64,000 nt of DNA from positions 205,257 to 269,256 of the forward strand of contig CAKZLO010000034.1 in NCBI GenBank assembly GCA_937127125.1, in the 5' to 3' direction. Positions 1-64,000 of the stretch are shown piece after piece. This stretch comes from an uncultured Ardenticatenia bacterium (lineage in GTDB: Bacteria > Chloroflexota > Anaerolineae > 4572-78 > NAK82). Below the pieces are notes generated by a model. The model had not been told where the DNA came from, did no database searches, and worked only from the letters and a program-made list of their open reading frames with translations. The position numbers were made by a program, and so were the translations under genes. How positions within the stretch are numbered: position 1 is the first letter of the stretch; each line of letters starts with the position of its first letter.

Positions 1-707
1 ACGCGCTGAAGCACCTGACGTGCGCCGTCTGCGTCTCCCTTGATTAATAGGTAGCGTGGCGACTCTGGCATAGCGCGACGAATCCAAAAAACGATGAGCC
101 CGGGCAGTGCACTGGCTGCCAACAAGTAGCGCCAACCGATCTCAGGGAACTGGGGTATAATGAGCCATGCCAAGGCTGCCGCGGCCACGGTGCCCAGAGC
201 CCAGAAGCTTTCCAGATAGACCAGATGGCGGCCACGGTGACGCGTTGGCAGGTACTCGCTAAACATCGCGTAATCCACCGGGAGAGTGCCACCCACTCCA
301 AAACCGGTGAAGAATCGCAGTACCAACAATACGGGAAAACTGGGGGCCAGTGCACTCAGGAAACCAAAGAAGCTATCAATGCCGATGGTGGTAACGAAGC
401 TGAAGCGGCGACCGGTGTAATCGCTGAACTGACCCCAAAACCAAGCTCCAAGGAGCATCCCAGCAAACAGCAGCGAGGTGAGCAGTCCACCCTGCTCGCG
501 GCTGAGGCCCCAGTCAGCCATCAAGCTTGGCACCGCGAAACCGATGAGTAGCACTTCCATCGCATCCGCGGCCCAGCTCGCGCCACAGATCCACATCAGC
601 CGACGCTGAAAGCGACCAAAACCGATGCGGTCAATCACCTCTCCTACAGTTTCAGAAGCAGCTTGCTGTTTGGTGGATATGTTGTTTTCCGGATACGTGT
701 GCAACAA
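1..707 (-). CDS. MFS transporter, sugar/organic-acid type (3' end beyond window)
   Basis: Membrane carrier of the major facilitator superfamily, probably moving a sugar or organic acid with protons; the substrate cannot be read from the sequence. Reading leftwards, 235 codons are open to the window edge. After a ~35-residue polar N-terminus come hydrophobic helices and the MFS loop 2-3 signature GQFSDYTGRRFSF. The string RFFTGFGVGGTLPVDYAMFS resembles the SV2/sugar-porter subgroup, and PESPRYLL is the PESPR motif after helix 6. The start is taken as TTG at 707-705 because a GAGGGGG ribosome site lies just upstream (about 713-720); the first internal ATG (596) would remove part of helix 1. Roughly the C-terminal half is missing. 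Family call is firm, substrate unknown. Confidence 0.8.
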   Translation of the reverse strand, partial: MLHTYPENNISTKQQAASETVGEVIDRIGFGRFQRRLMWICGASWAADAMEVLLIGFAVPSLMADWGLSREQGGLLTSLLFAGMLLGAWFWGQFSDYTGRRFSFVTTIGIDSFFGFLSALAPSFPVLLVLRFFTGFGVGGTLPVDYAMFSEYLPTRHRGRHLVYLESFWALGTVAAAALAWLIIPQFPEIGWRYLLAASALPGLIVFWIRRAMPESPRYLLIKGDADGARQVLQR

Positions 708-841
708 TGCTACCCCCTCGAAGGCAACGATCAAAGTCTCTGCTCTATTATAGTGCAATCTGCTGAAATAAGATGCAACCGGCTGGGATGATCTGACTCT
801 AACAAAACTTTAATTTTGATCTTATCCGACTCCAATACGAG

Positions 842-870
842 TTGTATATCGTAGGGAAGGCTGTTATGAT
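842..870 (+). promoter_or_regulatory. Sigma-70-type promoter of grpE-dnaJ
   Basis: TTGTAT (842-847), a 17-base spacer and TATGAT (865-870) stand just before grpE, giving a predicted start near 877. No CIRCE inverted repeat (TTAGCACTC-N9-GAGTGCTAA) is visible, so HrcA control of the classical kind is not supported. Confidence 0.55.
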
Positions 871-899
871 GTTTTAGGTTTCCCTATGGAGATGATAGT

Positions 900-1454
900 A
901 TGATTCGATATCAGGTAAATCCACCCGGGCGTCGGATACCTGTGCGTGCTATGGACGATAACCATGAGGACCAGAGCTTCGCTTCACCTGTTGTGGATAC
1001 CGAGCTGGGCTCAGCAGAGTCTGCTGAGAAGATTGACTGGAAGACGTTGGCTCTTCGTTTGCAGACGGAGATGAGCAATTTCCGTAAGCGTCAAGAACAA
1101 CGGGCCGAGGAGGCGAGTGGACTTGAAAAGGAACGTTTGTTGCGACGTATCCTGCCTGTCGCCGACAATCTTCATCGTGCGCTTGTTGCCGATTTGTCGA
1201 GCCAAGAAAGGGGTGGTCACGTCGCGTTGCGAGAAGGGTTGCAGCTCACATATCATGAATTGAGGCGATTGTTGGAAAGCGAAGGTGTCAGGGAGATCGA
1301 AGCGCTTGGCCATCCTTTTACACCTGAGCTGCACGAGGCAGTTGCGACGGTGGCCGACCCTGTTCGAAGTGGTCTGGTTGTGGAGGTGGTGGAGCCTGGC
1401 TACGTGCTCAATGGTAAGCTTCTGCGACCGGCGCGCGTGGTGGTGGCAGCCTGA
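900..1454 (+). CDS. grpE: GrpE nucleotide exchange factor
   Basis: Nucleotide exchange factor for the Hsp70 chaperone DnaK in the cytoplasm; it releases ADP so that substrate cycling continues. The 184-residue product has an acidic N-terminus, then the coiled-coil segment typical of the family (around [15 protein letters not shown], residues ~55-70), the VADNLHRAL helix and the C-terminal beta domain with [14 protein letters not shown] and [17 protein letters not shown], which matches the GrpE signature. A GGAG site lies eight bases before ATG. The next gene is a DnaJ-class co-chaperone 20 bases downstream, so the two are probably one heat-shock-type operon; dnaK itself is not in this window. 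Confidence 0.93.
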
Positions 1455-1474
1455 CCGAGAGGTTGGGGAGAGTT

Positions 1475-2434
1475 ATGGAGTACAAGGACTATTACAAGAT
1501 CTTGGGCGTTGACAAGAACGCGACAGAGAAACAGATCAAGGCGGCCTATCGCAAGCTAGCGCGGCAGTATCATCCGGATATGAACCCCAACAATCCGGAG
1601 GCAGAGGCGCGTTTCAAGGAGATCAACGAAGCATACGAGGTGCTCAGCGATCCGGAGAAGCGGGCTAAGTATGATCAGCTGGGAGCTGATTGGCAGCGCT
1701 GGCAGCGAGCAGGTGGCCATCCCAGTGATTTCGACTGGAGCCGCTGGACCACAACGCCTGGTGGCCAGCGTGTCCACGTGCAATATGGCACGCCGGAGGA
1801 CTTTGCCGATCTGTTCAATGATGGCAGCTTGTTCTCCGAGTTTTTCAACAGCATCTTTGGCGGAATGGGTACCCGCACAAGCCGTACAGGGGGCTTTGGC
1901 ACCTATGAGTATCAGGCACGGCCACGGACAGGCCGTGATGTAGAATATGAAGTCGAGATCAGCTTGAGTGAAGCGTATCACGGCACCACGCGGGTGCTGA
2001 GCAGGGATGGGCGTCGGCTAGAGGTGCGCATTCCACCTGGTGCGAAAACTGGCACACGGGTGCGTGTTCGGGGCGAGGGTCAACCAGGTATTGCAGGAGG
2101 CAGTGCCGGCGACCTATACTTGCGTATCAGGGTCGCTCCTGATCCACGATTTGAACGGACAGGGGATGACTTGCGGGTGACGGTGCCTGTAGATCTTTAC
2201 ACAGCCGTGCTGGGCGGCGAGGTAGTCGTACCTACTTTGTCCGGCGAAGTCAAGCTCAAAATCCCAGCCGGCACCCAAAATGGACAGGTTTTTCGGTTGC
2301 GTGGCAAGGGAATGCCTAAGATCAAGTCCCCAAGTGAGTATGGGGATCTTTACGTGCGCATTGACGTGCGCCTGCCTACGCAGCTCTCGGCCAAACAGCG
2401 CGCACTGTTTGAGGAACTGCGTCGCATTTCGTAA
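1475..2434 (+). CDS. DnaJ-class co-chaperone without zinc finger (CbpA-like)
   Basis: J-domain co-chaperone that stimulates DnaK ATPase and delivers substrates. The 319-residue protein has an N-terminal J domain with the HPD motif at residues 33-35, a glycine/phenylalanine-rich linker (~75-150) and two C-terminal beta-sandwich substrate-binding domains ([18 protein letters not shown] onward). The four CXXCXGXG zinc-finger repeats of full DnaJ are absent, so this is the CbpA/type II form. ATG 1475 is chosen because the GGGGAG sequence lies immediately upstream; a TTG at 1463 is in frame but would contain that site. It follows grpE in the same orientation. Confidence 0.9.
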
Positions 2435-2490
2435 TTTGCCGGTTAATTAGGTTGCCCTGTGTGGTAGGATCACAATGACGACTCGGGTGT

Positions 2491-3069
2491 TCAATCCTCC
2501 TCTGAGAAGACCTCAGCCGTGAAGGTGAAGAGTTCAGCCCTCCGCCATGCATCGGCAGGTAATCCTGCTTTCATGCACACGGCACGTAAGAACTCTTCTC
2601 GACTCCACCCTCGCTCACTGGCCACCTGTGGTAAGAGTAGTCCACTGTTGTATCCCTCACGGATTAGTAGACCATGCTTACCCACTTCAATCTCATTGAC
2701 GTCGTGAACGCGGTGGAAGGGGGACAACGCAGAGATCTCAATGACCAAATCGTCCAGTTCTGCGACGTTGCGCACTGGCTGGAAACGGTAATCGCGTGTG
2801 GCAGCCGAGATGGCACATTCCTGCACTGTACGATACAAGGGATCGGCCACATCAATGCGTCCGATACAGCCGCGCAGCTCTCCGTTACGGCGTCGCAAAG
2901 TTACAAAAGCGGCCACTTTCTGCAAAAGCCCAGGTTCGCTAAAAGAGTAGTGCGGGATCTTGCTGCCCTGCAAGTAGCTTATTAGCGTCTCACGGGCGAT
3001 CCGGAGGAGGGCCTTTTTTTCCGACGCGGTCAACACAGGGGTATCCGCTGTCCGTTCCGATGTGCTCAT
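2491..3069 (-). CDS. AMMECR1-domain protein
   Basis: 192-residue protein of the AMMECR1 family, whose biochemical function is not established. The family signature LRGCIG is present (residues ~64-69, in NGELRGCIGRIDVADPLY), followed by AATRDYRFQPV and the IEISALSPF strand; GLLLPQVASERGW near the C-terminus also fits the domain. There is no fused MEMO1 or radical-SAM domain as in some homologues. It lies 86 bases downstream of the M1 peptidase gene on the same strand and converges with the dnaJ-like gene. Family assignment is good; a role cannot be given. Confidence 0.87.
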   Translation of the reverse strand: MSTSERTADTPVLTASEKKALLRIARETLISYLQGSKIPHYSFSEPGLLQKVAAFVTLRRRNGELRGCIGRIDVADPLYRTVQECAISAATRDYRFQPVRNVAELDDLVIEISALSPFHRVHDVNEIEVGKHGLLIREGYNSGLLLPQVASERGWSREEFLRAVCMKAGLPADAWRRAELFTFTAEVFSEED

Positions 3070-3155
3070 ACCTCACCTCGCTGTGCGGGCACTTGGGGGA
3101 GTGTTCGTCACTCGGATCTGAATGTCAATGCTATGTTACTTTACTATCATAATAC

Positions 3156-4766
3156 TTAATGTTCTTCGGCGCAATCTCCCTGCGGAGGCTTGCCCACGAC
3201 CCATGTGCTGTACAGGTCACCGATGCATTGTCCAGAGGCATCCTCCAGGGCTGCGATCAAATCCTCCGGATAGGCGACACCATAACGATGCCGTTCCAGA
3301 TAGAGGCGCAGGCCTGCGAAGAACGCGGTGTCACCCAAGCGTTCACGTACCGCATCAAAGAACAAAGGCCCCTTGCCGTAGATAACTGCCACATAGTCCG
3401 ACTGAGTACCAAAACCAGCCACTGGCCCGCCAATGGCACGATCCAAATGATTTTGCTGCAGCTCGCGATAAGGATCCTCGAAGGCCACCTTCTTAATGTG
3501 CTGTGCCTTCTCGGGAGGAGCAGTGCGCTCGAAATAGACATATGCGCAGTAATTTGTCAACGCCTCATCCATCCATGGAGCATCTACCTGGTCGCTACCT
3601 ACCAGTCCGTACCACCATTGATGAGCTACCTCGTGAGCAACGACTAGTTCGAGGTACTCGCTTTTCTCGGGATACAGAGATTGGGCGGTCACGATGGCGC
3701 CCGGGTACTCGATGCCTCCTGCGTTTGTAGGTGTAGGTACAATATCCAGCTCAGTGTATGGGTAAGGGCCAAACAGTTGGTTGAATATATGCACTGCATC
3801 ACGCGCATAACGCAATGCCAGTTGGCCACCTTCTGCCTGACCAGATCGGTAGTAACTGTTGATCCGTATACCGTCCACGAAGTCGTACAATAGCTGATAG
3901 TCCTGGCTCATGGCAATGTAGAAATCGCGCATCGGTCCTGCCACTGCAGTCCAGGAACGTGTTCCATCACCTTTGCCTGTCACTTCTACCGTCTGGCCTG
4001 AAGATACTACAACCAGGTCGACCGGGACAGTGATTTGTACGCGGTAAAATGAGGTATCAGTGAACGTCACATCTCCGTAGGGAGAGGCTACCTCTGCGTT
4101 CCATCCTTGCGCGTCATAGACGGGAATGGTGGGATAGAATCCAGCCAGCGCATAGACGCCATCCGCATAGGTGAAAACTGCATAACCAGAACGCGTGTCA
4201 GTAGGCAAAATAGCCTGGAATTCCATGGTTACGTGGACTGTCTCACCTGGTGCAAGGGCAGGCCGCAAAGGTACATACATAGCCGATCGATTGGCAGTGT
4301 ACAACGGTTTCACAGGCACCGCGTTCACCGTGACGGTATACACGTTCATCTCTCCCCCGAAGTCGGGCAGGTTGGGATAAAGACGGAAGACCAGGTATTC
4401 CAGCGGCAGGTGCTCTTCATTGGTATAGTGCACAGATTGAACACCTTTCAGTGCAGGCTTCTCGCCGACTTGCAGCGAAAGTGTTATATCGTACCGAGTG
4501 GCGTTAGGTCGCAAGGTGACCTCGGTAGCAAAATCTGGCAACAATGCAGGCTGATATACATCAAGGCCGGCGGGGGGCGGGTAGTCTGTAGGGAACGGTA
4601 CAGGGGTTGACTGCACCTCTACTTGGGGATAGATATCAGGATCCCTCGAAATGTCGTAGGAAGCGACGAACGCTGCGCCAGCGATCTGTGGCGCGAGGAT
4701 ACCCCTGCACAGAGTTAGAAGCAACACCAGTAGTGCCAGCAACACACTGGCGGTTAGCTTGCTCAT
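3156..4766 (-). CDS. Secreted M1-family (gluzincin) metallopeptidase
   Basis: Zinc aminopeptidase-type enzyme exported across the membrane. The 536-residue form starting at ATG 4766 begins with a clear signal or anchor segment (MSKLTASVLLALLVLLLTL). An N-terminal beta domain follows, then the M1 catalytic domain with HEVAH (378-382) and the third zinc ligand E401 inside APWMDEALTNY, giving HEXXH-x18-E. The upstream exopeptidase motif is GGIEYPGAI, a variant of the usual G(A/G)MEN, so strict aminopeptidase specificity is uncertain. An in-frame open stretch continues upstream to 4928 but its translation looks non-coding and would bury the signal peptide. Divergent from the small membrane protein at 4892. 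Confidence 0.9.
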   Translation of the reverse strand: MSKLTASVLLALLVLLLTLCRGILAPQIAGAAFVASYDISRDPDIYPQVEVQSTPVPFPTDYPPPAGLDVYQPALLPDFATEVTLRPNATRYDITLSLQVGEKPALKGVQSVHYTNEEHLPLEYLVFRLYPNLPDFGGEMNVYTVTVNAVPVKPLYTANRSAMYVPLRPALAPGETVHVTMEFQAILPTDTRSGYAVFTYADGVYALAGFYPTIPVYDAQGWNAEVASPYGDVTFTDTSFYRVQITVPVDLVVVSSGQTVEVTGKGDGTRSWTAVAGPMRDFYIAMSQDYQLLYDFVDGIRINSYYRSGQAEGGQLALRYARDAVHIFNQLFGPYPYTELDIVPTPTNAGGIEYPGAIVTAQSLYPEKSEYLELVVAHEVAHQWWYGLVGSDQVDAPWMDEALTNYCAYVYFERTAPPEKAQHIKKVAFEDPYRELQQNHLDRAIGGPVAGFGTQSDYVAVIYGKGPLFFDAVRERLGDTAFFAGLRLYLERHRYGVAYPEDLIAALEDASGQCIGDLYSTWVVGKPPQGDCAEEH

Positions 4767-4891
4767 TGTTTCCAATTGTAGCACCCCGTGGCGGGAATAA
4801 CAACACCATAAGCGAGGTCGATAAGAAACTTGTATTGCTGCTCTTTTGATAGTAAGATTTGGATATCTATGTCTTGGTAGTGAGGAGAGCA

Positions 4892-5158
4892 ATGGCAGCC
4901 ATTCGCAACTTTGCAGGAAGACATCCACAAATTGTCGCTTGGATTGCTTTGGCGATTGGCATGGTGATCATTCTGATTTGGTCAGCCAAGGATGTAGGTT
5001 TCACTCCTACCCAATGGGCTGCGCTCATTGTGACCACGATCTTGCTAGCAGGAGCGTGTGTGTGGATTATCGGCTGGGACGACGAAGAAGAACAGAACGA
5101 AATGTCTCTCTCATCCTCCGAAGAAGCCATGTCCCAGAACAAGACACCTCAGCAATAA
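4892..5158 (+). CDS. Small two-helix membrane protein
   Basis: Predicted 88-residue inner-membrane protein of unknown role. Two hydrophobic helices are visible (about residues 14-33, VAWIALAIGMVIILIW, and 43-61, WAALIVTTILLAGACVWII), followed by a charged tail beginning DDEEEQNE and rich in Ser/Glu. ATG 4892 is preferred over an upstream TTG at 4859 because AGGAG lies five bases before it. It stands alone between a divergent M1 peptidase gene and a convergent regulator gene. I do not recognise a family. Confidence 0.6.
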   Translation: MAAIRNFAGRHPQIVAWIALAIGMVIILIWSAKDVGFTPTQWAALIVTTILLAGACVWIIGWDDEEEQNEMSLSSSEEAMSQNKTPQQ

Positions 5159-5184
5159 GACTCTCGAGGCTTTTCTATATCGGA

Positions 5185-6528
5185 TCAAGTTAGTGTCGTA
5201 AAGTGCGCTAGGTGTTCTGCCAGCGGACTGCTGTGCGTTCCCAATCGATCAGTGATCGCCTGATGATAAGCGTTCAGGTATTGGTGTATCATTTCGCTTG
5301 TGGGAGATGGCTGATCAAGTTGGATTTCTTGCCACACAGCCCTTATCTCCAGTAGTGTGATGTCCTCCAATTCCAATGCTGCCTCGATATGGCGGGCCAG
5401 TGCTGCGTTCCACTCAGGCAATCGCTCTGGCAGTCCTTTAACGTGCTGCAGAGCATGCCAGACGTCTGCTTCGATCAGTGTACGGTATGCGCGGTAGAGT
5501 TTCAACGTTTCACTGTATGCCTCGGAGGGCTGAGGGGATTCGGGCACTGGCAGCGCAAGAGATGGTGATGCGAGAAGACTCTCGATGGTCTCCACGGCCT
5601 GATCCAAATCTTCACCTAAGAAGTGGCCGGCTATATGCCTTTTTGCAGAAGGGAGGCGGTTGAACACACCGCCACCATAACCTACTCGGATCCCTTTAGT
5701 ATGCAGCTGGTACGCCGCTGCGGCCAATGTAACGACAGTGGGTAGTCTCTGAGCGGCAAGCACTACTAGGTCAGGGTGCACCGTTTGCACTGTTTTTTCT
5801 AGCTGGTAAATTGGCACGTTTGCTCCCAGATAGATGACGTCTAGGCCCCTGCGCCGCAATAGAAAGGTGAGCAGTAATGTACCGAAGGCATGTTCTTCCT
5901 CCGGTGCGCAAGCCACCAGAACCCGTGCCGATCTTGTGGGTGGTGGCACCGCCAAAAGCAGCGCCTCGATCCGTCTCGTGGCCAACTCAGTGACAAAATG
6001 CTCTTGTTGAACTGTGTATTCACCACGTGACCAGCCAATACCTGCTTCGCGTACAGCGCCTTGAAGAAGCACTGTGCATACTATCTCTGTAGGATAAAGA
6101 GCAAAAGCTTGCGTGAGTATTTGTTCGGCCGTTTCTTCATCAAATATTAGCGCAGCGGATAGCCACGCCTGACGCAGATCGGCCGGCGATTGCGTTGGCG
6201 ACGTTGACAGGTCTATGGTGGTGGTGGGATGAACCGCGCCACGAGATGGTATTCGGCTATCTAACTGCAGGGGATCGTGACCTTCTGCTTCCAAGCGTTG
6301 CCATAGCGCCACTGCACGTTTGATGCTCATTCCTTCAGCATTGCGCGCTATCAGCCATTTCAGAATCGCGATATCCCTTGAGGAGTACAGACGATGACCG
6401 CCGCTGCTGCGAAATGGCTTGGGCAAGCCGTAACGGCGTTCCCAAGCGCGCAGTCGGTCTGGCTGTACCCCTGTTTCCTGCACTACAAACTTCAGGTTAT
6501 AAAGAGGTGTTTCATCTGTTGCTACCAT
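5185..6528 (-). CDS. CarH/LitR-like MerR regulator with B12-binding domain
   Basis: Predicted transcription factor that uses adenosylcobalamin as a light sensor, typically repressing its targets in the dark. The 447-residue protein has an N-terminal MerR winged helix (residues ~8-75, RAWERRYGLPKPFRSSGGHR), a B12-cap helical domain (~120-195) carrying the diagnostic W-x9-EH motif (W166, E176, H177), and a Rossmann B12-binding domain with E-x-H-x-x-G at 211-216, where H213 would be the lower ligand. The W/EH and H213 spacing matches known CarH proteins closely. About 130 extra residues (315-447), apparently helical and unrecognised, follow the cobalamin domain. No carotenoid genes are nearby. 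A palindrome straddles its promoter region. Confidence 0.85.
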   Translation of the reverse strand: MVATDETPLYNLKFVVQETGVQPDRLRAWERRYGLPKPFRSSGGHRLYSSRDIAILKWLIARNAEGMSIKRAVALWQRLEAEGHDPLQLDSRIPSRGAVHPTTTIDLSTSPTQSPADLRQAWLSAALIFDEETAEQILTQAFALYPTEIVCTVLLQGAVREAGIGWSRGEYTVQQEHFVTELATRRIEALLLAVPPPTRSARVLVACAPEEEHAFGTLLLTFLLRRRGLDVIYLGANVPIYQLEKTVQTVHPDLVVLAAQRLPTVVTLAAAAYQLHTKGIRVGYGGGVFNRLPSAKRHIAGHFLGEDLDQAVETIESLLASPSLALPVPESPQPSEAYSETLKLYRAYRTLIEADVWHALQHVKGLPERLPEWNAALARHIEAALELEDITLLEIRAVWQEIQLDQPSPTSEMIHQYLNAYHQAITDRLGTHSSPLAEHLAHFTTLT

Positions 6529-6550
6529 CTTGTCTCTGCTTATCTTCTCT

Positions 6551-6581
6551 TGTTATTATACGTCTCATGTCTATTATAACA
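6551..6581. promoter_or_regulatory. Palindromic operator candidate upstream of the CarH-like gene
   Basis: Arms TGTTATTATA (6551-6560) and TATTATAACA (6572-6581) are inverted repeats matching at 9 of 10 positions around an 11-base spacer. Each arm contains a TATAAT in the regulator's direction (complement of 6555-6560 and 6573-6578), and TTGACA lies at 6591-6586 on the same strand, though neither spacing is the standard 17. On the plus strand TTGTTA (6550-6555), 16 bases, then TATTAT could serve the RarA gene. The site is well placed for autoregulation by a dimeric or tetrameric MerR-type protein. Confidence 0.5.
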
Positions 6582-6805
6582 CATTTGTCAAGGAAAATTT
6601 TATATTTTGGCAAAATCATCTTGGGTCGAAGGTAGAAGACGTAGGCCAACGCTTTGTGTGCCCAAGATGTACTGGACATATGGGCTACCCCAGCTTTACC
6701 ATTTGGTTGGAATGATTGATGCTCGCAGGAAAGCCATGTGGGTGGCACGAGAGATTACGGTTTATGTCTCACCGAGGGATTTTGTAGGGGAACAGGGATG
6801 AAGCT

Positions 6806-9088
6806 GTGAAGGATATGTTCGAGCGTTTGAGTGAAGAGCGCATTGAGCGCGAAGCACCTCTGGCAGCCCGCATGCGGCCGCGCACGCTCGACGAATTTAT
6901 CGGTCAAGAGCATATTGTGGGGCCGGGGCGTCTTCTCCGGCGTGCCATTCAGGCCGATCAGCTCTCATCTCTAATCTTCTATGGGCCTCCAGGCAGCGGT
7001 AAGACTACCCTGGCACGCATCATCGCGAACACGACGCGTGCGCACTTTATCACGATTAATGCTGTGTTGGCGGGTGTTTCAGATATTCGCGACGCCATCC
7101 GGGTAGCACAAGAACGGCGCGGTATGTACAACCAACGTACCATCCTTTTCGTGGACGAGGTACACCGTTTTAACAAAGCCCAGCAGGACGCCTTGCTGCC
7201 TCATGTCGAGAATGGCACCATTATCTTGATCGGAGCCACTACTGAGAATCCTTACTTCGAAGTGATCAAGCCATTGGTCAGCCGTTCGCGCGTTTTCGAA
7301 CTGAAACCTTTATCGCCGGATGAACTGCGTCGAGTCGCGATGCAGGCTCTCAACGATCCGGAACGAGGTTATGGAAGGATGGCTGTGCGTGTAGACGAGG
7401 ACGCGTTGGAACACCTGATAAATGTAGCCAATGGTGATGCACGTGCGCTGTTGAACGCGTTGGAGCTCGCAGTGGAGACTACACCGCCCGGGGCCGACGG
7501 GGTCATTCACGTCGATCTGGGTGTAGCCGAGGAGTCGATCCAGCGCAGGGCAGTATTATACGATCGGGATGGCGATGTCCATTTTGATACCATTAGTGCT
7601 TTCATCAAGAGCTTGCGCGGTTCCGATCCTGACGCAGCGTTGTATTGGATGGCACGGATGCTGTACGCCGGCGAAGATCCACGTTTCATCCTGCGTCGAA
7701 TGCTCATCTTTGCTGGAGAGGATGTTGGCATGGCTGACCCGCATGCAATTCAAGTAGTGGCGGCCTGTGCGCAAGCGTTCGACTACGTTGGACTCCCGGA
7801 AGGTCGTTTCCATCTAGCTCTGGCCTGTCTCTACCTGGCAACTGCTCCTAAGAGCAACAGTGCTTTTGCCCTGTGGGATGCCATTAGTACGGTCGAGCAA
7901 GAGCGCGAAGGAGAGGTGCCATTGCATCTAAAGGATGCTAGTCGCGACGCTGAAGGTCTAGGACATGGAGCTGGATACCTTTACCCGCACGCCTATCGCG
8001 ATCACTGGGTGGCGCAGCAGTATTTGCCTGACAATCTGGTGGGCCGGGTCTTCTACCAGCCTACCGAACAGGGTTATGAGAAGCTTATTCGTGAGCAGGT
8101 CGCACGACGACGTGAAGCACATCTGGCTGCTATGCTGGAAGATGATCTGGCGATGATCGCCTCACGCGTAGCACACGAGACTGCCCATCGGACGGGAGAA
8201 CGACGTGTGGACGTATGGCTGCAGCGCACGCTGAGCAATGTGGGGGAGCACTTGGCAGCGCTGCGGGATCGGGTAATAACTGCTGCAGCGATTGAACGCC
8301 ATAGCTTGGTGCTAGATCTGAACGGAGGCACCGGATTGCTCACGTGGGAAGCTTTGCGACGAACACCCGCTGGTGGGGTATGGGTATTAGCAGCCGACGA
8401 GCGCACTGCCCAAGCGCTCCGACAACAGGCATACCATTTGGATGAGATGGGACGGCCTGTGATTCTGTGTGGTACGTTGAACGATTCGCCCACCTTGATC
8501 GACCGAGAGTGGGAACGCCAGGCTGCCTCTGGGGAGACCCGGACAAACGAAAAGGTGCGTTTTGATGTGATTGTTGGGCGCAATGTGTTCGCTCAATTGG
8601 TAGACAAAGTTTCTGGAGCTCGCATAATTGCCGCGCTATTGGCATCGGGTGGGCGGGTGTCGCTGGCAGAGACAGTGCCACGTCGTGGACAACGCCTGTA
8701 CCAGCTGCTTTCGCCGGCTGAGCTGGGCGAAGCCTTGTATCAACGATTGGTTGCTGCCGAAGAAGCTATCTATAGTGACTCAGAGAATACCTCGCTGTGC
8801 TGGGATGCCAGCGACTTGGTTGATGCTTTTCGCGCGGCAGGTTTCGCAGAAGTACAGGTGGAGATGGAAACTTATCACATCCAACAGCAAATCCATGATG
8901 CGCTGTTGGCACGTTGGTTTGGCGACCAAGGGAGAAACGGCCGACCAACCTATGCACAGCGTTTGCGCAGGGGCCTCTCATCGGAAGAAGTGGAGCGGAT
9001 CCGAACCCTCTTTCAGCAGCTGCGAGGTCAGACAGTGGAATGGCGAACTTGTGTAGCTTATCTGGTGGCACGATTACCCCACCCTTAA
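6806..9088 (+). CDS. rarA: RarA/MgsA AAA+ ATPase fused to a methyltransferase-like domain
   Basis: Residues 1 to ~430 are a replication-associated recombination ATPase of the RarA (MgsA/WRNIP1) family acting at stalled forks: Walker [10 protein letters not shown] (60-68), Walker [11 protein letters not shown] with D117/E118, the ATTENP sensor, and the C-terminal tetramerisation region ending in [18 protein letters not shown]. After a charged helical linker, residues ~480-760 form a class I SAM methyltransferase-like domain with motif [13 protein letters not shown] (acidic residue D504) and later strands such as [10 protein letters not shown]. The total of 760 residues compares with ~440 for ordinary RarA. 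GTG 6806 is favoured by GGGA seven bases upstream; ATG 6815 is possible. RarA proteins with an extra C-terminal domain are, as I recall, annotated in cyanobacteria too. Confidence 0.88.
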
Positions 9089-9132
9089 CACTTGGAAGCC
9101 CACATAGACCCTCTCGATAGGAGGTGCTACCT

Positions 9133-10116
9133 GTGATCTTGCTGCGCTTTTTTTGGAATCCTCGTGAACGTCGTCTGCGTGCGCCTTGGCGCTTGTTAGG
9201 TCAGCTGGTTATTTTCCTATTGTTGACTTTGCTGCTGACATTGTTAGTGGCGATGCTAAGCAGTTTGTTATCTTCCGCCCACTGGGTTGTGCAGCTTGAG
9301 AATAACCCGTTCTCTCCGTCCTCTCTGTTGCTCAGCACAGTTATTGCGACTGTAGCTGCATTGGCCAGTGTGTGGGTGGCTGGGCGGCTGCTGGACAGGC
9401 GACCTTTCAAGAGCTTTGGTTTCCACCTGAGGTGGACGTGGTGGGAGGACTTTGCCTTTGGCCTGACGCTAGGTGCGTTCCTGATGACTGGGATATTTCT
9501 CGTTGAATTGGCGATGGGCTGGATCACCATCACTGAAGTCCTCCGCACTGGTGCACGAGATGAACCTTTTGTGTTCGCCTTCCTCAAGCCTGTGTTGCTA
9601 TTTGCCTGCGTGGGCATCTACGAGGAGACACTGTCTCGTGGCTACCTGTTGCGCAACCTGAGTGAGGGCTTTCATCTGCCTTGGGTGGGCAGACGCATGG
9701 CGATTTTGGCTGCCTGGGTTATCTCATCTTTCGTCTTCGGCGTTCTGCACACTGTTAATCCCAACGCCAGCTTGGTGAGCACTTTCAATTTGGTGGTGGC
9801 TGGGCTGTTCCTCGGGTTGGCCTACGTGCTTACCGGCGAGCTGGCAATACCAATTGGGCTGCACATCACTTGGAATCTCTTCCAAGGTCACGTATATGGC
9901 TTTCCGGTAAGTGGTGTTACATTCGATCAGACGACAGTCTTTGCTATCATACAACACGGACCTGACTGGGCAACAGGTGGCGCGTTTGGCCCGGAAGCGG
10001 GGATAATTGGGCTGCTAGCGACTGTAGTGGGTATGCTACTAAGTGCTGCATGGGTGCGTCGGCGCAACGGGAAGTTGATGTTCGACGCTTCGCTGGCACA
10101 GGCACCCTCAGAGTAG
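9133..10116 (+). CDS. CPBP-family intramembrane metalloprotease
   Basis: Polytopic membrane protein of the CPBP (CAAX protease and bacteriocin-processing) family, a zinc-type intramembrane endopeptidase; its substrate is unknown. The three family motifs are intact: EExxxR as YEETLSRGY (E164, E165), FxxxH ending at H206 (FVFGVLH), and HxxxN (H244-N248 in GLHITWN). About eight hydrophobic helices are visible. GTG 9133 is chosen because AGGAGG (9119-9124) lies eight bases before it, whereas the GTG at 9124 overlaps that site. It follows the RarA fusion by 44 bases and converges on the alcohol dehydrogenase gene. Confidence 0.87.
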   Translation: MILLRFFWNPRERRLRAPWRLLGQLVIFLLLTLLLTLLVAMLSSLLSSAHWVVQLENNPFSPSSLLLSTVIATVAALASVWVAGRLLDRRPFKSFGFHLRWTWWEDFAFGLTLGAFLMTGIFLVELAMGWITITEVLRTGARDEPFVFAFLKPVLLFACVGIYEETLSRGYLLRNLSEGFHLPWVGRRMAILAAWVISSFVFGVLHTVNPNASLVSTFNLVVAGLFLGLAYVLTGELAIPIGLHITWNLFQGHVYGFPVSGVTFDQTTVFAIIQHGPDWATGGAFGPEAGIIGLLATVVGMLLSAAWVRRRNGKLMFDASLAQAPSE

Positions 10117-10139
10117 CCCCATCCATAAGAAGATCTACG

Positions 10140-11102
10140 TCAGCGTGTCTCAGTGGAGAGCAGAATCTTAAGCACACCAGGCCTCGCCGCGTGTTCAAAA
10201 GCAATCAACCCCTCGTCGAGCGGGTAGATTTTCTCAATTAAGGATGCTACATCCACCCATCGTTGCTCCAGCAGTCGCAGAGCCGGGGCAAATGGCCCAC
10301 AACGTGAGCCAATCAATGTGACTTCATTGACTACTAGTGTGCTGGCGTCCAAGTTCATATCGCCGTGAAAGGTGCTTTTAAGTACCAGCGTACCACGTGG
10401 TCGGAGCAGACGACGTGCCAGGGCAAAGCCTTCTGCATGACCGGTAGCTTCTACGACTATGTCGGCGCCAGGAGTCAATGGACCATCCATCAAATAAGTG
10501 CGGATGCCCCGTCTTGTCAGGATGGCCAGCTTATGAGGATAACGTCCTACCACTTCTATATTACATCCCGTGAGCTGCAACACTTGAGCAATAAGCAGCC
10601 CCAGCTTTCCATCGCCCAGCACTACCACACGCTGACTTGGGCGAATATGCAACTGTTCCGTGATCTCCAACGCTGCAGCGAGTGGTTCGACAAAAACTGC
10701 CCATTCATCGGGGATGCTGTTGGGCACCACGTGCAACAAATGGGGCGGTAGCGTGAAGAAGTCGGCCATTGAGCCGTCCCGCCCATGGATGCCCAGCGTG
10801 GTGCGCTGAGGACAATGGGTGGGATTGCCGCTGCGACAGATTGAGCAGACACCGCAAGACGCGTTGATCTCTCCCACAACACGTTGTCCTACCAGCTGGG
10901 GTGCGCTTTCAGCTTGTACCACGTGGCCCACGAACTCGTGTCCCAACACTCCGCGAAAGTTCCCATAGCCGCGTGTGATCTCCAAATCTGTGTTGCAGAT
11001 TCCTGCCATTCGAGTATGCACCAGCGCCTCGTCTGGAGGTACACTGGGAAGTGGAAAATCTGCGAGCAATCGCAGTTGGCCATCAAAGAACAGAGCACGC
11101 AT
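10140..11102 (-). CDS. Zinc-dependent medium-chain alcohol/sugar dehydrogenase
   Basis: NAD(P)-dependent alcohol or polyol dehydrogenase of the medium-chain (MDR) superfamily. The GroES-like half carries the catalytic zinc residues (GICNTDLEI and GHEFVGHV) and the structural zinc lobe CGVCSICRSGNPTHC. The Rossmann half shows VVVLGDGKLGLLIAQV with the GxGxxG-like turn GDGKLG. At 320 residues it is slightly shorter than typical members. It lies 49 bases downstream of the glucuronate isomerase gene on the same strand, so it may act on a uronate-pathway intermediate, but this is inference. No strong ribosome site precedes ATG 11102. Confidence 0.86.
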   Translation of the reverse strand: MRALFFDGQLRLLADFPLPSVPPDEALVHTRMAGICNTDLEITRGYGNFRGVLGHEFVGHVVQAESAPQLVGQRVVGEINASCGVCSICRSGNPTHCPQRTTLGIHGRDGSMADFFTLPPHLLHVVPNSIPDEWAVFVEPLAAALEITEQLHIRPSQRVVVLGDGKLGLLIAQVLQLTGCNIEVVGRYPHKLAILTRRGIRTYLMDGPLTPGADIVVEATGHAEGFALARRLLRPRGTLVLKSTFHGDMNLDASTLVVNEVTLIGSRCGPFAPALRLLEQRWVDVASLIEKIYPLDEGLIAFEHAARPGVLKILLSTETR

Positions 11103-11151
11103 ATCGTTTTTACCCGATCAAGAGGTTTACTTCTGCCCTCGTCCAAGGGGT

Positions 11152-12582
11152 TCAGAAATCAAATTTGTACGTGCGTTTTGCTAGACGATAGGCCGAGTCC
11201 TGAATCATCTCGCTGGCATCCTCTATGTCGATGATTCCACGCACCACTAATCCAGCTAACCAGTTCGCCTCAACCCGGCGCCACAGGTCGTGTCGCGATG
11301 GGATAGAAGGAAAAGAACGCGTGTCATCGTTGAAGCCCACAGTGTTGTAGAACCCTGCAGCGTCTGTCGTTAATTGACGGTACCGTATCATGCCGTTGAT
11401 ACTGTCTTGGAACCACCATGGCGGCCCCAGCTTCAGTGCCGGATAGTGTCCTGCCAGCGGAGCCAGCTCGCGCGAGTAGGTGGATTCGTCCAGTGTGAAG
11501 ACGATTAGCGTCAGACGTGAATCGTTGCCATACTTGTTCAGCAGCGTGTGTAGTGCTCTTGTAAACTCGATCTGCACAGGAATGTCACCACCACTGTCAG
11601 GACCGAAAGTGTCGTACACCCACCGATTGTGATTACGGTATGAGCCGGGATGCAATTGCATGACTAGACCGTCCTCGATGCTCATCCGTGCCGATTCAAG
11701 GATCATGTGTCCGGTGAAGAGAAATGCTTCCTCAGTGCTTGCCACACCCTTGAGGCCACGCTGGAAGATGCGCTCTACCTCTTGCTCTGTAAGGTCCGGG
11801 ACGTGCACCATAATGGGGCTGTGATCGGTGGCGCGGGCGCCCATTTCTTTAAAATAAGTGCGCCTATCTTCAATGGCTTGAATGAAAGCTTTATAGCTGC
11901 TGATTTCTCGTCCGCTCACCTCGGCCAATGCTGCAATGTGTTGTCTCCAATCCGTTGCGTACATGTTGGCCAGGCCATCCAATCTGAAGGTAGGGAGGAT
12001 GCGTCCGTGCCAACCAGATGCACGAATGGTACGATGGTGCTCTAGTTGGTCGGTGGCAGCATCTGTGGTGCATAGTACCTCGATGTTAAAGCGTTCGTAC
12101 AGGTGCCGCGGACGGAACTCAGGCAAGGCCAGCTTGGCCATAATCTGGTCGTAGATATCTTGGGCCGATTCACCCGTGAGCTTTTGTGTCACCCCGAAGA
12201 CTGAGTAAAGCGTGTGTGATAGCCATATTCCGGTCGGCGTGGCGCGGAACAAATAGAAGTTCTCAGCAAAAAGCTGCCAAATCCTGCGCGGATCACGTTC
12301 TACTTCCTTACCATCGCGACGGGCAATGCCTAGCCGTTCCAGCGGGATACCTTGTGAATACAGCATGCGAAAAACATAGTGATCTGGGATGACAAGCATC
12401 TCGGCTGGATTGCTGAATGAATAGTCAGGGTCGGCGAATATGCGTGCGTCTATGTGACCATGAGGACAAACCAACGGCAGGTTTTTTACCAGTCCGTACA
12501 GCTGGAGAGCGATGGCTCTCTGGCGAGGATCAGGATCAAAGTAACGGTCTTCGGGAAAGATTACCCGGGAAAGTTGAGGCAT
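11152..12582 (-). CDS. uxaC: Glucuronate isomerase
   Basis: Converts D-glucuronate to D-fructuronate (and galacturonate to tagaturonate), the entry step of hexuronate breakdown in the cytoplasm. The 476-residue product has the amidohydrolase-like opening LVCPHGHIDARIFADPDYSF (the metal-binding HxH), the NPAEMLVIPDHYVFRML stretch and downstream GFNDDTRSFPSIPSRHD-type segments expected in UxaC. ATG 12582 is chosen because AGGAGG sits eight bases upstream; an in-frame start at 12615 would lie before that site. A good minus-strand promoter sits at 12614-12642. The dehydrogenase at 10140 probably shares the transcript. Confidence 0.92.
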   Translation of the reverse strand: MPQLSRVIFPEDRYFDPDPRQRAIALQLYGLVKNLPLVCPHGHIDARIFADPDYSFSNPAEMLVIPDHYVFRMLYSQGIPLERLGIARRDGKEVERDPRRIWQLFAENFYLFRATPTGIWLSHTLYSVFGVTQKLTGESAQDIYDQIMAKLALPEFRPRHLYERFNIEVLCTTDAATDQLEHHRTIRASGWHGRILPTFRLDGLANMYATDWRQHIAALAEVSGREISSYKAFIQAIEDRRTYFKEMGARATDHSPIMVHVPDLTEQEVERIFQRGLKGVASTEEAFLFTGHMILESARMSIEDGLVMQLHPGSYRNHNRWVYDTFGPDSGGDIPVQIEFTRALHTLLNKYGNDSRLTLIVFTLDESTYSRELAPLAGHYPALKLGPPWWFQDSINGMIRYRQLTTDAAGFYNTVGFNDDTRSFPSIPSRHDLWRRVEANWLAGLVVRGIIDIEDASEMIQDSAYRLAKRTYKFDF

Positions 12583-12613
12583 TAGATGATCCTCCTGTAC
12601 GTATCGTGTTACC

Positions 12614-12642
12614 ATCGTAGCGCATGGTTACAGGCACGTCAA
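12614..12642 (-). promoter_or_regulatory. Promoter of uxaC
   Basis: Reading leftwards, TTGACG (complement of 12642-12637), a 17-base spacer and TACGAT (12619-12614) predict a start near 12607. That leaves a ~25-base leader containing the AGGAGG ribosome site of uxaC. Confidence 0.6.
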
Positions 12643-12862
12643 GTGTTTTTCCGTTTTGTCAGAATAATGGGGCTGCATCGGCTCAAATAATAATACTGAT
12701 GAGGTGAGAAGGTTCCTCACGAGATGGATAAGATAATGTTATCGAGATGTCTCTTCCTTACTGGTGCATCCCTTGTAGGTGCTTCCGCCACTCATCCACC
12801 GTCGTTCTTTCTTCGTTGGACATTGTTTCTCTGGTAAAACGCCTCGTGTGATAAAAGAGCGC

Positions 12863-12891
12863 TTGCGCAGCAGACCTCGCGATAGTATAAT
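12863..12891 (+). promoter_or_regulatory. Promoter ahead of the tRNA pair
   Basis: TTGCGC (12863-12868), 17 bases, TATAAT (12886-12891) precede tRNA-Gly by about 130 bases and point at the two tRNA genes. Confidence 0.6.
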
Positions 12892-13024
12892 ATATTAGGT
12901 GAAGGTTGAGCAGGTGCGGATCAACCAGAGAGTGGATTTGATACACACTGCGTACCGTCGCCGGTGAGCTGGTCGTTTGGTGATGCCTACAGCCGTTGTC
13001 TACAGATAAGCGGCGGGCATATGT

Positions 13025-13095
13025 GCGGGCATAGCTTAATGGTAAAGCGCTAGCCTTCCAAGCTAGTCATGCGGGTTCGATTCCCGCTGCCCGCT
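13025..13095 (+). tRNA. tRNA-Gly (anticodon TCC)
   Basis: Cloverleaf of 71 bases: acceptor stem GCGGGCA pairs fully with TGCCCGC (13088-13094), discriminator T13095, short D loop, anticodon loop CTTCCAA flanked by a TAGC/GCTA-type stem, and the T arm GCGGG-TTCGATT-CCCGC. The anticodon TCC reads GGA and related glycine codons. CCA is not encoded. Confidence 0.95.
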
Positions 13096-13103
13096 CTAAG
13101 ACT

Positions 13104-13175
13104 GGGCCCTTAGCTCAGCGGTAGAGCGGCCGGCTCATAACCGGTTGGTCGCAGGTTCGATCCCTGCAGGGCCCA
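13104..13175 (+). tRNA. tRNA with CAT anticodon (elongator Met or Ile2)
   Basis: Cloverleaf of 72 bases: acceptor GGGCCCT pairs with AGGGCCC, discriminator A13175, anticodon loop CTCATAA, T arm GCAGG-TTCGATC-CCTGC. The 1-72 pair is G-C and the anticodon stem lacks three consecutive GC pairs, so it is not an initiator tRNA. The TTAGCTCAG D arm and the TTGGTCGC variable region resemble bacterial tRNA-Ile2, whose CAT anticodon is modified to lysidine, as much as elongator tRNA-Met. It begins eight bases after tRNA-Gly. Confidence 0.9.
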
Positions 13176-13190
13176 TACGGTTTGGGGTGG

Positions 13191-13224
13191 GCACCGGTCT
13201 GTGATGGGCCGGTGCGTCGCTTTT
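13191..13224 (+). terminator. Hairpin downstream of the tRNA pair
   Basis: GCACCGG (13191-13197) and CCGGTGC (13209-13215) form a seven-pair GC-rich stem with an 11-base loop, followed five bases later by TTTT. It is a weak intrinsic terminator candidate between the tRNAs and the penicillin-binding protein gene. Confidence 0.4.
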
Positions 13225-13247
13225 GGAGGGTTTGTAGCGATTGACAT

Positions 13248-16200
13248 ATGGATATACATCATCGTGTGATCATCACCAAGCGCGCCCGGGCGCGTCGCAA
13301 TAGCCATCGCCCCACATTGTGGGCCTGGTTGTTGCGCATATTTATCTTCGTCACGATGGTCACTGTGGCGCTAGGCGGTGGGTTGACACTTCTTGTGGCT
13401 GGCACCGCCTTTAGTGTCTATGCTTATTACGCTAAAGATCTGCCAGATCCACGTGCCATTGAGACGGAGCAGCAAAACTTCGAGACCACCAAGATCTACG
13501 ACCGCACCGGTCGACATCTCCTGTACGAAATCTTCGATCCCCGTTTGGGTGATCGCCAGTATGTCACACTTGATCAAATACCTCAGTATTGCATCAACGC
13601 GACTGTGGCGTTGGAGGACAAAAACTTTTGGGAGAATCCCGGCTTCGATCCGCTGGGTATGTTGCGTGCCCTGATTCAGAACTTGCGCGGTGGTGCCATC
13701 CAGGGCGGTAGCTCGATTACTCAACAGCTCATTAAGAATATTATCATTGATCCTGAGGAACGTGTGCGCCGTTCCTATGCACGTAAGATTAAAGAGGTGA
13801 TCCTGGCTGCTGAGATCACCCGTCGCTACGAGAAGAAACAAATCCTGGAGTGGTATCTGAACACCAACCATTACGGCAACCTGGCTTATGGCATCCAAGC
13901 TGCCGCGATGGTGTACTTTCAGAAGCCGGTGAGTGAGCTGAACCTGGCCGAATGTGCTATGCTCGCGCCTATTCCTCAGTTCCCCTCGCTTAATCCAATT
14001 GACAATCCGGAAGAGGCCAAGAAACGCCAGGAGCTAGCACTGGAGGCGATGGTGCGTGCCGGTTATATCACGCAGGAAGAGGCAAACGCAGCTTTTGCCC
14101 AGCAGCTGGTGGTCAAGCCGGTGCAGGAACGTTTTGACATCAAGGCGCCTCACTTCTCCATTTACGTGCGTAAGCGGCTAGAGCAAATGTTCGGCACAGA
14201 TTTAGTGTATCGCGGTGGGCTGCGCGTGTACACCACACTGGACTTCGACCTGAACAACGAAGCAGAGCGCATCGCGCGTGAACATATCAAGAAGCTTACC
14301 GAGGGCGGTCATAATGCCTCAAACGCGTGTGTGGTAGCCGTGCGACCCAAGACGGGTGAAATCTTGGCTATGGTGGGCAGTGTGGACTACTGGAATAAGG
14401 AGATCGACGGCAACGTTAACGTCTGTGTGGCCGATCCAGGACGCCAACCCGGATCCTCCTTTAAGCCGTTCAACTACATTACTGCCTTTGCTCAGCGTGT
14501 GCTCACGCCAGCAACGATGGTGATGGACGTGCGACGTTCTTTCCCTGACCCGCCCAATCCCCCCTACGTACCAGAAAACTACGACCGTAAATACCACGGC
14601 CCGGTGCGATTGCGCCAGGCGCTGGCGTGTAGCTATAACATCCCAGCAGTCTGGGTGCTGCAACAAGCAGGTGTTCGCAACGTGATTAACACGGCCCACC
14701 GGATGGGCATTACTACCTTGAATGGTGATTTCTACGGATTGGCATTGACATTGGGTGGTGGCGAGGTAAAACCACTCGATATGGCCTATGCCTATGGTGT
14801 GATCGCTAATATGGGGGTGATGGCTGGGCAGCCAGTGCCACCCGAGCGTCAGCGTGCTGGCCATCGCACACTCGACCCTGTAGCGATCTTGCGAGTTGAG
14901 GACGCTGCGGGCAACATCCTTTGGCAATACACTCAACCACAGACACAACAGGTATTGGAGCCGGCGGTAGCTTATTTGATGGCCGATATTCTCTCAGACA
15001 ACAATGCGCGGGCGCCTGCATTCGGGCGCAACAGCCCGCTCTACTTCAAAGATCGCCGCGTGGCGGCCAAGACAGGCACGACCAACGATTTCCGTGACAA
15101 CTGGACGATTGGTTTCACTCCCCAGATTGCGGTGGCAGTGTGGGTGGGCAATAATAACAATGACCCAATGAAAGATGTCACCGGTCTCACTGGTGCCGCA
15201 CCTATCTGGCACGATGTGATGGCCTTTGCACTGCGCGATCAGCCGGAGGAGTGGTACTTGCGTCCGCCTGGTCTGGTGGATGTGAAGGTGGATGCTGTCT
15301 CCGGTCTGTTGCCAACACCTTACAGCCCGCGCACGGTCACTGAGATGTTTCTGGAGGGTTCTCGACCAACCACCTACGACACGGTTCACCAGGTGTTCCG
15401 CATCAACCGTGAGACAGGCAAGCTCGCCACCGTCTATACTCCGCCTGAACTGGTGGAAGAGAGAGTTTACGAAGTGTATCCCCCCGAGGCGGCTGATTGG
15501 GTGCGCGAAAACAACATACCTCAACCGCCAACCGAGTATGATGAAGCATATGGCCCTGCGGTGGCAAGCGGACCGGTGGCCATCATCAGTCCAGCACCCT
15601 ATCAGTATGTCAGCGGTGGTGTGGTTATCAATGGCAATGCTAACATCGACAATTTTGCGTTCTACCGGGTCGAGTACGGCCAAGGCCTTAATCCTGAGGC
15701 GTGGACGCAACTGGGAGGTGACCACGGCAGTCCAGTACAAAACGGCCCGCTGGAGTTCTGGGATACCAGCAGCTTGCCAGAGGGTCTCTATACTTTGCAG
15801 CTCACTGTTGTGCGCCATGACCAGAGCTTCGAGCGTGCTGTGGTACAAGTGACGGTAGACAACACACCTCCTGAAGTCGCTCTGCTCAATCCGCCGGATG
15901 GCAAAGTCTACAAAATGGAGGCCGACGAGTACGTCAACATCCAGGTGGAGGCAGTGGACAATTTCTCGATGGACCGTGTGGAATACTATCTGGATGGCCA
16001 GAAGATTGGTGAGTCGACCGTGGCACCTTATAACATGCGTTGGACCATTGTAATGTCCGATGTCAAGGTGCCCCAGTGGCCCCAAGTGGTTACCGCAACT
16101 GTTCCGGTTACAGCTCCCGACGGCACTATTGTCGGAGAGGAAGTAGTGACGGTAACAGAGGTCAGTGCGATCACCGACCCACTTATGCCCGAGGTGCCGA

Positions 16201-16448
16201 TCGCCTACATGCAAGTTTTCTCGGGTGGTCTGACCATTATGCAGAGCACGACGGTCATTACACCCGGGATGGGTTACACAGAGACACATTCACTGAAATT
16301 CATTGCTTACGACGCTGCGGGCAACAAGACTGAAAGCGATCCAAGCACCTTCTCCGTTATTCACGACCCCAAAGTATTGGAGGAAAAGATAAAGGGGAAA
16401 AAGAAACGCGAAGCCTGGTTGTCGCGACGTCGTGACATGGAAATTTGA
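13248..16448 (+). CDS. Bifunctional class A penicillin-binding protein with Ig-like tail
   Basis: Peptidoglycan glycosyltransferase/transpeptidase anchored in the membrane with catalytic domains outside. The 1066-residue protein has a basic cytoplasmic N-terminus, one membrane helix (~24-55), a GT51 domain with catalytic E123 in LEDKNFW and the GGSSITQQLIKN motif, then a transpeptidase domain with SxxK (S403-K406), SYN (462-464) and KTG (608-610). About 300 further residues contain two beta-sandwich (Ig-like) modules, e.g. TPPEVALLNPPDGKV. The tail is longer than in ordinary PBP1a. ATG 13248 follows an in-frame stop at 13242 and has no good ribosome site nearby. surE starts two bases after the stop. 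Confidence 0.93.
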   Translation: MDIHHRVIITKRARARRNSHRPTLWAWLLRIFIFVTMVTVALGGGLTLLVAGTAFSVYAYYAKDLPDPRAIETEQQNFETTKIYDRTGRHLLYEIFDPRLGDRQYVTLDQIPQYCINATVALEDKNFWENPGFDPLGMLRALIQNLRGGAIQGGSSITQQLIKNIIIDPEERVRRSYARKIKEVILAAEITRRYEKKQILEWYLNTNHYGNLAYGIQAAAMVYFQKPVSELNLAECAMLAPIPQFPSLNPIDNPEEAKKRQELALEAMVRAGYITQEEANAAFAQQLVVKPVQERFDIKAPHFSIYVRKRLEQMFGTDLVYRGGLRVYTTLDFDLNNEAERIAREHIKKLTEGGHNASNACVVAVRPKTGEILAMVGSVDYWNKEIDGNVNVCVADPGRQPGSSFKPFNYITAFAQRVLTPATMVMDVRRSFPDPPNPPYVPENYDRKYHGPVRLRQALACSYNIPAVWVLQQAGVRNVINTAHRMGITTLNGDFYGLALTLGGGEVKPLDMAYAYGVIANMGVMAGQPVPPERQRAGHRTLDPVAILRVEDAAGNILWQYTQPQTQQVLEPAVAYLMADILSDNNARAPAFGRNSPLYFKDRRVAAKTGTTNDFRDNWTIGFTPQIAVAVWVGNNNNDPMKDVTGLTGAAPIWHDVMAFALRDQPEEWYLRPPGLVDVKVDAVSGLLPTPYSPRTVTEMFLEGSRPTTYDTVHQVFRINRETGKLATVYTPPELVEERVYEVYPPEAADWVRENNIPQPPTEYDEAYGPAVASGPVAIISPAPYQYVSGGVVINGNANIDNFAFYRVEYGQGLNPEAWTQLGGDHGSPVQNGPLEFWDTSSLPEGLYTLQLTVVRHDQSFERAVVQVTVDNTPPEVALLNPPDGKVYKMEADEYVNIQVEAVDNFSMDRVEYYLDGQKIGESTVAPYNMRWTIVMSDVKVPQWPQVVTATVPVTAPDGTIVGEEVVTVTEVSAITDPLMPEVPIAYMQVFSGGLTIMQSTTVITPGMGYTETHSLKFIAYDAAGNKTESDPSTFSVIHDPKVLEEKIKGKKKREAWLSRRRDMEI

Positions 16449-16450
16449 GC

Positions 16451-17212
16451 ATGTACGTACTGATCACCAACGATGACGGCATTGACTCGCCCGCTTTGAT
16501 ACCTCTCAAGCGTGCTATTGACGCAATTGCCGAGACGATTGTCTTTGCTCCGGACCATAACTGGTCCGCTTCTGGCCATCCCAAGACTATGCACAAACCC
16601 TTGCGCGCCGACTTGGTCCAGCTCGCAGATGGTTCGCAAGGATTTGCCTGCAGTGGCGCGCCCTCGGACTGTGTGGCATTAGCCTGGCTGGGTGTGAGCA
16701 CGCGCAAGCCTGATTTGGTCGTTTCGGGCATCAATTTGGGCTCCAACCTGGGGTATGACATTTTCTACTCAGGCACGGTGGCGGCGGCAGTGGAGGGAGT
16801 GGTGAACGGCATCCCAGGTATCGCACTATCCGCTGTTGCTGGGCAGAATGATTTTGACGGACCGGCGCGCTTTGCCGCACAGCTTGTGGAGATAGTGGCG
16901 CAGCGCGGGCTACCTGGCGACATGTTTCTCAACGTCAACTTCCCCGGTGTGCCATGGGAAGAGGTCAAAGGAGTCGCTATCACCCGCCTGGGGCGTCGTG
17001 TGTATCGCGATGAGCTGGTGTCGCGAGTTGATCCACGCGGTCGACCCTACTATTGGATCGGGGGCGAACCGCCGGGCGGCGTGCTGGATCATGGCACTGA
17101 TATCTGGGCAGTATCTAACGGCTACATCTCCATCACACCAGTACACCTGGATATGACCGCTTACCACTTTCAAGAAGAGCTGCGACGGTGGAACATTAGA
17201 TGGGTACCGTAG
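16451..17212 (+). CDS. surE: SurE 5'/3'-nucleotidase
   Basis: Metal-dependent nucleoside monophosphatase (survival protein E). The canonical N-terminus MYVLITNDDGIDSPAL carries the aspartate pair that binds the metal; the second motif is APDHNWSASGH, the third VSGINLGSNLGYDIFYSGTVAAA. The 253-residue length is typical. ATG 16451 is chosen over an in-frame TTG at 16445 because family members begin at this methionine. It lies two bases after the penicillin-binding protein stop and is likely co-transcribed with it. Confidence 0.94.
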   Translation: MYVLITNDDGIDSPALIPLKRAIDAIAETIVFAPDHNWSASGHPKTMHKPLRADLVQLADGSQGFACSGAPSDCVALAWLGVSTRKPDLVVSGINLGSNLGYDIFYSGTVAAAVEGVVNGIPGIALSAVAGQNDFDGPARFAAQLVEIVAQRGLPGDMFLNVNFPGVPWEEVKGVAITRLGRRVYRDELVSRVDPRGRPYYWIGGEPPGGVLDHGTDIWAVSNGYISITPVHLDMTAYHFQEELRRWNIRWVP

Positions 17213-17382
17213 CACATCTCAAGTGAAAGCCTTGGGGGTCATACTTCCCGCGTGGGTGAAACCTTGTGCTACTTCACGACGATCGCGAGTCTGGTTAGCA
17301 TATACGAGAGCGGATGGGTATGCAGAATCCCTGCGGAATTATTTCATAGAAGCTGGAAGGATTGGATACCTTGGGGTTGAGC

Positions 17383-18354
17383 ATGGCTCGAGGTAGTAAT
17401 AATCATACGGGGGAGGCAGCCGAGCATGGCAGCAACAGTGGATTTGTTGATCAGATCTACGCTCACTCGTGCGAGCATATGATTGAGCTGCCGGATGACG
17501 TGGTGACATTGACAGTTACCTCGCCACCCTACTGGAATGCGATCGACTATGACATCCATGCCGTGGACAACCGTCAGTACTACCGCACGCGCCGATATTC
17601 TAAAGGTTATCGGGACTATGCCAATTACTTGGATTGGCTGGCCCATATTTTCGGTAGGGAGGTGTTACGTGTCACTCGGCCGGGTGGGTACTGTGCTGTG
17701 GTGATCGGTACCGTGTTGTTGAACGGCACCCATTATCCTGCGCCGTTTGACCTGGTAGCGCGATTGAGCGCGGCCGGGTGGGAGTTCCACCAGGACATCA
17801 TTTGGCACAAGTGCACCGCAGGGGTGAAACGCGCCGGGGTTGCCATCCAGAAGCCCTATCCAGGCTATTATTACCCCAATATCATGACCGAGTACATCCT
17901 GATCTTTCGTAAGCCGGGCCCGCCTATCTATCGTAAGCGTAGCGAGGTGGAAAAGAAAGCAGCTGCCTACTCTATCGATCGTCTCTTCACAATGGAGGTT
18001 GCCAATAACATATGGCATATCGCTCCGGTGCCGCCGGATTATCTAGATCATCCTTGTCCTTTCCCGGAGGAAATACCTTACCGCTTAATTCAGATGTACT
18101 CCTATCCCAATGAGCTAGTGCTGGATCCATTTGCTGGTTCCGGTCAGACGACGAAAGTGGCTAGGCACTTGGGCAGGCGCTTTATTGGCTATGAGGTGGT
18201 CGATAAATACGTTGCACTGGCGCGCCAGCGCCTTTCAGAGCCACTCAACCTGCGTTCCGAGCAGCTGATAGCTGTATTTGAGAAGATCGCGTTACACGAA
18301 TCCGGTGAAGATGGCACTCGCGTCGTCCGCCCTAAAGACCAGCCTGAGCGTTGA
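17383..18354 (+). CDS. Orphan beta-class DNA methyltransferase
   Basis: Predicted SAM-dependent DNA amino-methyltransferase. The 323-residue protein has catalytic motif IV as TSPPYW (46-51) and SAM-binding motif I as DPFAGSGQTT (248-257). That order (IV, target region, I) defines the beta class, and the S-P-P-Y form is more typical of N4-cytosine than N6-adenine enzymes. No restriction endonuclease gene is adjacent, so this may be a solitary regulator-type methylase; the recognition sequence cannot be predicted. ATG 17383 has GGGG six bases upstream. The preceding 170 bases hold no gene. Confidence 0.87.
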   Translation: MARGSNNHTGEAAEHGSNSGFVDQIYAHSCEHMIELPDDVVTLTVTSPPYWNAIDYDIHAVDNRQYYRTRRYSKGYRDYANYLDWLAHIFGREVLRVTRPGGYCAVVIGTVLLNGTHYPAPFDLVARLSAAGWEFHQDIIWHKCTAGVKRAGVAIQKPYPGYYYPNIMTEYILIFRKPGPPIYRKRSEVEKKAAAYSIDRLFTMEVANNIWHIAPVPPDYLDHPCPFPEEIPYRLIQMYSYPNELVLDPFAGSGQTTKVARHLGRRFIGYEVVDKYVALARQRLSEPLNLRSEQLIAVFEKIALHESGEDGTRVVRPKDQPER

Positions 18355-18465
18355 GGATTCAGTGGCTCTTTGTATGTTCTCTTGTTTGGACTTAACAACG
18401 CTGCGATCTCGCAAAACAACCCCTGTATTATCATTCCGTAATCCAGTGTTGTCTTCTAGTTGCTT

Positions 18466-19233
18466 ATGCTTTCCCTGATCCCCCTAGTGGGCATCCCGAT
18501 TGTGCAGCCAGGCGACGATCTAGCCCATCTCATCGTCGAGGCACTGATGCGCACTACTGAAGAGGACATTAGGTTATGTGATGAGGACATCCTCGTTGTG
18601 ACGCAGAAAATCGTCTCACGTGCTGAGAATCGTTTCGTAGCGTTGCGGTCCGTGCGACCTTCGGCGCGTGCTCGCGAGCTCGCCGAGCGTACAGGGAAAG
18701 ATGCACGGGTGATCGAGGTCATGCTGTGGGACACGGCTGAAGTGCTGCGTGTGGCCCCCCGAGTCATTGTTGTGCGCCACCGGTTGGGATTTGTATGTGC
18801 CAATGCCGGCGTGGATGCTTCTAATGTGGCTGATCCAGGTGCTGAAATGGTTCTACGTCTGCCTGCCGATCCTGACCACTCTGCTCGGATCCTGCGTGCG
18901 CGTATAGGGGAGCTCACCGGTGCCACGCCGGCAGTGATTATCAGCGACAGTCACGGTCGTCCTTGGCGTGAGGGCACTGTTGGGGTTGCGATTGGTGTGG
19001 CGGGCTTGGCGCCGGTACAGGATTTGCGTGGGGTTCCTGACCTGTTTGGCCGTCTTCTGCAGATCACTACGGTGGGCTTTGCTGATCAGATCGCCGCTGC
19101 AGCCAGTCTGGTCTCGGGGCAGGCAAATGAAGGGCTGCCTGTGGTGTTGGTGCGCGGCCTGCCCTACCAACGTAGCGAGACAACCAGTGCCCGCGCGCTG
19201 CTGCGTCCTCCAGAACTCGATCTATTTCGCTGA
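18466..19233 (+). CDS. cofE: Coenzyme F420-0:L-glutamate ligase (CofE-like)
   Basis: GTP-dependent enzyme that adds L-glutamate residues to coenzyme F420-0. The 255-residue protein starts with the family pattern LIPLVGIPIVQPGDDLAHLI, followed by DILVVTQKIVSRAEN, GFVCANAGVDASNV and IISDSHGRPWREGTVGVAIG, where the aspartates and histidine bind metal and GTP. The nitroreductase-like C-terminal domain of the fused FbiB form is absent. No other F420 biosynthesis gene lies nearby. ATG 18466 has no strong ribosome site; 111 bases separate it from the methyltransferase gene. Confidence 0.9.
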   Translation: MLSLIPLVGIPIVQPGDDLAHLIVEALMRTTEEDIRLCDEDILVVTQKIVSRAENRFVALRSVRPSARARELAERTGKDARVIEVMLWDTAEVLRVAPRVIVVRHRLGFVCANAGVDASNVADPGAEMVLRLPADPDHSARILRARIGELTGATPAVIISDSHGRPWREGTVGVAIGVAGLAPVQDLRGVPDLFGRLLQITTVGFADQIAAAASLVSGQANEGLPVVLVRGLPYQRSETTSARALLRPPELDLFR

Positions 19234-19253
19234 GGAAATATCCCGGATAGTTG

Positions 19254-20360
19254 TTATGCCTGGTATGCGCGCACTAGCTCCATGCAGCGATTTGCTGTAT
19301 CCGCATCTGGCACATTAGTCACGTTGTAAAAGACACCACCGGTCAGCTGGTGCGCATTGAGCGCCTCGAGAAAGCGAGGATACTCTACGCCAGCAATAAT
19401 AAGTGGCATATCTCCTACTTGCTTGCGCGCTTCGGGAAGGATGTCAAAAGCGAGCGGATAACCGCGGTCATCGGCTAACAGAAGTGCGCGTAGTCCTTTG
19501 ACCGTGGCGACAGCGGGCAGTAGATGACGACCGTTGCCGTGGATGTGGATCACACCACCGTCGAAAACGCTCAGGATGCGCTCGACCGGTTCGCGTCCCC
19601 ATGTTTCAAAATGGTCTATAGAAGTCATATGGAACGGATCCACACTCTCGGAGACTACACGTCCGGGCAGCCATTGAGCAAAATTACTGCACGTGCCTCC
19701 TTCGACTAATGGCACATGCTCGAAAAATAGGCTCTGTACTTTCACGTTGAGATCAAAAGCGTAGTCAATCACACGTCGGATTACGTCAGGGCGTTCAACG
19801 AGAGCCAAGTAGGTCTCTGTGGCTCCCATCAGCTCAAAGCCGAAGTTGAGACCGTCGATCAGGATGAAGTGACTGATGCCCCATTTGCCTTGCGAAACCT
19901 GTTTGAACACCTCAATCTGATGCAAATAACGGCGTAGCCACCCGTTCGTCATGTCCTTTGGATCGAACGGCTTGAGGTTGTCGAACTCGTCCCAATCCTT
20001 TAGGATTGGTTCAACCATCGAGGAGATCCAACCCATTTCAGGGTCGCTCAGGAAGCGGGCCGTGCCACCTACCAATCCCCCGTAAAGTCCTTGATCCATC
20101 TCGCTGAGATAACCACAAGGGATCGAGTCGTCGTGGATGCCCACTCTTTCGCGCAGGTAGGCATCCCAATACAGGGCGCGTTCGACAGGATCGGGGTATT
20201 CGCAGAAACCGGTGGGATGACGGTGTGCCATCTCTTGTTTGGCTGCACTGGGGATATCCATCGCGGCCAGTACGATGGACATATCGCGTTGGACATAGAG
20301 GCGCCTGAGACGCTCTAACACAACGTAGCCATCGGTACAGTAGCTAAGAGGAAAGGCCAT
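19254..20360 (-). CDS. UroD-fold protein (uroporphyrinogen decarboxylase family), variant 1
   Basis: 368-residue protein of the uroporphyrinogen decarboxylase/MtaA superfamily. It is unlikely to be the haem enzyme, because it lacks the true UroD N-terminal signature. The barrel is recognisable from ILIDGLNFGFELMGA to VIHIHGNGRHLLPAV. At the position where MtaA-type corrinoid methyltransferases carry the zinc ligands H-x-C, this protein has H272-x-H274, and the later cysteine appears replaced (LIIAGVEYP). Substrate unknown. It is divergent from the aldo/keto reductase operon across a 303-base regulatory gap that contains a candidate promoter with an overlapping inverted repeat. Confidence 0.82.
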   Translation of the reverse strand: MAFPLSYCTDGYVVLERLRRLYVQRDMSIVLAAMDIPSAAKQEMAHRHPTGFCEYPDPVERALYWDAYLRERVGIHDDSIPCGYLSEMDQGLYGGLVGGTARFLSDPEMGWISSMVEPILKDWDEFDNLKPFDPKDMTNGWLRRYLHQIEVFKQVSQGKWGISHFILIDGLNFGFELMGATETYLALVERPDVIRRVIDYAFDLNVKVQSLFFEHVPLVEGGTCSNFAQWLPGRVVSESVDPFHMTSIDHFETWGREPVERILSVFDGGVIHIHGNGRHLLPAVATVKGLRALLLADDRGYPLAFDILPEARKQVGDMPLIIAGVEYPRFLEALNAHQLTGGVFYNVTNVPDADTANRCMELVRAYQA

Positions 20361-20663
20361 GGGCGATGTGTACTCCTTTTGTCAGGGGTGACTGGGATGT
20401 ACTCCAAGACAAAATTATACCTGTGTGCGCGAAAGGATAGAAATTATCCTGCCCGCGGTGCATGTTAACTCTTCGGGGAAACTTATGAGTAAGAGAAATG
20501 GCGACTTGCACGTGGAAGGGTGCGTGCATATCATATGGTGGTTGACTCCAATGGGAGATCAGGAGAGTTCGCTGCGAAGCGGAACTGTGAATGCTGCCCT
20601 GGTCGGCAGTGGAACCAGCTAGTTTCTTCATAGCCACCATGACGTAAAACAAGGAGGTTTATT
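20361..20663. other. Divergent regulatory gap between the UroD-like gene and the reductase operon
   Basis: The 303-base gap carries a minus-strand promoter with an inverted repeat near its left end and the AAGGAGG ribosome site of the reductase at its right end. Open frames inside it translate to nothing recognisable. No clear riboswitch or T-box core is seen. Confidence 0.6.
20414..20450 (-). promoter_or_regulatory. Promoter and operator candidate of the UroD-like gene
   Basis: Leftward TATAAT (complement of 20419-20414) lies 17 bases from a weak TTCTAT -35 (20442-20437). The perfect inverted repeat AGGATA-GAAAT-TATCCT (20434-20450) overlaps that -35, which is a typical place for a repressor site. 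Confidence 0.45.
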
Positions 20664-21653
20664 ATGAACTACCGCGATTTTGGCCGCACTGGCTGGAAGG
20701 TTTCTGAGATCGGCTTTGGTGCTTGGGCGATCGGGGGTGATTGGGGGCAGGTAAGCGACGAAGATGCACGCGCAGCATTGCATGCCGCTCTTGACCAGGG
20801 GATCAACTTAATCGATACGGCGGACGTCTATGGAGACGGACGTAGTGAGCGCCTGATCGCTCAGGTGTTGAAAGAACGCGGGCCGGGAGAACGGGTGTAC
20901 GTTCTCACCAAGGCAGGACGGCGACTCAGACCCCATGTGGCAGATGGGTACAACCGTGAGAACCTCAATGCCTTCGTTGATCGCAGTCTGAAAAACCTTG
21001 GGGTCGACACGATCGACTTGCTACAGTTGCATTGTCCGCCGACTGAGGTGTACTATCGGCCGGAAGTTTTCGATATCCTTGATGATATGGTAAAGGTGGG
21101 TAAAATTCGGCATTATGGAGTCAGTGTCGAGAAGGTCGAAGAAGCGATCAAGGCCATTGAGTACCCCAACCTACAAAGCGTACAGATCATTTTCAACATA
21201 TTTCGCCAGCGCCCGGCGGAGGTGTTCTTTGAGCTGGCGAAGCAACGTAAAGTCGGCATTGTGGCTCGTGTCCCGCTGGCTAGCGGTCTGCTCACGGGTA
21301 AGATGACCCCGCAGACCACTTTCCCCCCAGACGACCATCGTAATTACAACCGTTATGGTGCCAAGTTTGACGTCGGCGAGACCTTTGCCGGGGTGGATTT
21401 CGAGATTGGTCTGCAAGCTGTAGAGCTATTGCGGCCACTTGTCCCACCGGGTGCTACGATGGCGCAATTTGCATTACGCTGGATCCTGATGTTCGATGCG
21501 GTAAGCTGTACGATCCCGAGTGCTAAGAATCGTGCGCAAGCTATACAAAATGCTCAGGCAGCCGATTTGCCACCGCTAAGCCCAGAAGCAATGGCTCGGG
21601 TGCGTGAAATCTACGACCAACACATTCGCAATCTGGTCCATCACCGCTGGTAG
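20664..21653 (+). CDS. Aldo/keto reductase
   Basis: NAD(P)H-dependent oxidoreductase of the aldo/keto reductase superfamily, acting in the cytoplasm on an aldehyde, ketone or sugar. The 329-residue protein has the complete catalytic tetrad: D51 and Y56 in IDTADVYGDGRSE, K83 in VLTKAG, and H123 in LLQLHCPP. The cofactor-phosphate segment near the C-terminus is TIPSAKNRAQAIQNAQA. AAGGAGG lies seven bases before ATG. It heads a same-strand run of UroD-like, epimerase, isomerase and M24-like genes separated by 0-50 bases, so a shared carbohydrate substrate is likely. Confidence 0.9.
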   Translation: MNYRDFGRTGWKVSEIGFGAWAIGGDWGQVSDEDARAALHAALDQGINLIDTADVYGDGRSERLIAQVLKERGPGERVYVLTKAGRRLRPHVADGYNRENLNAFVDRSLKNLGVDTIDLLQLHCPPTEVYYRPEVFDILDDMVKVGKIRHYGVSVEKVEEAIKAIEYPNLQSVQIIFNIFRQRPAEVFFELAKQRKVGIVARVPLASGLLTGKMTPQTTFPPDDHRNYNRYGAKFDVGETFAGVDFEIGLQAVELLRPLVPPGATMAQFALRWILMFDAVSCTIPSAKNRAQAIQNAQAADLPPLSPEAMARVREIYDQHIRNLVHHRW

Positions 21654-21670
21654 CGAGGGCGGCTCCTCAA

Positions 21671-22696
21671 ATGAATGCGTACGAAAGGGTTATGAAGCGA
21701 GTGCGCGGGGAGGCGGTGGACCGTCCACCCAACTTTGATATTATGATGACATTCGCCGTGCATTTCATCGGACAACCCCTCTCTCGTTATTACCAAGACT
21801 ATCGTGTGTTGGCGGAAGCTAATCTGGCTGTTCAGGAAGCTTTTGATTTGGACTTGGTGCAGACAATTTCTGACCCTTATCGTGAGGCGGCGGATTTCGG
21901 CGCGGAGATCATATTCCCTGAGGATGACCTGCCAGTATGCCTTCGGCCGTTGCTAGCGGAGCCATCGGACCTGTTACGTCTCAAACCCCCTGATCCGCTC
22001 GCTGGGCGTCGCATGAGTGACCGGATCGCTGCCACGCGTTACCTGCGCGAGCGAGTGGGCGGCGAGGTGCCGATTATGGGTTGGGTGGAGGGCGCGCTGG
22101 CGGAGGCAGCAGACCTGCGCGGCGTAAACACTCTATTGCTTGACTTGTACGACCGACCTGAGTGGGTGCATGAGCTCCTCGAGGTTTGTGTGCAGGTAGA
22201 GATAGCCTTTGCGCGGGCGCAGATCGAGGCCGGCGCTGACATTATTGGGCTGGGTGATGCGATTGCCTCGCAGATTGCCCCTGAAATGTACTGTGAATTT
22301 GCGCTGCCATACGAGCAGCGCATTTTTGCCGCGGTACACGAAATGGGGGCGCTCACACGTTTACACATTTGCGGCAACACTACACGTATCCTTCCCTACA
22401 TGGCCCAGAGTGGAGCGGACATCATTGACATCGAATGGATGGTGAACCTAGAGAAGGCGGCGCAGATCTTCGGTGACCATCCAGTGACATGTGGCAACTT
22501 TGATCCAGTGGCGGTTATGTTGCAAGGTACTCCCGAGCAAGTGCGTGCGGCTGTGCTGCGATGCCTAGAGATTGGTGGACCACGCGCTTTCAGCGCGGCA
22601 AGCTGCGAAATCCCAATGGCCACACCTCATGAAAACCTGCACGCCCAAAGGATAGCGCTCATTGAGTACGGACAACAAATGCAACAAGTGATATGA
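21671..22696 (+). CDS. UroD-fold methyltransferase-like protein (MtaA-type zinc motif), variant 2
   Basis: 341-residue member of the uroporphyrinogen decarboxylase/MtaA superfamily. It keeps the zinc-binding pattern of cobamide-dependent methyltransferases: H232-x-C234 (in LHICGNTT) and C312 (in AASCEIP). In that family zinc activates a thiol methyl acceptor. No corrinoid protein or CoM system is encoded nearby, so the methyl donor and acceptor are unknown. It starts 17 bases after the aldo/keto reductase, and its stop codon overlaps the ribosome site of the following epimerase gene. True haem-pathway UroD is less likely because its N-terminal signature is missing. Confidence 0.83.
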   Translation: MNAYERVMKRVRGEAVDRPPNFDIMMTFAVHFIGQPLSRYYQDYRVLAEANLAVQEAFDLDLVQTISDPYREAADFGAEIIFPEDDLPVCLRPLLAEPSDLLRLKPPDPLAGRRMSDRIAATRYLRERVGGEVPIMGWVEGALAEAADLRGVNTLLLDLYDRPEWVHELLEVCVQVEIAFARAQIEAGADIIGLGDAIASQIAPEMYCEFALPYEQRIFAAVHEMGALTRLHICGNTTRILPYMAQSGADIIDIEWMVNLEKAAQIFGDHPVTCGNFDPVAVMLQGTPEQVRAAVLRCLEIGGPRAFSAASCEIPMATPHENLHAQRIALIEYGQQMQQVI

Positions 22697-22709
22697 GGAG
22701 CGATGGAAT

Positions 22710-23666
22710 ATGCGTGTGGTAGTGATCGGAGCCACCGGTCACGTAGGTGGCTACTTGGTGCCGCGTCTCGTGGAGGCAGGCCACGAGGTGATTGCGCTGA
22801 GCCGTGGTCGGCACAAGTTGTATCGTGAGCATAAAGCGTGGCAGTTTGTGCGCTGCCTAACGGTGGATCGAGACGCTGAGGAGCAAGCAGGTACATTTGG
22901 CCTCTATGTGCAGGAGTTACGGCCGGATGCCGTCATCGATATGATTTGTTTCACTGTGGCCAGCGCCCGCCAGCTAGTTTCGGCTCTACGCGGGCGTGTT
23001 CAACATCTCCTGTCGTGTGGCACGATTTGGGTGCATGGCCATAGCGTTCAGGTGCCGACTACAGAGGACCAACCACGCCGTCCTTTTGGCGACTATGGCA
23101 TTCAGAAGGCGGAGATAGAGGCATATCTCTTGCAGGAAGCCCGGCTAAACGGGTTCCCAGCGACAGTGTTGCATCCAGGTCACATCGTGGGAACCGGCTG
23201 GGCGCCGCTCAACCCCGCTGGCCATTTCAACCCGCAGGTATTTGTGAAGTTGGCACGTGGGGAGGAGCTGGCTTTGCCCAACTTAGGATTGGAAACGGTG
23301 CATCACGTCCACGCTGATGACGTAGCACAAGCGTTTATGCTAGCGTTGCATAGTTGGAATGCCTCGGTGGGCGAGAGTTTCCATGTAGTGTCACCAGCTG
23401 CTCTGACGTTACGCGGTTATGCGGAGGCGGTGGCAAACTGGTTCGGTCAGGAAGCTAACTTGCGTTTTCTACCCTGGGAAGAGTGGCGTAAACAAGCCAC
23501 ACCAGAAGATGCCGAACAAACGTGGGATCATATCGCCCACAGCCCCAACTGTAGCATCGAGAAGGCTCGTCGCCGTCTAGGCTATGAACCGCGTTATAGT
23601 TCACTGCAGGCAGTCCACGAGGCGGTTGCGTGGCTCATTGAACGAAAGGTTATCAGCATTGCGTGA
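22710..23666 (+). CDS. NAD-dependent epimerase/dehydratase (extended SDR)
   Basis: Short-chain dehydrogenase/reductase-fold enzyme probably acting on a nucleotide sugar or free sugar derivative. The 318-residue protein opens with the NAD-binding glycine motif GATGHVGG (residues 8-15). It has the active-site Y-x3-K as YGIQK, and the FHVVSPAALTLRGYAEAV segment of UDP-sugar-type epimerases. Acidic or basic residues deciding NAD versus NADP could not be settled. GAGGAG lies nine bases upstream, and the preceding gene ends inside it, indicating translational coupling. Confidence 0.87.
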   Translation: MRVVVIGATGHVGGYLVPRLVEAGHEVIALSRGRHKLYREHKAWQFVRCLTVDRDAEEQAGTFGLYVQELRPDAVIDMICFTVASARQLVSALRGRVQHLLSCGTIWVHGHSVQVPTTEDQPRRPFGDYGIQKAEIEAYLLQEARLNGFPATVLHPGHIVGTGWAPLNPAGHFNPQVFVKLARGEELALPNLGLETVHHVHADDVAQAFMLALHSWNASVGESFHVVSPAALTLRGYAEAVANWFGQEANLRFLPWEEWRKQATPEDAEQTWDHIAHSPNCSIEKARRRLGYEPRYSSLQAVHEAVAWLIERKVISIA

Positions 23667-23715
23667 GGAACTTATATTTGTTTGATAGGATAAAGCTTAA
23701 AAAGGAGTATAGAAA

Positions 23716-25182
23716 ATGAATAAACAGCTGAGCAAACCAGTGCTGGGTGTCATTGTCGGAAATCGAGGCTTCTTCCCTGACCATCTTTGTGAGAGCGGGC
23801 GACGTACTATACTCAAGGTCTTCGCTGAGGAGGGTATCGAGCCTGTGATCCTAGGTACGGAGGATACCCCATTTGGAAGTGTGGAAAGCTTGAGTGACGC
23901 GCGTAAGTGTGCTGATTTGTTCAAGCAGCATCGCGAACGCATCGATGGGGTGTTGGTGACCCTACCCAACTTTGGCGATGAACGTGCGGTGGCTAACGTT
24001 TTGCGTTGGTCTGGCCTGGACGTGCCTGTCTTGGTGCATGCGTTTCCAGACGACGCGGAGAAGATGACCGTGGCGGACCGACGCGATTCGTTCTGTGGCA
24101 AGATGTCAGTGTGCAACAATCTGCGTCAGTATGGGATCAAGTATAGCTTGACCCAGTTGCACACGGTGGATCCAGAAAGCGAAAGCTTTCGCGTCGATTT
24201 GCGCCGCTTTGTGAGTGTGTGTCGTGTGGTGCGCGGATTACGCAACATCCGAGTTGGGGTGGTCGGTGCACGCCCGGCCGCTTTCAACACAGTGCGTTTC
24301 AGCGAGAAGCTTCTTGAGAGGGCGGGTATTTCTGTGGAAACCATTGACCTTTCGGAGATTATCGGCCGAGCGGAGCGCGTGAGACCAGGGGATCCGCGTC
24401 TGAAAGCAAAAATCGATGAGATCCGCAACTATGTCTCAACCAAGGGCGTCCCGGATGCAGCGATCGTCAAGATGGGACAATTCGGTGTGGTGTTCGACGA
24501 GTGGGTGACAGAGCAACAGCTCGTGGCGACAGCTATTCAATGCTGGACAGCCTTGGAAGAGTTCTATGGTGTGGTACCCTGTACACTGATGAGCATTATG
24601 AGCAACGCGCTGAAACCTTCCGCGTGTGAGACAGACATCGCTGGTGTGATCGGCATGTATGCCTTGGTGCTGGCAAGCGGAAAACCCAGCGCTCTGATCG
24701 ACTGGAACAACAACTATGGTGATGATCCTGACAAAGGAGTGATCTTCCACTGCTCGAACCTGCCGATCGATGTGTTCGTAAATCCTTCGTCTGGCAAAGA
24801 AATTCCTCCTGAGGATATCCCTACGATGGACTACCAAGCGATCATTGGGGGCGCGGTTGGCAATGAAAACACCTATGGCACCATTGTAGGGCGCATCAAG
24901 GCGGAACCCTTTACCTTCTGTCGGGTTTCGACGGACGACTTCAATGGCAAAATTCTGGCCTATGTGGGTGAGGGTGAAGTGACAGAAGACCCCCTCCGTA
25001 CATTTGGTGGTGTGGGTGTAGTGTACGTGAGGAACTTCCAGAAGTTGTTGCGTTACATCTGTGACAAAGGCTTTGAACATCATGCAGCAATCAACTTGTC
25101 GCGGGTAGCTTGGTCAGTCTATGAGGCATTCAGTAAGTATCTGGAGTGGGACGTGTATTATCACAATGCCGAGGTTGACTGA
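23716..25182 (+). CDS. L-fucose/L-arabinose isomerase-family protein
   Basis: 488-residue cytoplasmic protein of the fucose/arabinose isomerase fold, which interconverts aldoses and ketoses using Mn2+. The N-terminal Rossmann-like part (VLGVIVGNRGFFPDHL) and the middle segment VTLPNFGDERAVANVLRW match the family. The C-terminal region contains ALIDWNNNYGDDPDKGVIFHCSN-type sequence, with acidic and histidine residues in positions expected for metal binding. The exact substrate is not determinable; divergent members of this family act on other sugars. AAGGAG precedes ATG 23716. Its last 17 bases overlap the start of the M24-like gene. Confidence 0.83.
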   Translation: MNKQLSKPVLGVIVGNRGFFPDHLCESGRRTILKVFAEEGIEPVILGTEDTPFGSVESLSDARKCADLFKQHRERIDGVLVTLPNFGDERAVANVLRWSGLDVPVLVHAFPDDAEKMTVADRRDSFCGKMSVCNNLRQYGIKYSLTQLHTVDPESESFRVDLRRFVSVCRVVRGLRNIRVGVVGARPAAFNTVRFSEKLLERAGISVETIDLSEIIGRAERVRPGDPRLKAKIDEIRNYVSTKGVPDAAIVKMGQFGVVFDEWVTEQQLVATAIQCWTALEEFYGVVPCTLMSIMSNALKPSACETDIAGVIGMYALVLASGKPSALIDWNNNYGDDPDKGVIFHCSNLPIDVFVNPSSGKEIPPEDIPTMDYQAIIGGAVGNENTYGTIVGRIKAEPFTFCRVSTDDFNGKILAYVGEGEVTEDPLRTFGGVGVVYVRNFQKLLRYICDKGFEHHAAINLSRVAWSVYEAFSKYLEWDVYYHNAEVD

Positions 25183-26281
25183 GGTGGAAGAATTCGAGCG
25201 CAAGCAACAACTAATCCGGGAGATGCTGACAGCGACTGGCTTGGAAGCGCTGGTGCTGCGTCGGGTAAGCAGCTTTGCCTGGGCGACATGCGGTGCCGCT
25301 TCCTATGTCAACACGGCTGCCAGTGAGGGTGAAGCAACATTGGTAATCACCCCGACAGCCCGTTATCTGGTCACCAACAACATCGAGGCTCCCCGCTTGG
25401 AGCAAGAAGAACATCTGGCTGATCAAGGCTGGGAATTTCGCATCACCCCATGGCATGAGACCTATAACGTGATCTCAGAGCTGACGCGTGGACTGAAGGT
25501 AGGCGCTGATGTACCGCTGCCGGGAGCGACCAACCTGGCTGTCCAAATGGCTCGTCTTCGTATGAACCTGCTGCCGGAGGAGCGAGAACATTTTCGTTCG
25601 CTGGCTCGTCTACAGGCGGAAGCCATGGATCAGGCGATTCGAGCAGCGCGACCAGGACAGACCGAGTATGAGATCGCCGCGCTACTCGCGTATGAAACCG
25701 AGCGACGAGGCGTACAGTGCATCGTCAATCTGATTGCTACCGATGAGCGAATTTTTAGTTTCCGCCACCCTCTGCCCACACCACGGCGGCTGGAGCGTTA
25801 CGCGATGTTAGTCGCGTGTGGGCGACAGCGTGGCTTGGTGTGTTCATGTACACGCCTGGTGTACTTCGGTCGTCTGCCGGAGGAACTGCGTCGTAAGATG
25901 GAGGCCGTTGCGCGAATAGATGCCACGTTCATTGCTGCCACGCGACCGGGCCGGACCATAGGTGAAGTGTTCGAGCGAGGCTGTGCTGCTTACGTTGAGA
26001 CTGGGTTCCCCAACGAATGGCGACTCCATCATCAAGGAGGTCCCGCAGGCTATGAGGGGCGCGAGGCAATTGGAGTACCTGGTCTCGCTGATGCCGTTGA
26101 GGTGGGGCAAGTATACGCCTGGAATCCGTCCATCACTGGGACAAAATCCGAAGATACTATTCTGGTAGGTCAGGATAGGAATGAGGTTCTGACTGAAATA
26201 CCTGGCTGGCCGGTCATCTCGGTCACGCTGCCGGGTGAGGAAGAACCGATTCTTAGGCCTGCGATTCTCGAGATGGCCTGA
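25166..26281 (+). CDS. M24-family (creatinase/aminopeptidase P fold) protein lacking metal ligands
   Basis: 371-residue protein with a creatinase-type N-terminal domain and a pita-bread C-terminal domain. In peptidases of the M24 family two aspartates, one histidine and two glutamates bind two metals. Here the aspartate positions read VACGRQRGLVCSCTRLVYFG (about 216-235), with Ala/Cys in place of both. A histidine pair at 288-289 and E329 in KSEDTILV remain. It is therefore probably not a metallopeptidase; creatinase is a known metal-free relative. ATG 25166 lies inside the end of the isomerase gene (17-base overlap), which suggests coupled translation and a role in the same pathway. Confidence 0.82.
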   Translation: MPRLTEVEEFERKQQLIREMLTATGLEALVLRRVSSFAWATCGAASYVNTAASEGEATLVITPTARYLVTNNIEAPRLEQEEHLADQGWEFRITPWHETYNVISELTRGLKVGADVPLPGATNLAVQMARLRMNLLPEEREHFRSLARLQAEAMDQAIRAARPGQTEYEIAALLAYETERRGVQCIVNLIATDERIFSFRHPLPTPRRLERYAMLVACGRQRGLVCSCTRLVYFGRLPEELRRKMEAVARIDATFIAATRPGRTIGEVFERGCAAYVETGFPNEWRLHHQGGPAGYEGREAIGVPGLADAVEVGQVYAWNPSITGTKSEDTILVGQDRNEVLTEIPGWPVISVTLPGEEEPILRPAILEMA

Positions 26282-26320
26282 ATAATGTGCGCCGCACCAC
26301 TTGCATCAATGGAACGGTAG

Positions 26321-28622
<2,302 letters not shown>

Positions 28623-28722
28623 CGTGTCTCATCTCATCCAATAGAGGTGAACGAAAATGGTCATCTTCTCTTTCTTGCTTTTCACGAGCAGGTCTGTTGA
28701 AGAGCGAGAGATGTTTCTTGCC

Positions 28723-28751
28723 TTGTTAAAGGTTTGCTCTTATCATAATAT
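28723..28751 (+). promoter_or_regulatory. Promoter of the ECF sigma gene
   Basis: TTGTTA (28723-28728), 17 bases, TAATAT (28746-28751) predict a start near 28758. The leader then contains GGCCCC (28765-28770) and GGGGCC (28798-28803), which could pair as a hairpin just before the start codon. Confidence 0.5.
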
Positions 28752-28821
28752 AACGCAACGGTTAGGCCCCTTAGGTGTTTTTATTTTATGAAGTATCGGG
28801 GCCGTCTGCTAAGAGCACCCC

Positions 28822-29367
28822 ATGGCAACGGATGAATATGCTCTCATCGAGCGCGCCAGAAGTGACCCTGAAGCGTTCGGCCTCTTGTATGAGCGCTACG
28901 TCGGTAAGATTTACAGTTATATATACTATCGGGTGGGCAACCATTACGATGCCGAAGACTTGACGGCGCGCACGTTCTATCGTGCCTTGAACCATATTGC
29001 GGAATACACGCCGCGTGGTGCGCCTTTCTCAGCCTGGTTGTATCGTATTGCCCATAATTTGGTGGTCAACTGGCATCGCGATCGACAGCGTCATCGGCTT
29101 GTCTCATTAGAAGAGGCAATGCTGCACACACCGCTTGGGCATCCAGAAGAGCTGCAGCAATTGAGCGAACGTGAAGAGGAAAAGGAACGGTTGCTTGCAG
29201 CGGTGCGTAGTCTGCCCGAAGATCGCCAGCAGTTGCTCATTCTTAAGTTCGTCGAAGGTTTATCAAACGTTGAAATAGGACAAATTATGGGACGTAGCGA
29301 GGGTGCGATCAAATCGTTGTACTATCGTACCTTACTTTCGTTACGCGAGATGCTTGAGAAGGAATGA
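28822..29367 (+). CDS. ECF-family RNA polymerase sigma factor
   Basis: Alternative sigma factor of group IV. The 181-residue protein has only region 2 (residues ~8-75, LYERYVGKIYSYIYYRVG then DAEDLTARTFYRAL, the core-binding and -10 recognition parts) and region 4 (~125-175, LPEDRQQLLILKFVEGLSNVEIGQIMGRSEGAIKSL, a helix-turn-helix for the -35). Regions 1 and 3 are absent as expected. No Shine-Dalgarno is visible before ATG 28822. The neighbouring 122-residue membrane protein is a plausible cognate anti-sigma. Target promoters are unknown. Confidence 0.92.
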   Translation: MATDEYALIERARSDPEAFGLLYERYVGKIYSYIYYRVGNHYDAEDLTARTFYRALNHIAEYTPRGAPFSAWLYRIAHNLVVNWHRDRQRHRLVSLEEAMLHTPLGHPEELQQLSEREEEKERLLAAVRSLPEDRQQLLILKFVEGLSNVEIGQIMGRSEGAIKSLYYRTLLSLREMLEKE

Positions 29368-29414
29368 TGCAGCCGGAGATCGGTGACATTGAGTGCATCT
29401 AAGAAGTCCTTCGA

Positions 29415-29426
29415 AAAAGCGCTTTT
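29415..29426. repeat. 12-base perfect palindrome between the sigma and membrane-protein genes
   Basis: AAAAGCGCTTTT lies in the 92-base gap, flanked loosely by GTCCT and AGGAC. It could be part of a hairpin or a binding site; there is no T-run long enough for a clear terminator. Confidence 0.4.
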
Positions 29427-29459
29427 AGGACGCAGAAAGGATAGCAAATAAACATCACC

Positions 29460-29828
29460 ATGCGAGATCTAGCAGGAAAGATCAAAGCTCGCATTGATAG
29501 CTTGACCTTTGTTCTCTTTGAGGACGACAAAGAGGCAAGATATCTTCCGCCCGCCGAGAGAATTGATGTCGCCAGATTGAGAAGCCTGACAGAACACTTG
29601 CAGAAGACATTGGTTCCTGTACCTCCGCGGGCGGAATTCCGGTCGCGCCTCAAGGAGAGTCTGATAGCAGCAGCAAGTCAGCGTATGGCAGCGGAAAGGG
29701 AAAGTCGTGTAGCAGCGTTGCGCCGTCGCTGGATGTTGATTGGAGCGGCGGCCGGGTCGCTTTCGATGCTCTCCGTTGCTGGTATTATAGCTGCGGTGTT
29801 GCTGCATCAGCGGACTATCCGCCTCTAA
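29460..29828 (+). CDS. Single-pass membrane protein, candidate anti-sigma factor
   Basis: 122-residue protein with a cytoplasmic N-terminal portion and one C-terminal membrane helix (about residues 93-114, LIGAAAGSLSMLSVAGIIAAV). The segment PVPPRAEFRSRLKESLIAAA is reminiscent of short proteins found next to ECF sigma genes, which hold the sigma factor at the membrane. There is no HxxxCxxC zinc motif, so it is not a classical zinc anti-sigma. The link to the sigma factor rests on position (92 bases apart, same strand) and topology only. Confidence 0.6.
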   Translation: MRDLAGKIKARIDSLTFVLFEDDKEARYLPPAERIDVARLRSLTEHLQKTLVPVPPRAEFRSRLKESLIAAASQRMAAERESRVAALRRRWMLIGAAAGSLSMLSVAGIIAAVLLHQRTIRL

Positions 29829-29848
29829 GTCTTCACTGATCTGGCCTG

Positions 29849-30415
29849 ATGGAATTATGTCCGGACTTAGAATGTTACGTCTCCGTGGACGTCGAGACGT
29901 CCGGTCCTTTTCCCTCAACATACTCTCTTCTTGCCATTGGTGCCTGCCTGGTCTACGAGCCCACACAGTACTTCTATGTTGAGCTGCGCCCCCTGAGCAC
30001 TGCTTCCGCACCTGAGGCAGCCAGAATACACAGATTGTCCTTGGATCGTTTGGCCGTTGAGGGCCTGCCCCCAGCTGAGGCGATGCTGCGCTTTGCGGAT
30101 TGGCTGAAATCCGTAATGACAGAGGGGAGGAGGCCCTTGTTCGTTGGATTCAATGCTGCGTTCGACTGGATGTTCGTCAACGACTACTTTCACCGTTTCC
30201 TTGGGTACAACCCTTTTGGCCACGCTGCGTTAGACATCAAGTCGTTCTACATGGGAATGAGCGGTCGGCGATGGTGCGAAACTTCTATGCGCCAACTGAC
30301 ACGACGTTATCTGGGCGGTCGGCAGCTGGCTCATCATGCTCTCGATGATGCACTACTGCAGGCAGAGCTATTCCGTCTACTGTTGGCTGAGGCAAGAGCG
30401 CAGCACAACAAATGA
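29849..30415 (+). CDS. DEDDh 3'-5' exonuclease (RNase T/DnaQ superfamily)
   Basis: 188-residue single-domain nuclease with all catalytic residues of the DEDDh group: D14 and E16 in VSVDVETSGP, D106 in FVGFNAAFDWMFV, and H162/D167 in HHALDDA. The enzyme would remove nucleotides from 3' ends of DNA or RNA using two metal ions. The size and lack of additional domains resemble RNase T or the free epsilon-like exonucleases; DNA polymerase III epsilon is less likely because no polymerase-binding tail is seen. It lies 20 bases after the membrane protein and 37 before the next gene, so it is probably co-transcribed with both. Confidence 0.85.
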   Translation: MELCPDLECYVSVDVETSGPFPSTYSLLAIGACLVYEPTQYFYVELRPLSTASAPEAARIHRLSLDRLAVEGLPPAEAMLRFADWLKSVMTEGRRPLFVGFNAAFDWMFVNDYFHRFLGYNPFGHAALDIKSFYMGMSGRRWCETSMRQLTRRYLGGRQLAHHALDDALLQAELFRLLLAEARAQHNK

Positions 30416-30452
30416 ATGAATAAGAAGTATCGACCTGAGAGGAGGATACCTT

Positions 30453-31796
30453 ATGACAGAACAGGGCAACAGTACGCCAGCAGCCGATTTGCGCCGCATA
30501 ATCGAGTCAGCGCAGCGCTTAGGTGTCGAGATGGACGAGGAAGAGGCTCTGCAGTGGTTAGCTGCTATTGCATCTTCGCAGTCGTCGGCCAAACAGCTAG
30601 TGGTTGATCCCACCAGTGGGATCTTTGGTCATCATTTGAGCATGCTGGATTTCGATCCTGCTGAGCTGGCCTATTTTCGTCAAGTAGGCCAGTTGGTCGA
30701 ATTCGCTAATGATCCCCCACAAGTTGAGACCGCACTGGCACTGTCCGGTTCGGCCGCTCAATCTCGCATTCAGACTTATCCCGGTGACCTTGACTATTTT
30801 GAAAGGGTGAACATAAGGGCGGTGACACGCGAGGAGGCGTGTCAGATACTCTCCCGGTTAATGCGCGATAAGGCACTGAGCACAATGGCGGGGGAAACCT
30901 ATCGCTTGATTGAGGTAAAATTTGGTAACTATCCCTGCGATGTTGTACGGGATGGGCGCCTTGCGAAAAAGGGCACACCGATTGCGTGGAAACCGGATGA
31001 AATTCGCAGTGGGGTGATTGTGGCATCTCGGCCAGATGATTCAACCGTTAATATTACATGGGATGAGGTGTCGTTCGATCCGGGTTGGTGCAAGCTCGAC
31101 TGGGTGGTTGCAGATCCAGTCCGTGCCACTGTTTCCAATGCAAGCAACATGTTGGATGTAACGTGGGAGTCGCCTGATGGCACGATTACACCTCTGGATG
31201 GTTATCTTGATCCCTATTTCCAAGAGGTCTATCTCGAGGCTGAATCAATCCCTATCTTCTCTAAGCTGGTACGCCATATGAGCACCAGTGCTCTCGATGA
31301 TTACGTTGCTCAGTTGGAGAGAGAAGTGACCAAATATCTTGTCAAGGATGTCAATTACGGGAAGGCTGCCAAGCGCATGTACAATATCTTTCGGCTGACC
31401 GGACGCTATGATGAGGCTGCTTATTTGCGGGAGCTCTTTGACGAACCGGCGGCGATGCTGTATCAGGTCTGGGCACTGATCCGCACCGTGGAGGAAGCTT
31501 GCGCGCCCCATTCTACCATCCCTGCCAAAACGGTGGTATCTCAGGCTGATGAGCTCATACTTGCTGTGACTCGTGCCTTGGAAGGTGAGAAAGAGGTCGA
31601 GATTGTGCGCTATTTGCTGCGTTTGCGAGATAGTATCGCTGGGTGCGAAAAAAGCGCCCTGGCATCCTCTCAGGTGGAAGCAGCACGCAATGAGGTTATT
31701 AACCTGGTCAACAATTTCTTCTATGAAAAGCTCACAGCTATTCCTACGATTCGAGCCTATATGGAAGATAGGATACATTTGTCATCGGGAGGATAG
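30453..31796 (+). CDS. Unrecognised protein with a nucleotidyltransferase-like signature
   Basis: 447-residue cytoplasmic protein (no signal or membrane segment) that I do not recognise as a named family. Residues 97-116 read as LSGSAAQSRIQTYPGDLDYF. This fits the pol-beta-type nucleotidyltransferase pattern hG[GS]-x(9-13)-DhD: G99-S100, then D112 and D114. A third acidic residue on a following strand may be in RLIEVKFGNYP. The C-terminal third (about 270-440) looks helical, with DDYVAQLEREVTKYL and an RMYNIFRLTGRYDEAAYLREL tetratricopeptide-like stretch. AGGAGG lies upstream of ATG. The catalytic role is a hypothesis; its place after an exonuclease makes RNA or DNA end metabolism possible. 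Confidence 0.7.
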   Translation: MTEQGNSTPAADLRRIIESAQRLGVEMDEEEALQWLAAIASSQSSAKQLVVDPTSGIFGHHLSMLDFDPAELAYFRQVGQLVEFANDPPQVETALALSGSAAQSRIQTYPGDLDYFERVNIRAVTREEACQILSRLMRDKALSTMAGETYRLIEVKFGNYPCDVVRDGRLAKKGTPIAWKPDEIRSGVIVASRPDDSTVNITWDEVSFDPGWCKLDWVVADPVRATVSNASNMLDVTWESPDGTITPLDGYLDPYFQEVYLEAESIPIFSKLVRHMSTSALDDYVAQLEREVTKYLVKDVNYGKAAKRMYNIFRLTGRYDEAAYLRELFDEPAAMLYQVWALIRTVEEACAPHSTIPAKTVVSQADELILAVTRALEGEKEVEIVRYLLRLRDSIAGCEKSALASSQVEAARNEVINLVNNFFYEKLTAIPTIRAYMEDRIHLSSGG

Positions 31797-31944
31797 GGGA
31801 GTCTTCAAAAGGGTTGCTCGATCTTAGCTCAGATGCTTCAGGGAGCTGGCTTGCAGTGCGGGAACACGCATAGAGGGCGTGTCGTCCTGAAAATAGAATG
31901 CATAAGGCGTGGTAGCCTTGTACCCCGAAAGGGAGGAGATGCTA

Positions 31945-34900
31945 ATGAGACTCCGAGTAACCGCCTTCTTATTGTTGAGCCTGCTTGCGGTCGGTTTCTC
32001 TGCACAGGAAGCTCATCTATATCCAGCAAGACCGCCTATTCACTCTGGTTTCTCCAATACTGAGAATCCAATAAGATCTCTGCCTCTCCCGAAAACGTTT
32101 CCGGAGTACATGTATGTGGAGGAGATATTGATTCCACCTAGGGTGATCCAGAGCACACCTGAAGCTGGCGAAGAGATACCTCTGGACGCTTTCATTGAGG
32201 TCATCTTCGATCAACCAATGGATCAGAGATCAGTCGAGGGAGCTTTTCAGCTCTTTCCCACAGTCAATGGTCGCTTCGAATGGATCGACGCGCGCACGTT
32301 GCGCTTTCAGCCGGATTCTCTGTGGGATCGCGGCCAATCATATGAGGTAATCATCTCCTCGGATGCGCGCTCGCTCGAGAAGGTACCACTGCGCGAACCG
32401 TTCCGCCTGCATTTTGCAGCGGTTGGATTCCTCGAGGTGACACAGGTTATCCCGGCCAATGGATCTCAGGATGTTGATCCAACAAATCTAGCGATCACAG
32501 TGATGTTCAACCGTCCTGTGGTGCCGCTCGCAGCGCTGGCCGAGCAGGAGAATTTTCCCCAACCTTTGCAAGTGCAACCCCCCGTCACCGGGAAGGGTGA
32601 GTGGATCAACACTTCAGTGTACGTGTTTCGTCCAGCTGAACCCTTAGCGGGCGGAAGCACTTACACTGTTAGGGTGCAGCGCGGCCTCACTGATACAACT
32701 GGTGGATTACTGGCCGCAGATTACGAATGGTCGTTCAGCACGTCACCTCCCGTCGTGGTGGCGACACAGCCGGCCGATGGCGCCGAGATGGTAAGTGTCA
32801 AACCCCAGATTCAGGTGCAGTTTAGCATGCCTGTCGATCCTGTCTCAGCTGCTGACTCATTTCGCCTGTCGCGGGATTCTGAGGAGGTACCAGGCGATTT
32901 GCATGTGGTGAGGAATACGCTGTATTTCACCCCAACCCGCCAGCTGGAATTCGCAGCGCTTTATCGGGCCGAACTTGCGCGCGGTTTGCGCGCGGCTGCA
33001 GGCGGTGTCCATGGTATGAGGCAGGATTACTCTTTCACTTTCAGAACGGTGCCTCTGCCCGAAATTGTGAGCACACACCCACGTGACGGAGAGCAGGCCG
33101 CTGATCCCTATACCAGTTTTGTCATCCGTTTCAATACTGAGATTGACCCCTCCTCCGTGTTGCCACGTCTGGCGTTTAGTCCGAACATAACTGCATCTCA
33201 GGTGATGACCTATTACAACAAGTGGGATCACGCTTTTGTCGTCCAGTTCGGTGCGCAACCTTCGACAGAGTATTGGATCACCATCTCGCCAGGTATTCGC
33301 GACCCTTATGGCAATGAGACAACCCAAGAATTCACCGTGTATTTTCGCACGGCAGCGTTGTTGCCCGATTTTCGCCTCCTCACACCTGCGTTGGTAAGCA
33401 GTTACGATGCCGGAGCGCCCGCCCGTGTTCTTGTGGCTTTCGTGAACATTTCCCGGCTCGATCTGGCCCTTTATCGTCTTACTCCGGATATGATCACTTA
33501 CCCAGAATGGCAGTGGGATGAATATCGTCCTCCTCGTTCCGCATTGGTGAGGCGCTGGCACGAGCACCTCGAGGCACCGCTCAATAAGCAGAGCTATGCA
33601 CGCATTGATCTAGTTGAAGGTGGTGGGTTGCTGGAGCCTGGCTTGTATTTGTTGCGCGTCGATTCTCCTCAACTGCCCGAGGAACGTCGCTATCGTTGGA
33701 ATCGCCTGCACGTGCTGGTGGTCTCGGCATTCAATCTGACGTTGAAGTATGGCCCGTATGATGCTCTTGTATGGGCAACCGACCTAGCTGGCGGGGCACC
33801 AGTCGAGGCATTGGATGTACAACTCTATGATGTCAGCAGCGAAAGGCGATTGGGGACGCAAACGACAGATGGTCAGGGCATTGCGAAGTTCGCTTTAGAC
33901 GGGGAAGGATATCGTGAGTTAATTGCCTACACTGAACAGCCCTTCGCTGCTGTTTCCAGCCGTTGGGCACGTGGTACCAGTGCATGGGATTTCGGCTTAC
34001 CCACCGCCTATGATTGGAGCAAGGCGCGCGTGGTGCTCTACACCGATCGTCCCATTTATCGACCCGGCCAGACGGTATATTTGAAAGGCGCATTGCGTTC
34101 CGAGGACGATGCAGTATATGCTCTCTCTGACGCTGACCAGCTCAAGTTGGCTGTGACCGACCCCAATTACGAGGTGGTGTTCGAGGGATATGTGTCCTTG
34201 AATGAGAATGATACTTTTGAGACCAGCTTGCAGCTGGAAGAAGGAGCGTTTCTTGGTCCTTACACCATCAGTGCCGAATTCGCCGGACGCAACTTTCAGA
34301 GTACCTTCCAGGTGGCCGCTTATCGCCCACCCGAGTTTCAAGTGACGGTGACCCCATCCGTCTCAGAAACGGTTTTGGGTACCCCTTCGGAAGCTACTGT
34401 GGAAGTAAGCTATTTCTTTGGGGGCGCGGTGAGGCAGGCGCCGGTGCAGTGGAACCTCTTGGCAGAGCGTTATATATTCAGCCCACCTTGGGGTGGTGGC
34501 TATACTTTCACGGAGACGGACGATCCTTGGCAGTGCCTCGACTGTTGGTGGCGTCCGCCACGTCCTCCTACGCCTATCCTGAGAGGTGATGGCACAACCG
34601 ATGACACTGGTCGCTTCCGAATCTCGATCCCAGCTCAGCTTGTGGATCAGGATGGCAAGCCCATCCAACGCAGTACACGATTGATCATTGAAGCGTCGGT
34701 GACTGGTCGGGACAATCAGGTTATTGCAGGTCGTTCCGACTTGGTCTTACACCAAGGTGACTTCTACGCTGGTTTGCGCACGCGTCGGTATGTCGGCCGA
34801 GCTGGTGAACCGTTCTCTGTTGATCTGATGGCGGTGGACTGGCAGAGCGAGAGACTACCGGGGAAACAACTGCAGCTACAAGTCTATCAGCGAGAGTGGG

Positions 34901-37900
34901 ACAATGTCTATGTTGAAGATTCACGGTGGGGTGGCCGCTGGGAGTATCAGGAGAAAGATAGCTGGATCGACACCGTAGAGGTGGTCACCGACGAGCGGGG
35001 AGAGGCAGTAGCTACCTTCACTCCACCTCAAGCTGGTACATATCGTCTGGTAGTTCTGGGCAAAGACGACGCTGGACGTGAGGTCCGCGCCAGTGTGTTC
35101 ATCTGGGCGACTGGCAAGGAGAGCGTCACGTGGCGTCGCGAGAACAATGATCGCATCAACTTGGTCTCTGACAAGTCTTCTTACAAACCGGGTGAGGTCG
35201 CCGAGGTACTTATTCCTTCGCCCTATGAACAACCGCATTACGCACTGGTTACTGTGGAGCGCAATCGCATCCGACGTTATGAAGTGATCTATCTGGAAAC
35301 AAACAGCTATGTCTACCAGTTACCCATCGAGCCATCAGATGCGCCCAATATTTACATTTCCGTTGCGCTGGTCAAAGGAACCCAGCTGGATGGTCGTCCG
35401 GCTGATTACAAGGTGGGACTGTTACCTCTGAATGTATCTACTGAGCGGCAAGAGCTCCGAGTGACCATTACGCCAGTGCAGGGCAGAGTTATGCCTGGGG
35501 ACACACTAGATTGTGCTATCAAAGTCACCGACTGGCGCGGGGAACCGCTCCAAGCAGAACTTTCGCTCGATGTGGTGGATAAGTCTGTGCTCAGTCTGAT
35601 GCCACGTCCCCTCAATGCATTGCGGGAGGGGTTCTATTTTCGCCGTGGGGTGGGTATTAGCACTGCTGCCACGGTGGCAATCGCAGCAAACCGCCAGCTG
35701 GAGGAAATGGAGCTGCAGTTGGGATATATGGCACCTAGGGCTGAAATGGCAGAAGAGGGCGTGCCTTCCCCAGTTCCCACCGCAATGGTTGCGCTCGCGC
35801 CCTCGGAAAAGGCAGACCAGGCAAAGGCAGCCGTGCCCTTTGGAGTGACGTTACGGGAAGAGTTCGCCGATACAGCTTATTGGAACCCAGTGGTGATGAC
35901 CGATCAGCGCGGCGAGGCGAGGATAAGCATCAGTCTGCCAGACAACATCACTACGTGGGTGATACGGGGTCTGGCTATCAATGCGGCGACTCAAGTTGGC
36001 GAGGGGTTGACAGAAGTGATCGCTACCAAGCCCTTGCTCATTCGACCTGTTACGCCACGTTTCATGGTCGCAGAAGATCGCGTTGTCCTAGGTGCAGCAG
36101 TGAGCAACAACGCGGAAAGTGCCTTGGATGTTGTGGTAAGCCTCTCGGCAACCGGTATCACGCTACAAGATGCAGCAACACAGACGGTGCGCATTGAAGC
36201 TGGCCGTGAGGAAACTGTCACCTGGAATGCTCGAATCACCGATGCCCCCTACGCTGATTTGGTTTTTGCTGTCCTTGATCGGAGTGGCGTCTACAGCGAT
36301 GCCAGTAAACCTAGGTTAGCAACTGGCCCGGAAGGCGCACTGGCCATTTATCGTTACTCAGCACCCGACGTTGTGGGTACTGCTGGTAGCTTAGCCGGGG
36401 AGGGCAAAATCACCGAACTGATTGTGCTGCCGCCTAAGTATGATGGTCGACGCGGATCGCTTCAGGTGCGCATCGACCCCTCTCTGGCGGCCAGCATCCG
36501 CGAAGGCCTGACCTATCTCGAGCACTATCCTTATGAGTGCACTGAGCAGACCGTCAGCCGTTTCTTACCCAATGTGCTAACCTATCGCGCGCTGCAGCAA
36601 CTGGGCATCGCTCGACCCGATCTGGCCGACAAGCTGACACGTCTGGTTGAGCAAGCGCTGGGTAAGTTGTACACTCATCAGAATGGCGATGGTGGTTGGG
36701 GATGGTGGCCTAATCGTGAAAGCAACCCCCATGTCAGCGCTTATGTCGTTTTTGGTCTGCTGATGGCGCGCCAGACCGGCTTCTCGGTAAGCGAGGATGT
36801 GTTACAGAGAGGCCTGGAGTTTCTGCACACTCGCTTGGTACCTTTGCAGGAGCTGGAACGAGAGTATCAAGCTAACCAGCAAGCTTGGATACTGTATGTG
36901 CTGGCCGAGGCAGGTCAAGCTCCCTTCGGATACCTTGAGGAGTTGTACACATACCGAGCTCGCCTTAGCCTGTACGCACGTGCCTATTTGGCAATGGCAC
37001 TACAGCTGCAAGGATATGGCTCAGGCTGGGTCAACACGCTGTTGTCCGATTTTAACAACGCTGTCATTCTAAGTGCTACTGGTGCCCATTGGAGGGAAGC
37101 GGAGACCGACTGGTGGGCGATGAACTCAGACACACGGACAACTGCAATCGTGCTCGATGCGTTGGTGCGCCTCAATCCTGACAACGCGCTGATCCCTAAC
37201 GTCGTGCGATGGCTAATGGTCGCGCGCAAGGGCGACGTGTGGTCCACTACCCAGGAGACCGCATGGGCATTAATTGCGCTCACCGACTGGATGCGCTACA
37301 CGGGTGAGCTGAAAGCTGCTTATCATTACACTGTGCAGCTTAACGAACAGCAGCTGGCTGATGCTGAGGTCACCGAGCAGACAGTGGAACGTGGTCAGCA
37401 AATCCGTGTGGATGTTGCTGAGTTGTTGCAACAGGCTGCCAATCAACTCATTATCACACGCAACGCCGGCCCGGGTCAGTTGTACTATACGGCACATTTG
37501 CAGGTGTACCTGCCGGTCGAGGAGCTGCCTCCTGTAAATCGTGGCATCATAGTACAGCGACGTTTCTCACTCGCATCGTGCAATCAGGGAGCCCGTTGCC
37601 CGGATATCAAAGAGGCAAAGGTTGGCGATTTGATCCGGGTTAACCTCACGATTATCGCCCCAAACGATCTACATTATCTGGTGGTAGAGGACATGCTACC
37701 CGCCGGTGCAGAGGCAATTGACCTTGGTTTGGCTACTACCAGCTTACTTGCTGCACGACCACAGCTGTACCGCGCTGTACCAGAGGCAGAGTATTCGCTC
37801 CCTTGGCATTGGTGGAACTGGTATAGTCGCAGCGAGCTACGCGACGAGAAGGTCGTGCTGTTCGCCGATTACCTGCCCGAGGGGACATACGAGTACAGCT

Positions 37901-38025
37901 ATGTGATGCGAGCCACTACACCGGGCGACTTTCATGTTATTCCTACCTTGGCCTGGGAGTTCTACTTCCCAGAAGTGTTTGGACGTAGTGCTGGTCGTAT
38001 GCTATATATTGGGCAGGCGCAGTGA
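31945..38025 (+). CDS. Alpha-2-macroglobulin-like secreted protein with thioester motif
   Basis: 2026-residue exported bacterial alpha-2-macroglobulin, a protease trap acting at the cell surface. A signal peptide (MRLRVTAFLLLSLLAVGFSA) is followed by repeated Ig-like (BIG_5 and macroglobulin) domains, e.g. VIPANGSQDVDPTNLAITVMF. There follow the YTDRPIYRPGQTVYLKG segment typical of the family, a bait-like region, and the thioester domain with C-T-E-Q at C1532 (YPYECTEQTVSRFLPN), so the internal thioester is probably functional. An alpha-alpha toroid and receptor-type domain follow. There is no lipobox cysteine, unlike E. coli YfhM. ATG 31945 has GGAGG eight bases upstream; ATG 31939 is too close to it. 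Confidence 0.92.
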   Translation: MRLRVTAFLLLSLLAVGFSAQEAHLYPARPPIHSGFSNTENPIRSLPLPKTFPEYMYVEEILIPPRVIQSTPEAGEEIPLDAFIEVIFDQPMDQRSVEGAFQLFPTVNGRFEWIDARTLRFQPDSLWDRGQSYEVIISSDARSLEKVPLREPFRLHFAAVGFLEVTQVIPANGSQDVDPTNLAITVMFNRPVVPLAALAEQENFPQPLQVQPPVTGKGEWINTSVYVFRPAEPLAGGSTYTVRVQRGLTDTTGGLLAADYEWSFSTSPPVVVATQPADGAEMVSVKPQIQVQFSMPVDPVSAADSFRLSRDSEEVPGDLHVVRNTLYFTPTRQLEFAALYRAELARGLRAAAGGVHGMRQDYSFTFRTVPLPEIVSTHPRDGEQAADPYTSFVIRFNTEIDPSSVLPRLAFSPNITASQVMTYYNKWDHAFVVQFGAQPSTEYWITISPGIRDPYGNETTQEFTVYFRTAALLPDFRLLTPALVSSYDAGAPARVLVAFVNISRLDLALYRLTPDMITYPEWQWDEYRPPRSALVRRWHEHLEAPLNKQSYARIDLVEGGGLLEPGLYLLRVDSPQLPEERRYRWNRLHVLVVSAFNLTLKYGPYDALVWATDLAGGAPVEALDVQLYDVSSERRLGTQTTDGQGIAKFALDGEGYRELIAYTEQPFAAVSSRWARGTSAWDFGLPTAYDWSKARVVLYTDRPIYRPGQTVYLKGALRSEDDAVYALSDADQLKLAVTDPNYEVVFEGYVSLNENDTFETSLQLEEGAFLGPYTISAEFAGRNFQSTFQVAAYRPPEFQVTVTPSVSETVLGTPSEATVEVSYFFGGAVRQAPVQWNLLAERYIFSPPWGGGYTFTETDDPWQCLDCWWRPPRPPTPILRGDGTTDDTGRFRISIPAQLVDQDGKPIQRSTRLIIEASVTGRDNQVIAGRSDLVLHQGDFYAGLRTRRYVGRAGEPFSVDLMAVDWQSERLPGKQLQLQVYQREWDNVYVEDSRWGGRWEYQEKDSWIDTVEVVTDERGEAVATFTPPQAGTYRLVVLGKDDAGREVRASVFIWATGKESVTWRRENNDRINLVSDKSSYKPGEVAEVLIPSPYEQPHYALVTVERNRIRRYEVIYLETNSYVYQLPIEPSDAPNIYISVALVKGTQLDGRPADYKVGLLPLNVSTERQELRVTITPVQGRVMPGDTLDCAIKVTDWRGEPLQAELSLDVVDKSVLSLMPRPLNALREGFYFRRGVGISTAATVAIAANRQLEEMELQLGYMAPRAEMAEEGVPSPVPTAMVALAPSEKADQAKAAVPFGVTLREEFADTAYWNPVVMTDQRGEARISISLPDNITTWVIRGLAINAATQVGEGLTEVIATKPLLIRPVTPRFMVAEDRVVLGAAVSNNAESALDVVVSLSATGITLQDAATQTVRIEAGREETVTWNARITDAPYADLVFAVLDRSGVYSDASKPRLATGPEGALAIYRYSAPDVVGTAGSLAGEGKITELIVLPPKYDGRRGSLQVRIDPSLAASIREGLTYLEHYPYECTEQTVSRFLPNVLTYRALQQLGIARPDLADKLTRLVEQALGKLYTHQNGDGGWGWWPNRESNPHVSAYVVFGLLMARQTGFSVSEDVLQRGLEFLHTRLVPLQELEREYQANQQAWILYVLAEAGQAPFGYLEELYTYRARLSLYARAYLAMALQLQGYGSGWVNTLLSDFNNAVILSATGAHWREAETDWWAMNSDTRTTAIVLDALVRLNPDNALIPNVVRWLMVARKGDVWSTTQETAWALIALTDWMRYTGELKAAYHYTVQLNEQQLADAEVTEQTVERGQQIRVDVAELLQQAANQLIITRNAGPGQLYYTAHLQVYLPVEELPPVNRGIIVQRRFSLASCNQGARCPDIKEAKVGDLIRVNLTIIAPNDLHYLVVEDMLPAGAEAIDLGLATTSLLAARPQLYRAVPEAEYSLPWHWWNWYSRSELRDEKVVLFADYLPEGTYEYSYVMRATTPGDFHVIPTLAWEFYFPEVFGRSAGRMLYIGQAQ

Positions 38026-38037
38026 TGAGGAAAGTTG

Positions 38038-38613
38038 TTAGTCCTCTGGTTTGTCCATCCGCGAAGCGCTGTGAGGGCGTGGTCTCGATTGCATCCACTG
38101 ATATAAGAAGTTAGCCACGCCTTCGGCGTCGTTCAAGTCGAAGCGAGGTGCCAGAACGTTGAGTGGACAATCGCTGACCACAGCCAGCAACTCCTCGGGC
38201 TGTGAGATCAGACGGGGCAAGCCATTGTCGTCAAGCGTTGTATGCGCTGCCCGACATACTTCGATTTTGGGGTGCCGGCTTTGTCCATAGCCCTCTACTA
38301 GGATCAGGTCAACGTGGCACAGATGCTGGTCTATCAGTGCCTCTAAATCAGGTGATCCATTTGCTGGGTAGAACACTGCCACCTGGGCTGCGCAAGCACC
38401 CACCACAACATCGGCGCCAGCCTGAGCCATCCGGTAGCTGTCCTTTCCGGGCACGTCGAACGCGGTCGCGTGCGCGTGGTGCTTAAGTACCCCGATGCGC
38501 AGTCCGTGCGCCTTGAGGCGTGGGATCAACTTTTCTAAAAACGTGGTCTTGCCTGTACCACTGCGGGCTACGAAGCATACCACAGCGGGTCTTTTAGAAG
38601 GACTAGACACCAT
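38038..38613 (-). CDS. mobB: Molybdopterin-guanine dinucleotide biosynthesis adapter protein
   Basis: GTP-binding protein that assists MobA in attaching GMP to molybdopterin. The 191-residue protein has the P-loop ARSGTGKTT (residues 16-24), the KHHAHATAFDVPGKDSYR segment and LILVEGYGQSRHPKIEV, all diagnostic of MobB. ATG 38613 lies eleven bases inside the end of the SIS-domain gene, so translation is probably coupled. MobA is not in this window. A molybdenum hydroxylase operon lies ~17 kb away (55069-58751) and would use the cofactor, though that family generally takes other cofactor variants. Confidence 0.9.
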   Translation of the reverse strand: MVSSPSKRPAVVCFVARSGTGKTTFLEKLIPRLKAHGLRIGVLKHHAHATAFDVPGKDSYRMAQAGADVVVGACAAQVAVFYPANGSPDLEALIDQHLCHVDLILVEGYGQSRHPKIEVCRAAHTTLDDNGLPRLISQPEELLAVVSDCPLNVLAPRFDLNDAEGVANFLYQWMQSRPRPHSASRMDKPED

Positions 38614-39643
38614 CCAGCTCAATAACCTTGGAAAGATTGTGCGGTCTGTCCGGATCCAGTCCCTTACTGAGCGCTCTGTAGTACGCCATCAGTTGGAGCA
38701 CAGGCAGGTATAGTACGCCACGCATCGGCTCGGGCACTCCAGAGTCAAATGAGACATCCGCGTGACTTTCCGCAAGGGACAATGTGTGCGCGCCCATCCC
38801 TGCCATCTGCTTGAGCACTGCCTCCTCGTGAGCACGCGCCGCATCGGAAAGCAGTCCTACTATAAGCGTTTGCGACGTTACCATAGACATGGGGCCATGG
38901 CGAAACTCGAGGAAGTGGAAAGGTTCCACCACAGTAAGGGACATCTCTTTCATCTTCAGTGCTGCCTCACATGCCAGTCCATAGCGTGGTCCTGACCCCA
39001 AGAAGAAGATCTGGTTTAGCGCAGTGTTCTCGCCCCATTGCTTTGCCAATACTTCGTTGTCACGCAGTAGCCGCTCTCCGACGGCAGGCAGCTGGTCAAG
39101 GCTATCGAGCGCAGCATTCTTCTCACCCCACACAGTAGCCATCGCAACACAAGCAACATACATAGAGGCGAACGATCGCGTCTGAGCCACACTTTCCTCG
39201 CGGCCGGCGGGAATGAGGATAGCTACATCTCCCATCGCTGCCAGAGGAGAATCAGGATAGTTGCAGACCACCACTACACTTCCACGCCTCTCTTGTTTGA
39301 AGCGTTCCACCGCACGCAACGTCTCAGTAGTGGTACCTGATCTTGATACTGCAACCAACAGTGTTTGAGTACCATTGCCCGGGTAGGCGGAATCCGGGTA
39401 AAGCAATAGTTCTGAGGCCGGTAACGCGCGACATATCACCCCAGTGAAGGCCTGAGCCAGCGCCGCGGCGGCCAAGGACAGGTAATAGGTGCTGCCGCAA
39501 CCGGTGAATAGGAGTTGGGAATATGAAGATGGGGTGAACCTCCTCAGCTGGGGGGAATGGGACTTTACTTCACGGAGGGCCTCAGCCCAAGCGACCGGCT
39601 GCGAGGTGATCTCGGTGTATGTGTAGGTTCCTCGGGAATCCAT
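38603..39643 (-). CDS. SIS-domain sugar isomerase/deglycase-like protein
   Basis: 346-residue protein with two SIS (sugar isomerase) domains, related to the isomerase half of GlmS and to AgaS/FrlB. The first domain shows the phosphosugar loop FTGCGSTYYLSLAAAAL and SRSGTTTETLRAVE; the second has LGSGPRYGLACEAALKMKEM and EFRHGPMSMV, the region holding catalytic residues in GlmS. The glutaminase domain is absent, so it cannot use glutamine as donor; amino-sugar deamination or fructosamine deglycation is plausible. ATG 39643 has AAAGG upstream; the in-frame upstream extension to 39736 is not expected to be translated. Overlaps mobB. Confidence 0.87.
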   Translation of the reverse strand: MDSRGTYTYTEITSQPVAWAEALREVKSHSPQLRRFTPSSYSQLLFTGCGSTYYLSLAAAALAQAFTGVICRALPASELLLYPDSAYPGNGTQTLLVAVSRSGTTTETLRAVERFKQERRGSVVVVCNYPDSPLAAMGDVAILIPAGREESVAQTRSFASMYVACVAMATVWGEKNAALDSLDQLPAVGERLLRDNEVLAKQWGENTALNQIFFLGSGPRYGLACEAALKMKEMSLTVVEPFHFLEFRHGPMSMVTSQTLIVGLLSDAARAHEEAVLKQMAGMGAHTLSLAESHADVSFDSGVPEPMRGVLYLPVLQLMAYYRALSKGLDPDRPHNLSKVIELDGV

Positions 39644-39980
39644 GTCGATTACGCCTTTCGGGTCGAAGTTGGGTTGGTAAGTAGCGTCATGTTTGGGAGA
39701 GTATATGTGTCCCTTACCTGTGTCCCAGTGTACCATCTGGCAGGTGGCCTGTCAACAGGAAATACGAAAAAGAGAGCGCTCAAAAGACCTTCTTAGTTTT
39801 ACATAAAGTGAACAGTGATATTGTTGCTGACCCCAATTGCAATGTATTTTGGAAAAACTATTGTCAAATTGCCCAATTTGGTTTATAATATTTTATGAAT
39901 TTCATCGCCTCTGCCAGCTGCATATTCTGTAGTCCACAACCAGATATCTGAATTGGTTTCCCCAAGGAGGGTAAGTGCCC
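39644..39980. other. Gap between the SIS-domain gene and the PrsW-like gene
   Basis: The 337-base divergent intergenic stretch is AT-rich near 39780-39900. It contains a near-consensus plus-strand promoter (39861-39889) and the AAGGAGG ribosome site of the next gene. I see no gene in it. Confidence 0.6.
39861..39889 (+). promoter_or_regulatory. Near-consensus promoter of the PrsW-like gene
   Basis: TTGTCA (39861-39866), 17 bases, TATAAT (39884-39889), predicted start near 39896. It is in an AT-rich setting and drives the membrane protein and the acidic secreted protein gene. Confidence 0.7.
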
Positions 39981-41408
39981 ATGAGCGAACAACCGGGAGT
40001 AAATAGACAGCGAGCAGCTTGGTGGCAATCGGCCATTCTGGCAGTTGTTGGTGTATTGGTATTTGTGGGTATCGTGATCGGGCTGGAAAGTGCTTTTAAA
40101 CCGGCTCTCAGTGGGACAGGGTTGCTGGTTGTAGGTGTGCTGCTGGCACTTGTTCCGGCGGCATTGTGGTTAATCTTTTTCTACGTGCAAGATCGCTTGG
40201 AGCCAGAACCGAAGAAGGAGGTGTTCAAGATCTTTCTGGTAGGGCTGGCATTGGCAGGCGCGATCGGTATCCCAGTGAGCGATCAACTGTTCCGTGTGTC
40301 GGATTGGTTGTATCGCAGTTCCGTTTCTCTGGTACTGGGCTCGATCTTTGTAGTAGGGGCGATCGAGATTTTTCTCATCTATGTGGCCGTGCGTCTCTTC
40401 ATCTATGACACGGACGAGTTCGATGAGCGCAGCGATGGAATGGTATATGGCACAGCGGCAGGTCTGGGCTATGCCACAGCGCTGAACATTCAGTTTATTC
40501 TGGCAAGTGGAGGTGCAGCACTGGGCGATGCCGAAGTAACAGTAGCAGAAGTGGCATTGGCGCATGCCGCCTTTGCTGGTGTGTTGGGCTACTTCCTGGG
40601 ACGCGCTAAGCTAGAGCGCGAACGTGTTCTATGGTTGCCACTCGGGTTCGTTGTCGCCACGTTGCTGAACGGGCTGTTTACCATTCTGCGCAGTCGGTTG
40701 GAGACAGGCGATATTATTATGGGACAAGTCGCGCCCACATTGCCGACCGTCAGCGGGCTATTCTTGGCTGGCGCACTGGCTTTAATTGTGGCCATCGTCG
40801 TGGCGTTGCTCATTCAGCGTGACATTGCGCGCACGCAAGCGCAGGGGCAGCGTGTGGCGGTGGACGCAAAGTTGGGTGATCGCCAGTCTAACTTTGCCAC
40901 CATCGCCCTGTTCGTCGTCTTCATCATCGTAGGGATCGTCGCATGGCTTTCTATCACTGGTGGTGTCAAGACCTTCGAAGTAGCAGAGTTCAAGGGGATC
41001 TACCCGGACCATTACGGCGTGGCGACACGTGAGGGTGACGTGTTCCGTGTCGCGGACGTGCTGGGTAGTGGCGCTGAATTTGCCATCCAGACAATGGATT
41101 TACAGGCTGGCGAGGGAGCTCAGCAGGTAGTAGCTGCATTGGCAGTACAGCGTGGTAGTGACTTTGCCGCTTACAAAGTTCTGGAATCGAAAGAGACCAC
41201 CCTCAAAGGCAAACCGGCGCTGTGGCAACGTTTTGCTTATGTTGATCCAATGACCTTGGTGAAAACCCCACCGCGTTTGGTGGAAGGCGAGGACTACATC
41301 GTGGTGGACGGCAATCGTGCCATCGTGATCACATTGCTCACCACACCGGATGATCTCCCTGATGTGGAGCCGTTGTTTCAACAGTTTGTGGAACGGCTGA
41401 CATTTTGA
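39981..41408 (+). CDS. PrsW-family membrane protein, degenerate catalytic motifs
   Basis: 475-residue polytopic membrane protein with about nine helices and an extracytoplasmic C-terminal domain (residues ~335-475). The string FDERSDGMVYGTAAGLGYATALNI strongly resembles PrsW intramembrane proteases (DG.VYG..AGLGFA..EN). However, the EExxK motif is reduced to AIEIFLIYV (I128-E129) and the EN glutamate is L168, while H195 is kept. Proteolytic activity is therefore doubtful. Two starts exist, GTG 39975 and ATG 39981; AAGGAGG ends ten bases before the ATG. The following acidic secreted protein is in the same transcript. Confidence 0.78.
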   Translation: MSEQPGVNRQRAAWWQSAILAVVGVLVFVGIVIGLESAFKPALSGTGLLVVGVLLALVPAALWLIFFYVQDRLEPEPKKEVFKIFLVGLALAGAIGIPVSDQLFRVSDWLYRSSVSLVLGSIFVVGAIEIFLIYVAVRLFIYDTDEFDERSDGMVYGTAAGLGYATALNIQFILASGGAALGDAEVTVAEVALAHAAFAGVLGYFLGRAKLERERVLWLPLGFVVATLLNGLFTILRSRLETGDIIMGQVAPTLPTVSGLFLAGALALIVAIVVALLIQRDIARTQAQGQRVAVDAKLGDRQSNFATIALFVVFIIVGIVAWLSITGGVKTFEVAEFKGIYPDHYGVATREGDVFRVADVLGSGAEFAIQTMDLQAGEGAQQVVAALAVQRGSDFAAYKVLESKETTLKGKPALWQRFAYVDPMTLVKTPPRLVEGEDYIVVDGNRAIVITLLTTPDDLPDVEPLFQQFVERLTF

Positions 41409-41424
41409 GGAAAGGACGTAAATC

Positions 41425-42414
41425 ATGATGAAAACTCAAACAAAGGTTTTCCTCTCTATTCTGAGTACTCTCATCTTGGTATCGGTCTCTGTGTTGGGCG
41501 CATTCGCCAGCACGCCGCGCTGGTATACTGTGGCAAGTAGAACCACACTGATAGGGGATGATGCACTGCCGGCAGCTGCTGGGTGTACCAAAATGCAGAT
41601 CAGCGACCCTGCCTTGTGGTTTGCAACTGACAAGAAGGGTAATGTCTATGAGGACAAGGTTGTGAAGCGATACCCTACTGGCACGACTGTGATCGCCTCC
41701 GGTTTTGAATACAACTGCATTCCCAAGAATACCACCATCGGCGTGGTGTACTACTACGGTGGCTTCGATACCGAGCCCATATTCAGTGACAGCCAGAAGG
41801 AGTCACCGACCAATAAACCTGGTCTCTTTTGGTGGTATATCGGTTACGAAGATCGTTCGCCGCTGCCGGAGGGAGCTTATCAAGTCAAATGGTTCATAAA
41901 CAAGAAGCTGGCTAGCAAGGGTGAGATCACTGTAGGCGGTGGTACCAAGGAGGATATTGAGGATCTGGAGGAGCCCACCGAAGAAGAGCCCACGGAAGAG
42001 GAAGTGACCGAAGAGCCCACAGAAGAGGTAGCCGAAGAGGAGGGCACGGACGTTGAGGATATTTGGGACTTCGGAGAGGAAGAGGAGGAGCAGGCTGTCG
42101 AGACAGTGACAGTGCAAGGCAAAGTCATTGATGGCAAGACTAAGAAGCCCATTGCCAAAGCAGGGTTTATTGTGCTCAATCCTGGTGTAGGAGTCCGAGA
42201 GTGGGCCGAAAATGAGTTCCCTGAGGAAGACGTCTATACCGCAGCCATGACAGACGCCCGTGGGCAATTTACATGCCCTAAGAAGCTGGAACGCAATGTC
42301 ACTTACGCCGTGGTTGTGGCGGCAAAAGGATATCAGCCGGTCATCGCGGAAGAATTTGTGATCGACGAAGAGCAGGAAGATCCTGTCAGTCTCACGATCA
42401 AGATGTACAAGTAA
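41425..42414 (+). CDS. Secreted protein with acidic repeat and carboxypeptidase-regulatory-like domain
   Basis: 329-residue exported protein. The N-terminal signal peptide ends near LGAFASTPRW. A ~125-residue domain follows, with a probable disulphide pair (C51 and C92 region). There is then a low-complexity Glu/Thr/Pro segment (about 175-225, repeats of EEPTEE), and a C-terminal beta-sandwich of the carboxypeptidase regulatory type (VTVQGKVIDGKTKKPI then TDARGQFTCPKKL). It begins 16 bases after the PrsW-like gene. Function unknown; the acidic segment could be a flexible surface linker or bind cations. Confidence 0.7.
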   Translation: MMKTQTKVFLSILSTLILVSVSVLGAFASTPRWYTVASRTTLIGDDALPAAAGCTKMQISDPALWFATDKKGNVYEDKVVKRYPTGTTVIASGFEYNCIPKNTTIGVVYYYGGFDTEPIFSDSQKESPTNKPGLFWWYIGYEDRSPLPEGAYQVKWFINKKLASKGEITVGGGTKEDIEDLEEPTEEEPTEEEVTEEPTEEVAEEEGTDVEDIWDFGEEEEEQAVETVTVQGKVIDGKTKKPIAKAGFIVLNPGVGVREWAENEFPEEDVYTAAMTDARGQFTCPKKLERNVTYAVVVAAKGYQPVIAEEFVIDEEQEDPVSLTIKMYK

Positions 42415-42454
42415 CCTATGTAGGTATTAAGGGTTGTTTCGCACACCGTGGAGT

Positions 42455-42494
42455 TCTCCAGGAGGCTGATCACGCGTATCCGGCCTCCTGGAGA
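42455..42494 (+). terminator. Intrinsic terminator after the acidic secreted protein gene
   Basis: A 12-pair perfect stem, TCTCCAGGAGGC (42455-42466) with GCCTCCTGGAGA (42483-42494), encloses a 16-base loop and is followed by GGTTGTTCTT. The T-tract is imperfect, but the stem position 41 bases after the stop codon fits termination. Confidence 0.65.
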
Positions 42495-42608
42495 GGTTGT
42501 TCTTACTCTGGAATGGAGAAAATAGAACATTGTGGCTGACATGGAACCGATTTTATCAGTTCTCAGCGCATGGGGCAGGTTATGTCGGAATACTTAGCAA
42601 GGCTGTCG

Positions 42609-42624
42609 ACTGTCATATGACAGT
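42609..42624. promoter_or_regulatory. Perfect 16-base palindrome, possible operator
   Basis: ACTGTCATATGACAGT reads identically on both strands. It is about 520 bases upstream of dnaX, without an obvious promoter beside it. The ligand or factor is unknown. Confidence 0.35.
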
Positions 42625-43143
42625 GCATCCGATCAGATAGTGTTTTTTGTGTCAATGTCTGTGACTATCGTAGTGCCCCAATGGATTCTGCGCGGTGAAG
42701 CATCTGGTGATACCTTGCGCGGCACAGCTGAAGTTATGAATCCCTTCACATCATATCCTGGTTGGAATGCCCCATTCGTAACAGGTATTCTCGTAACGAT
42801 GATACCAGTTTGCCAGTAGTGTTGGCTTGTCGGCGGCCACTTTGAGACACAACGGACTGTCCATCCCCTCGGTACCTGTGTACAATTGTAAAATCTTGGT
42901 GCCAGTGGTGTTGCCGCTGCGTCCCAATGTGTTGTGGGCCTGCTGTTTTTTGCCTCCGCGGCGCGGGCACATAGTAGCACGATCGTATTGCAGAGGGCTG
43001 GTTTTTCGTATTCGATTTCTCGATAAAGCGTGCCAGCACCTTTTCCCAGAAGGCTTGTTCGTGCTGTAAAGAATCCTTTGCTGAAAACGGGTCGGAGTGG
43101 TACACTAGGCAATGCATAACAGTCCGTTTTGAGCGGAGATGGT

Positions 43144-44856
43144 ATGGCAACGCTGGCTCTCTATCGTAAATGGCGTCCCCGCACCTTCGATGAGGTCATC
43201 GGGCAAGAACATGTGACACGTACGCTGCGCAACGCTCTTGCCAGCGGTCGTATCAGCCATGCCTACCTGTTTGCTGGCGTGCGTGGCACTGGCAAGACCA
43301 CTATGGCGCGGCTGCTGGCAAAAGCGGTGAATTGCGAAGGTGAAGGTGTGGAAAAACCTTGTGGCGAGTGTCGCATTTGCCGTGCCGTGGATGAGGGCAG
43401 CTTAATCGATCTAATCGAGATCGACGCGGCTAGCAACCGTGGCATAGATGAGATTCGTGATCTGCGCGACAAGGTGGGCTTCCGACCAAATGAAGCGCGT
43501 TACAAGTTCTACATCATTGATGAAGTGCATATGCTGACTGAGCCAGCTTTTAACGCGTTGCTCAAAACTTTGGAGGAGCCGCCCGCCCACGTGATATTCG
43601 TGCTGGCGACCACCGAGCCACACAAGATCCCTGCCACTATCATTTCACGCTGTCAGCGCTTCGACTTCCGGCGCATCCCTTTGGCCGACATCACACGCTG
43701 GTTGAGTCATATCGCGACACAAGAAGGGCTCTCGGTGGAAGAATCTGCACTGGAGTACATTGCCCGTCAAAGTGGTGGTAGCCTGCGCGATGCGATCAGC
43801 TTGCTCGATCAGCTAATGGCTTACAGCGGGACTACTATCACTCTAGAGCACGTGCAGGGTATTTTGGGAAGTGTTGCATCTCAGGCAGTTGGCGAATTGG
43901 TGAGCTGTCTTATTGCTGGAGATCGGGCGCGTGGCCTGGAGTTAATCAACCAGCTGATTGGGGACGGCAGCGAGCCGCGTCAGTTTGCGCGTGAAGTGGT
44001 AGAGTACTTGCGCAAGCTCCTGTTACTCAAAGTGGGCGATGGTACCATTCTGTTACGTGCCAGTGCCACCGCAGAGGAAATGGCCACGATGCGTACCCAG
44101 GTAAGCCAGGTCAGTGGACGTTGGTTGTTACGCGCGATACGTCTATTTAACGCGGCTGCTACGGAAAGCAAGATCAGCTTCATTCCTCAGCTGTCCCTTG
44201 AGCTGGCATTTCTGGAGACAATTTCCGAGGAGCCATCGTTCGAATCGTCTCCTTCTCACGCCGCTGTGTCGCAGGTGTCGCAGCCACGGCCTCCGGAGGC
44301 GGCGCCATCGCTGGCAGGCACTGCTGTGGCGCCAGCTGCCGAGACATTGTCTGCTACTGCTCAGCCTTTAGTGATGCGCGAGTCGCCCAATCATCTGGCT
44401 ACGCCGTTGGTCGTGCCTGGCCAGAGCGGTAATATCATTCTGGACAAGCTGCGCGACAACTGGAAGTCGGTAATCCTGACCAATCTGCGCAAGGTTGACC
44501 CTATGGCACAGGGTTTGCTGAATTCGGTCACGTTGCTGGGGGTGGAAGGCAATGAAGTGATTGTGGAAGCACCCTCAGATTTGCTTAAAGGACGCATTGA
44601 ACAGGCGCGCATCCGCTCTAAGATTGAGAAGTGTTTTAGCGAAGTATCTGGCACGCCGCTACGGCTGCGCTGTGTGCTAAAGGGTGAGTATCGACCCAAG
44701 ATAGCAACAGGCCAATCTTCACCGAGCGAGGGCAATACGAATGTGTCTGTATCCTCGCCATCGACGCCGATGCCGGATACAACGACTAGCGCTGAAGACG
44801 ATCCTATGGCCGACGAGATACGTCGACTTGGGGGTGTAAGGGTTCAACCTTCGTAA
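43144..44856 (+). CDS. dnaX: DNA polymerase III subunits gamma/tau
   Basis: Clamp-loader ATPase of the replisome. The 570-residue protein has Walker A AGVRGTGKTT (44-53), a zinc module CxECRIC (C73, C76, C79 with C64), Walker B YIIDEVHML (D126, E127), the SRC sensor in TIISRCQRF, and domain III ending near residue 360. It then has an Ala/Pro/Ser-rich linker and a C-terminal domain. ATG 43144 is favoured by CGGAGA upstream over a TTG at 43129. I see no A-rich frameshift signal that would give a gamma product. ybaB and recR follow in the usual order. Confidence 0.95.
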   Translation: MATLALYRKWRPRTFDEVIGQEHVTRTLRNALASGRISHAYLFAGVRGTGKTTMARLLAKAVNCEGEGVEKPCGECRICRAVDEGSLIDLIEIDAASNRGIDEIRDLRDKVGFRPNEARYKFYIIDEVHMLTEPAFNALLKTLEEPPAHVIFVLATTEPHKIPATIISRCQRFDFRRIPLADITRWLSHIATQEGLSVEESALEYIARQSGGSLRDAISLLDQLMAYSGTTITLEHVQGILGSVASQAVGELVSCLIAGDRARGLELINQLIGDGSEPRQFAREVVEYLRKLLLLKVGDGTILLRASATAEEMATMRTQVSQVSGRWLLRAIRLFNAAATESKISFIPQLSLELAFLETISEEPSFESSPSHAAVSQVSQPRPPEAAPSLAGTAVAPAAETLSATAQPLVMRESPNHLATPLVVPGQSGNIILDKLRDNWKSVILTNLRKVDPMAQGLLNSVTLLGVEGNEVIVEAPSDLLKGRIEQARIRSKIEKCFSEVSGTPLRLRCVLKGEYRPKIATGQSSPSEGNTNVSVSSPSTPMPDTTTSAEDDPMADEIRRLGGVRVQPS

Positions 44857-44885
44857 GAAGTGCAAGCAACGGAGATAACAAACAT

Positions 44886-45236
44886 ATGGCAAAGGGAAAA
44901 GGAAAAGGCTTCCAGATGCCCCTCAGTGGTCGTATAGGGGGAATGGCAGAGCAGTTGAAGAAACTGCAGGAGGACATGATAGCAGCTCAAGAAGCGTTGG
45001 GTGAGGAGATAGTAGAGGCAAGCGCAGGTGGTGGCGCCGTTAAAGTTGTAATGAACGGACATTTGCGCGTTGTTTCCCTTTCCATCGATCCGGAGGCGGT
45101 TAACCCGGAAGATGTTGAGATGCTTCAGGATATGGTCGTAGCAGCTGTCAATGAAGCAATCGAAAAGGCACAGGGGATGGCCGCAGAACGGATGAGCAGT
45201 TTCACCGCCGGCCTCAAGCTACCCGGCCTCTTCTAA
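44886..45236 (+). CDS. ybaB: YbaB/EbfC nucleoid-associated protein
   Basis: Small DNA-binding protein of the YbaB/EbfC family that forms dimers and may help RecR or organise the nucleoid. The 116-residue product has a basic start (MAKGKGKGFQ), a coiled-coil helix (MAEQLKKLQEDMIAAQEALG), the central GGGAVKVVMNGHLRVVSLSIDPEA strand and the VVAAVNEAIEKAQGMAAERM helix, all as in the family. It sits between dnaX and recR, the conserved bacterial arrangement. Confidence 0.93.
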   Translation: MAKGKGKGFQMPLSGRIGGMAEQLKKLQEDMIAAQEALGEEIVEASAGGGAVKVVMNGHLRVVSLSIDPEAVNPEDVEMLQDMVVAAVNEAIEKAQGMAAERMSSFTAGLKLPGLF

Positions 45237-45243
45237 CCGAGCT

Positions 45244-45849
45244 ATGCAAGTATTGGTTGAACCAGTTGCTCGCTTGATCGAAGAGCTTTCGCGTTTGCCG
45301 GGCATTGGCCCAAAGACGTCGGCCCGCCTGGTGTTCTACCTGTTGCGAGCGCCTGCCGAACAGGTATATGCACTTGCTGATGCATTGCGCGATCTGCGTG
45401 ACCGAACACATTTTTGTAGCGTCTGTTTCAACATCACCGATGTAGACCCATGCGCTATCTGCGTTGACCCGGAGCGGGATCGTTCCATCATTTGTGTGGT
45501 AGAGGAACCGCTAGACGTGTTGGCTATCGAGCGCACACGAGAATATCGGGGGCTTTACCATGTTTTGCACGGGACCCTTTCCCCGATTGAGGGCATTGGT
45601 CCGGACGACTTGCACATCGCAGATCTGTTACCCCGACTGAAAGCCGATGTCCCAGTGCGTGAGGTCATTATTGCCACCAACCCTAATATGGAGGGCGAGG
45701 CGACAGCTATGTACCTGGCGCGCCGTTTGGCAGGAACAGGTGTCAAAATCACCCGCTTGGCACGTGGTCTGCCTGTAGGTGGCGATTTGGAATACGCCGA
45801 CCAGGTCACGCTCGGTCGTGCTTTGGTTGGTCGTCAGGCAATGGAGTAG
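45244..45849 (+). CDS. recR: Recombination protein RecR
   Basis: Part of the RecFOR pathway that loads RecA at gaps. The 201-residue protein has the helix-hairpin-helix LSRLPGIGPKTSARL, a four-cysteine zinc finger (C58, C61, C70, C73) and a Toprim domain starting at SIICVVEEPLDVLAIE with NPNMEGEATAMYL. It is seven bases after the ybaB stop, completing the dnaX-ybaB-recR operon. It converges on the HAD phosphatase gene. Confidence 0.95.
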   Translation: MQVLVEPVARLIEELSRLPGIGPKTSARLVFYLLRAPAEQVYALADALRDLRDRTHFCSVCFNITDVDPCAICVDPERDRSIICVVEEPLDVLAIERTREYRGLYHVLHGTLSPIEGIGPDDLHIADLLPRLKADVPVREVIIATNPNMEGEATAMYLARRLAGTGVKITRLARGLPVGGDLEYADQVTLGRALVGRQAME

Positions 45850-45922
45850 GCAACTGACCAGATTCCTTTCATCCTTTCGCCAAGGGCAAGAGGAACAACT
45901 GGCCAATCGTTTCTCGCGCCGA

Positions 45923-46753
45923 TTAAGGTTCTATGTCAGCAATTGATTCAACGATGCGCGTTGGCCGGTAGGGGTACCGTGCTACGTGTTCACGTCGTGT
46001 GACACCGGTGAGCACAAGGATGGTTTCCATGCCACTTTCCACGCCAGCGATGATGTCGGTATCCATACGATCGCCCACTATGATTGTGTTCTCGGAGTGT
46101 ACATCTAAGTAGTTGAGCGCCATGCGCATCATCAGGGGATTAGGTTTGCCCACGAAGAAAGGACTGACACCTGTTGCCCTCTCAATAAGCGCAGCCATCG
46201 CACCACAGGCAGGTGCAATCCCTGTTTCGGTGGGACCGGTTGGGTCAGGATTGGTGGCAATAAAAGCAACACCCTCTGCTACCAGGCGCATTGCCTTGGT
46301 GATGACCTCCATGTTATAGGCCCTGGTTTCGCCCAACACCACATAGTCAGGATTGACATCGGTGATTACATAGCCAACATCGTGGATGGCGGTGGTGAGC
46401 CCGCTTTCTCCTATCACAAAAGCGGTACCGCGTGGCCGTTGCGATCTGAGGAAACGTGCTGTTGCTAATGCAGAGGTGAAAATCTGTTCTGGCGGGATGT
46501 CCAATCCGAGTGCATGCAAACGGTGTGACAAATCTCCGGGCGTGTACATCGAATTGTTGGTCAGCACCAGAAACTTGATGCCCCGTGCTCTAAGTTTCTC
46601 AATAAACTCTTTTGCGCCTGGGATCACAGTTTGACCGCTAATTAGCACGCCATCCATATCCAAGATATAACTCTTCGGAAAAGATTTAGATCCTTTATCC
46701 TGGGTGGAGTTGGCTGCGCCTCGAACGGAGCTGGGTCTCGTGCTTGTGGTCAT
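45923..46753 (-). CDS. HAD-superfamily phosphatase, NagD-like
   Basis: 276-residue sugar- or nucleotide-phosphate phosphatase of the HAD IIA (NagD/p-nitrophenylphosphatase) group. Motif I is [11 protein letters not shown] (nucleophile and acid aspartates), motif II VLTNNS, motif III within [11 protein letters not shown], and motif [16 protein letters not shown]. The ~20-residue N-terminal extension before the domain is polar. ATG 46753 has AAGGAGGG five bases upstream; an in-frame GTG at 46759 is too close to that site. It lies 74 bases after the membrane-protein operon, separated by a hairpin. Confidence 0.9.
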
Positions 46754-46789
46754 ACGCACCCTCCTTTATCGAACAGGGATCATCAACAC

Positions 46790-46811
46790 AGATGTGCCTG
46801 GTGGCACATCT
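46790..46811. terminator. Short perfect hairpin between the membrane-protein operon and the HAD gene
   Basis: AGATGTGCC (46790-46798) and GGCACATCT (46803-46811) form a nine-pair stem with a four-base TGGT loop. Reading leftwards it follows the stop at 46828 by 16 bases, but no U-tract follows. It may stabilise a transcript end or mark partial termination. Confidence 0.45.
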
Positions 46812-46827
46812 ACTCACAAAGAGGTTG

Positions 46828-49761
46828 TTATTTACAGGTGAGATCTTCTCCATCCGTTCCGCTTTTGGCGGCGACTTGGACCGTGGTGAGCACTAAGCTA
46901 TCCTCATGTGACTTGCCTGCTGGATCGCGTAACACCAGACGCACACCGTCATCTGCATTATAGAGTCCCACTACTAGACGATATGTGCCGTACGGAATAT
47001 CTGCGGGCAAGCTGAGCCCAACCGGGTCGTTGATGATTTCATCTCGCACCCAGCTGGTGGTGGGACGCTTGCCTCGCGGCCCGGGCTCCTTGTCCATTTG
47101 GGCAACGATGTTGCCGTTGCGATCGATCAGGTGGACGAAGACAGTATAGGATGTGTGCATATCTGAGCTCAGACTACGCCAAACAAGGCTTAGTGACAAT
47201 GTATCACCTGCGCAAAAGTTCCTTTTGGGCAGGTTGTAACCTACCAGCAGAGCTTTGTCCTCAAAGTTGGCTCCAACCGCGTGGGTGTAAGGCACCATTT
47301 CAAATGTTCGACCTTCTTGCTCGAGCACTCGCACACACGGCAGTATCACGGAATCACCAAATGGCAACCACCCATATCGTGCAGGCAGATGGCTGCCGTC
47401 CTCGCGCAACCAGGTAAGACGCATCCATGTGGTATGCTCACCCGGCGGCGTCAGTGCCGGCAACACCAGAGGGATCACATCGCGCACTGTCTGTCCATCG
47501 CTCCAAAGGGAAGTGGGAAAGCGACCTTCCACTGGGCTATGTCGCCACTCGCGCCACATATTTCCCAGTGCATCGATCAGTTCTACCGACAACGTATAGT
47601 CACCCTTTGGTTGGGACACAGCTTGCCACAGCAAACGCAGCTCAAATCCACGTCCTTGGCGTGCGCGTGTGACGCTGTAGTCGTAGCCCACCAGACGAAT
47701 CTCATCGCCAAAAACAACTCCGGGGGTCGGCTTGAATTCTAGCCATGGATCGGCAGGGGTATCCCGATGCGCAGGGGTTATCTCTACATTCCCTAACTCA
47801 TAGAGTGTGCGTCCGTCGGACAGCCTCCATTCGCCCTCGTCCTCTCGGTAGACCCCAACTTGTAATCGGTAGGTCCCTGGTAAGATGCCAGCTGGTACGC
47901 GCAAGCGGTTAAAGCTTAACAATGGCCATGTGTCTGAAATCGTTGATGCCGGCAGCCATCCGCTGAACAATGTATCATCCAGTTGGGCCACACTCTTCCC
48001 CTGTTGATCTACCAGGCGTAGTGAAATATGCACATCTGTGGGCAGCTGGTCCATTGTTTTCCAGACAAGTGTCACGGGCAACAATTGTCCGGATGCCGCT
48101 GATGCGCTCCAGGTAGCTCTCATCAGGTTCAAACGCTCACCAAAAACAGGCTGACTCTGCACGGTGGGTAGGTTAGGTAAGACCGTTTCCAACGGAGTCT
48201 CTGAGGGGACAACGCGCACCAGTCGTCCCCACGGTACCAGCTGATAGTGCATCTGAAGCTCTTTAGCCCATTCTTGTAAAGGGCCAGCGATATAAAGAGC
48301 ATGCCCAGCTGCCAGCCAAGCTTCCACTTTGTTTATCCCTGGTGGATAGATGCCGTATAGGTCACGACGTAAGCCTTCTGTGTGCTGCAGGTACCAAAGA
48401 GTGGTCAGATCGCCCCATTGGGCAAGCATTCCTGCGCCAGGCTCAAGGGGGTGGGCCAGAGCATCTGTCCAATATCGGTATGCTGCATCGTTCCACTTTT
48501 CGGTTAGCCAGTGCACATTGTGGTCGGCCTGTCTGTAAGAGAAGAGTGCTACGATTATCAATGCCATCAGGGACAGCGTTGTTCGACCAACGTGGGGCAG
48601 CTCATCTTGTTTACGAAGGCGCTTCCATAGGACATTTGCCAAGCGCGTAACGGCGGTGGCCGTAGCACCTGCGAAAATCGCCATTGTCAGACTGGCTGGC
48701 AGCAGGAAAGCAGACTGCTCACCCTGGCCATAGGTGAGCACGAAAGGCACCAATGCACCGTGCAGTAGAGACAAAGGCCAAAAGCGCCACGGTCGCCAAA
48801 TAGCATAGGAGACTGCTCCTACTGCCACTCCCACAAGTCCCCCCAGAGTGAACTCATCGCGCATCAGAGGGTAATAGACTGTCTGCAAATCAGAGAGCAG
48901 GCGTCCCCAGTTTCTCACCACACCGCCTGTGAAATCAGCTGCGGTGAAGTAACGCAGCAAACCGTCCAAACCGGAGTGATAGTATTCACTTACCAGACCG
49001 CGCGCCACGGCCACCGGTACTGTCAGACCGGGGAGCTCACCATGCTCGGCCAGCAGCCACTCCGCACGTATGGGGATATATGCATAAAGCAATATCGGCA
49101 ATAACGGGGCGGGGAGCAGGTAAACCAGATAGTTTTGTATCCATATCCTTCGCTCAGAAGACCCACTTGCGCGCAACTGGCGCATGCCAAGCCACAACAT
49201 TAGCAACAATCCGGGGGCTAACAGTAGTGTAGTGCTGTGGTTACCCATCGCCAAGCCGAAGAGCACAGCACATATCAGCCAAGTTCTTGGTCTCTGGAGC
49301 TCCTTGGATCGGCTGAGCACCAGCAACATACCGCTTACCAACAAGATATGCAAGGTGTAGATCTTTGCTTCCGTGGCCCAGCGCCAGAAGGTGGGCAAAG
49401 TGCCAAAGATGGCCACTGAACACAGAGCAGAAACACGACTTTCTAGCAGCTGGCGTGCTGTCAGATAGATGACCATCAGCGCCAGTGCAGCACATGCTGC
49501 GGAGAAGAGATTCATACGGTACGCAATAGAGCCCATAGGCAACAACATTTGCCATAGGAGGCTGAGCAGTAGATAGGTGGGATAACCTGTCGGGTAGGTG
49601 ACACCTTGCACTGCAGGAGCATACTGAAACAGTGCTGCATCGCCGTCCAGCACTGTGGGCGCCAGGGTGGATGTGTACCCAATGAAAGCAAGTGCCCCGA
49701 TCAACACGGGTAAAGTGCGATCGAATAAATAATAGAAGGAGTGCTGGTGTTTACTCTGCAT
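46828..49761 (-). CDS. GT-C/DUF2723-like membrane protein with beta-sandwich tail
   Basis: 977-residue polytopic membrane protein. The N-terminal ~470 residues contain many helices and the loop GYTSTLAPTVLDGDAALFQYAPAV, with an early Asp typical of lipid-linked sugar-using GT-C transferases, followed by YPTGYPTYLLLS as in DUF2723 proteins. The C-terminal half outside the membrane holds three related beta-sandwich modules, e.g. YTVFVHLIDRNGNIVAQMD. ATG 49761 overlaps the end of the preceding gene by 11 bases; upstream in-frame sequence belongs to that gene in another frame. Probably attaches sugars to a cell-surface acceptor; donor and acceptor are unknown. Confidence 0.8.
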   Translation of the reverse strand: MQSKHQHSFYYLFDRTLPVLIGALAFIGYTSTLAPTVLDGDAALFQYAPAVQGVTYPTGYPTYLLLSLLWQMLLPMGSIAYRMNLFSAACAALALMVIYLTARQLLESRVSALCSVAIFGTLPTFWRWATEAKIYTLHILLVSGMLLVLSRSKELQRPRTWLICAVLFGLAMGNHSTTLLLAPGLLLMLWLGMRQLRASGSSERRIWIQNYLVYLLPAPLLPILLYAYIPIRAEWLLAEHGELPGLTVPVAVARGLVSEYYHSGLDGLLRYFTAADFTGGVVRNWGRLLSDLQTVYYPLMRDEFTLGGLVGVAVGAVSYAIWRPWRFWPLSLLHGALVPFVLTYGQGEQSAFLLPASLTMAIFAGATATAVTRLANVLWKRLRKQDELPHVGRTTLSLMALIIVALFSYRQADHNVHWLTEKWNDAAYRYWTDALAHPLEPGAGMLAQWGDLTTLWYLQHTEGLRRDLYGIYPPGINKVEAWLAAGHALYIAGPLQEWAKELQMHYQLVPWGRLVRVVPSETPLETVLPNLPTVQSQPVFGERLNLMRATWSASAASGQLLPVTLVWKTMDQLPTDVHISLRLVDQQGKSVAQLDDTLFSGWLPASTISDTWPLLSFNRLRVPAGILPGTYRLQVGVYREDEGEWRLSDGRTLYELGNVEITPAHRDTPADPWLEFKPTPGVVFGDEIRLVGYDYSVTRARQGRGFELRLLWQAVSQPKGDYTLSVELIDALGNMWREWRHSPVEGRFPTSLWSDGQTVRDVIPLVLPALTPPGEHTTWMRLTWLREDGSHLPARYGWLPFGDSVILPCVRVLEQEGRTFEMVPYTHAVGANFEDKALLVGYNLPKRNFCAGDTLSLSLVWRSLSSDMHTSYTVFVHLIDRNGNIVAQMDKEPGPRGKRPTTSWVRDEIINDPVGLSLPADIPYGTYRLVVGLYNADDGVRLVLRDPAGKSHEDSLVLTTVQVAAKSGTDGEDLTCK

Positions 49762-51817
49762 AAGGAATGCCCGCAATGCGCGTGAACCTGACCAGGGGCA
49801 AGATCGTTGCGTTATCAATCGGTGCGATACCGCCATCAGATCGTGCGACCGGCAGACGTGCATTGGTATCCCACGGGTCCGCACCCATTGGCAACACTCC
49901 TATCCCATAGCCGAAATGGACGCGGTCACCACTCCACCACGGGAAGGTGTTTGCAAGCAGTCGAATGCGATCGCCTGCTTTCCAACGGCTGGTCGGCCAC
50001 CAGACGGTAGCTGGCTGTTGTACCGTCGTCACACCGACTGGGAGGTTGTTCTCATCCAAAAGGAAAACCGCGATAAGGAGATCCTGCTGTGGATCCTGCA
50101 GCACATGCCAGTAGAGAGTAAGAAGAGGTTCCGCCTCTCGATCCGTGGCAGAACGGGCGGTTTCAAAGCCGACCAGCTGCAATGTAGTGCGAAAGGTGGC
50201 ATTGACCTGTTTTGCCTTAGGTGGCATGTCCGCCAGGGTAAAGGAGAAGAACTCAGGTGTAATGGGTATACGTGGTGCACCTTTTCTTAGTATCAAATAG
50301 CCATCCTGCGAAGCAACGATCCCCACTGTGGGCTCGTAGGCGATATCGGCCAGCAGGCGTTCCTGAGCGGCATTGCGGTTGCTGAAAGCAGGGTGTGCTA
50401 CATCGAGCAGGTAATACTCAGCATGGTCGTCGAAAGGGCCAGTCCACACCCGCACATAGGACCGATTGGCCACCAACGGTGCCAACTCCGCTTGGACAAC
50501 CACAGGGGCATCGGGAGGAATGGAAGCAGCCAGCGCGGTGCCCAGTTCATGATGTCTGGTGATCGTGGGCAAGTGAAAAGATCTGGCGAGTGGCGAATAC
50601 CCCCGATAATAGTGATAGCCTAATGACACGAGCACCACAACTAGTGTTACCAGATGAGCGGGGCGCACGCGCGGCAAGCGATGTGAAAGTCGGGTCAACC
50701 ATGTAGAGAGCCTCGCGGTACCGTCCACTGCTGCAAGGGATATGAAAGGGATAGCAGGCGCAGCATAATGATATGTCTCCAGTTGGTGCATCAACGGGTT
50801 GCTGCTAAAAAGAGCGATGCCAAAGGTAGGCGCAGCAATGATCAAGAATGGCAACCCCAGGAATGGCATCAAAGCAAACGGGATGGTCAACATCCCAATG
50901 CCACGCAGCGTATCCGGCGCCGTTATTAGCTCCAGCCAGACACTTGGTGTGCGCAGAGGAGAGGTCAATATCTCTATGGGGGTTTTGCCCAGCTGAGAGA
51001 AGAATCCAAGGTAGGGAGAGTGGCTACCATCAGGGCGGGCAGCAGGAATTATAAGGAAGACAGCAATATAGAACCAAATGACGCTTGTCAAACTCATGGC
51101 AGCGCCAACGCGCCGGCAACCGCGTATCAGTGCCAAATACAGCCCCAAGAGCAACAGGTGCAGCGGTATGTCCTCCTTGGTGCTCAGCGCAAGCCCGAAG
51201 AAAAGAGCACTCAGGAGCAAAGAGAGCTTCTGGTTTCGTATCTCCGGACTGGCTTCTGTCCGTCTTCGCAGTGTCCCATCATACCACAGTCCACGCTGGT
51301 CCGAAGCGGTTGTCATGGCGCGGTCGAGGAAATAACAGGCTGCTAATATCAGCGTTGGCGCCAACCCGACTGCGTGAAAGTCGAACAGGGTGACCGATTC
51401 TAGAGCGGGTAAGAGGAGATAGGCCAATACCAATCCCAGCGCAGCCCAATCACTAGCCAGACGCCGCCGCGCCAGCGCGTATAGTGGGACACTTCCTAAC
51501 CCAATGACCACCGCCTGTAACCACAGCAAGAAACGTGGGTCGTAGCCAGTAACGGCATATAGGGGTGCCAGCAAAAACAGCACTGGCTCTACGTGCATAG
51601 CGAAGCGAGTATTACCGAATTCTGGAACTGTGGTCAGGCGAAGCCCCTTCCCATGGGCAGCGTGCCATAGTGCCTGTGCGTAGTTGCCTAAGTCGAATGC
51701 ACCCCCCGTTTCGTGGGCGTCGAAAGCGCGTGCGGCCAGTAGGCCGAAGCCACCACCATACAGGCATGCTAGTATCACTGCAATAATTGTTACGAGATTG
51801 AGCTTGCGCACACTCAC
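49751..51817 (-). CDS. DUF2079 polytopic membrane protein
   Basis: 688-residue integral membrane protein of the DUF2079 family, which belongs with GT-C glycosyltransferase-like proteins. The signature FDLGNYAQALWHAAHGKGL followed by HVEPVLFLLAPLYAVTG, then LLWLQAVVIGLGSVPLYALARR, is present, as are about ten helices. The C-terminal ~150 residues form a beta-sandwich resembling the tails of its two neighbours (LLTLYWHVLQDPQQDLLIA). GTG 51817 overlaps the stop of the upstream gene as GTGA, and its own stop is overlapped by the next gene, so the three are translated as a unit. Confidence 0.83.
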   Translation of the reverse strand: MSVRKLNLVTIIAVILACLYGGGFGLLAARAFDAHETGGAFDLGNYAQALWHAAHGKGLRLTTVPEFGNTRFAMHVEPVLFLLAPLYAVTGYDPRFLLWLQAVVIGLGSVPLYALARRRLASDWAALGLVLAYLLLPALESVTLFDFHAVGLAPTLILAACYFLDRAMTTASDQRGLWYDGTLRRRTEASPEIRNQKLSLLLSALFFGLALSTKEDIPLHLLLLGLYLALIRGCRRVGAAMSLTSVIWFYIAVFLIIPAARPDGSHSPYLGFFSQLGKTPIEILTSPLRTPSVWLELITAPDTLRGIGMLTIPFALMPFLGLPFLIIAAPTFGIALFSSNPLMHQLETYHYAAPAIPFISLAAVDGTARLSTWLTRLSHRLPRVRPAHLVTLVVVLVSLGYHYYRGYSPLARSFHLPTITRHHELGTALAASIPPDAPVVVQAELAPLVANRSYVRVWTGPFDDHAEYYLLDVAHPAFSNRNAAQERLLADIAYEPTVGIVASQDGYLILRKGAPRIPITPEFFSFTLADMPPKAKQVNATFRTTLQLVGFETARSATDREAEPLLTLYWHVLQDPQQDLLIAVFLLDENNLPVGVTTVQQPATVWWPTSRWKAGDRIRLLANTFPWWSGDRVHFGYGIGVLPMGADPWDTNARLPVARSDGGIAPIDNATILPLVRFTRIAGIPYAE

Positions 51818-54800
51818 GGTTGGTCCATTTGAGGTGATGAAGGATTGATTTGCAACAACACGCGTGTGTCCTGTGCATGGCCGTCGCGATCAAGCACTGG
51901 CAGCCGTTCCATAGTGTTTAGGTCATAAATACCTATCTCAACTTGGTGCGTTGATCCTAGCTGATCGGGGGATAGAGGTATGGTAAAGCGATCCGCGACT
52001 ACTTCCCCGGTTAGCCAGCCGGTCGTTGGAAATTCACCGTCGCCTGGCACGTGATCCACTTGAGCAAGCACGTGTCCTTCTCGATCGAGCACGTGCACGA
52101 AAGTAGTGTAGCTGATCTCCATCGGTGACAGAGCGCGCCAGTAGAGCACAATTTCTGGGGCAGTTTGCTGGCCGTCGGGAAGTACCAAGTCATATCCCAG
52201 CAGTTCTATCTGGTTGCCGAAATTTGCTTCCAGATGGTGCTGAATCGCTGGTACTTCAAACAGACGTTCCCAACTGGCTATGCGCAGGCTGCCGAGCTCG
52301 GTTTCAGCGACTGGGTGTCCATGCTCATCGCTCAAGCGCACTACCAGTCGATGTTCGCCGCTCGATGCCTCGCGCGAGATCTGCCCGTCAAGCCACCCGC
52401 GTACGACTTCTCCTTCTTGCCACTCTGACGTCTGAAAGTCAAGGCTGGCCAACGGCATGGTTGCGCTAATGGGATATGGGGTATCTTCCCGATCAAATAG
52501 CCATAAGCTTGCGTGGTAATTCTGAGATGGACGCCCCAAGGCATGCCACACGAGCGTCCAAGTGGCACGTTCGCCCGGGCGCAGGTCGCCCTCGGGACCA
52601 CTGAAGCCAAGCAGGGCCAGCTCTGGGGTCAACTGACGATGGAGTCGGTGCATCAAGTGCAATGTGTCTACGCTCGGGGGCACCCGATCACGTTGCACCA
52701 TCAATTCACCCAACTGGGCCGTGTGCATCTGATTGCCCGGGCTATCCACCGTCAGTCGCACGTGATCTGAGGCGCGATAGACTGCCAGCTCCACCTGGTA
52801 ACGACCAGGAGCAGTGGCGGATAAGAGGGGTACCAGAAAGTACATATTGGTTTCTGTACCTGGTGACCAGCGCGATGTCCTTTGATGGAAGATGTTGTTG
52901 AGCAACAGCTTGTCAATCTGACCAATTATGTGCCCGGCGCGGTCACTTACAACAAGCGACATCTTTAGGTCGTCCGCCACCTCGCGAAGCAGGCGCACCC
53001 GCAGACGTGCCCACATAAGGTCGCCAGCTGGCACGGTAGCTTGCTCTGGAGGGCCAACACCTGAGGCGTCACCATACGCGTAACCAGTAACCTGGAGTAC
53101 GTTCCCGAAGGTGAGCGCCGTAGGATTGAGATCTGCATCCCATTGCAAGGTATTTGCCTGTTCTAATTGGTACGTGTCGAGGTCAAAGAACTCGAAACGA
53201 CGAGTGCCTATATAGCGACCGCGCTTTTCCAAGTAGTACCGGATGATTTCCTTGGGATCCGCGCCGGTGTGCTTGGAAGCTTTCCAGCGCACCACGTGGA
53301 CGATATCGCGTTCTGCGAGCGCTTCGCTCAAAGTTTGCTCGATAGTGTTCTCGTCATCTATTACCCAGGCATACCCAGCATCACCAGTGTACAGGAACAT
53401 CACCGTGTAGTTGGGATTGACGTCACCAGCTGCGGTGTCCCGGGGAAGAAGAAAGACAGCTCGAGGATTAGTCTCTTTGGACATCTCGGCGGCCAGCTCC
53501 ACTGCGTAGACGTGAAAAGCTGCTTGTGCGTCATTGGTGTAAGGCCATTCGGTGAAGTAATAACGATAATCCGAATATAGCGTTGGCATTGTCACCAGCC
53601 AGCTGCCACACAGTGTCACACCTATGATCCCTATACACATAGGTCGACCAAGATGAGGAGTGACAACGTCACGAGTGAACAGCACTATAAAACTGCGCAG
53701 TATTCGGTAGATCAGTTTTGCTATAGTGACCATCCCGATCGCGACGAGAGTGTATGCGCCGATTGCTGCCCCTAATGCGCGTGCTTGGTGGGGAATATTG
53801 TCAGGTGATAGCACGCTGGGTATGATCATCACGATCCAGCTGAGCAAGGTGAACAGGTAGACTGGCCGATGTGCACGCCATACACTCACGACCAGACCCA
53901 CCAAGAAGAACAACGTTAAAGGGAGGGGCATAATAAGATTATGGGGAGAGCTGCCTTCTAACCAGCTGGATGAAATACCAAAAGCGGCCAGATTGCCCCA
54001 CCAGCTATGCCACAGCGTGCCCCATGGATCACCTTTGTTGATCAGAGGGTTAATGAAGAGAGCTTGCTGTGCACGGTTCAGCGCCAGCTCGGGAGCGCTG
54101 GTGTAGAGATAGAGCATAGGGAGCACACACACAAATGCAACTGCTGCACACAATAACACGTTACGGAGATGAACTTTGAGGAGTGGTTCTTGCTGTGGAG
54201 AATGTGGCATGCCTTCTGGTGAACGTCTCAGTCGCGTTATCACGTACTCAATCACGAAAAAGCTCAGGAAGACCAACGGTACAAACGCGCCTGACATATA
54301 GATGAAAGCCACCAGAGCAAGCAAGAAGCCACTTATGAGAAAGTGGATAAGGCGTCTGATGTTGAATCCACGCCATAAAAAGAAGAAGGCAGGGGCCTGC
54401 AGAAAAGGAACCCCGATCGCTGCGAAAGCAATTCGACTAATCTGGAAATGCCAGCTTGAGGTAGCTACGGCGAATGCTGTCACCAAGGCCAGCACGGATG
54501 CTCGCGCGATGCAATCGTTTGTTTGCTCGGATGGTCGGTTCTCTGCGCGGAATGCCTCTCGCACAAAAAAGTACGTAGCCACAACCGAGACTACACCGGC
54601 AAAAGCAGCAGTACCGCGAATGGTGGCGATGCTGGGACCGAACAAGGCGAATGCCAACGCTGCGATATAAAAGGCTATGGCGCCTCCACCTCCCTGTCCC
54701 TCGTAGTAAAGGCGCACTCCACTACGCAATGTCTCCAGTGCTCCTACCGCGCCTACCGCCTCATCAGAGTTGAAACCAGGGGGTATCTCGCCAATCCTGT

Positions 54801-54924
54801 AGTAGCGCAAAAACACAGCGATAGCAGTGATGCCTATGAGTGCCGCAGCCTCCCACCACGCAATGGAGATGGGCACTTTAGAACGACGATCTTGTAGGAA
54901 TCCTTGTTTGTTTTGAAGACTCAT
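51814..54924 (-). CDS. ArnT/PMT-like glycosyltransferase family 39-type membrane protein with beta-sandwich tail
   Basis: 1036-residue polytopic protein. The first lumenal loop PPGFNSDEAVGAVGALETL carries the acidic residues typical of GT39/GT83-type dolichyl- or polyprenyl-phosphate-sugar transferases, after an N-terminal helix. About eleven helices are followed by ~550 extracytoplasmic residues, including an alpha/beta segment (470-570) and two or three beta-sandwich modules such as YTTFVHVLDREGHVLAQVD, nearly the same motif as in the protein at 46828. ATG 54924 is used; a TTG at 54951 is in frame. It heads the three-gene operon that ends at 46828. Confidence 0.78.
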   Translation of the reverse strand: MSLQNKQGFLQDRRSKVPISIAWWEAAALIGITAIAVFLRYYRIGEIPPGFNSDEAVGAVGALETLRSGVRLYYEGQGGGGAIAFYIAALAFALFGPSIATIRGTAAFAGVVSVVATYFFVREAFRAENRPSEQTNDCIARASVLALVTAFAVATSSWHFQISRIAFAAIGVPFLQAPAFFFLWRGFNIRRLIHFLISGFLLALVAFIYMSGAFVPLVFLSFFVIEYVITRLRRSPEGMPHSPQQEPLLKVHLRNVLLCAAVAFVCVLPMLYLYTSAPELALNRAQQALFINPLINKGDPWGTLWHSWWGNLAAFGISSSWLEGSSPHNLIMPLPLTLFFLVGLVVSVWRAHRPVYLFTLLSWIVMIIPSVLSPDNIPHQARALGAAIGAYTLVAIGMVTIAKLIYRILRSFIVLFTRDVVTPHLGRPMCIGIIGVTLCGSWLVTMPTLYSDYRYYFTEWPYTNDAQAAFHVYAVELAAEMSKETNPRAVFLLPRDTAAGDVNPNYTVMFLYTGDAGYAWVIDDENTIEQTLSEALAERDIVHVVRWKASKHTGADPKEIIRYYLEKRGRYIGTRRFEFFDLDTYQLEQANTLQWDADLNPTALTFGNVLQVTGYAYGDASGVGPPEQATVPAGDLMWARLRVRLLREVADDLKMSLVVSDRAGHIIGQIDKLLLNNIFHQRTSRWSPGTETNMYFLVPLLSATAPGRYQVELAVYRASDHVRLTVDSPGNQMHTAQLGELMVQRDRVPPSVDTLHLMHRLHRQLTPELALLGFSGPEGDLRPGERATWTLVWHALGRPSQNYHASLWLFDREDTPYPISATMPLASLDFQTSEWQEGEVVRGWLDGQISREASSGEHRLVVRLSDEHGHPVAETELGSLRIASWERLFEVPAIQHHLEANFGNQIELLGYDLVLPDGQQTAPEIVLYWRALSPMEISYTTFVHVLDREGHVLAQVDHVPGDGEFPTTGWLTGEVVADRFTIPLSPDQLGSTHQVEIGIYDLNTMERLPVLDRDGHAQDTRVLLQINPSSPQMDQP

Positions 54925-55068
54925 AGCGCTGCTGACGTTGAGTACCTCCAACGATAGACTGGTAGCTGACCTCTTATCTTGACGCGTTTCTCTGGATGAG
55001 GCAATGAGTGCTGCTCCTTGACTTGTCGGCCAGAGAGATTCGTCTGAAAGGAGGTAAGAAAGACGCGC

Positions 55069-57282
55069 TCATAGCTTTCCCAGACCGCGGAGCACCCGCT
55101 CCGGAGTCAACGGGAACTTGTTGAACCATACTCCTGTTGCATCGTGCAATGCTGCAGCGATGGCAGGTGCAATGCACAGGTAAGGCATCTCAGCCATACC
55201 ACGTGCACCATAAGGTCCATTAGGATCGGGGTTCTCGACAATGATAGTTTGCACCTCATCCGGAATATCCAGCACGCCAGGGATCAAATAAGTACTAAGT
55301 GTCGGGGTGAGCACATAGCCGTCGCGAGTTTGAAAGTTCTCGAGCACGGCGTATCCGTACGCTTGGACAACCACTCCCTCCACCTGGCCGATCACCTGCT
55401 GAGGATTGATCGCCTTGCCTACATCGTGCGCGGAGACCACCTTTAACAGACGTATCAGACCTGTTTCGATGTCCACTTCCAGGTCTACGGATTGGGCAAC
55501 GTAGCCATAAGCGAAATTTGGCTTGAAAGGCGTCCCTTCTTCGTCAGGAAAAGGCTCAGTTTTCGGAGCCAAGTAGGTGAATTCAGCAACTGCTGGGCGT
55601 TCCTCATCCTGCCATCTTGCCAAAGCACGCTCAGCGGCGCCCTTGACCGCATTGCCAGCCATATAGGTCAGACGTGAAGCAGAAGCACTTCCCGAGCTTT
55701 GCGTCACCGCAGTGTCTGAGACCACCAGCGCGACGCGTTCCAGCGGTAGGTTGAGCGTTTCTGCTGCGATTTGGGCCACGATAGTATGATGTCCCTGACC
55801 GACGTCTGCCCCCGCTACGAACACAGTGGCGCGTTCGATCTTATGATCTCCTTCTAGCACCACTTTTGCCCAGCTGTTCTCCTGGTAACCGAAGCTAAAA
55901 CCTATGTTCTTGAACCCGACTGCAATTCCACGTCCTCTTTTCCTGATCTCGCTACTTCCCCCTTGAGACTTTCGATCTCTGTCATCCGTTCTATGCCAGC
56001 CGGCTGCGCGTGCAACAGCTTCTGTCACCTGCTTGAGCCCTACCGGACCGGGAAGAGGGGTGCCAAACGCAGCGATGTCTCCGTCGCCTAACAAGTTTTT
56101 CAGGCGAATTTCTACTGGGCTCATTCCTAGTGCATCTGCCAGCCGGTTCATCTGGCTTTCTGCCACAAATAAGCCTTGTGGTGCGCCGAATCCGCGGAAG
56201 GCGCCACTGGGCAAGTTATTAGTGTAGACAGCATATCCTGCAACACGCACATTTGGTATCTTGTACGGCCCGGTGCACGTCAAGACGGCGTTGCCCAATA
56301 CTTTGTTGCTGGTATACATGTAAGCTCCGGCATCGCTAACAATCTCGATATCAGCGGCGAGCAATGTGCCGTCGCGCTTAGCTCCCCACTTTGCGCGTAC
56401 AACCATTGGATGGCGTTTGCAGTGGCCCAGAATCGATTCGGTGCGATCCCAGACGATCTTGACTGGACGTCGGATGCCGCGTTCAGACAGCCGCCACGCA
56501 GCTAGTGCTAAGATGATCTGCACACTCATATCCTCGCGCCCGCCAAATGCGCCGCCGATTGCATCATAGATCACCCGAATACGTTCTGGGGATAGGTTCA
56601 GTGCGTGAGCGATTTGCCGTCGATCCTCCCATGCCCATTGACCCGCAACGTGCACCGTTATAGTTTCCTCATCATCCACGTACGCGGAACCTGCCTCAGG
56701 CTGCAGATGGGCGTGTTCCTGAGGTGGAGTGCGGTATGTCTCTTCGATCACCACATCGCACTGGGGCCACGCTGCGTCTAAGTTCCCTTTAGCAATGTGC
56801 AGCTCACAGGCAATGTTATGTGGCTGGTGAGGATGGAGAGGGAATGCTCCCGGATCGCGTGCTTGCAATGGGTCACTCAATACAGGCAGGTCTTGCCACT
56901 CGATACGGATCAGATTGCGTGCTTGAGCCGCGATCGCTTCAGTTTCGGCTATCACCAATGCCACTTGGTCTCCTACGAAGCGTACTATGTCTGCACCTTG
57001 TTTGTTTGAACCAGGTCCGCACAATACTGGCTGATCAGGAAACTGGAGGCCATATTCATTGACTGGAACATCGCGTGCCGTCAGCACGGCTACCACCCCG
57101 GGCAACGCCTCTGCCTCCCGGGTGTCAATGGTCAGGATGCGTGCGTGGGGACGGCCAGCAAAAAGCACCTTCATCCAAAGCTCATCCCCGTAAGCACGAT
57201 CGCCGGGGAAAATTGCCGTCCCTGTGACTTTGGCAATGGCATCTACGCGTGCCACGGACTTTCCCACATACTGGTGTGTCAT
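55069..57282 (-). CDS. Xanthine dehydrogenase-family molybdopterin subunit
   Basis: Large catalytic subunit of a molybdenum hydroxylase (xanthine oxidase family). The 737-residue protein has the ald_Xan_dh_C-like N-terminal domain and the molybdopterin-binding domain with GGAFGGRED and AFRGFGAPQG (the arginine-containing substrate loop). It also has QGHHTIVAQIAAETL and the catalytic glutamate E698 in YGARGMAEMP. Substrate could be a purine, aldehyde or aromatic; the VAYRCSF motif of CO dehydrogenase is not present, so CO oxidation is not supported. Its start overlaps the end of the FAD/FeS gene by four bases (ATGA), so the two are coupled. Confidence 0.92.
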   Translation of the reverse strand: MTHQYVGKSVARVDAIAKVTGTAIFPGDRAYGDELWMKVLFAGRPHARILTIDTREAEALPGVVAVLTARDVPVNEYGLQFPDQPVLCGPGSNKQGADIVRFVGDQVALVIAETEAIAAQARNLIRIEWQDLPVLSDPLQARDPGAFPLHPHQPHNIACELHIAKGNLDAAWPQCDVVIEETYRTPPQEHAHLQPEAGSAYVDDEETITVHVAGQWAWEDRRQIAHALNLSPERIRVIYDAIGGAFGGREDMSVQIILALAAWRLSERGIRRPVKIVWDRTESILGHCKRHPMVVRAKWGAKRDGTLLAADIEIVSDAGAYMYTSNKVLGNAVLTCTGPYKIPNVRVAGYAVYTNNLPSGAFRGFGAPQGLFVAESQMNRLADALGMSPVEIRLKNLLGDGDIAAFGTPLPGPVGLKQVTEAVARAAGWHRTDDRDRKSQGGSSEIRKRGRGIAVGFKNIGFSFGYQENSWAKVVLEGDHKIERATVFVAGADVGQGHHTIVAQIAAETLNLPLERVALVVSDTAVTQSSGSASASRLTYMAGNAVKGAAERALARWQDEERPAVAEFTYLAPKTEPFPDEEGTPFKPNFAYGYVAQSVDLEVDIETGLIRLLKVVSAHDVGKAINPQQVIGQVEGVVVQAYGYAVLENFQTRDGYVLTPTLSTYLIPGVLDIPDEVQTIIVENPDPNGPYGARGMAEMPYLCIAPAIAAALHDATGVWFNKFPLTPERVLRGLGKL

Positions 57283-58751
57283 TGGTACTTCTCCGCAGCC
57301 TTTTCAATAGCGTTGATGATGGAATAGTAACCGGTGCAGCGACACAGGTTGCCTGTGAAAGCTTGTCGGATCTCATCGCGCGTTGGTGTTGTCTTCTCAG
57401 CTAGCAGAGAGGCTCCACTCATAATGAAACCGGGAATACAGTAACCACATTGTACCGCACCTGCATCGATGAATGCCTCTTGTACAGGGTGCAATCTCTC
57501 TGCGCTGCCCAGACCCTCTATGGTGGTAATGCGGCTTCCATGTGCGCGCGGTGCTGGCACCAGACAGCTCATCACGGCAATCCCGTCCAGGAAAACCGTG
57601 CACGCACCGCATTCGCCTTCTGCACACCCTTCCTTGGTACCGATTAGGCCGAGGTCCTCGCGCAGGAAGCGCAGCAATGTCTTATCACTCCTGCCTTTCA
57701 CACGGTATAATTTGCCATTCACTTCTGTCTCAATCACTTGGTCTTCATCTCTGCTATGCACCAAGGGACCACCGCCTTGGCGTGTGAGGGGCAGGGACGA
57801 CCATGGGGGAAATCGACCATCTGTTCCTCCCCATAGCATCACAGGGCGAGTGGGAAGCACATCGCGTTCGTGTCCGGCGCGGATCTGCTCAAGCGCTCGG
57901 CGTGTGTACACCGCTACCATTAGTCGCCGATAGGCGGCAGAACCGCGAATGTCATCGATCGGTTGAGCCGCCTCTGCGGCACGCTCAGCCGCCTGATGGA
58001 TGGCTTCGTGGCTGAGAGAGCGACCTATCAGAGTTTTCTCCGCTTCGTATGCTCGAATGATTGTCGGGCCAACGCTGCCCAGGGCGATGCGTGCGTCAGA
58101 TACGAGAGCGTTCATCCGAGCAGCCGAGGTAGCAGCCTCCGCGAATGTAACCACCGCTGCAACGTTGACCACTGCTATCGCTTGTGCTATGCGCAGGCCT
58201 AGCTTCATGAAGGTACCGCACTGATCGGGCGACATCGCCCTCAAACTGATATCCACTACCATCTCATTATCACGTAGCACAGTTTTGCGCACACCCTGAA
58301 AAAACTTGGCGAGAGGCACCACACGGGTATCGTGTGCGCTTTGCAGTGTGACCTCTCCATCCAGCGCCCACAGCGGAGTAATAGTATCGTTTGCAGGACT
58401 TGCTGTGATCAGGTTGCCCGCCACGGTTCCGCGATTACGAATTTGAGGAGAACCCACCATCCAGCATGCTATGGCAAGCGGTAGTGCATATTGTCGACAT
58501 AATCCAGAGGCTACCACTTGATTATGGGTTACCAGTGGCCCCAGGTGTAAGCGATTCCCATCATCCAGAAAGATGTAATCCAAATTGGGGATGCGCGTGA
58601 TATCGATCAGTACAGAAGGGCGACGTACTCCGCGCTCCATTTCCACAATGAGATCGGTGCCACCTGCTACAATGCGTGCCGCGCTGCGATATTCATCGAG
58701 CAGAGCAAATACCTGCTGCATCGTTGTAGGTGTAAAATACTTCTGCCACAT
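57279..58751 (-). CDS. Fused FAD-binding and 2Fe-2S subunit of the molybdenum hydroxylase
   Basis: 490-residue electron-transfer subunit of the same enzyme. Residues 1 to ~290 are the FAD (CoxM/XdhB) domain, with RIVAGGTDLIVEME for flavin phosphate binding and GSPQIRNRGTVAGNL. After a linker, residues ~335-490 are the two-cluster ferredoxin domain: GCAEGECGACTVFLDG for the first 2Fe-2S, and CGYC with LCRCTGY for the second. The order FAD then FeS reverses that of eukaryotic xanthine dehydrogenase. A promoter with TTGAGT-N16-TAGAAT lies upstream, and GAGGGA is eleven bases before ATG. Confidence 0.92.
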   Translation of the reverse strand: MWQKYFTPTTMQQVFALLDEYRSAARIVAGGTDLIVEMERGVRRPSVLIDITRIPNLDYIFLDDGNRLHLGPLVTHNQVVASGLCRQYALPLAIACWMVGSPQIRNRGTVAGNLITASPANDTITPLWALDGEVTLQSAHDTRVVPLAKFFQGVRKTVLRDNEMVVDISLRAMSPDQCGTFMKLGLRIAQAIAVVNVAAVVTFAEAATSAARMNALVSDARIALGSVGPTIIRAYEAEKTLIGRSLSHEAIHQAAERAAEAAQPIDDIRGSAAYRRLMVAVYTRRALEQIRAGHERDVLPTRPVMLWGGTDGRFPPWSSLPLTRQGGGPLVHSRDEDQVIETEVNGKLYRVKGRSDKTLLRFLREDLGLIGTKEGCAEGECGACTVFLDGIAVMSCLVPAPRAHGSRITTIEGLGSAERLHPVQEAFIDAGAVQCGYCIPGFIMSGASLLAEKTTPTRDEIRQAFTGNLCRCTGYYSIINAIEKAAEKYQ

Positions 58752-58796
58752 TAATGACTTTGTCCCTCACACGCGCTAGATAAGCTAACCTACAGC

Positions 58797-58824
58797 ATTC
58801 TATCACGTTTTACGGATGACTCAA
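58797..58824 (-). promoter_or_regulatory. Promoter of the molybdenum hydroxylase operon
   Basis: Leftward TTGAGT (complement of 58824-58819), 16 bases, TAGAAT (58802-58797), predicted start near 58790, about 40 bases before the ATG at 58751. Confidence 0.5.
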
Positions 58825-59025
58825 AGAAGCATCGCGGTGGCACACATTAATGATGAGCGGTCGCTTGCCCGAGGCGGCATGGTCGGTTGACAGAGGGGAA
58901 TCCAAGCCTGCAGAGGTGTTGGAGTGACACACCAGACATAGGGGACATAGACATCAGCATTTGATTGGCATTAGAGAACCACCCTGTCGAGGCTGGGATT
59001 TATGCCCCGGTCTCTGAACTTTGTT

Positions 59026-61209
59026 TCAAGTGTTGAGCTGTTCCTTCAGCCATGCTGCCATGGCCTCGGGTGGTGTACCCTCTTGTGTCGCCGAACGCAC
59101 CTGCAAGGCTTTGGATTTTGCACGTAGCTGCTGAAAAACGTGCTGTGGCCATTGCAACAGTGCGGTGCATTGGGCTTCCTCCAAAGGGTTGCGTTCGCCG
59201 TCCACTGGATCAGCTATCAGCACTGCTCGAGGTGCCAGAGTGGCCATTAGTTGTGGCAGGTCAAATTGATTGAGTGCATCAAATAGATAGATGCTCGGTG
59301 GGAAGCTCGATCTTTCGAGGAGCAGCTGGTGGTAAGAGAGTGGTGTTTCCCACAACACAGTAGCTGTGATGCGTTCGTCCAATGCTGCTGCGTATAGGCA
59401 GATCAAGCCACCAACTCCACGTCCCAGACAACCAACGCGTCCCTTGTCTATCTGCACACTGATGTAGATGCGACGCCACAGATAGTCCACCGCGCGTAGC
59501 ACATCCCACACACGTTGGCCGAAGAGGGGACGATCGCTCATCAGAGCATTGGTGGATGCTTCAAAGTCACTGACCGCTGTCTCACCGACACCGCGCACAT
59601 CCACTGCCAATACCGCTAGGCCGGCCTGTAGCAATGCCTCTATTACACCATTCTCGAGCCCAACTTGCTTGCCCCATTCGTCCACGTAGATCACTACAGG
59701 AAGATACCGTTGCCATTCGGCCGGAGTCAAAAACATAGTGGGGATCTCGATGCCGCGCTCGCTTTCGAACACCACACGCTCAGCAAATAATCCCTGGTAG
59801 GACACCTGATTGTAGGTGCGATCCCTGAGTAGTGGCTCGCGCTCTGGCATATTACCCAACAGAGCTCGCGCTCGATCCAACAACTCGGCGCGTTGTTTCG
59901 GCCACGTCGCCGCATCAGGTAACTCAGGTGGTGGTACTTCTGCCGCTAGGCGGCGCGCCAATTGGGTGATCGCTGCCCCACACGATAGGGGTGCAGTCCC
60001 AGCAAAACACCAGCCTGGATTGGGGTGTGGGTAAGCGGCACGCTGGCGCAAGATAGGCAAATCCGTGGACGCTGGCGGTGCGATGTAGGTTAAAGCAGCG
60101 GGGTAGGGTTCTGGTAACAGTTCGCATGCTCGTTCGGGTGAGGGGCTACCATCGCCTAAGTGCTGTAGCCAGTACATCATCCAACCGTACATCGCCTCAC
60201 GCATTGGCTGACTATAGCCATGCTCAGCATCCACCTCCACCAGCTTGACGTTGGATTCGGCTCCGTACAGGCGATATATCTCCTGCAGCTGTCGGTAAAC
60301 GGTGCGCGTTCCATCAATGGGAAACATCCAATCTTGTAGTCCACCGATGATACAGAGCGGTTGGGGTGCAAATAGACCGCAGATATCGCTCATCTCGGCG
60401 TATGTCATGACTTCCGGCACCTGATTGCATAGATCCACCCCGTCTTCCCAGTTGCGGTCGCGTTCGGCGGTCATCATTTGGTAAAAGGTGGTAACAAAGC
60501 AAACCGGTACGCTGACAGCGATGCGTTCATCCACGGCACTCGTATAGAAGGTGTTGAGCCCTCCGCCGGAAGCACCTGTCATCCCAATACGCTTTTTGTC
60601 AACATCGGCTCGGCTGATAAGGTAATCCAGCGCCCGAATGCTTTCCCAAACCATTAGCCCGGCTTGGCTGACTCCTATTAACAGAGGTTCCAAGTGTCCG
60701 TGTTCCATCCAGTCACCTAGGCGCTCCCCTTGGCCAATGGGATCGTACACCAGCACCACAAAACCACGTAGCGCTAAGTTGGCGCAGCATATCTGGATAT
60801 CTGGCTCTAGCTTGCCATTTTCCATCCAGTGTCCTGGTACGAAGAGCACTGCTGGTGCAGGTATGTTTAGATGTGCTGGTAGGTATACGTGCGCTGCTAC
60901 CCATAGCCCTGGCAATGTCTCATAGATCACCTTTTCGATTGTGTAACCAGTGCGCTCAAGCACACCCGTTTTTTGCGCGGACAGTCCTTGTCGGTAAGCT
61001 GCCAGCTTGCTTAGACCCAGCGAACGGTGCACGCGCGATCTGATAGTAGCTGCACGTGTCAGCCAAGCAGTGTGTGAGTCCAATTGTGGCCGCTGCGTCG
61101 CCAGATATCGTGCCCGCATCTCAAGAAAATCTAGCACCATAGTGCCACCAGGCAGTGCACGATCCACTCCCCACCAGGCAATACGTTGACGGAAGGAGCT
61201 TCGTTTCAT
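59026..61209 (-). CDS. Tandem alpha/beta-hydrolase (acetyl xylan esterase-like) with inactive second domain
   Basis: 727-residue protein with two alpha/beta-hydrolase domains and no signal peptide. Domain 1 (about 80-350) resembles acetyl xylan esterases and related dienelactone-like hydrolases: the oxyanion segment VLFVPGHWMENG, nucleophile elbow GASGG with S214, a probable aspartate near D293 (GLQDWMFPID) and H330 in DAEHGYS. Domain 2 (about 480-720) has the same fold (DVRGVGETA, DKGRVGCLGRGVGGL) but the elbow reads G596-R-G-V-G600, with glycine instead of serine, so it is probably non-catalytic. It starts 13 bases after the glyA stop, in the same operon. Substrate unknown. Confidence 0.82.
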   Translation of the reverse strand: MKRSSFRQRIAWWGVDRALPGGTMVLDFLEMRARYLATQRPQLDSHTAWLTRAATIRSRVHRSLGLSKLAAYRQGLSAQKTGVLERTGYTIEKVIYETLPGLWVAAHVYLPAHLNIPAPAVLFVPGHWMENGKLEPDIQICCANLALRGFVVLVYDPIGQGERLGDWMEHGHLEPLLIGVSQAGLMVWESIRALDYLISRADVDKKRIGMTGASGGGLNTFYTSAVDERIAVSVPVCFVTTFYQMMTAERDRNWEDGVDLCNQVPEVMTYAEMSDICGLFAPQPLCIIGGLQDWMFPIDGTRTVYRQLQEIYRLYGAESNVKLVEVDAEHGYSQPMREAMYGWMMYWLQHLGDGSPSPERACELLPEPYPAALTYIAPPASTDLPILRQRAAYPHPNPGWCFAGTAPLSCGAAITQLARRLAAEVPPPELPDAATWPKQRAELLDRARALLGNMPEREPLLRDRTYNQVSYQGLFAERVVFESERGIEIPTMFLTPAEWQRYLPVVIYVDEWGKQVGLENGVIEALLQAGLAVLAVDVRGVGETAVSDFEASTNALMSDRPLFGQRVWDVLRAVDYLWRRIYISVQIDKGRVGCLGRGVGGLICLYAAALDERITATVLWETPLSYHQLLLERSSFPPSIYLFDALNQFDLPQLMATLAPRAVLIADPVDGERNPLEEAQCTALLQWPQHVFQQLRAKSKALQVRSATQEGTPPEAMAAWLKEQLNT

Positions 61210-61222
61210 AGGCCGCTGTCTC

Positions 61223-62518
61223 TCAAAGGCATAACCCAGGCACTGGGAAGCGCAAGCACAATTGGTAAGTCGTCTCGCGCAATTCTTGTTGTCGATGCTC
61301 GTCGTGAGGGTGCTGCAATGCTTGCAAAATACAGTGGGCCACAGTGCGCATTTCTTCCTGACCGAATCCGCGGGTTGTCACAGCTGGAGTACCCAATCGA
61401 ATACCACTAGTCACTCGAGGGGGGGCCGGATCAAAGGGAATTAGGTTTTTATTGACGGTGATGCCGATCCTGTGAAGAGCTTGTTCAGCTTCTGCGCCGC
61501 TCAGTCCGGTACTGCGCACATCCACCAGCAGCAAGTGGTTGTCGGTGCCTCCAGACACCAGACGCAACCCGCCTTGCGCTAGAGCTTGTGCCAGAACCTG
61601 TGCATTTTCCACCACAGCGCGTATGTATGCCTTAAATTCCGGACGTAGTGCCTCGGCCAGCGCCACTGCTTTAGCGGCGATAATGTGCATGAGTGGACCA
61701 CCTTGCAATCCCGGAAAGACTGCTTTGTCGATGGCTTGGGCATGTTGCGCTTTGCATAGGATAAGACCAGCACGCGGACCGCGTAGCGTCTTGTGGGTGG
61801 TTGTGGTCACAACATCGGCAACTGGAATGGGGCTGGGGTGTAGACCAACGGCCACTAAGCCGGCGATATGCGCCATATCGACCATCAGGTAAGCGCCTGC
61901 CTGATCGGCAATGGCGCGCAATCGGGCAAAGTCAATTACACGTGGATAGGCACTAGCGCCGGCCAGGATCATCCGTGGTTTGTGTGTTGCGGTGAGGTGG
62001 GCGATGTCGTCATAATCTAACATCTCGGTACCGGGCGCAACCCCATAGTGAATGAAATGATAGAGCTGACCGGAGAAGTTGAATGGAGCACCATGGGTGA
62101 GATGACCACCGTGGCTCAGGTTCATTGCTAACACCGAGTCGCCGGGTTGCAACAGTGCCATGTAAGCGGCGCCGTTCGCCTGAGAACCCGAGTGAGGCTG
62201 AACGTTGACGTGTTCAGCGCCGAACAGCTGTTTGGCCCGAGCAATTGCCAATTCCTCCGCGATGTCCACGAACTCGCACCCACCATAGTAGCGGTGTCGC
62301 GGGTAGCCTTCCGCGTATTTGTTGGTCAGGACGGAACCTTGGGCGGCGAGCACTGCCGGGCTTACATAGTTCTCCGAGGCGATCAGCTCGATTTGCTCGA
62401 TCTGACGGCGGCGCTCCCAGCGTATAACCGACAATATTTCTGGATCCACCGACCCCAGGGTGTCGTCACACGCAGTAACGTAGAGTTCCTCAGTCATTCG
62501 ACGATCGGGCTGGCTCAT
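61223..62518 (-). CDS. glyA: Serine hydroxymethyltransferase
   Basis: PLP enzyme converting serine and tetrahydrofolate to glycine and methylene-tetrahydrofolate. The 431-residue protein has [28 protein letters not shown] (positions ~46-73), the pyridoxal lysine K243 in [12 protein letters not shown], and [14 protein letters not shown] near the C-terminus. AAGGA lies upstream of ATG 62518. An extended -10 promoter is visible. The downstream gene is the tandem hydrolase, an unusual partner for glyA. Confidence 0.95.
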
Positions 62519-62550
62519 AACAGGTATCCTTCTCGACGAGTGATGTACGC

Positions 62551-62559
62551 ATTATACCA
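62551..62559 (-). promoter_or_regulatory. Extended -10 promoter of glyA
   Basis: Leftward TGGTATAAT (complement of 62559-62551) matches the TGnTATAAT extended -10; the -35 region is poor. The predicted start lies near 62544, giving a ~25-base leader. Confidence 0.45.
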
Positions 62560-62663
62560 CATCAGCATACAAGAAGGTTCTGTGCGCCTGCAAAGCACCG
62601 TGAACAGAACATCTCTGGTAGGGTTCCATAGGTTGCGACGCACGTGAGGCGTAGGATAGGGAC

Positions 62664-62692
62664 TTGACACCCAAAACGTTTTGGGCTATAAT
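62664..62692 (+). promoter_or_regulatory. Consensus promoter of the LacI-family regulator
   Basis: Perfect TTGACA (62664-62669), 17-base spacer, perfect TATAAT (62687-62692). The spacer is occupied almost entirely by a palindrome, so a bound repressor would exclude RNA polymerase. Confidence 0.85.
62670..62685. promoter_or_regulatory. Primary LacI-type operator
   Basis: CCCAAAACGTTTTGGG is a perfect 16-base palindrome with a central CG, the typical geometry of LacI/GalR-family operators, lying between -35 and -10 of the regulator's own promoter. Confidence 0.8.
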
Positions 62693-62703
62693 AAAAGATG
62701 AAT

Positions 62704-62715
62704 GCAAACGTTTTG
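62704..62715. promoter_or_regulatory. Secondary LacI-type operator
   Basis: GCAAACGTTTTG contains the same AAACGTTT core. Its centre is 32 bases from that of the first operator, about three helical turns, so both sites face the same side of the DNA. Confidence 0.6.
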
Positions 62716-62732
62716 GATCTGGTAGTCAAAGG

Positions 62733-63755
62733 GTGACTGTTACACTGAAGGATATTGCGCGCCAAGTTAATCGTTCCGTCACCACCGTGTCGCGGGCGCT
62801 CCACGATTATACAGACGTGAGTCCCGAGACTCGTGCTTTAGTGAGACGCACGGCAGAAGAGTTGGGTTATGTTCCCAACGTAGTCGCGCGGCGCCTTCAG
62901 AAACAGCGCGCTGATGCAGTTGGGCTGATCTTGCCGAGTTATGGCCCTCGTCTTTCCGACCCTCTTTTCGGCGACATGCTTTCAGCTGCAGTAGAAGAAA
63001 TCACACGTGCCGGGTTGGATTTGTTGGTCAGCATTGCTCATTGCCCAGAGGACGAGGTGGAACCCTACTACCAGCGCGTTGGTGAACGACGTGTGGACAG
63101 TGTATGGATCGTGCATACGCGGTGTCACGACGCACGGATTGCCTATCTTTTGGAGCGACGAGTGCCGTTTGTCGCAAGCGGTCGTGTATTGGAAGATTGG
63201 GTTTTTCCTTGTGTAGACGTGGATTACGTGCGCGGTATGCATAGCCTGGTGTCGCATCTTGCCCAGCTGGGACATCGCCGCATAGCTTTTGCGAGCGACT
63301 CGGCTGAGCTGACATTTGTACATTATCAGCGCGAAGGCTTTCGTCGTGCTGTACGTGACTGTGCTCTGGAGGTCATAGAAGACTTGATTGTTGAGGGCAG
63401 CCCAACCCAAAGAGGAGGTTATGACGCGGCTCAGACCCTGCTCAGCCGAAGAAATCCCCCTACCGCGATTATCGCCGGCAATGACTTGATGGCGCTGGGG
63501 GTTATGAGTGCAATTCAGGACCAAGGTCTTGAGGTGGGGAGCGATGTAGCTGTTGCCGGATTTGGGGATATCCCGCTGGCTGAGACATCTCATCCCTCCC
63601 TGACGACCGTGCGGTTACCGACGCAGCAAATGGGCAAGTTGGTAGGACAGATGTTGGTTATGAGCGCCTGCGGGCAGGAGATCCCGAATCCTTACAAATT
63701 GCTGAAACCAGCGCTTATTATTCGCCAATCTACTAACTTGGACTTGTGGTTATAA
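62733..63755 (+). CDS. LacI-family transcriptional repressor
   Basis: Sugar-responsive DNA-binding repressor. The 340-residue form starts at GTG 62733 with the LacI headpiece VTVTLKDIARQVNRSVTTVSRALHD, then the hinge PNVVARRLQKQ, and a periplasmic-binding-protein-like sensor with GLILPSYGPRL, AIIAGNDLMALGVM and VAVAGFGDIPLAE. The start is set by the headpiece; an upstream in-frame extension would overlap the promoter and is not expected. A 12-codon reading frame from ATG 62698 ends with a TGA overlapping this GTG. The gene is followed 49 bases later by an ABC transporter ATPase gene, the probable target along with itself. Confidence 0.93.
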   Translation: MTVTLKDIARQVNRSVTTVSRALHDYTDVSPETRALVRRTAEELGYVPNVVARRLQKQRADAVGLILPSYGPRLSDPLFGDMLSAAVEEITRAGLDLLVSIAHCPEDEVEPYYQRVGERRVDSVWIVHTRCHDARIAYLLERRVPFVASGRVLEDWVFPCVDVDYVRGMHSLVSHLAQLGHRRIAFASDSAELTFVHYQREGFRRAVRDCALEVIEDLIVEGSPTQRGGYDAAQTLLSRRNPPTAIIAGNDLMALGVMSAIQDQGLEVGSDVAVAGFGDIPLAETSHPSLTTVRLPTQQMGKLVGQMLVMSACGQEIPNPYKLLKPALIIRQSTNLDLWL

Positions 63756-63804
63756 GTTCAGAAATGAGCTCTAAAAAATAATTTTTTAAGGAGGAAATAG
63801 TACA

Positions 63805-64000
63805 ATGGCAGAAGTCGTGTACGAAGGCGTGACAAAGAGGTTCGGAGATGTGGTAGCGCTCAACAATCTGACCCTCGAAGTCCAAGACAAAGAGTTTCTA
63901 GTATTGGTGGGCCCTTCAGGTTGTGGCAAGAGCACCGCGCTACGCTGTTTGGCAGGCCTGGAGGAGGTCACGGAAGGGCGCATTCTAATCGGTGACCGTG
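63805..64000 (+). CDS. Sugar ABC transporter ATP-binding protein (MalK/UgpC type), 5' part
   Basis: Nucleotide-binding subunit of a carbohydrate importer, cut by the window edge after 65 codons. The N-terminus [20 protein letters not shown] is the classic A-loop and beta-sheet start, and [10 protein letters not shown] is Walker [21 protein letters not shown] matches MalK/UgpC-family proteins. AAGGAGG lies ten bases before ATG. Its position after the LacI-family gene suggests sugar induction. The regulatory C-terminal domain cannot be seen. Confidence 0.9.

Follow-up and report, generated by a model that had tools for sequence, protein, structure and literature searches.

The exonuclease and nucleotidyltransferase (NTase) genes at 29849-31796 of the window very probably constitute a real two-gene cassette, and structural models predict that the second product shares a common fold with the ORFan nucleotidyltransferases of Megaviridae. 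The window is the whole 64,000-nucleotide stretch that was analyzed, positions 205,257 to 269,256 of the forward strand of contig CAKZLO010000034.1 from an uncultured Ardenticatenia bacterium. The pair occupies the last two places in a run of four genes on one strand, with intergenic gaps of 92, 20, and 37 bases, an arrangement noted in the preliminary description of this DNA and borne out by the open reading frame coordinates. The features of the region are as follows.

28822..29367, plus strand: ECF sigma factor (Sigma70_r2, TIGR02937); a neighbor, probably outside the conserved unit
29460..29828, plus strand: probable anti-sigma factor of small size with a single hydrophobic segment (NF052375, below cut-off); a neighbor, also present in locus L033
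29849..30415, plus strand: DEDDh 3'-5' exonuclease of the Cap18 type, 188 aa (RNase_T, 7t2s, PADLOC, conserved residues)
30440..30445, plus strand: AGGAGG, resembling a ribosome-binding site and ending 7 bases upstream of the NTase ATG (from the sequence)
30453..31796, plus strand: nucleotidyltransferase with predicted Megaviridae ORFan fold, 447 aa (fold searches, two alignments)
30747..30752, plus strand: codons of G99-S100 in the NTase motif (invariant; helix 99-103 of the model begins here)
30786..30794, plus strand: codons of D112-L113-D114, presumed metal-binding acids (D112 and D114 invariant; start of strand 112-122)
31098..31100, plus strand: codon of D216, presumed third catalytic acid, in the motif KLDW (invariant; in strand 214-221)

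Comparison with L033, the nearest relative of the window in which the upstream region is present, gave dN/dS values of 0.05 for the exonuclease, 0.014 for the sigma factor, and 0.13 for the anti-sigma protein; for the NTase, dN was 0.11 and dS was saturated. Directly downstream of the pair, the window encodes a bacterial alpha-2-macroglobulin of 2038 residues with four Big_5 stretches (31909-38025), which was not found as a recurring neighbor of the pair among the loci of relatives.

The NTase had been described from its sequence as belonging to no recognized family, and searches of Pfam, NCBIfam, PHROGs, PADLOC, and PDB sequences likewise returned no family match. The pol-beta-like pattern of G-S followed by D-x-D that had been pointed out in it is present as G99-S100 and D112-L-D114 (G-S-x11-D-x-D). 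None of the aligned family members (23 in one alignment, 75 in the other) departs from G99, S100, D112, or D114, which rules out a chance match to the motif. A third acid, D216, is invariant in the same alignments and is presumed, from its place in the modeled NTase fold, to be the third catalytic acid. The G-S/D-x-D motif, the third acid on a neighboring strand, and the NTase fold together place the protein in the pol-beta-type NTase superfamily. Identification as a CCA-adding enzyme was disfavored because genes of the PolyA_pol class sit at two other places in the genome of the window.

Structures were predicted by AlphaFold2, with 75 family sequences, for the window protein (pLDDT 77.3, pTM 0.74) and for a protein of Bellilinea caldifistulae that is 61% identical to it (pLDDT 77.6, pTM 0.62); because one sequence set was common to both, the two models are replicates that are not fully independent. 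Both models contain the nucleotidyltransferase core that the motif had led the preliminary description to anticipate, together with an all-helical C terminus that extends from about residue 262 on. In the window model, GS starts a short helix (residues 99-103), D112 and D114 start a strand (residues 112-122), and D216 lies in the strand at residues 214-221; confidence is low at residues 1-47 and 104-111, the latter being the loop just before DxD.

When the two models were compared with the PDB using Foldseek, the only matches at E<0.001 were 4ams, 4amq, and 4xul, which are Megaviridae ORFan nucleotidyltransferases (M. chilensis Mg662), one of them solved with GTP. These matches had E values of 1.5e-6 to 7.8e-6 over 406-445 alignment columns, with moderate TM scores of 0.40-0.53, and the next matches after the Megaviridae entries had E values of 0.025 or worse. 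Predicted viral structures yielded 16 matches at E<0.001, four of which were nameless and all the named ones of which were from giant viruses or virophages; the best was Zamilon V6BPH6 (E 2.4e-13, TM 0.57 in both directions). The window NTase thus resembles the Megaviridae proteins in its combination of an NTase core and a helical domain, and their predicted giant-virus and virophage relatives in overall fold. In contrast to this structural likeness, identity to the Megaviridae proteins is about 10%, and neither phmmer nor profile hmmsearch linked the NTase to the 4ams, 4amq, or 4xul chains at E values up to 1-10. Unlike the viral proteins, moreover, the window family is bacterial and chromosomal, and its genes often lie beside an exonuclease gene. 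Because no sequence relationship was detected, the family is treated here as fold related and not as a proven Mg662-type member; the models make homology to the viral ORFan NTases likely, short of proof. A search of the open-access literature found no functional study of the proteins represented by 4ams, 4amq, and 4xul.

The first nonviral fold match of the window model was 8exe, a FAM46/TENT5 protein, and it was weak (E 0.03). The noncanonical poly(A) polymerases of this group also consist of an NTase core and a helical domain, and the NTase motif resembles their GSAA...DLD motif, a resemblance that we take as a lead only. TM scores, however, were just 0.14-0.18, and FAM46/TENT5 was missing among the top matches of the second model. 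The FAM46 profile NTP_transf_7 (PF07984) had no match at E<=10 in the window genome and no match listed among 23 members of the NTase family, and assignment to FAM46/TENT5 by profile was therefore rejected.

Whole-genome searches found the NTase family in 11 of 61 genomes of relatives and, across the phylum, in 23 of 400 genomes. In GTDB contigs, 286 matches were confirmed, mostly titled Chloroflexota, and the best 80 of them were used for the locus analyses. The family also occurs in a second phylum, that of a WS1-labeled locus, in which 6 of 201 genomes carry the NTase; this phylum is probably Armatimonadota, since the 201-genome sample includes the genomes of two Armatimonadetes-labeled loci. 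In the NTase tree, the second-phylum sequences (L046, L073, L112, and L150-L155) nest inside those of Chloroflexota, which suggests that the NTase was likely transferred between phyla. No exonuclease was detectable in three second-phylum NTase genomes that were checked. Two more close relatives, L041 and L050, carry Actinomycetota labels. An origin of the NTase in mobile elements or phages was rejected, as relatives were found neither in plasmids or phage records nor in IMG/VR contigs, the latter by a scan that needs conserved peptide patterns and would miss distant relatives.

Relatives keep both the acidic pair and the order of the exonuclease and NTase genes, whose conservation the preliminary description had named as a test. 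In 57 of the 80 loci an exonuclease gene neighbors that of the NTase; in 56 of these it is upstream and codirectional, with a spacing that is mostly below 150 bases (862 bases in L082). In L035 the neighbor is a less closely related exonuclease (31% identity), encoded downstream of the NTase gene on the opposite strand, and a second arrangement of the pair, with adjoining but divergent genes, occurs in two further genomes, both of family f61 (L017 and L022). Exonuclease adjacency extends across most clades of the NTase tree, with about 13 changes, and the two genes remain together while the flanking genes change from clade to clade. In the 400-genome sample of the phylum, 9 of the 11 with a close exonuclease also carry the NTase (Fisher p 6e-11, a guide only, the genomes being related and not independent). 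Because the pair persists amid changing flanks and co-occurs in the sampled genomes, the exonuclease and the NTase are likely to be functionally linked, and the NTase can also stand alone. Some NTase loci that lack an adjacent exonuclease are at contig edges, others come from genomes with no detectable exonuclease anywhere, and many genomes have the NTase and no detectable exonuclease.

The frequent occurrence of the NTase by itself would suit an enzyme that acts on a protein or a small molecule (compare the MNT-type antitoxins and the aminoglycoside adenylyltransferases), beside an exonuclease that is unrelated but co-regulated. Fold matches to AadA and ANT(3)(9) point in the same direction but are weak (E 0.07-0.1), whereas a nuclease as conserved partner suggests a nucleic acid substrate, and neighbor clustering of the 80 loci showed no toxin-like partner recurring beside the pair. 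We regard such a target as distinctly unlikely.

The gene preceding the NTase had been read as encoding a DEDDh exonuclease, an assignment confirmed by a match to Pfam RNase_T (1e-6, above the cut-off) and by similarity to Escherichia coli Cap18 (PDB 7t2s) over residues 5-178, nearly the whole length (E 1.2e-52). All five catalytic residues are intact, and D14, E16, D106, H162, and D167 are kept in 57-58 of 58 relatives. Cap18 was first named from a CBASS operon, where a catalytically dead mutant still gave protection against phage lambda (PMC9122588). The exonuclease family is also found elsewhere in the phylum without this NTase. A related exonuclease without the NTase is present in L125, L126, L127, and L128, from small (1.1-1.2 Mb) genomes of family f69, where inspection of the sequences leads us to take the flanking genes to be an aldehyde dehydrogenase gene and a MutY-like glycosylase gene.

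The kinship with Cap18 brings in the main rival explanation, nucleotide signaling of a kind resembling a stripped-down CBASS, in which the NTase would synthesize an oligonucleotide, whether cyclic or linear, with the exonuclease as an accessory protein, an effector, or a degrader of the signal. The exonuclease matches the PADLOC profile "Effector, Exonuclease" (1.2e-68), and in another genome of the phylum (L120), which has a Cap18-type exonuclease without the window-type NTase, that exonuclease (1489-2043) sits directly behind a Cap17-like ATP nucleosidase (326-1489; PF18178, E 5.6e-73). The models share the NTase fold with OAS and the CBASS CD-NTases, matching OAS, CdnE, and DncV weakly (E 0.03-1.2; 4txz 0.03, 1px5 0.08, 7x4a 1.2). 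Eight related loci of the Anaerolineaceae type, including L055 (9359-9919) and L060 (9703-10365), have a 2H phosphoesterase gene (2'-5' RNA ligase superfamily) downstream of the pair; since all but one of the eight group in a single clade region of the NTase tree or in its neighbors, this may be lineage synteny. Against a signaling role, the OAS and CD-NTase matches are far below those to the viral NTases, and no SMODS CD-NTase (PF18144) was found in the window genome. Membership in CBASS was rejected on the absence of PF18144 from the genome and of any PADLOC match for the NTase. Unlike Cap18 in CBASS, the exonuclease is here partnered by an enzyme that is not a CD-NTase, and clustering of the neighbors in the 80 loci revealed no HORMA, TRIP13, Cap2/Cap3, or recognized effector gene that recurs by the pair. 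The recurrent surroundings in those loci are not defense islands; the pair is often found among housekeeping genes, which from sequence inspection we take to include dnaG, rpoD, and a tRNA synthetase gene. On balance, signaling is a somewhat unlikely function for the cassette.

The first two genes do not share the conservation of the pair. The first encodes an ECF sigma factor, as originally read (Sigma70_r2, 1.5e-17; TIGR02937, above its cut-off), with a score of 158.6 bits against the BldN-like profile TIGR02952, under the cut-off of 206. The product of the second, read as a membrane protein, is short and has a single hydrophobic segment; its match to the anti-sigma profile NF052375 is marginal (E 5.7e-4, under the cut-off). 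A further reading, which takes up the proposed control by a membrane-tethered sigma system, is that all four genes form one ECF-sigma-controlled stress operon, and the shared strand, the short gaps, and the same four-gene order in L033 agree with this. Among the loci examined, however, only the window and L033 have the pair preceded by sigma and anti-sigma genes, and the upstream gene varies elsewhere, so the two regulatory genes were rejected as part of the conserved unit. A promoter-like site is present at 28718-28746 (TTGCCT-17-TATCAT, 9 of 12 consensus positions), but the six such sites in the region do not clearly exceed the 2.8 +/- 1.7 expected by chance, leaving the single promoter suggested for the four genes unproven. 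A stress operon of all four genes is accordingly very unlikely. Thus, in the original interpretation, the NTase core, the conserved acids, and the gene order stood, whereas placement of the pair under a membrane-tethered sigma system found no support.

The most likely function of the cassette, although our confidence in it falls a little short of even, is reversible editing of 3' ends by a Cap18-type DEDDh 3'-5' exonuclease and a terminal-transferase-like NTase. D112, D114, and D216 of the NTase would hold a metal-bound NTP, the all-helical C-terminal part would grip the substrate, and the enzyme would add untemplated nucleotides to a 3' end, with RNA a likelier substrate than DNA. The exonuclease would trim the same class of ends that the NTase extends, and the balance of trimming and tailing may set end length or choose between repair and decay. 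Activity and substrate are inferred, as is any contact, physical or functional, of the exonuclease with the NTase, and it is in this sense that a joint role in nucleic acid end metabolism is put forward. Counting against trimming and tailing are the viral ORFan structures, for which the literature searched gives no known activity; the many separate occurrences of the NTase and the exonuclease; and, on the structural side, the moderate TM scores, the missing sequence link, and the low-confidence loop.

It is possible, and we propose it tentatively, that this bacterial family is the cellular counterpart of the giant-virus ORFan NTase and that, with the Cap18-type exonuclease, it forms a previously undescribed two-enzyme unit that trims and reextends 3' ends. 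None of the profile libraries searched contains the NTase family, and the pair places a Cap18-type exonuclease outside CBASS. The viral ORFan fold gains bacterial relatives through which its origin and activity become accessible to study, and because Bellilinea caldifistulae and Levilinea saccharolytica, both cultured and named species, have the pair, what its enzymes do is directly testable.
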